The notes under the pieces were generated by a model. The model did not search any database and was not told where the DNA came from. It worked only from the letters and a program-made list of their open reading frames with translations. From a virus: 20,195 nt of DNA. Numbering within the stretch: the stretch's first letter is position 1; each line of letters starts with the position of its first letter. The stretch spans positions 1-20,195 of IMG/VR virus record IMGVR_UViG_3300010883_000692; one strand, 5' to 3'. Position numbers and translations under genes: made by a program. Below are positions 1 through 20,195 of the stretch, one piece after another.

Positions 1-929
1 CAAAGATTGATATAATCAATAAAGATTATATAAGGAACAAACTTTCGTTTCATTGCAAGCTCCTTCGCCAAATGACGAAAGTGCCCTGCTCCAGCCTGCA
101 CTGTTGGATACTCTTTAACAATCAACTTACCCGTTGACTTATGACGAATATCTTCAATCTTCTTATCATAAATCTGCTTCGGCAAATTCTTCAAATCTGC
201 CATTGACACATTCATTAGATTCGCATCAATTCTCTCAGAGATTTTTTCCTCAGCCATTTCCAGAGTAATGTAAAGAACATTGTGACCAGTTGTCATGGCA
301 CTCGCTGCCATATGACACATTGCCAAAGTCTTTCCTGCACCCGGTGCTGCCATCAAAACATTCAATGTCTTATTGATCAACCCGCCATCAGTAATGTCAT
401 TCAGCAACGTCAAGTCAAAAGGAATATGTTCCTCTTTTCGATTATAATAAGCAAACCTCTCATCAGAATCCTCAATATAGTCATGACCAATATGAGAGTC
501 AAAAGAAACCGAAAGTGCTTCCGTCAAAAGACCCGGAATAGATCCCTTATCCTTCTTAGTCTTTCCATCAAGAATTTCAATCGACTCCATGATTGAATTG
601 TAAATTGCCTTGTCCTGACAGAATTTTTCTGTCGTATCAATCAACCACCTTTCATCATGATCAGAATCTGCCTTGTTGATCTCGTCAATCAAATCAACAA
701 CAGAATCATAATCCTTTCCGACATTAACTTGCTCATTAATCTCAATAATCAATACGTCTGCCGTGGGGTTGCTATTATACTTGTTTACATAATCAACAAT
801 AGAATTAAAAACAACTCGATCTACCTTGTCATGAAAATATTCACTCCTCAGAAACGGGATTGCCGATTTTGTAAAAGACTCGTCTTTCAAAAGACTCGTC
901 AATATCACCTTCTCCGTCCGTACTGTCAT
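1..929 (-). CDS. 41: Replicative DNA helicase gp41 (DnaB-like), partial at window edge
   Basis: This is the 5'-to-3' replicative helicase that unwinds the fork with primase in T4-like phages. The frame is open from the ATG at 929 to the left edge, so about 309 codons are present and the C-terminal part lies outside. The N-terminal stretch SEYFHDKVDRVVF and the segment SVSFDSHIGHDY follow T4 gp41 closely. A Walker A motif APGAGKT lies at about residues 195-201 (Lys200), followed by LYITLEMAEE. A Walker B segment IIFIDY lies at the edge. The ATG at 929 is preceded by GTGAGGG and is the only methionine upstream of the conserved region. It lies 89 bases inside the preceding gene, in another frame. 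Placement after uvsX matches T4. Confidence 0.93.
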   Translation of the reverse strand, partial: MTVRTEKVILTSLLKDESFTKSAIPFLRSEYFHDKVDRVVFNSIVDYVNKYNSNPTADVLIIEINEQVNVGKDYDSVVDLIDEINKADSDHDERWLIDTTEKFCQDKAIYNSIMESIEILDGKTKKDKGSIPGLLTEALSVSFDSHIGHDYIEDSDERFAYYNRKEEHIPFDLTLLNDITDGGLINKTLNVLMAAPGAGKTLAMCHMAASAMTTGHNVLYITLEMAEEKISERIDANLMNVSMADLKNLPKQIYDKKIEDIRHKSTGKLIVKEYPTVQAGAGHFRHLAKELAMKRKFVPYIIFIDYINL

Positions 930-1248
930 AATCAACCCTCACTTCTTCTGCTACTTGATCCTGCACAAGATCCATCAAAATATTAACCAATAGTTGGTCA
1001 AAACTTTCCTTCATCTCATCGGGATATTCCACATCGCGAATTTCTTCTGGAATATGAATTACCTCAAAATGATATTCTACAGTTGGTTGCATATCTTCAC
1101 TCTCTGGCTTTTTGAATTTAAAATCACCATACTTATAAACCATTCCAGTAAAAGGCCCGCCTGTAATTTCTACTGCACCCTCTTTGTCATCATCTGGATC
1201 TGCAACCAAACAATAGTATTCTTTAATATCTTCTTCCTTCTCCCACAT
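841..1248 (-). CDS. Acidic hypothetical protein between uvsX and gp41
   Basis: I do not recognise a family. The protein has 135 residues, is strongly acidic throughout (for example VADPDDDKEG and DSTDGEGDID), and has no signal peptide, membrane segment or Cys cluster. The ATG at 1248 is chosen over the one at 1308 because a strong GGGAGGCAGG site sits just upstream, inside the end of uvsX. The start overlaps uvsX by 26 bases, and its 3' end overlaps the gp41 start by 89 bases. Its position between recombinase and helicase suggests a role in replication or recombination, but that is only context. The overlap with gp41 on both sequence and RNA implies translational coupling. Confidence 0.8.
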   Translation of the reverse strand: MWEKEEDIKEYYCLVADPDDDKEGAVEITGGPFTGMVYKYGDFKFKKPESEDMQPTVEYHFEVIHIPEEIRDVEYPDEMKESFDQLLVNILMDLVQDQVAEEVRVDYDSTDGEGDIDESFERRVFYKIGNPVSEE

Positions 1249-2269
1249 CACCTGCCTCCCGTTCTTGTGTAGAACCATATAAAAATTCTTTTTGACATGC
1301 TTTATCAATCCTCTCTAGAAGTTCTTTTGTAAAAACTGTATCTGCATTTTTTATAATATGACTTGCGTAGTGCTTGTTTCCATCCGGCAATTCAATCTTA
1401 TTGGATACCTTCTTAAAAATCTCATGCTCTACGGCAAGATCAATCAATCCATAATGCCGATCAAGCCCACTATCATACCGAAGGATGACATCAACGATTT
1501 TATTTTCCTTGGTCAACCGAGACTTGTAATTGCGACAATGAATCACATTTCCAACCACCTCTGTCCCAACCTTCTCCTTCCGCTTGGAAAGAAAAACGAT
1601 AGAATCTGCCGAATACTTTAAACCGCTACCGCCAGCAAGTTCCTTTGTCGGATACATACTGCCAATGCTGTCATAGGTATGATTGGTAACAATCATTGGA
1701 ATACCCAGCCTACCCAATGCAATAGTCAATACACGAAACGCGCCCTTAATCATAGGAGCGCGAGTCATATCCCTCTTATCAGATCCAGAGGTCACATCTG
1801 CAACTTCCTTGGTTGTAGACAATTGACCAAGACTATCTAGACAAAATAGAAGAGGATGTCGATTTCCCTCTGGAGTCTCTTCAACTCTTTTAAGGACAAT
1901 CATCGCCTGCGTGCGAAACTCTTCAACCGTAGAAACCGGAAACATCGTTACACGCTCACTGTCAATTCCCCGCTCATCAAGCATTGTGCTGGTAATTGCA
2001 GATTCACTCTCAAAGAAAATCACACCTCCCGTTGGATTGTCATTAAGAAACTGGCGAACAATTCCTAAAAGAAAAAAGGTCTTGCCTGTTGCAGTCTCGC
2101 CTGCAAGTGCAGTTATCTTGTTGCCCGGTAGTCCCTTGTAAATAGAACCAGAAAGCAATGCATTCAAAATATAAGAACCCGTATCGGTATATGATGTGAC
2201 ATCTGCATACTGATCCACAAAGGGATTAACCTTACTCAAATCACCAAGAAAATCAAATGTTCCGCTCAT
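1223..2269 (-). CDS. uvsX: UvsX RecA-like recombinase
   Basis: This is the strand-exchange ATPase for recombination-dependent replication and repair. It has 348 residues, somewhat shorter than T4 UvsX (about 390). Visible motifs are Walker A GETATGKT at residues 57-64, a RecA-type acidic segment FFESES near 85-90, and Walker B LLFCLDS at 140-146. The segment LAGGSGLKYSADS downstream matches the DNA-binding loop region of UvsX/RecA proteins. The ATG at 2269 overlaps the stop of the glutaredoxin gene in an ATGA junction. The neighbours gp43 upstream and gp41 downstream fit the T4 replication cluster. Confidence 0.95.
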   Translation of the reverse strand: MSGTFDFLGDLSKVNPFVDQYADVTSYTDTGSYILNALLSGSIYKGLPGNKITALAGETATGKTFFLLGIVRQFLNDNPTGGVIFFESESAITSTMLDERGIDSERVTMFPVSTVEEFRTQAMIVLKRVEETPEGNRHPLLFCLDSLGQLSTTKEVADVTSGSDKRDMTRAPMIKGAFRVLTIALGRLGIPMIVTNHTYDSIGSMYPTKELAGGSGLKYSADSIVFLSKRKEKVGTEVVGNVIHCRNYKSRLTKENKIVDVILRYDSGLDRHYGLIDLAVEHEIFKKVSNKIELPDGNKHYASHIIKNADTVFTKELLERIDKACQKEFLYGSTQEREAGDVGEGRRY

Positions 2270-2532
2270 AATCCACCCTCTCCATATCCACCAGCTTCAT
2301 TTTCAAAATACTCAACAAGATCCTCGTATCCCCCAATCAATCGGCCATCAACAACTATCTTTGGAACCGTAGGTTTCATACTATGATCATCAACAAATTC
2401 CAAAAAAACATCTCTTGAAACATCCTTCCCCACATTAAGTTCTGTAAAAACAATTCCTTGTTTATTTAAAAGGGTTTTAGCAAGAACACACCACCCACAA
2501 TCATCCCGCGTATAAACAATAAAAGTTTTCAT
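2266..2532 (-). CDS. Glutaredoxin
   Basis: This is a small thiol-disulfide oxidoreductase, probably supplying electrons to ribonucleotide reductase or other phage enzymes. It has 88 residues, the usual glutaredoxin length. The active site is CGWC at residues 12-15, the cis-proline segment TVPKI follows, and the GGYEDL motif of the glutathione site is present. The ATG at 2532 is preferred over an upstream in-frame GTG at 2541 because GGGGTG lies about seven bases before it. The gene starts six bases after the ClpP stop and ends in an ATGA overlap with uvsX. T4 encodes its own thioredoxin-like protein (nrdC), but a position here between polymerase and recombinase is not the T4 arrangement. Confidence 0.92.
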   Translation of the reverse strand: MKTFIVYTRDDCGWCVLAKTLLNKQGIVFTELNVGKDVSRDVFLEFVDDHSMKPTVPKIVVDGRLIGGYEDLVEYFENEAGGYGEGGL

Positions 2533-2537
2533 TTTAT

Positions 2538-3158
2538 TCACCCCAAATTCTTAACCATATCGCAAATTCCATACTTCTTTGCTTCAGTGGCAGTTAACCA
2601 AACATCATGTGGCGGAAGAAGAACCTCACGAATCTTCTTCTCTGACATTCCAGTACACTTAATATAATGTGCCGTAATCATTCTTGAAGCTATTTCAAAT
2701 CCCTTACTTGCGGTAAGCAACTCATGCTCCTTGCCCCACTTACCCCAGGAATACTGATGTGATAAAATTGAAGTGTTTGGTGTAAGTGTACGATGCCCCC
2801 TCTTCCCTGCCATAAAGATCATCAATGCTGCACTTGAAACTTCACCCAAACCAATCGTATGAATCGGAATACCAGATCCTCGCATTGTATCAATAAGCGC
2901 AAACGCATCTGTCACACTGCCGCCTCCTGAATTTAAAATTAAAGTCAAGTGTTCCGGCTGAGTGGTTGATAAATTATTTTTAAAGATCCACTCAATAACT
3001 GGCTTAACAGAATCGTTCTTGACATCATCCATAATCATCATAACACCAAGTTTTTCTAAAGCATCTTCCCCTCCACCAAAAATTGCACCCAAAACATCGC
3101 TGGGATCTGATGATGATTCTACTGTTTGATCCTCTACAACTTCATCTTTAATTTTCAT
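2538..3158 (-). CDS. clpP: ClpP-like serine protease
   Basis: This is a 206-residue member of the ClpP/crotonase-fold proteases. Aligned by eye with E. coli ClpP, all three catalytic residues are present: Ser109 in GEVSSAA, His134 in SILSHQ, and Asp185 in HDVWLTATEA. The oxyanion segment LNSGGGSV is at about 75-82. The first 40 residues are acidic and Gly-rich and do not match the usual ClpP N-terminus. It sits between gp43 and glutaredoxin with a four-base ATGA overlap with gp43, inside a replication operon rather than beside head genes, so a role as capsid maturation protease is less likely. No ClpX/ClpA-type ATPase is visible here, so it may use a host partner. Confidence 0.9.
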   Translation of the reverse strand: MKIKDEVVEDQTVESSSDPSDVLGAIFGGGEDALEKLGVMMIMDDVKNDSVKPVIEWIFKNNLSTTQPEHLTLILNSGGGSVTDAFALIDTMRGSGIPIHTIGLGEVSSAALMIFMAGKRGHRTLTPNTSILSHQYSWGKWGKEHELLTASKGFEIASRMITAHYIKCTGMSEKKIREVLLPPHDVWLTATEAKKYGICDMVKNLG

Positions 3159-5731
3159 CCAAAAAACCTCTCCAGTGAATTAGTTTGTTCGGGATTCCAC
3201 CCAACACAATCCAACAACACTTTAATAGGGTCAAGAAACGCCTTGACAAATTGTTTATCATAATCAACATAATCGTTCAACCCAAACTCTTTGGGAAGAT
3301 TATTTGGAATAGATATTACAGAATCGTAACTTGGATTTGGCATAATCAAATACAAAAACTTAATCTTATCTCCATCCATAATTCTATGATACTGTTTATC
3401 TAATTTATTCTCCATGATTAACCGATTATATATAATTGAACCCTTTACATGAATTGGAGTATGTTTTATATAGGTGTCTCCATCCGTATATTTTCTGACG
3501 CCGTTGACGCCACGCGGAAATGCAACATCTTCGGCTGGAAGTGAATAAAACTCATTTTTAAACTCCTCAATAAAAGCATGAGCATCACTCTCTTCACCAT
3601 TCATGATAATACTCAAGGCATCTTTAATTTTCTGCCGACAAACTTCTGGAGTAGAAGACTTGACTGCCTCAAGACCCATGACCTTCAGCTTGGGTTCACT
3701 ATAACTTACACCCTCATTATTATAGACGTTCAGAACATATCTCTTCTTTGCCGTCCACAAACCCTTGGATGCAATGACTTCTCGCCCCATTACCATCTTT
3801 TGAGCATACGCATTCATATAATCCGCAAGCTCGTCATAACATTTATCAATATAAGGCTCTAGCTTTTCCGAACAAGCCTTGTCCAAAAATTCCACCACCA
3901 TTTTCGCTTCAGCTTTCTCCACACCCCCACCAAATACCACCTTAACAAGTGGATCGAGATTAACATATATGCTATCAGTATCAGCAGCAAGAATATAATC
4001 CGCATCATCCGTCCCCAAGAGAGTATTCAAATATTTATTCATTTTACTCTCTATCCAACGAATCGAAAGCTGGCCAGCCTTGGTCACTGCTTCCGCAATA
4101 CGAAGATCATAGAACCTGAAATATTGATTGCCTAATGCCCCATAGGCACTATTCAACTGAACTTTTCGAGCAAGCTGATCATTATTGTGCTTGGAAATCA
4201 AATTCAGATACTTCTGCCTTTCTTCTCCCGTTGTACCTTCTGCCAACTGCTGACATTCGAGCATCTTCTTCTTTGAAGACTTTCTTTTATTATAAAGATC
4301 CTCCAAAATCTCAGGAAAAAATCCCTGTGAGTCGCGCTTAAAGAACATGATATTCGGCGTGACCGTAAGATCATCCCGCTTCAACAGTGACGTATCAAAC
4401 TCCTTATCAATGATCTTGTCATAAGAGGCAATGGTATCCCAAGGACCACGTTTCAACGATTTAATAAGATCTTCGTTTACCTTATCCTCTGTAATCAACT
4501 TCTCTGGACTCAGGTTATACTGCATCATCAAATGAGGATACAAAGAGTTCAAATCAAACGAAACTACCCAATTATGAATCCCAACTTGAGGTTCCTTGAC
4601 ATAGGCACCTTCAAACTGAACATCCTTATCAGTATGTTTTCGCGGAGGAATCACGATATTCTTCTTGCGAAGATGGTGATAGCAAAGGCTGTCCCACATA
4701 CGCACCTGCGAAAACACATCGCCCAAATTAACCTTGGCCGAATACGCAAGTGCGACTGCCATCTCAATCAGCTTCATCTTGTTCTCAAGACGATCAACAA
4801 GCTCTACATCTTTTACATTGTACTCAATAAACTTATGGTAATCTCGCTTATACAACGTATGCAAACTACCAAACTCAGAATACGAGAGCTTTCGTTCACC
4901 CAGTTCTACATTTGCAATATAGTCAAGACGATAACTTTCGCGGTTTGTATAAGTAAACTTCTTATACATGTCAAGGTAATCTAGAGTAGCAATACCACTC
5001 AGATCAACATTGATTTGGTCTTGACCAAAACCAGATTTAAACTTTCTTATATAAGCATAATTCCAAGGAGAAAGTCTTCGTGCAGTTTTTTCGTCATGTA
5101 GACGACAAAGACGATTGTAGAGATAGGGAATATCAAATCCGCTTACATTCCACCCTGTAATAATATCAGGCTTATACTCAGCCAAAACATGAAGGAAATT
5201 GTCAAGTAAATCCACTTCACCATCACAAGACACATATACAATCCCGCGAGCTTTAAGAGTATCTTCAATTTTGCAGCCATCAGGTTCTCCATATCCAAAT
5301 ACATAAAATGCATCATTAAATTTAACCGCAATTGAAATAACAGGCGAGGCAGCACTTTCTGCATGAGGAAAACCCTCATCCGACGCAACCTCAATATCAA
5401 TATTGGCAACCACCAACTTATTGAAATCATATTCAATCTCATCAGGATACTCATCACCGATGAAAGTGGATGCAAAGTTATCATTTCCAAAAATCTTATA
5501 GTTGGATACATCCTTATAGCGTTCTATAAAATCCCGAGTCTCACGAATATCACCGGGCTTAATGGAATCGACATTCATACCCTCTAGGGTCTTATACTTT
5601 GATTCTTCTTTGGTAGGAACAAATAGAGTAGGCGAATATCGAACCTTCTTCTGAAAGCGTTCGCCAATATCATCAACACCGCGAAGGAAAATCTGATTCC
5701 CAACGACTTTCACATTTGTATAAAAACTCAT
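3155..5731 (-). CDS. 43: DNA polymerase gp43 (family B)
   Basis: This is the replicative polymerase with 3'-5' proofreading, 858 residues long, slightly shorter than T4 gp43 (898). Exonuclease motifs are IDIE (Asp112, Glu114, the same numbers as in T4), NVSGFD (Asp200) and YNVKD (Asp308). Polymerase motif A is DLNSLYP (Asp393), motif B is NSAYGALGN near 527-535, and motif C is ADTDS near 583-587. The KKRYVLN segment of the thumb is present. The C-terminus ends SLERFFG, which resembles the clamp-binding tail of T4 gp43. All catalytic residues are intact and there is no intron or split. The stop overlaps the ClpP start by four bases. Confidence 0.98.
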   Translation of the reverse strand: MSFYTNVKVVGNQIFLRGVDDIGERFQKKVRYSPTLFVPTKEESKYKTLEGMNVDSIKPGDIRETRDFIERYKDVSNYKIFGNDNFASTFIGDEYPDEIEYDFNKLVVANIDIEVASDEGFPHAESAASPVISIAVKFNDAFYVFGYGEPDGCKIEDTLKARGIVYVSCDGEVDLLDNFLHVLAEYKPDIITGWNVSGFDIPYLYNRLCRLHDEKTARRLSPWNYAYIRKFKSGFGQDQINVDLSGIATLDYLDMYKKFTYTNRESYRLDYIANVELGERKLSYSEFGSLHTLYKRDYHKFIEYNVKDVELVDRLENKMKLIEMAVALAYSAKVNLGDVFSQVRMWDSLCYHHLRKKNIVIPPRKHTDKDVQFEGAYVKEPQVGIHNWVVSFDLNSLYPHLMMQYNLSPEKLITEDKVNEDLIKSLKRGPWDTIASYDKIIDKEFDTSLLKRDDLTVTPNIMFFKRDSQGFFPEILEDLYNKRKSSKKKMLECQQLAEGTTGEERQKYLNLISKHNNDQLARKVQLNSAYGALGNQYFRFYDLRIAEAVTKAGQLSIRWIESKMNKYLNTLLGTDDADYILAADTDSIYVNLDPLVKVVFGGGVEKAEAKMVVEFLDKACSEKLEPYIDKCYDELADYMNAYAQKMVMGREVIASKGLWTAKKRYVLNVYNNEGVSYSEPKLKVMGLEAVKSSTPEVCRQKIKDALSIIMNGEESDAHAFIEEFKNEFYSLPAEDVAFPRGVNGVRKYTDGDTYIKHTPIHVKGSIIYNRLIMENKLDKQYHRIMDGDKIKFLYLIMPNPSYDSVISIPNNLPKEFGLNDYVDYDKQFVKAFLDPIKVLLDCVGWNPEQTNSLERFFG

Positions 5732-5761
5732 AATATATTTCCAACCTTCAATAAAAACTAT

Positions 5762-6157
5762 CTATTTTCGCCACAGTTCAAAATGAACAAGATCCATAAA
5801 GGTCTGATCCTTTAAATCAAAATCTCGATCCCAATCTCCACCCCATCTCAAGGGAATTTCTTTTTCGTGTGCCACGCCTCGGACAAACGATCCAAATGCC
5901 ACAAACCTTTCTCTGTCATTCCAATCAATAGGATAGGGTGCCACATCAACACCAAAAGAAGGATTCAGATTATGACGAGAATTTGGATATTGAACCCGAG
6001 AAAATCCTGTTCGACACAATTCATCCTGCCGGTCTTTGCTTCGATGTCCTTCAAGCACAGTGCAATCATAAACCTTCACAACTTCCATAAACAATTCTTT
6101 AAGACGAGAATCACAAGATGAAAGTTTATTTAAACTTCTCGGACTAAAAGATGCCAT
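5762..6157 (-). CDS. M15-family cell-wall peptidase (endolysin-like)
   Basis: This is probably an L-alanyl-D-glutamate or D-Ala-D-Ala type peptidase acting on peptidoglycan. It has 131 residues, the length of a single M15 domain. Zinc ligands are visible as His62 and Asp71 (SRHN...FGVDVAPY) and His125 (DLVHFEL), with the WGGDW segment typical of phage M15 lysins. The ATG at 6157 is chosen because GAGG lies nine bases upstream; an earlier ATG at 6163 is too close to that site. There is no signal peptide, so it would need a holin or another release route. It lies between hsp20 and gp43, just after a large palindrome, which is an unexpected place for a lysis gene. Confidence 0.9.
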   Translation of the reverse strand: MASFSPRSLNKLSSCDSRLKELFMEVVKVYDCTVLEGHRSKDRQDELCRTGFSRVQYPNSRHNLNPSFGVDVAPYPIDWNDRERFVAFGSFVRGVAHEKEIPLRWGGDWDRDFDLKDQTFMDLVHFELWRK

Positions 6158-6178
6158 TAACATATACCTCACAGATAC

Positions 6179-6206
6179 CAAAGGGGGAGCTATAGCTCCC
6201 CCTTTG
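6179..6206 (-). terminator. Perfect 28-base palindrome, possible terminator or mRNA hairpin
   Basis: The half-site CAAAGGGGGAGCTA is followed by its exact complement, so RNA from either strand can form a GC-rich hairpin of about 12 pairs with a TATA loop. It lies between the hsp20 stop (6224) and the peptidase start (6157). Only a short T run follows on the minus strand, so it may be a partial terminator, an RNA-stability element or a processing site rather than a full intrinsic terminator. Confidence 0.55.
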
Positions 6207-6223
6207 TGAACGGATATTAAGAA

Positions 6224-6703
6224 TTACTCATTCAGAATCTGCGGATCATTCACAGCGCCATTATTCAAAGGAATCTTCCGTGGCTTTGCAGTCTCAGGAA
6301 TTTCATTCCTGAGCAAAACTTTAAGAAAACCATTCTCAAACGTAGCTCCTGTAACAACAATCGTAGGACTCAATGTCCACGCTCGCTTGAAATTGCGCTC
6401 TGCAATTCCCTGATGGAGTAGCTTCTCTCCTCCATCAGAAGCACTATGATCCTTGATCGACTCAATCGTCAGCTTATCATCCTGAACGGTTACTTCAACC
6501 TCTTCCTCCGAAAAGCCAGCAATCGCAAGCTCAATTCGGAACTCAGAGTCATTCACCCTAACAACATTATAAGGCGGATATGTTGGGGCTTGTACTGTTC
6601 CAACACCCGTTGAAATCAGCCGATCAAAAATTTGATCAAACCCAACAAGAAGCGGGTCGTTACGCAGATCGTTAAAAATACTAGTCGGTACTAATCTTGT
6701 CAT
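6224..6703 (-). CDS. Small heat-shock protein Hsp20 (IbpA-like)
   Basis: This is an ATP-independent holdase chaperone that binds unfolding proteins. It has 159 residues with a complete alpha-crystallin domain. YPPYN at about 42-46, GIAERNFKRAWTL at 99-111 and the FENGFLKVLL segment near 122-131 closely resemble bacterial IbpA. The C-terminal KPRKIPL holds the I-x-I/L-like anchoring motif. The ATG at 6703 has an AAGGAG site nine bases upstream; the in-frame ATG at 6727 has none. A strong sigma70-type promoter lies just upstream (6772-6799), so it can be expressed separately from the genes before it. Hsp20 genes are recurrent in marine T4-like phages. Confidence 0.95.
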   Translation of the reverse strand: MTRLVPTSIFNDLRNDPLLVGFDQIFDRLISTGVGTVQAPTYPPYNVVRVNDSEFRIELAIAGFSEEEVEVTVQDDKLTIESIKDHSASDGGEKLLHQGIAERNFKRAWTLSPTIVVTGATFENGFLKVLLRNEIPETAKPRKIPLNNGAVNDPQILNE

Positions 6704-6771
6704 TTTATTTCTCCTTATTATAAGCAAGATTTTTATTCAACAAACCCAAACTTTGGCATTTGTTAAATCAT

Positions 6772-6799
6772 ATTATAGCACGTTTTCACCATTAGTCAA
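6772..6799 (-). promoter_or_regulatory. Sigma70-type promoter for hsp20 and downstream genes
   Basis: On the minus strand the -35 box TTGACT (6799-6794) is followed after 16 bases by the -10 box TATAAT (6777-6772). The -35 box overlaps the last codons of the upstream gene. Its layout and the flanking GTGCTATAATAT match the promoter at 18435-18462. Such near-consensus boxes suit early transcription by unmodified host RNA polymerase. Confidence 0.75.
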
Positions 6800-7407
6800 G
6801 TCTTATCTTCATTTTTTCTAATTTCTTCTGCAACATCCTTTGCAATTAAAGTGAGAGCCCATTTTCCATTATAGGTCATCGGCTTCCCAACTTCATTTGA
6901 CGATTCAAAAGCAAACTTACGACCCTTGACGCGAGAAAAGAATTGGCCCTTTGCATCTCCAAATACTGGTTTACCAACAACCACAGTTTTTGAAAACCCA
7001 GGAAAGGCATCTTCTCTTTTTGATGTTCCTATTAAATAACCAGCCTTCCCATGAGGAATACTTAACACGCTATCTTGATCATAAAGCCGTCCCAACTTAA
7101 CCAAATCTTTTTCTAGTTGGCCATCATCAGAACCTTCGATCTCGTAGTTGGCAACGAAAAAAGATTCTTCGCCGACTTCTCTCTCGTTTTCACTTTTAAA
7201 GTTTTCAATGTAACTACCCTTGACCTTAATCACAGAATAGTTTTTATTAATAAGATAGGCAAGCACCTTTTTATTCCTATCTTTATTTTGAGCCTTCGTC
7301 AAATCTCCACGAAAAGCTGTAACCGCACCAACCGAATACTTTTTAGTCTTTTGGTATATACGATTAAGACTAGCCTCGACGAGACTTTCATGTGCATCTT
7401 CTATCAT
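6796..7407 (-). CDS. Conserved phage protein of unknown function
   Basis: I cannot assign a function. The protein has 203 residues, is mixed charged and soluble, with no membrane segments or catalytic motif that I recognise. The segment KNYSVIKVKGSYIENF followed by EVGEESFFV has the look of a conserved phage/bacterial family in which a short 'tries, tyrosines and glycine' core precedes a second half with DQDSVLSIPHGKAGYLIG. The ATG at 7407 overlaps the RegA stop in an ATGA junction and uses AGGA from the end of regA. The gene ends within the -35 box of the hsp20 promoter. Translational coupling to regA suggests early expression. Confidence 0.85.
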   Translation of the reverse strand: MIEDAHESLVEASLNRIYQKTKKYSVGAVTAFRGDLTKAQNKDRNKKVLAYLINKNYSVIKVKGSYIENFKSENEREVGEESFFVANYEIEGSDDGQLEKDLVKLGRLYDQDSVLSIPHGKAGYLIGTSKREDAFPGFSKTVVVGKPVFGDAKGQFFSRVKGRKFAFESSNEVGKPMTYNGKWALTLIAKDVAEEIRKNEDKT

Positions 7408-7835
7408 TTTTTATTTCCTATATTATACTTGGTAACTAAATTCCAGACACTCTTATCTTTATGTGTAATTATCTTTATCTGACCAATAGGGACCACAGGA
7501 TCGACGCTCTTCTTTGCATCAACTAAACTCAATAAACCCCACTCTGCCAATAAATTCACAATGGTATTTCTACGACCAAGATCGTTTTCACTAAAATTAG
7601 TCACCCTGCCATCTAAAGCAAAAAGCTCCTTAAAATGAACAATATAATATTTGCCGCGCTTGTGCAAAATATGACACGATTGAAATAAGGTATTTTCCTT
7701 GCGACTGGCAATACCAATTCGGGTAAGGGTTTCTCTAATCTTTAGAAAATCTTCATCATCTGTCAATTCAACTTCAGCTAATGAATCTAAGTCAACTGAT
7801 AAATAATCCTCATCATCTTTTTTTTCGTCTCCCAT
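7404..7835 (-). CDS. regA: RegA translational repressor
   Basis: RegA binds near the start codons of many phage early mRNAs and blocks their translation. The match to T4 RegA is strong: DFLKIRETLTRIGIA, QSCHILHKRGKYYIVHFKE and ALDGR are nearly collinear, and the C-terminal KYNIGN corresponds to T4 KYTIGN. The protein here has 143 residues against 122 in T4. The excess is an acidic N-terminal stretch of about 20 residues. The ATG at 7835 is preferred over a GTG at 7847 because GAGGTGG lies nine bases upstream. The gene overlaps the gp62 end by 23 bases and the next gene by four, preserving the T4 order 44-62-regA. Confidence 0.95.
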   Translation of the reverse strand: MGDEKKDDEDYLSVDLDSLAEVELTDDEDFLKIRETLTRIGIASRKENTLFQSCHILHKRGKYYIVHFKELFALDGRVTNFSENDLGRRNTIVNLLAEWGLLSLVDAKKSVDPVVPIGQIKIITHKDKSVWNLVTKYNIGNKK

Positions 7836-8217
7836 TTTGAAGTCCACCTCTCTTCAATCGTTTATGAATAAGAGATAGTTGTTCACCCGTCAACACCTTC
7901 GCAATCTCGTGAGCCTTTTTATAATTACACGAATAATACTCTTTAATCGCATCAATGTCTTCATTCTTTTCGGGCTTCAACCATCTCGAAAACCGCTTAT
8001 TTCTCCTAATACTATTTAGGAGATAATCATTCTGCAAGCGGGTTTCAAGATGCCCCCGAAGGTTAACTTCGTTTGCATGAAGCACTGTGTCCTGAAAATA
8101 AGACAAACTACGATTTACTACAAAGGGCACATATTCCTTTTCTGTTAACGGATCTTCCTCCATTAAATTTTTCTTGCTCACGTTAATTGCTGTAAGAAAA
8201 TCGCCCAACTTTGCCAT
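7813..8217 (-). CDS. 62: Clamp loader small subunit gp62
   Basis: This is the non-ATPase subunit of the clamp loader that, with four gp44 subunits, opens and loads gp45. It has 134 residues, clearly shorter than T4 gp62 (187). Recognition rests on the N-terminal segment FLTAINVSKKNLMEEDP, on PFVVNRSLSYFQDT and LHANEVN, and on its position directly before regA, as in T4. The C-terminus is very basic (HKRLKRGG...GRRKKR). The start overlaps the previous stop by one base (TAATG). The short length is odd but similar short forms are expected in distant T4-likes. Confidence 0.9.
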   Translation of the reverse strand: MAKLGDFLTAINVSKKNLMEEDPLTEKEYVPFVVNRSLSYFQDTVLHANEVNLRGHLETRLQNDYLLNSIRRNKRFSRWLKPEKNEDIDAIKEYYSCNYKKAHEIAKVLTGEQLSLIHKRLKRGGLQNGRRKKR

Positions 8218-8630
8218 TACATGTCTCCTCTGGGCCAGACGATTTCTCGAACTTTTCCAATATGAACAGATGCCCGATCACCTGCCAACTTCGGAACCTC
8301 GTACCAAATCGGAATATCATTCTCTTTTGCAAACTTATGCTCAATCACTGTTCCATGACCATCTTCCCAACCGGGCACAAAGAAGATATAATCACACTTT
8401 GCAATCACTGCAAGATCAGAATCAATCACATCATCATATGTAAGAAGACCCAGATCATATGCCCACTGAAAATTTTCAATAGGCGAAATGACTGAATAGC
8501 CTTTCTTTGTGAAGAGTAGACTATAATATCGCAAAATAACACGATTCTTATCCTGCTCTTTTTGGGGAAGAGTATCCCCATTACTAAACAACCCAGCCAC
8601 ATATACAACAGGTTTATTCACATTGCTCAT
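8217..8630 (-). CDS. DUF4406-like protein (nucleoside deoxyribosyltransferase-like fold)
   Basis: This 137-residue protein resembles the DUF4406 family, which shares a fold with nucleoside 2-deoxyribosyltransferases. It has the N-terminal strand VVYVAGLF, the GYSVISPIENFQW segment, and the signature DLAVIAKCDYIFFVPGWEDGHGTVIEH in which Asp and Glu positions correspond to the active-site region. A role in nucleotide salvage or base modification is possible, but DUF4406 proteins are not characterised in general. The ATG at 8630 was chosen because the protein core begins just after it and GGAG lies 12 bases upstream. It overlaps the previous gene by 17 bases. It is inserted between gp44 and gp62. 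Confidence 0.8.
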   Translation of the reverse strand: MSNVNKPVVYVAGLFSNGDTLPQKEQDKNRVILRYYSLLFTKKGYSVISPIENFQWAYDLGLLTYDDVIDSDLAVIAKCDYIFFVPGWEDGHGTVIEHKFAKENDIPIWYEVPKLAGDRASVHIGKVREIVWPRGDM

Positions 8631-8949
8631 TTTGATACACATCTCCATTTTGTTGCCACTTCTCATCTTCATACGGAGCAATCTGTCTCCGATAAAGTTC
8701 CTGCTTGGCGCACTCAAGTACACCAATCACTGCATTGTACTTTTCGTAATTGGGGTCTTCTAACCAAAAGTCACACAGTCGAGTGATAATATAGTTGAGC
8801 GTTCCGGGGTGATATCCAACACCATGCTCATTTAGATATGCTCCCCGAAAACGACCCAACTTCTCGATAAACTTATCCAAACCATCCATTCCAGTAAAGT
8901 CACTACGACCATCAATCAATTCACGATCTTGTTTGCTAATATACGGCAT
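8614..8949 (-). CDS. Small conserved phage protein (DUF6899-like)
   Basis: The protein has 111 residues and matches, from memory, a small family widespread in phages and often labelled DUF6899. Its features are MPYI at the start, a GTLNYIITRLC core, NAVIGVLECAKQELYRR, and a PYEDEK-x-NGDVY tail. The function is not known. It is soluble and mixed charged, without a nucleotide-binding motif that I can see. It overlaps its upstream neighbour by one base (TAATG) and the DUF4406-like gene by 17. The family name is my recollection and needs a profile search; the gene call itself is safe. Confidence 0.82.
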   Translation of the reverse strand: MPYISKQDRELIDGRSDFTGMDGLDKFIEKLGRFRGAYLNEHGVGYHPGTLNYIITRLCDFWLEDPNYEKYNAVIGVLECAKQELYRRQIAPYEDEKWQQNGDVYQNEQCE

Positions 8950-9188
8950 TAGACTTCTTCCTCCTTCATAAAAAGAATACCACTCTCGGCACTATATCCA
9001 GACGAAAGATACTTCGCCCAATAATCATCAGCAGCCTGAGACGACACAAACGGACCAAACACCTTTGCCATTGGATACATATCAAACTCCACACCCTCAA
9101 AGTCAACGATATAAAAACCAGCCTTTCTCTGAACAACCTGACAATAATTTTCATCTCCCGCCAGCTCAACTGCGAATAATGCCGTCAT
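8949..9188 (-). CDS. Small unknown protein with a GPF-S-x-x-A motif
   Basis: The function is unknown. The protein has 79 residues, is acidic, and ends in an EEEV tail. The core FGPFVSSQAADDYWAKYL has the same pattern as two proteins further right (15523-15774 and 15779-15988): a strand, then GPF, a Ser/Lys turn, and an Ala-rich helix. This could be a small SPOR- or RNA-binding-like beta-alpha unit, though that is inference. The ATG at 9188 has AAGGGAG eight bases upstream. It is the first of three small genes between gp44 and gp62. Confidence 0.75.
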   Translation of the reverse strand: MTALFAVELAGDENYCQVVQRKAGFYIVDFEGVEFDMYPMAKVFGPFVSSQAADDYWAKYLSSGYSAESGILFMKEEEV

Positions 9189-9236
9189 AATTAAAACTCC
9201 CTTTCAGATTAAAAATTAATTCAAGATAGTTAATCG

Positions 9237-10193
9237 TTAACTACTTTTGTACTCCAGGTCTCTCATCAATTCAGTTAAACATGCTACCAAATTCAATTCC
9301 GCGTCGGCTGCAAAAGCAGCTTTATATTGATAATTTCCAAGCAAAATAACTGCCTGCGGAATACTCTGTAGCTTGACGTGACCATACAATCCATCATAAA
9401 TCAAACGAAAGATTCGCGACGGATCGTCATCGAGATTCTCAACCACCCACTTTCGCATGTTCTTGAAGTTCTTCTCCTTCAAGTGCTGCATAAGATTCTT
9501 GATTGACTGTTCCGTGATAGTCGTCAGAATACCTGCATCAATCTCACCCGACACAGAGTATCGCTGCAACTCATTAAGCACTCTACGGAAGTCGGGAAAG
9601 TATTTCATAATCAGTTCAACAAGAACCTTTTCATTATAATCAACCGATTCCTTATTGAGAATTTCAATCACTCGCTTGAGCAAACTCCCCGCAAGGCCGG
9701 GGCGATCCTTCTTGGGAAATCTAAAATCAATAACACTGCACCGACTATGGATCGGTTCAATGATACGATTCTTAAAATTACAAGTAAAGATGAACCCACA
9801 ATTCTTGGAGAACTCTTCAATAAACCCACGAAGTGCAGGTTGAGTGGATTGGGGATTAAGATAATCTGCCTCATCAAGAATGACAATCTTTCGTTTGCCA
9901 GTGGAAGTGATAGAAACACCCGATGCAAAGTTTCGCACATCGTTGCGAAGGGTATCAATGTTGCCACTTTCACTACCATTGATTATAATATAATCAACAC
10001 CCAACTCCTCACAGAGTGCGCGGGCAACGGTAGTCTTTCCTGTGCCAGCGGTGCCAGAAAGAAGAAGATTGGGGATGTCACCATTATCAACAAATTTAAG
10101 AAAAGTATCCTTGAGTCCCTTTGGGAGAATACAATCTTGAATTGTTCGCGGACGATACTTCTGACACCAAATAAAATCATCACGAAGTTCCAT
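9237..10193 (-). CDS. 44: Clamp loader large subunit gp44 (AAA+ ATPase)
   Basis: This is the ATPase subunit of the sliding-clamp loader, 318 residues (T4 gp44 is 319). Walker A GTAGTGKT is at residues 47-54, Walker B ILDEAD at 105-110, and the arginine-finger SRC motif at 150-152. The N-terminal WCQKYRPRTIQD is characteristic of the family. It works with gp62 to load gp45 on primer-template junctions. The start at 10193 uses an AAGGA site about 11 bases upstream. Three small genes separate it from gp62, unlike the contiguous 44-62 order of T4. Confidence 0.97.
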   Translation of the reverse strand: MELRDDFIWCQKYRPRTIQDCILPKGLKDTFLKFVDNGDIPNLLLSGTAGTGKTTVARALCEELGVDYIIINGSESGNIDTLRNDVRNFASGVSITSTGKRKIVILDEADYLNPQSTQPALRGFIEEFSKNCGFIFTCNFKNRIIEPIHSRCSVIDFRFPKKDRPGLAGSLLKRVIEILNKESVDYNEKVLVELIMKYFPDFRRVLNELQRYSVSGEIDAGILTTITEQSIKNLMQHLKEKNFKNMRKWVVENLDDDPSRIFRLIYDGLYGHVKLQSIPQAVILLGNYQYKAAFAADAELNLVACLTELMRDLEYKSS

Positions 10194-10377
10194 AATATAA
10201 TATATCCTTTACTGAACCAGAACGCCCCTGTAAAGAACGAATGTCTCTACATCAGATATTGAAAATGAAATTCATTTTCAATTCTTTCGGATTTAGGGCG
10301 CTCAGGGGGTTCAGCGTCTTTCACGCTTATAACAAGTATCTATAGCCAAGTTTACACATTTGGAAAACTTTGTTATA
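10194..10377 (-). other. Gap between gp45 and gp44 with inverted repeats
   Basis: This 184-base gap holds no credible gene. It contains a 25-base palindrome at 10258-10282 (half-site ATTGAAAATGAA) and a small hairpin at 10313-10327 with stem AGCGT/ACGCT and a five-base loop. An AT-rich run TATATTATATT precedes gp44. These are candidates for a processing site, attenuator or regulator binding site that sets the gp45:gp44 ratio, but no clear promoter boxes are visible. Confidence 0.5.
10258..10282. repeat. 25-base AT-rich palindrome upstream of gp44
   Basis: The two 12-base arms ATTGAAAATGAA and TTCATTTTCAAT are exact complements around one central A. No T tract marks it as an ordinary terminator. 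It could be an operator or an RNA hairpin in the gp45-gp44 transcript. Confidence 0.6.
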
Positions 10378-11052
10378 CTAACCAGTAACTGTAGAATACG
10401 CAGCTTCGCTAGAAATCCAGTATTCCAACTCAAGTTCCTTATGGATAAAATGACCGATTCCCTGATTGGAAATCTTTACATCATAGTCTCCGGGGAACAA
10501 CTTGAGGTTGTCCACGATAAACGTAGCACAAAAGTCCTCTTTAACTTCAACATCATCTGCCTTCAGATCAATGTCAAAACTATTTGAAGATCCCTTTGCC
10601 TTATCCGAAACAATGGCAACAAAAGGATTCGTTTGAAAACTCACATGAGGGAGATTCAAAACACCCGCTGCCTTTCGGAGTGCCTTGAGATTATTTTGAG
10701 TCAAAACAAACTCAAGATCCGCACTTGGAAGAATGATCTCTTTCATAGGAGGAGTCTTGATCAGATGCGGTTCAGTATAACCATACCGAATCTTCTGCTT
10801 TCCAGAACTCACATCCACATACTCGTCATCAAACTCAAATACGGGATCTTCCAAAAGACTAATAGCACCTAGAAACTGACTTAGCTCATAAATACCAAAA
10901 TCCTTCGGAAAGGTTTCATCAACTGTTGCCTTGGCAAGAATGTTCTTACCAATAGAGATTGTAATAATATCCGAACCCGGATTAATTACAATCGACCCCT
11001 GAATTGATGAAAAGTTATTAAGAATAGAAATTGTATCTTCACTGATCTTCAT
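10378..11052 (-). CDS. 45: Sliding clamp gp45
   Basis: This is the trimeric DNA polymerase processivity clamp, which in T4 is also a mobile activator of late transcription. It has 224 residues (T4 228). It begins MKISEDTISILNNFSSIQ, parallel to T4 MKLSKDTTALLKNFATIN, and YELSQFLGAISLLEDP corresponds to the T4 YDLNGFLGILSLVND segment. The ATG at 11052 is preferred over one at 11067 because GGAG lies nine bases before it. The start overlaps the previous gene by 14 bases. Its gene heads the replication operon as in T4. The 184 bases downstream hold hairpins before gp44. Confidence 0.95.
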   Translation of the reverse strand: MKISEDTISILNNFSSIQGSIVINPGSDIITISIGKNILAKATVDETFPKDFGIYELSQFLGAISLLEDPVFEFDDEYVDVSSGKQKIRYGYTEPHLIKTPPMKEIILPSADLEFVLTQNNLKALRKAAGVLNLPHVSFQTNPFVAIVSDKAKGSSNSFDIDLKADDVEVKEDFCATFIVDNLKLFPGDYDVKISNQGIGHFIHKELELEYWISSEAAYSTVTG

Positions 11053-11332
11053 TACCAATATCTCCATTATTAAGTTTGCTGAAATACATCAACAATAAAA
11101 TATAGTGAATCGCTTTCAATAAATCAAGTTTATTTTTTCCGTTTTTCCTTCCATATCGTGCGATATACTTCATTGCATTCCCTTGACAAAAATGCTCCGC
11201 AAGACCGATTGAGTTTAACAAATCTTGAATCTGCGTACCATCATTATCACGACCAACATAATGTTGCTGGTATGTGTTTTCGATATACGCTTTCACCTTA
11301 TTTAGATTATTTATTTCATCATATTTCCACAT
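11039..11332 (-). CDS. DUF3310-like small phage protein
   Basis: This 97-residue protein matches the DUF3310 pattern common in phages: a short N-terminal part, then GLAEHFCQGNAMKYIARYGRK, followed by KNKLDLLKAIHYILLLMYF. A T7 gene related to this family (1.7) has nucleotide kinase activity, so a role in nucleotide metabolism is possible, but I see no classical Walker motif here. It begins three bases after the glycosyltransferase stop, whose poly-Lys codons (AAGAAG) serve as a weak ribosome site. Its end overlaps gp45. Confidence 0.82.
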   Translation of the reverse strand: MWKYDEINNLNKVKAYIENTYQQHYVGRDNDGTQIQDLLNSIGLAEHFCQGNAMKYIARYGRKNGKNKLDLLKAIHYILLLMYFSKLNNGDIGNEDQ

Positions 11333-11335
11333 AAA

Positions 11336-12367
11336 TCACTTCTTTTTTTTATTTCCTTTCTTTGCCTTTCTTTTATTTCGACGCTCTTCAGCCTCGGCAC
11401 GTCTACGTTCTGCTCTTGTTGCCAACTGTTCCTTATTCATCTTAGGAAATGGAATTGGTTCAGACGGAGGAACGACCTGCGGAGGTTTAATTTTCAACGG
11501 CTGGCCAGATCCAGCCATCTTGGCAACAGGCTTATCTATTACACCACCATGCGATGCATTTGGCAACTGTGCAATTGCAGGAAGATTTCCGGCAAACACA
11601 TAAGAACCAATATGCTGAAGCTGCATCCACGGGCACATCCAAACCTTGAAACCAATCTTCCGCGACCACTGACAGAACATATAATCTTCTGAAAGATACC
11701 GCTTGGACTGCGGATCAATAATTGTATCGAAGAACGCAGTAATCTCTCGCGAACCATCGAAGTGTTCCGAACGATTGTGGTCGGGAAGATAGCTTGCAAT
11801 ATCCTTATATTCTACGGCATACTTGTCAAACACCCTGCGCTGAATACACATGAAACCAGTGCCGCCCTCAAGCACCTCTACTGGTTCCCCAATTGCCATC
11901 TTCTGTGACCCGCCGACGGGATTGAATACAAAATCTCCAACATATTGCTCAAGCGATGCCGGGTTTCCATCCGGTGGAATGCCATACTCTACGGCAGAAG
12001 CGATTCGTTCCCATGCAATACACTTCTTTGGATAAGGCCCACAAACAATATCTTTATCAGAATCTTCGTCTGCAAGAGCTACCATCGCCAAAACATCATG
12101 CGGATTGAATCCAATATCGCTATCTATAAAAACCAGATGACTGAATCCTGATCTAACAAACTCATCACTAATATAATTCCTTGCTCGGGTAATCAAACTC
12201 TCGTTGAATAAATAAAAGAAACGAAGTTCAATTCCCATACTGGCACACATTGCAGCAAGATCATTTGTTGCCTTGGTATACATACCATGACACTGACCTC
12301 CGTACATTGGAGTGCCAATAAAGATTTTCTTCTTTCGCATCTCCTCCATAGAAACTTCTAATTTCAC
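11336..12367 (-). CDS. GT-A fold glycosyltransferase with basic tail
   Basis: This is probably a family-2-like glycosyltransferase using a nucleotide sugar. The N-terminal half holds the strand KKIFIGTPMYGGQC, ESLITRARN, and the metal-binding HLVFIDSDIGF (Asp82-Ser-Asp84). Further on come GGTGFMCIQRRVFD and LSEDYMFCQWSR, where the ED acidic pair is typical of the catalytic base region. From about residue 300 the protein changes to a low-complexity Arg/Lys tail ending KKGNKKKK, suited to binding nucleic acid or acidic surfaces. The GTG at 12367 has AGGAG seven bases upstream; an in-frame ATG at 12382 has no ribosome site, and ATGs at 12349 and 12340 are alternatives. The substrate (DNA base, capsid or cell-wall sugar) cannot be read here. 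Confidence 0.85.
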   Translation of the reverse strand: MKLEVSMEEMRKKKIFIGTPMYGGQCHGMYTKATNDLAAMCASMGIELRFFYLFNESLITRARNYISDEFVRSGFSHLVFIDSDIGFNPHDVLAMVALADEDSDKDIVCGPYPKKCIAWERIASAVEYGIPPDGNPASLEQYVGDFVFNPVGGSQKMAIGEPVEVLEGGTGFMCIQRRVFDKYAVEYKDIASYLPDHNRSEHFDGSREITAFFDTIIDPQSKRYLSEDYMFCQWSRKIGFKVWMCPWMQLQHIGSYVFAGNLPAIAQLPNASHGGVIDKPVAKMAGSGQPLKIKPPQVVPPSEPIPFPKMNKEQLATRAERRRAEAEERRNKRKAKKGNKKKK

Positions 12368-12480
12368 TCCAATTCTCCTCATTAAATATAATCATATTAT
12401 ATTGTTATCTGTTACAAAACATCTCCCTACTGGGACACATACCTATTATATATGCACGCTTTTTGAATGCGTTAAAAATT

Positions 12481-12984
12481 TTATCCAGTAGACCCAAACC
12501 CACCAGTACGAGCAGTTGTGTGCGAAGGGCTTGTACTCGTTTCTATGATTCGATACATTTCATGAGCAACCAATTCACCCTGTGCGATACGCATGTGGTT
12601 GGTAATGGTTTGGGTTTCGCTAGACAAATTGATTATAGCAATAAAAATTTCTTCTTTATAATCATCGTCCACAATACCTTCTTGATTAGCAAGAGCCAAT
12701 CCCCTGTTGAAAGCCAGCCCAGAGCGGGGATGAATTCTGAGAGAGTGGTTTTTAGGAATGTCAGCAATCAGCCCAGTGGGAATCAACATTCTTCCCAATG
12801 GAGCAATACGAACCTCACCATCCTCTACTATCTGTTGTTTCCACAGGCAATCCTTAGATTGTAGTTCCTGACCATCAATTAAATAGGCTTCAAAATCAAA
12901 ACAGGCTGATCCGGCTGTTGCCATTCTTGGCAATGAAACATCATCATACATTTTATAAACTTCAAGCTGACCATATCCTCGCAT
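12481..12984 (-). CDS. dut: dUTPase (trimeric type)
   Basis: This enzyme hydrolyses dUTP to dUMP and diphosphate, which keeps uracil out of DNA and supplies dTMP synthesis. It has 167 residues with all five motifs of trimeric dUTPases: ATAGSACFDFEA (22-33), PRSGLA (86-91), GIVDDDYKEE (103-112, with the catalytic Asp), RIAQGEL (132-138) and RTGGFGSTG (159-167). An insert of about 15 residues lies between motifs 1 and 2 (QELQSKDCLWKQQIVE). The ATG at 12984 follows AAGGAG by about 11 bases. T4 itself has a different, dimeric-type dUTPase/dCTPase (gp56). Confidence 0.96.
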   Translation of the reverse strand: MRGYGQLEVYKMYDDVSLPRMATAGSACFDFEAYLIDGQELQSKDCLWKQQIVEDGEVRIAPLGRMLIPTGLIADIPKNHSLRIHPRSGLAFNRGLALANQEGIVDDDYKEEIFIAIINLSSETQTITNHMRIAQGELVAHEMYRIIETSTSPSHTTARTGGFGSTG

Positions 12985-13039
12985 TATACAATAATCTCCT
13001 TATCCTTTTGTAAATCCTCTCACAACTTCACAAAACTAT

Positions 13040-13771
13040 TTAGTGTTTCATGAACCTTTTATGCAACTGCATATGAACATAATGAAGATTTTGATTTATT
13101 TTATCAAGCTCTTCCGCATTAACCATAACATTAGACAATGTTTCAGACATTTCATCAAGGGCATTAATACATGTTGACAATTGAGTTAAAAGATGTCGGT
13201 CCTGTGGTGACGAAACCGTGCAATTAATTAAACCCAGAACAACCTTTCGGCTTCCCTCCAAAACCATATCCACACAGTGAAGAGAAGCAGAAGGATAAAA
13301 TACTACCGTACCAGCAGATTCTTTAAAAGAAGAACCTCCGTATTCATGTTTAACTAGAAGCTCGCCTCCATCATATTCTTCTGGATCATTTAAAAACAAA
13401 GTATATGAAATATCAATAGACTTTCCTTGACCAGTCGTCAAGGTATCAAGATGCCAATCGTAAAAATCACCTTCAGTATAAACTGCAATCGAAGAGAATA
13501 CGTTTTCAAACTCACCACAGGTTACTTCATTTGAAACCCGATCAACCATATCCTGTCGATGAAATATGATGTCGTGAATCCGCCTTCTCTGGGTCGGTGT
13601 TACTGATGAGCCGCCGGGAAAAGTAACATCATCATAAACTGTACTTTTTTTAGTAGCCTTAATAGCATCTCCTGCGCTATACTCTCCGGGGTGAGAAGGA
13701 AGTTCCGCCGTCAAATCAATTAATTTTTTAATTTGATCCGAGTTCACAAAATTAGCAATCTTCGTTATCAT
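13040..13771 (-). CDS. 2-oxoglutarate/Fe(II) oxygenase (PKHD hydroxylase type)
   Basis: This is a double-stranded beta-helix dioxygenase of the prolyl-4-hydroxylase/PKHD type, 243 residues. The iron triad is His107-x-Asp109 (YDWHLDT) and His165 (SASLHCV), and Arg175 (GSRKV) would bind 2-oxoglutarate. The intervening SYTLFLNDPEEYDGGEL is diagnostic of the family. A C-terminal helix-rich part (about 190-243) follows the catalytic domain. The ATG at 13771 is one of several closely spaced starts (13786, 13774) after a GGGGGGAG site. It overlaps the SprT-like gene by 20 bases. Such oxygenases recur in marine myoviruses; protein or nucleic acid substrates are both possible. Confidence 0.93.
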   Translation of the reverse strand: MITKIANFVNSDQIKKLIDLTAELPSHPGEYSAGDAIKATKKSTVYDDVTFPGGSSVTPTQRRRIHDIIFHRQDMVDRVSNEVTCGEFENVFSSIAVYTEGDFYDWHLDTLTTGQGKSIDISYTLFLNDPEEYDGGELLVKHEYGGSSFKESAGTVVFYPSASLHCVDMVLEGSRKVVLGLINCTVSSPQDRHLLTQLSTCINALDEMSETLSNVMVNAEELDKINQNLHYVHMQLHKRFMKH

Positions 13772-14180
13772 CATCTCCCCCCTCATCACCAGCAGTATAG
13801 CCTTCCATCAAATCAGTCCACAGTTGAGCGTACACAAAACCAAACTCAGGACTATGATCCCCATATTTAAGGGTCTTGGCATCCTCAACTTTTTCATTTC
13901 CGCTCCATGTAATAGCATGGGCAAGCTCATGCACAGCAATCACTGTACACAAATCTCGCCCATGCGGAGTCTTCATGCAATCTTCATCAAGCACAAGTTC
14001 AATATATTGGTTTTTACCTTTTCCCTTTAACTCGGTCGTTCCCCAAGTCGCATCCATATAGGATTTCGATTTGAATTTAATTTTAATTGGCCAAGGCGGA
14101 ATATGTCCCAGCCATTCCGCTTGCTCAACAAGGCTTCTTATTACCTTTCGACCTTTTATGTTTTCTTTTGATAAACTCAT
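13752..14180 (-). CDS. SprT-like zinc metalloprotease
   Basis: This 142-residue protein has the HELAH zinc-binding motif at residues 84-88 (His84, Glu85, His88) and a third candidate ligand His109 in the GDHSPEFG segment, a pattern shared with SprT/Spartan-type proteins. Spartan proteases cut proteins crosslinked to DNA; whether the phage version does so is unknown. The C-terminus is very acidic (EGGDDDNED). The start is clear: AAGGA lies six bases before the ATG at 14180. It is the first protein gene after the tRNA cluster, and its end overlaps the oxygenase start. Confidence 0.88.
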   Translation of the reverse strand: MSLSKENIKGRKVIRSLVEQAEWLGHIPPWPIKIKFKSKSYMDATWGTTELKGKGKNQYIELVLDEDCMKTPHGRDLCTVIAVHELAHAITWSGNEKVEDAKTLKYGDHSPEFGFVYAQLWTDLMEGYTAGDEGGDDDNEDC

Positions 14181-14222
14181 GAATTTCCTTTTAATAAAAA
14201 TTGAACGGAGCTATAGTAAAAT

Positions 14223-14297
14223 TGGAGCTTCTAGGAGGAACCGAACCCCCAACTCTGGAGTACGAAACCAGTGTTTTTCCAGTTAAACTATAGAAGC
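14223..14297 (-). tRNA. tRNA-Thr (anticodon CGT)
   Basis: A full 75-base cloverleaf can be drawn: acceptor GCTTCTA/TAGAAGC, D-stem GTTT/AAAC, anticodon arm CTGGT-TTCGTAC-TCCAG, T-arm GGGGG-TTCGGTT-CCTCC, discriminator T and an encoded CCA. U33, A37 and anticodon CGT (14264-14262) indicate Thr (codon ACG). The innermost anticodon pair is T-T, and position 58 of the T-loop is G where nearly all tRNAs have A. It differs from the copy at 14339-14413 only at the first anticodon base. Confidence 0.88.
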
Positions 14298-14338
14298 TCA
14301 ATATTCTTTCCACAATATGTGTCACACCAATTTCAAAT

Positions 14339-14413
14339 TGGAGCTTCTAGGAGGAACCGAACCCCCAACTCTGGAGTACAAAACCAGTGTTTTTCCAGTT
14401 AAACTATAGAAGC
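14339..14413 (-). tRNA. tRNA-Thr (anticodon TGT)
   Basis: The cloverleaf is identical to the copy at 14223-14297 except for T in place of C at position 34 (base 14380), giving anticodon TGT for codon ACA and, by wobble, other ACN codons. The encoded CCA, the T-T mismatch in the anticodon stem and G58 in the T-loop are shared. Because TGT reads the commoner AT-rich codon, this is likely the original copy. Confidence 0.88.
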
Positions 14414-14436
14414 TCAAAATCCTTTTAATAAATAAT

Positions 14437-14535
14437 GTGGTAGTGGAAAAGATTTATGCCACAGAAACTGCCCACAAATAAAAGACAGCGGAAGCTCACA
14501 TATTTCATCTTTTCCCATCAGCCAAATGCTACCAC
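14437..14535 (-). ncRNA. Candidate structured RNA between tRNA-Leu and tRNA-Thr
   Basis: Arms 14437-14453 (GTGGTAG, then TGGAAAAGAT on the plus strand) are complementary to 14529-14535 and 14507-14517, giving a stem of about 17 pairs with an 11-base bulge and one extra C. The about 50-base interior has further complementary pieces, such as GACAGC facing GGGCAG. No tRNA fold fits and no good reading frame exists. T4 encodes small stable RNAs of unknown role in its tRNA cluster, so a comparable RNA is plausible. The strand is assumed from the flanking tRNAs. Confidence 0.35.
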
Positions 14536-14570
14536 TCATTTGGAAGGGAAGAGCTTCCCAACCATTATCG

Positions 14571-14657
14571 TGGTGCCGAGTGCGGGATTTGAACCCGCAT
14601 GACCTTTCAGTCGGGAGATTTTAAGTCTCCTGCGTATACCAATTCCGCCAACCCGGC
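14571..14657 (-). tRNA. tRNA-Leu (anticodon TAA)
   Basis: This is an 87-base class II tRNA with a long variable arm. The acceptor is GCCGGGT/ACTCGGC, the anticodon arm GGAGA-CTTAAAA-TCTCC gives anticodon TAA (14623-14621) for codon UUA, the T-arm is GCGGG-TTCAAAT-CCCGC, the discriminator is A, and CCA is encoded. All canonical positions are normal. It follows the small membrane protein gene by 13 bases and so is probably co-transcribed with it. UUA is an AT-rich codon, suited to the AT-rich core genes. Confidence 0.97.
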
Positions 14658-14670
14658 ATCTTAAATATCT

Positions 14671-14886
14671 TTAACTTTCTACGAAATCGGTCATGTAAAA
14701 GATTGCAAAAAGTATTAATAGCACCATCGGTGCCTTCCATGCAGTTGCGAAAAATGTGGCACCTAGCACCAAACAAGCCACCACGTTAGACCATGGCAGT
14801 CGGCGAACTGGTTTTATAGACCGAAGCTCCGCTTCCAGCTCGGCGCGGAGGGATTCGATCACGGCGGCTTGACGCTCTATCTGCAT
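14671..14886 (-). CDS. Small membrane protein with coiled-coil N-terminus
   Basis: The function is unknown. The protein has 71 residues: a short amphipathic stretch ERQAAVIESLRAELEAEL, then two hydrophobic segments (about 34-49 and 53-67) that could form a membrane hairpin. The ATG at 14886 has AGGGGGG seven bases upstream; the alternative ATG at 14907 overlaps the previous stop. The DNA at 14837-14860, coding for the IESLRAEL segment, is identical over 24 bases to 17173-17196 in the large alanine-rich gene. That points to a shared module. It ends 13 bases before tRNA-Leu. Confidence 0.72.
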   Translation of the reverse strand: MQIERQAAVIESLRAELEAELRSIKPVRRLPWSNVVACLVLGATFFATAWKAPMVLLILFAIFYMTDFVES

Positions 14887-14899
14887 GACGAGACCCCCC

Positions 14900-15148
14900 T
14901 CACTCATCGGACTCTACCTCTTTGATTGCTGCTGCGTTGGCTGCGTCGGCTGCGTTGTAGGCTGCTTTGAGGGCTGCGTTGAGGGCTGCGTAGGCTTTAT
15001 TGGCTGCGTCGGCTGCTTTGAGGGCTGCGTAGGCTTTATTGGCTGCGTTGGCTGCGTCGTTGGCTGCGTAGGCTGCGTCGGATGCGTCGAGGGCTGCTTC
15101 GGCTGCCTTGTAGGCTGCGTCGGCTGCGTCTTTGGCTGTTCTACTCAT
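14900..15148 (-). CDS. Alanine-rich repeat protein A
   Basis: The protein has 82 residues, of which about half are alanine, in units such as DAADAA, YKAAEAA and NKAYAALKAA. Spacing of three and four residues gives a heptad-like pattern, so a long helix or coiled coil is likely. It starts MSRTAKDAA and ends KEVESDE, the same ends as its neighbours. The ATG at 15148 overlaps the previous stop by eight bases and uses GAGGGAGAG as ribosome site. It has no membrane segment or catalytic motif. Function unknown; the repeats arise from GGCTGCGT-type DNA units that can change length by slippage. Confidence 0.75.
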   Translation of the reverse strand: MSRTAKDAADAAYKAAEAALDASDAAYAANDAANAANKAYAALKAADAANKAYAALNAALKAAYNAADAANAAAIKEVESDE

Positions 15149-15389
15149 CAGACTCTCCCTCTTCGATGGCTGCTTCGTTGGCTGCTTTGAGGGCTGCGTC
15201 GGCTGCGTCGAGGGCTGCTTCGTAGGCTGCGTAGGCTTCGTCGGCTGCTTCGTAGGCTGCTTCGTAGGTTGCGTCGGCTGCGTTGGCTGCGATGCGGGCT
15301 GCGATGCGGGCTGCGTTGGCTGCGATGCGGGCTGCGATGCGGGCTGCGTTGGCTGCGTTGTTGGCTGCTTCTCTGGCTGTTCTACTCAT
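15141..15389 (-). CDS. Alanine-rich repeat protein B
   Basis: This is a paralogue of the protein at 14900-15148, also 82 residues. It starts MSRTAREAANNAA, runs through NAARIAARIAANAA units, then YEAAYEAADEAYAAYEAA, and ends IEEGESDE. Arginine and isoleucine replace some charged residues of protein A, so the helix faces differ. The start overlaps the stop of a 31-codon gene by eight bases and the end overlaps protein A by eight, using the same junction sequence on both sides. The high alanine content and lack of hydrophobic core suggest a helix that works by oligomerising or by wrapping around a partner. Confidence 0.75.
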   Translation of the reverse strand: MSRTAREAANNAANAARIAARIAANAARIAARIAANAADATYEAAYEAADEAYAAYEAALDAADAALKAANEAAIEEGESDE

Positions 15390-15477
15390 TGGATTCTCCC
15401 TCTTTGATTGCTGCTTCGTTGGCTTCCGTTTCGAGTGGTGATGATGATGATGATCGTGTTCGTTGGTTATTTAACAT
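15382..15477 (-). CDS. 31-aa gene, truncated member of the alanine-rich family
   Basis: A short frame from ATG 15477 encodes 31 residues: MLNNQRTRSSSSSP, then LETEANEAAIKEGESNE. The second half is the conserved C-terminal end of the alanine-rich proteins, joined to an unrelated start with a run of five Ser codons (TCA repeats). It overlaps protein B by eight bases through the same junction as its relatives. An AAGGA lies directly against the ATG, which is a poor spacing, so translation is uncertain. It may be the remnant of a family member that lost its repeat part. Confidence 0.4.
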   Translation of the reverse strand: MLNNQRTRSSSSSPLETEANEAAIKEGESNE

Positions 15478-15522
15478 TCCTTGATCCCGTTTACCAAATG
15501 TTCCGCAGTTTGTCGGCATGTG

Positions 15523-15774
15523 CTATCCTTCCTTTTCATTCAATAATTTTTCTGCAATCTTGAGAGCCTTGACTGTGCTGATATAACCTTTAATCAAAGG
15601 AATCTTTGATATCAATGCCCGTGTAGCTTTTTCCGCATTGGCTTTGTTCTTGAACGGCCCAATGACGTAGCCAGAGGCATTGAGAAATTGAATATACTTC
15701 GGATCTTCATCATACAGCCCGACTTCAAGAACGTGCAGATTCTTCTTCGAGGATGTGTAGCGACCTGGAGACAT
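15523..15774 (-). CDS. Small unknown protein with GPF motif
   Basis: This 83-residue basic protein starts MSPGRYTSSKKN. Its core VIGPFKNKANAEKATRAL repeats the GPF-turn-Ala helix pattern seen in the protein immediately upstream (15779-15988) and in 8949-9188. The C-terminus is Lys-rich and helical (KALKIAEKLLNEKEG). The ATG at 15774 has GGGAG nine bases upstream and lies four bases after the stop of the previous gene; longer in-frame starts run back across that gene and are rejected. The function is unknown; a small beta-alpha fold binding peptidoglycan or nucleic acid is only a guess. Confidence 0.72.
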   Translation of the reverse strand: MSPGRYTSSKKNLHVLEVGLYDEDPKYIQFLNASGYVIGPFKNKANAEKATRALISKIPLIKGYISTVKALKIAEKLLNEKEG

Positions 15775-15778
15775 ATTA

Positions 15779-15988
15779 TTAAGAACTCCCTTTTGTCCAC
15801 TTGTTGGGATGCATAACCATCCGAACCTTGTGAGTCGAAAGCCGATCTCGCCGATCCTCTTCGCAAGTTTCGACATACTCTTCGGCCTTCGTCTTTGACC
15901 CGAAAGGTCCATGAAGAAATACATTGCCATTACCACAATGCGTCTCGACCACATACTTTGCTTTTGCTATAGGGCTATTCTTTTTCAT
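15779..15988 (-). CDS. Small unknown protein, paralogue with GPF motif
   Basis: The protein has 69 residues. Its N-terminal half VVETHCGNGNVFLHGPFGSKTKAEEYVETCEED carries the strand-GPF-SKxKAEE helix pattern shared with the next gene downstream. The C-terminal tail is basic with no hydrophobic segment. The start overlaps the upstream gene in an ATGA junction and the stop lies four bases before the next start. Tandem placement of two proteins with one motif suggests local duplication, after which they diverged strongly. Confidence 0.72.
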   Translation of the reverse strand: MKKNSPIAKAKYVVETHCGNGNVFLHGPFGSKTKAEEYVETCEEDRRDRLSTHKVRMVMHPNKWTKGSS

Positions 15989-16182
15989 ACTCTTTCTTTT
16001 TCCATGATTTCATATACATGCGCGAAGTCCGCCGAGGACAATGCGTACATCCAGTCCGGGAAGCAATCTTCAATATGAATTCCTGTTCCCGTATAATCCG
16101 GGTCGCCATTTTCGTTAGCCGGAAATGTGACACCCGATTCGTCGATCCAACATCCGACTGATTCAAGTTTGAACATCTTCAT
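15985..16182 (-). CDS. Small acidic protein, paralogue of 17769-17963
   Basis: The protein has 65 residues, is acidic, and aligns by eye with the protein at 17769-17963: ESVGCWIDESGVTFPANENGD against HSVGFAIAPDSLLIFPLNQDD, then IHIEDCFPDWMYALSSAD against CHIEEVCDEWFDALSDYD. Shared features are SVG, FPxN, HIE(D/E), a W in the helix and ALS. The function is unknown. The ATG at 16182 has AGGA six bases upstream. It overlaps its downstream neighbour by four bases (ATGA). Confidence 0.75.
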   Translation of the reverse strand: MKMFKLESVGCWIDESGVTFPANENGDPDYTGTGIHIEDCFPDWMYALSSADFAHVYEIMEKERV

Positions 16183-16197
16183 TATATTTCCTGTTCT

Positions 16198-16461
16198 TCA
16201 ATCCCCGATGAATGGTGCTGCACGGCAACATCCATCACATCCATGAACCTTGTCTTCATTTAGAACATCATCAGGATCAGGATGCCCGACTCCGTGCGGG
16301 CAGGTGCGTTCCATGATTCCACGATCTGAGCGCCACAACTGAGGAAAGCTCCGCATGTGATGGTCTGTTAGTTTGTGAATAGGGCAAACATCCCCTTCAC
16401 AATCTTCCTGCGAATGGACGGACAATTTCCCTCCGTGTTCCAGCGTGATAGTTTCCATCAT
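16198..16461 (-). CDS. Cys/His-rich protein, probable zinc binder
   Basis: The protein has 87 residues with seven Cys and eight His. The pieces CEGDVCPIHK, SDHHMRS, CPHGVGHPDPDD and a final HGCDGCC are, as I recall, the hallmark of a small family common in actinobacterial phages, where its role is unknown. Clustered Cys/His ligands suggest one or two structural zinc sites. The ATG overlaps the previous stop by four bases (16461) or could be the next codon (16458); GAGGAG precedes both. If the family match holds, the gene reached this T4-like genome by transfer. Confidence 0.8.
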   Translation of the reverse strand: MMETITLEHGGKLSVHSQEDCEGDVCPIHKLTDHHMRSFPQLWRSDRGIMERTCPHGVGHPDPDDVLNEDKVHGCDGCCRAAPFIGD

Positions 16462-17396
16462 CTCCTCAGTTCTCCTTCTCGTGGGAGTATTAATTCAAAT
16501 TCTATGACAGCACAGCCAAGACCACCAGAAACATCGTACTTTCCAGAGTCCATTGCCTTTTGTGCATCTTCGTCTTTTAAAAACACCGCGCGGGTGCCGT
16601 ACTTTTCATCTTCTATGACATAGACTTTCATACTACTTCTCCACCCCTCCTTCGTCCAGCGACCGGAGCGGGCTTCGCCCCGATCCTTCTCAAGTTCGGC
16701 GCGGAGCTTAGTGTTCGCCTCGGATAGAGTCGTTCGTCGCTCGACAACAACATCCGTCGCCTTGCGTGACATTGCCAACTCCCGCTCGGCCTTCCCGACT
16801 GCGGCGCGGGCTTCTTCGAGTGCTTCGTCGATCACGCATCCGTTGTTGTGCGTCTTGCTTGATTCGTAGGCGTAGCAGTCCGGGCAGCGTCCGTCGTCGT
16901 CCCACTGATGAACGTCGAGCAGAATGACCGCCGCATCGAGCGCGGCGCGGAGTTTGTTGCTCGATACCCGCTCAGCATCAATCATCTTGTTGACTTCTGC
17001 GTGACTCGTTTCGAGACGCTTGACCATGTTGTCAGCCTCATCCCTCTCCAGCTCGGCCTTCTCGGCGCGGGCTTTCTCTACGCCAAGTTGGACAGTAAAT
17101 TCTTTCCATTTCGCATCGTAGTGTCGTATCTCGCCATCCATGCTGGTCCGCTCCGCTGCCAGCTCGTTCTCAAGCTCGGCGCGGAGGGATTCGATCGCTG
17201 CGTCGGCTGCGTCGGCTGCGTCGGCTGCGTAGGCTGCGTCCCTGGCTGCGTAGGCTGCGTCCCTGGCTGCGTCCCTGGCTGCGTCGGCTGCGTTGGCTGC
17301 TTTGTTGGCTGCTTCGTTGGCTGCTTCGTTGGCTGCGTCGGCTGCGTTGGCTGCTTTGTTGGCTGCTTCGGCTGCTTCTCTGGCTGTTCTACTCAT
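16458..17396 (-). CDS. Large alanine-rich coiled-coil protein with Cys motif
   Basis: The protein has 312 residues in four parts. Residues 1-66 are alanine-rich repeats (MSRTAREAAEAANKAAN..., DAARDAAYAARDAAY) like proteins A and B. Residues 67-160 form a coiled coil beginning IESLRAELENEL and rich in Glu, Lys and Arg. Near 165-185 comes a CPDC-x-H-xxxxC-type pattern (GRCPDCYA, THNNGC) that could bind zinc. After another helix, the last 60 residues form a separate domain starting MKVYVIEDEKYGTRAVF. The ATG at 17396 overlaps the previous stop by eight bases through the shared junction; an earlier in-frame start (17429) is not needed. A scaffold or tether is a reasonable guess. Confidence 0.75.
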   Translation of the reverse strand: MSRTAREAAEAANKAANAADAANEAANEAANKAANAADAARDAARDAAYAARDAAYAADAADAADAAIESLRAELENELAAERTSMDGEIRHYDAKWKEFTVQLGVEKARAEKAELERDEADNMVKRLETSHAEVNKMIDAERVSSNKLRAALDAAVILLDVHQWDDDGRCPDCYAYESSKTHNNGCVIDEALEEARAAVGKAERELAMSRKATDVVVERRTTLSEANTKLRAELEKDRGEARSGRWTKEGWRSSMKVYVIEDEKYGTRAVFLKDEDAQKAMDSGKYDVSGGLGCAVIEFELILPREGELRR

Positions 17397-17592
17397 CGGA
17401 CTCTCCCTCTTTGAAGTCACACGCAGCACCAGACTTCAACCAACACTCTTGGATCAGATCGTCGTCCGCGTCGAGCCCGCGCGATAGGTTCCAAGCGTTG
17501 TCGAACGCTTCTGCGTATGCTTCCTGAACTGCCTCTCTGGCAAGAGCCCGAAGATCGGCAATCTCTTTCGCATGTTCTTCTTGTGTTGTCAT
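17389..17592 (-). CDS. Small helical protein ending in the shared GESDE tail
   Basis: The protein has 67 residues, starting MTTQEEHAKEIADLRALAREAVQEAY, predicted helical and amphipathic. Its last residues KEGESDE are those of the alanine-rich proteins, and the stop is eight bases inside the large alanine-rich gene. The ATG at 17592 has GAGGA eight bases upstream, embedded in the end of the preceding gene. The function is unknown. It differs from the alanine-rich proteins in having few repeats, so it may be the parental form from which the tail was copied, or it may have acquired the tail. Confidence 0.72.
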   Translation of the reverse strand: MTTQEEHAKEIADLRALAREAVQEAYAEAFDNAWNLSRGLDADDDLIQECWLKSGAACDFKEGESDE

Positions 17593-17596
17593 GATG

Positions 17597-17767
17597 TTAT
17601 GCTTCCTCTTCGTAGGCAAATCGACATTCATCGAGCCAAGGTTTGTTGCAATTGTAAATGTCGGTGACTTCACACTCGGCACACTTGAGGTATTCAAGAT
17701 TTCCATTATACCCAAGGGTCAGAGCAAGACCGCCGCATCCCGTGTGGAACATTTCAACTTTCTTCAT
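17597..17767 (-). CDS. Small zinc-ribbon-like protein
   Basis: The protein has 56 residues. HTGCGG near the start and LKCAECEV in the middle supply a His and three Cys spaced like a small zinc ribbon, and another Cys follows in YNCN. Family assignment is not possible from this alone. The ATG at 17767 is preferred to 17782 because GGAGG lies eight bases before it, within the previous gene's last codons. It ends in YEEEA, whose codons form the ribosome site of the next gene. Role unknown; such small ribbons often bind nucleic acid or a host polymerase. Confidence 0.7.
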   Translation of the reverse strand: MKKVEMFHTGCGGLALTLGYNGNLEYLKCAECEVTDIYNCNKPWLDECRFAYEEEA

Positions 17768-17768
17768 G

Positions 17769-17963
17769 TTATGCGCCTCCATGTTGTGCTACAGTATCAA
17801 CCACCAAATTAAGATCGTAATCGCTTAGCGCGTCGAACCATTCGTCGCAAACCTCTTCTATGTGACAAGGGTTCCAGTGATCAATCGAATCATCCTGATT
17901 CAGTGGGAAGATTAGAAGGGAATCGGGCGCAATCGCGAAGCCGACAGAGTGAAGGTGAATCAT
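17769..17963 (-). CDS. Small acidic protein, paralogue of 15985-16182
   Basis: The protein has 64 residues, is acidic, and shares SVG, FPLN, HIEE and a W-F-D-A-L-S helix with the protein at 15985-16182. Its end reads QHGGA, in which the GGAGGCGCATAA codons serve as ribosome site and stop. The ATG at 17963 follows the previous stop by one base and is preceded by GAGGAGAACG. The function is unknown. The paralogues are separated by about 1.6 kb with unrelated genes between, which suggests copying of single genes rather than a block. Confidence 0.75.
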   Translation of the reverse strand: MIHLHSVGFAIAPDSLLIFPLNQDDSIDHWNPCHIEEVCDEWFDALSDYDLNLVVDTVAQHGGA

Positions 17964-17964
17964 G

Positions 17965-18093
17965 TTATTCGTTCTCCTCGAATTCGGAGAGGAGGATCAG
18001 AACGTCCTCGGCGATAATCGACAGAGTGTCGATTGCTTTAAAGACAAATGCACATACGAACATAACAGGAACAATCAGAATTTCGCCAATCAT
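17965..18093 (-). CDS. 42-aa single-span membrane protein
   Basis: A short frame from ATG 18093 encodes 42 residues: MIGEILIVPVMFVCAFVFKAIDTLS, then an acidic tail ending SEFEENE. The first 20 residues form a likely membrane span, and a second hydrophobic patch (LSIIAEDVLILL) is amphipathic. GGAGGAAACG lies before the start. The stop TAA is followed after one base by the next ATG. It is small but is well supported by the junction pattern shared with its neighbours. A role at the host membrane, perhaps as an inhibitor or lysis helper, is only inferred. Confidence 0.65.
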   Translation of the reverse strand: MIGEILIVPVMFVCAFVFKAIDTLSIIAEDVLILLSEFEENE

Positions 18094-18094
18094 G

Positions 18095-18187
18095 TTATTC
18101 GTTTCCTCCTATTAGGATGACTGCAAACAGCAGACAGAGAAATGTAATCGCGAAGCCGAGACTGAGAATCGTTACGAATGTTACCAT
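18095..18187 (-). CDS. 30-aa single-span membrane protein
   Basis: A frame from ATG 18187 encodes 30 residues, MVTFVTILSLGFAITFLCLL followed by FAVILIGGNE, almost entirely one membrane span with a short polar end. GGAGGCGCATAAC lies just upstream. The stop TAA is one base before the next ATG, the same stop-C-ATG spacing as its neighbours. The position in an ordered run of genes, not size, is what supports it. It could be a phage small membrane effector or an anchor; function unknown. Confidence 0.6.
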   Translation of the reverse strand: MVTFVTILSLGFAITFLCLLFAVILIGGNE

Positions 18188-18191
18188 GATG

Positions 18192-18401
18192 TTATGCGCC
18201 TCCGTTCGACTTGGGGATGTCCCATTCGTTCAATTTCATCAGGGTCAGCGTGTCTTCACATTGAAGCGCGACCTTCTCAGCCGCCTCCTTGCTATCAAAC
18301 TGAAGCACATGCCCATCAGGATGGACGAGGAGTTCTCGCAGATTATTGTCCGCGATCACCCAAACTTTAAGAATCTCATGAAACTTGACTTCAAACGACA
18401 T
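18192..18401 (-). CDS. Small unknown protein, first gene of the accessory operon
   Basis: The protein has 69 residues, with the beta-rich N-terminal part FEVKFHEILKVWVIADNNLRELLVHPDGH followed by QFDSKEAAEKVALQ. The latter resembles the strand-turn-helix pattern of the GPF-motif proteins (SKxxAEE helix), though GPF itself is missing. It ends NGGA, in which GGAGGC is the ribosome site of the next gene. The ATG at 18401 has AGGAG five bases upstream. A strong sigma70-type promoter lies 33 bases further up, so this opens the operon that runs left to 14671. Function unknown. Confidence 0.78.
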   Translation of the reverse strand: MSFEVKFHEILKVWVIADNNLRELLVHPDGHVLQFDSKEAAEKVALQCEDTLTLMKLNEWDIPKSNGGA

Positions 18402-18434
18402 TTTTTCTCCTAATCTCTCTCAATCAACACCTAT

Positions 18435-18462
18435 ATTATAGCACAATGGGGGCAAGAGTCAA
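18435..18462 (-). promoter_or_regulatory. Sigma70-type promoter for the accessory gene run
   Basis: On the minus strand TTGACT (18462-18457) is followed after 16 bases by TATAAT (18440-18435). The flank GTGCTATAATAT is the same as in the promoter before hsp20. The first gene starts at 18401, 33 bases after the -10 box. It is the only good promoter in the repeat-rich gap and fits early expression by host polymerase. Confidence 0.8.
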
Positions 18463-18556
18463 CTCGAAGGTACTATGTAAGTGCTTGATTATATTGAGGT
18501 TTTAGACTTTCTTTTCTAGATGATCTCAGTTCGTTCTCAGGGGAAAATATATTGCT

Positions 18557-18598
18557 AAAATGAGACAATATAGGGGCAAAATGTGACAATTTAGAGGT
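18557..18598. repeat. Tandem 21-bp direct repeat
   Basis: Two adjacent 21-bp units, both beginning AAAATG and containing GACAAT, differ at four positions. They lie in a gap between operons, about 100 bases upstream of the leftward promoter, like a small iteron pair or a repressor site. Confidence 0.65.
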
Positions 18599-18681
18599 GA
18601 CTTGCGGGGTGACTTGTTATAGTTTTCGTGCGAATTCAGACGCATAATGACTATAATGACATGTATAATATACTTTATTGC

Positions 18682-18734
18682 GACTTGGGGGGTGACTTGG
18701 GGGGTCACATGGGGGGCAACTTGGGGGGTCACAT
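18682..18734 (+). repeat. Four G6 runs at exact 12-base spacing (G-quadruplex candidate)
   Basis: G runs at 18687-18692, 18699-18704, 18711-18716 and 18723-18728 are separated by six-base loops TGACTT, TCACAT and CAACTT. This is a textbook pattern for a G-quadruplex on the plus strand and an i-motif on the other. The 12-base units share the ACTT/ACAT-G6 form. The plus-strand translation is a Gly-Gly-x-x repeat with no credible start, so I read it as non-coding. Confidence 0.75.
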
Positions 18735-18770
18735 GTCGAAAAGCCTTCGCGAATGTCGAAAACCACCATT

Positions 18771-18786
18771 TTGGCTCATGAGCCAA
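18771..18786. repeat. 16-base perfect palindrome
   Basis: TTGGCTCATGAGCCAA is its own reverse complement. It sits between the G6 array and the end of the HD gene. It could be a dimeric regulator's binding site or part of an RNA hairpin. Confidence 0.6.
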
Positions 18787-18787
18787 T

Positions 18788-18825
18788 GTCGGGAAATTAC
18801 GTCATTTATTATTGCGTTTCCCGAC
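18788..18825 (-). terminator. Stem-loop spanning the stop codon of the HD gene
   Basis: GTCGGGAAA (18788-18796) is an exact complement of TTTCCCGAC (18817-18825), with a 20-base loop that includes the TAA at 18809-18811. No T tract follows on the minus strand, so it is more likely an RNA-protecting hairpin than a full terminator. Confidence 0.4.
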
Positions 18826-19366
18826 GAAATGAAGCCCCCGAAGTCTCCCATGCCACGAGTTCGGCATTGAGCAACTCGCGAATTCCAAGCCCTGCGAATT
18901 CCATCATATCGTGCAGAAATCGAGTTTCTGCCATGAACACTTTCGCGAACTTCCGATCATGTTCAATGATGCTCTTCATGTTCGACAGAAGATCGGCACA
19001 CTTGATTGTCTGAATCATTCCCACACATCGCCCCAACCGCTGAGCCTCTAGGGCTTTCCGTGTTGCTCGATTGTTGATAGGGTCTTCCAGCTTCGTCATT
19101 CCAGCCACATAGTCGCCGACGACCTCCCCGAACTCTTCGCGAATCTCTTCTTCTGTCACAGGAGTATCCTCTACAGTATCATGAAGGAGAGCAGCCGCAT
19201 ATACTTCATCTATTTGCTGCGACTTAGGAGCATGTTCGCGAAGAATGCATAGCACGTCAATCGGATGAACAATATAAGGTTCACCAGTATACTTCCGGAC
19301 TTGACCTTCATGCGCCTTTGTTGCATATGCAAGAGCCCGCGCCACAAGATTTTCTTTATTAATCAC
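18809..19366 (-). CDS. HD-domain phosphohydrolase, RelA/SpoT hydrolase (MESH1) type
   Basis: The protein has 185 residues and is one HD domain. The pattern is that of (p)ppGpp hydrolases: AYATKAHEGQVRKYTGEPYIVHP (His34), AALLHDTVED (His62, Asp63, Glu66-Asp67) and IKCADLLSNM (Asp125), with TKLED between. No synthetase or TGS domain is present, so it is a small alarmone hydrolase-like protein that could lower host ppGpp during infection. The GTG at 19366 has TTGGAG seven bases upstream; reading further upstream enters a neighbouring gene. The 34 bases around the start (19361-19394) are an exact copy of 19674-19707. Confidence 0.88.
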   Translation of the reverse strand: MINKENLVARALAYATKAHEGQVRKYTGEPYIVHPIDVLCILREHAPKSQQIDEVYAAALLHDTVEDTPVTEEEIREEFGEVVGDYVAGMTKLEDPINNRATRKALEAQRLGRCVGMIQTIKCADLLSNMKSIIEHDRKFAKVFMAETRFLHDMMEFAGLGIRELLNAELVAWETSGASFRRETQ

Positions 19367-19394
19367 TTTATACTCCAAATGGATATTCTGTTTT
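19361..19394 (-). repeat. 34-bp direct repeat, copy 1 (start of HD gene)
   Basis: This 34-base segment is identical to 19674-19707. It carries the last codons and TAA of the upstream gene, TTGGAG and the GTG start of the HD gene, so it is a portable stop/ribosome-site/start junction. Confidence 0.85.
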
Positions 19395-19679
19395 AACAAT
19401 GAAGCCCAGTGCTTCTCTCTGTGTCGCATCTGGGCAGCGGAGAATCTGCATCTCTCGCTTATCCAGATTAGGGTCTTGCTGCATGTAATGGCGATCAGGT
19501 CCGCTTTTAAGATAATCACCAAGAGTCTTCCCGACCCAGAATGGAATCACCAATTTTGCTTCATGCCAATATACGGCTCTTGTTGCGAGACAGTCAAATT
19601 CTGACAGATTGTCTAAATTTCGCACAAGATCCGACGCTTCGATTTTATCGTCGATTTCTAATGCGTTTATTTGAATCAC
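19368..19679 (-). CDS. Small unknown protein upstream of the HD gene
   Basis: The protein has 103 residues and I recognise no family. It begins MIQINALEIDDKIEASDLVRNL, has a central AVYWHEAKLVIPFWVGKTLGDYL, and ends KTEYPFGV. Two Trp residues sit in the core and there is no obvious catalytic or membrane motif. The GTG at 19679 is chosen because the same TTGGAG-TATAAA-GTG arrangement starts the HD gene; an ATG at 19715 has no ribosome site and would place the duplicated junction inside the protein. Its stop (19368) lies within copy 1 of the 34-bp repeat, two bases from the HD start. Confidence 0.7.
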   Translation of the reverse strand: MIQINALEIDDKIEASDLVRNLDNLSEFDCLATRAVYWHEAKLVIPFWVGKTLGDYLKSGPDRHYMQQDPNLDKREMQILRCPDATQREALGFIVKTEYPFGV

Positions 19680-19707
19680 TTTATACTCCAAATGGATATT
19701 CTGTTTT
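19674..19707 (-). repeat. 34-bp direct repeat, copy 2 (start of 19368-19679)
   Basis: This is an exact copy of 19361-19394, 313 bases away. Here it supplies the TTGGAG site and GTG start for the small unknown protein. It partly overlaps the first unit of the 31-bp tandem repeat. Confidence 0.85.
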
Positions 19708-19757
19708 GTGTTCATTATAGTGTTCGATATTCTGTTTTGTGTTCATTATAGTGTTCG
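19696..19757 (-). repeat. Perfect tandem 31-bp repeat (two units)
   Basis: 19696-19726 and 19727-19757 are identical. On the minus strand each unit contains ACACTATAATGAACAC, so TATAAT occurs twice at 31-base distance, but no -35 box is found at a proper spacing. It fills the short gap between the edge gene and the next one. Confidence 0.85.
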
Positions 19758-19763
19758 TTAATA

Positions 19764-20195
19764 TCAAATTCCATAGAATCGGTCGTCAGCAATTGCATCA
19801 ACTTCGCGCTGAGATGCCTCGCTCACAATCCGATCATGTTCATCGACTTCATTACGCTGGCTCACCGTAAGTGTTGCAGCGAACTCTTCCACGAGACGAA
19901 GAATCGAAAAGAAGTCCGCAGTGTCTTCTGACGCAACGTCATCGTACAACTCCTCGCGATCTTCGAACGCATGAGCATAGAACTCGCGAGTGATGAATTC
20001 CCCATCGCGATCCAGAACCGCAATCTCGACAACTTCTCGTCTTGGGTGGAGACCCTGAAACCCTCTGGGGGTGGTGTAGTGATTGGCTCCGAGCCCAACC
20101 GAGAGACTAATACCATTCTCAAAGTTGAATACGGCATTTCGGTATTCAGGCTCGTCGGAACCCGGTCGCGCAATGTCTCGACCGATGGCAAAGGG
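19764..20195 (-). CDS. Conserved phage protein of unknown function, partial
   Basis: The frame is open from the right edge to the TGA at 19764, giving 143 residues without the start. An N-terminal part FENGISLSVGLGANHYTT followed by EVVEIAVLDRDGEFIT and a later DDVASEDTADFF resembles small phage proteins, mainly known to me from actinobacterial phages, that carry a (E/D)NG-x-S-V-x-x-G, EVA-(I/V)-x-D-x-(D/T)-G-E, DDV pattern. The function is unknown. The C-terminal third is helical and acidic. The visible GC and codon use are closer to 14671-18400 than to the replication genes. Confidence 0.75.
   Translation of the reverse strand, partial: PFAIGRDIARPGSDEPEYRNAVFNFENGISLSVGLGANHYTTPRGFQGLHPRREVVEIAVLDRDGEFITREFYAHAFEDREELYDDVASEDTADFFSILRLVEEFAATLTVSQRNEVDEHDRIVSEASQREVDAIADDRFYGI

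Follow-up and report, generated by a model that had tools for sequence, protein, structure and literature searches.

Alanine-array genes bounded by shared translation-start regions in a T4-like phage: a lineage-specific family with a probable history of duplication and array turnover

Results

Genomic context of the array genes

The window analyzed here, i.e., the whole stretch of DNA, is a 20,195-base virus record that represents a T4-like phage by its gene content. Its recognisable gene products include a UvsX-like recombinase, a clamp, a clamp loader, a family B DNA polymerase (~50% identical to those of cyanophages), a Clp protease, Hsp20, a dUTPase and a 2OG oxygenase, and the recognisable genes are all encoded on the same strand as the Ala-rich ORFs. 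The array-gene region is located on the minus strand, with three tRNA genes on one side and an HD-domain gene on the other (Table 1). The GC content is 62-67% in the arrays and 57-67% in the arrays with the coil, as compared to 42% for the window.

A number of other features were observed in the window. Contig L071 is 97% identical to positions 3626-8754 and 99% identical to positions 8905-9033, while most of the 150 bases at 8755-8904 have no match in this contig. A stretch between called genes, at 18682-18735, contains 12-nt repeats (ACTTGGGGGGTG) in tandem, with runs of G. Two adjacent small genes at 15523-15988 have a GPF...A motif in common, and one of these has a relative in contig L230 (56% identical).

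Table 1. Coordinates of the array-gene family and of the associated repeats in the window
Feature	Position	Strand	Description
Second start-region repeat, copy 1	19674..19707	-	34 nt, exact; GTG start at 19679; unrelated to the 25-mer
Gene X	19368..19679	-	103 codons from GTG; between the two 34-nt copies; tail KTEYPFGV-stop doubles as start region of the following gene
Second start-region repeat, copy 2	19361..19394	-	34 nt, TTTGGAGTATAAAGTG; start of HD-domain gene 18809-19366
gE	17389..17592	-	67 codons; non-repeat body; tail CDFKEGESDE-stop carries the gD start signal
Start-region repeat, copy 1	17391..17415	-	TTCAAAGAGGGAGAGTCCGATGAGT; 1 mismatch; 0 in shuffles
gD	16458..17396	-	312 codons; Ala-array head (codons ~6-67), coiled coil, Cys motif, second coil, small C-terminal alpha/beta domain
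24-nt exact repeat (IESLRAEL)	17173..17196	-	Directly after the gD array; also at 14837-14860 in the 14671-14907 gene
gC	15382..15519	-	Short chimeric gene by sequence; only last ~13 codons of the family; preferred start 15519
Start-region repeat, copy 2	15384..15408	-	25-mer match
gB	15141..15389	-	82 codons; stand-alone Ala-array gene; 33-bp higher-order repeat
Start-region repeat, copy 3	15143..15167	-	25-mer match
gA	14900..15148	-	82 codons; stand-alone Ala-array gene; 39-bp higher-order repeat
Start-region repeat, copy 4	14902..14926	-	25-mer match; downstream gene diverges after ATGAGT
14671-14907 gene	14671..14907	-	78 codons, at the fourth junction; 24-nt coil segment, then hydrophobic stretch; no array

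Members of the family

The starts of gA and gB, which are of equal length, lie exactly 241 bp apart, and these adjacent paralogues share their ends at the DNA level, supporting the original prediction of a duplicated family in the form of tandem duplication of 241-bp units. The heads of gB and gD are 98% identical over 16 codons, with one 9-bp unit skipped, and those of gA and gD are 87% identical over 18 codons. All three ORFs were confirmed, as were the MSRTA starts predicted for them; gD also has a candidate internal start at 16630.

While gC had been described as a member that had shrunk to 31 codons (15382-15477), only its last ~13 codons match the family, and its front, which contains a run of five serine codons, is unrelated. 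The start at 15519, which gives a gene of 45 codons, is preceded by AAGGA 10 nt upstream; the 31-codon start is without a usable Shine-Dalgarno sequence. Judged from its sequence, gC is a chimera rather than a shrunken family member. The first 24 nt of the gD coil recur exactly in the 14671-14907 gene and gD, therefore, looks like a fusion, or like the source of one.

One start region is shared by four gene junctions

The 8-base gene overlaps at 14900, 15141, 15382 and 17389 have one 25-nt sequence in common; the junction takes the form ATGAGTAG or ATGAGTGA. The consensus 25-mer, ATCAAAGAGGGAGAGTCCGATGAGT, was found in four minus-strand copies with 1-2 mismatches each and in none of 100 shuffles, and a 27-nt start common to three genes was likewise absent from shuffles. 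The common ancestry that had been proposed for the gene ends is thus borne out at the DNA level. Read in the frame of the upstream gene, the junction encodes the tail I-K-E-G-E-S-D-E-stop (KEGESDE-stop), and read from its ATG it encodes the M-S-(R-T-A) of the downstream gene. Each junction contains a Shine-Dalgarno sequence, GAGG located 9 nt before the ATG or, in the fourth copy, GAGGT located 8 nt before it. A single DNA element thus underlies both the common tail and the common start, namely the Shine-Dalgarno sequence and start of the next gene, read in two frames.

As predicted, GESDE-like tails are present and the genes overlap by 8 bases through a common junction, except that the downstream overlap of the 16458-17396 gene comprises only 4 bases (ATGA). 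The tails, previously taken as a family trait, are real but are better read as the start signal of the next gene than as a conserved protein end. Two further genes had been overlooked: gE, which is unrelated to the family, carries the tail and overlaps gD at its end by the common 8 bases, and the 14671-14907 gene begins at the fourth junction. Since the tail is also found on the differently bodied gE protein and since the fourth junction feeds a gene that has no array, a role of the tail as a protein signal is disfavoured. Searches with junction DNA patterns gave no match in IMG/VR; a single match in genome contigs, in a MAG, was judged to be due to chance.

Units and codons of the arrays

The predicted GGCTGCG-type arrays were confirmed, with periods of 9, 12, 21, 33, 39 and 54, all multiples of three. 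The array bodies consist of 9- and 12-bp units with a mean of 3.4-3.6 residues each, which is about one helical turn, and the 57 units fall into 26 kinds. Across the three arrays, the Ala codon is determined by its place in the unit, with GCA in 52/52 first places and GCC in 52/56 last places, while the other codons vary; by comparison, Ala codons elsewhere in this phage are mixed (82 GCA, 60 GCT, 41 GCC and 39 GCG). Among 23 three-codon units, the non-Ala codon accounts for almost all variation, and does so at its first base (57% minor alleles), with the two Ala third positions varying in 1/46 cells, which are not independent as the units are copied. For the stretches that can be aligned between paralogues, pN (0.28) exceeded pS (0.13), but not significantly (p = 0.21); positive selection on the non-Ala residues of the arrays, as read from these sequences, is a possibility rather than a result.

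Each gene also shows its own higher-order period (gA, 39 bp; gB, 33 bp; gD, 54 bp). The longest exact repeated block, compared with unit-order shuffles, was 42 bp in gB (p = 0.0004) and 30 bp in gD (p = 0.05); repeat order in gA was not significant against the same shuffles. No multi-unit block was common to two or more of the three arrays. Because of this, the case for common descent of the array bodies rests on their shared ends, their shared codon dialect and partial colinearity. An amphipathic stripe along the helices was supported only in part: clustering of the non-Ala residues on one side exceeded residue shuffles in 3/3 arrays, but exceeded unit shuffles only in gB.

Alanine arrays in other phages

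A search for DNA patterns, which is biased towards uniform codons, identified Ala arrays in other viral contigs, several of them in proteins with N-terminal domains of their own. A second sample, which avoids this bias, consisted of homologues picked by the non-array domain of one array protein (n=9). These homologues mostly use one Ala codon per place, with a choice that differs between homologues (the pairs GCA-GCC, GCT-GCG, GCC-GCA and GCT-GCT were seen), and their Ala codons outside the arrays are mixed. Two of the nine (L312 and L320) have no real array, and some others are less uniform, with an Ala entropy of up to 0.76 bits. Moreover, contig L171 carries two tandem paralogues (4788-5393 and 5735-6217) with flanks that are 85% and 95% identical at the DNA level and arrays that differ by ~38 codons. 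Taken together, the codons of the domain-picked homologues and the L171 pair support an array turnover that is faster than that of the flanks, and past turnover by slippage or recombination appears well supported by these comparisons.

Three Phocaeicola phages, compared for length variation, did not differ in an Ala-rich gene, but their stretches were identical from end to end and this gene is not an array of the type found in the window. A search for Imm5-like proteins in 71 genomes of one bacterial class gave one match.

The same layout with unrelated sequences

Further analysis of the window showed a second start-region repeat, present in two exact copies that bound gene X. At this locus, starts at 19715 and 19522 would give longer ORFs but are unlikely to be the true ones. 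Gene X is directly preceded, at 19695-19756, by two exact tandem copies of a 31-nt sequence. Contig L174 also carries two copies of an exact 41-nt repeat (8619-8659 and 9347-9387). Two successive Ala-array genes have this repeat as their GTG start region, and two different genes end in it with the tail LAPQERRSEGEK-stop.

In a survey of 3.4 Mb, 5/130 repeat pairs enclosed a single gene that has a Shine-Dalgarno start, as against 0.145 expected from random placement; three of these five cases came from loci that were already of interest (two in the window and one in L174, which had been chosen for its array), and ordinary tandem gene duplication also generates such pairs. This was the relaxed version of the survey, and a stricter version, limited to exact repeats and with a stronger low-complexity filter, found only two cases.

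Occurrence of the family

Contigs L230-L235, L240, L242 and L243, which show ~76-83% DNA identity in nearby core genes and have the same gene order and tRNA-Leu neighbourhood, formed the syntenic set; the arrays and junctions were absent from the sequence that these contigs comprise beyond tRNA-Leu, and the family was also absent from the relative L149/L150. In L231, the same variable region contains a pentapeptide-repeat gene (2831-3403) with ~26 copies of 15-bp units. Among the sequences compared, the family is confined to one lineage. The gD protein gave nothing convincing against IMG/VR and phage records, gB had no match in phage records, and 3.2 Mb of other viral sequence contained no Ala array of the window's form. 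Matches to array DNA in phage and plasmid records were only of the composition type (e.g., cell-wall anchor repeats) and were rejected.

Predicted structures

The model of gB, made without an alignment, consists of two long helices (residues 3-37 and 42-79; mean pLDDT 77). The single-sequence model of gD (mean pLDDT 71.6, pTM 0.27) comprises a helix (3-85), two coils (90-161 and 188-240) and a C-terminal alpha/beta part of low confidence. These models are weak evidence, and the suggestion that the family proteins most likely are helical rods or spacers, accessory and non-essential, is a tentative one.

Discussion

Comparison with known systems

Tandem gene duplication with translational coupling is well known from phage operons, which resemble the window in having short stop/start overlaps and paralogues next to each other. 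The layout reported here differs from ordinary tandem duplication in that the unit extends from start region to start region and places the same tail on unrelated upstream genes.

The Start-Associated Sequences (SAS) of Cluster K mycobacteriophages are 13 bp long, contain a Shine-Dalgarno core and are found in many copies per genome; they are located just upstream of several unrelated phage genes, and the upstream stop codon can fall inside them (PMC3203893). Like SAS, the window repeat has a Shine-Dalgarno core that lies only a few bases from the start codon of several genes. Unlike SAS, which are not tied to repeat arrays, the repeats described here are ~25-34 nt long, occur in 2-4 copies, run into the coding start and bound whole genes. 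The SAS consensus GGGATAGGAGCCC is not matched by the window sequence, which is GAGGGAGAGTCCGATGAGT.

The Imm5-like / DUF6931 / PHROG 18326 proteins (PF21805, PF22011) resemble the window genes in their xAA/xxAA units, expected helix, uniform Ala codons and occurrence in phages. The window genes share with them the uniform-codon, Ala-rich helical array, with the helix as modelled. By contrast, in these proteins the array follows a conserved N-terminal domain, while gA and gB have nothing but the array and in gD the array is followed by a coil. Searches of gA, gB and gD against Pfam, related PHROG families and NCBIfam gave no match to Imm5-like/DUF6931, which the control, the phage protein L167, did match. 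In the literature on Ala-rich phage repeats, DUF6931 and phage coding minisatellites, nothing on point was found. Of the described parallels, the Imm5-like/DUF6931 Ala arrays and SAS come closest; neither is matched in full by the window.

With regard to gD, deletion-born gene fusions (PMC12803068) are similar, as gD likewise resembles two joined gene parts with a coil segment shared with a separate gene, although the direction here could be the reverse. For a diversity-generating retroelement, no reverse transcriptase was found among the scanned proteins of the window, a 20-kb fragment, and the variation is not adenine-specific. The design of duplication bounded by start regions is unusual; within the window, the analysis found neither dedicated variation machinery nor a known function.

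Alternative explanations

One alternative is that the GESDE tail represents a selected C-terminal protein signal, e.g., for targeting or degradation, with the overlap being secondary. In line with such a signal, four proteins that differ in their bodies have nearly the same tail, but the conserved DNA does not end at the stop codon; it extends into the start that follows and includes the Shine-Dalgarno sequence. In addition, the same arrangement is found with two unrelated sequences that encode other tails (KTEYPFGV and LAPQERRSEGEK), and the DNA that ends gene X is also present, in another frame, at the start of gene X itself, making a protein signal highly improbable. It would be just as surprising if the genes were spurious or called on the wrong strand, with acquired GC-rich repeats opening frames on both strands and no Ala proteins being made. 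Even though antisense ORFs of 91-168 codons cover the arrays, and the arrays are far more GC-rich than the window, antisense ORFs are expected from stop-free repeats; every Ala ORF has a junction start with a Shine-Dalgarno sequence, the main repeat periods are all multiples of three and the recognisable genes of the window share the strand of the Ala ORFs.

Two other explanations are less improbable but still unlikely. Acquisition of the whole family from another phage, or from a host with GC-rich DNA, rather than local birth, would account for the GC content of the arrays and coil and for the syntenic relatives that are without the family, yet no donor was found in phage or plasmid records or in IMG/VR, and acquisition is compatible with local duplication; we consider it unlikely as the explanation. 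Slightly better placed, though also rather unlikely, is that positive selection acts on the non-Ala residues as an adaptive surface and in this way diversifies the bodies, with duplication only supplying copies. The restriction of variation among the 23 units nearly to the first base of the non-Ala codon, and the near-uniform Ala codons beside varying neighbouring codons in other phages, are in line with such selection, but the excess of pN over pS was not significant and the copied units do not provide independent cells.

A probable duplication bounded by start regions

The explanation that we favour, with a probability of about 0.62, is gene duplication bounded by start regions together with array turnover, giving rise to a small lineage-specific family in a variable accessory region of a T4-like phage. 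Local duplication would have copied a unit that spans from one translation-start region to the next. With the start region (Shine-Dalgarno GAGG/GGAG plus ATGAGT) embedded in the coding end of the gene before it, each new copy would be ready for translation and coupled to its neighbour from the outset, and the upstream gene would in every case acquire the same C-terminal tail as a by-product. The position of the start signal within the upstream tail is a property of the sequence layout, and from it we infer the order of events and coupled translation. Slippage or unequal recombination would then make the arrays longer or shorter and reorder them, with selection maintaining the frame and a long Ala-rich helix, a process that the comparison with other phages supports. 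Finally, gD may represent an array head fused to a coil segment that the 14671-14907 gene also carries, most simply through a deletion that removed a junction, or through the reverse of this event. The UvsX-like recombinase encoded in the window was counted in favour of this explanation.

Seen as a history, duplication, array turnover and fusion seem well supported for a family known here from one genome. The original prediction went further in proposing a system for gene birth and variation, which does not hold: the window encodes no dedicated enzyme or template beyond the normal UvsX recombinase, the nearest relatives are without the family and the 31-codon gene is a chimera. Unequal crossover or slippage, which this system was thought to use, is supported as array turnover by the repeated block of gB and by the length change between conserved flanks in L171, but not as a dedicated system.

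Taking a broader view, and with considerable doubt, this layout might represent a general phage accessory cassette, in which copies of a start region that is also the tail of the previous gene act as bounds, so that homologous recombination could insert or take out just one translatable gene and leave those around it intact; helix arrays of uniform codons would then be one cargo, with a surface under diversifying selection. The layout points to a simple physical means for phages to gain small new genes that are already wired for translation, and it explains why unrelated neighbouring phage proteins can have a common C-terminal tail. Moreover, with uniform Ala codons set beside variable neighbours, one genome is enough for rapid array turnover to be seen.
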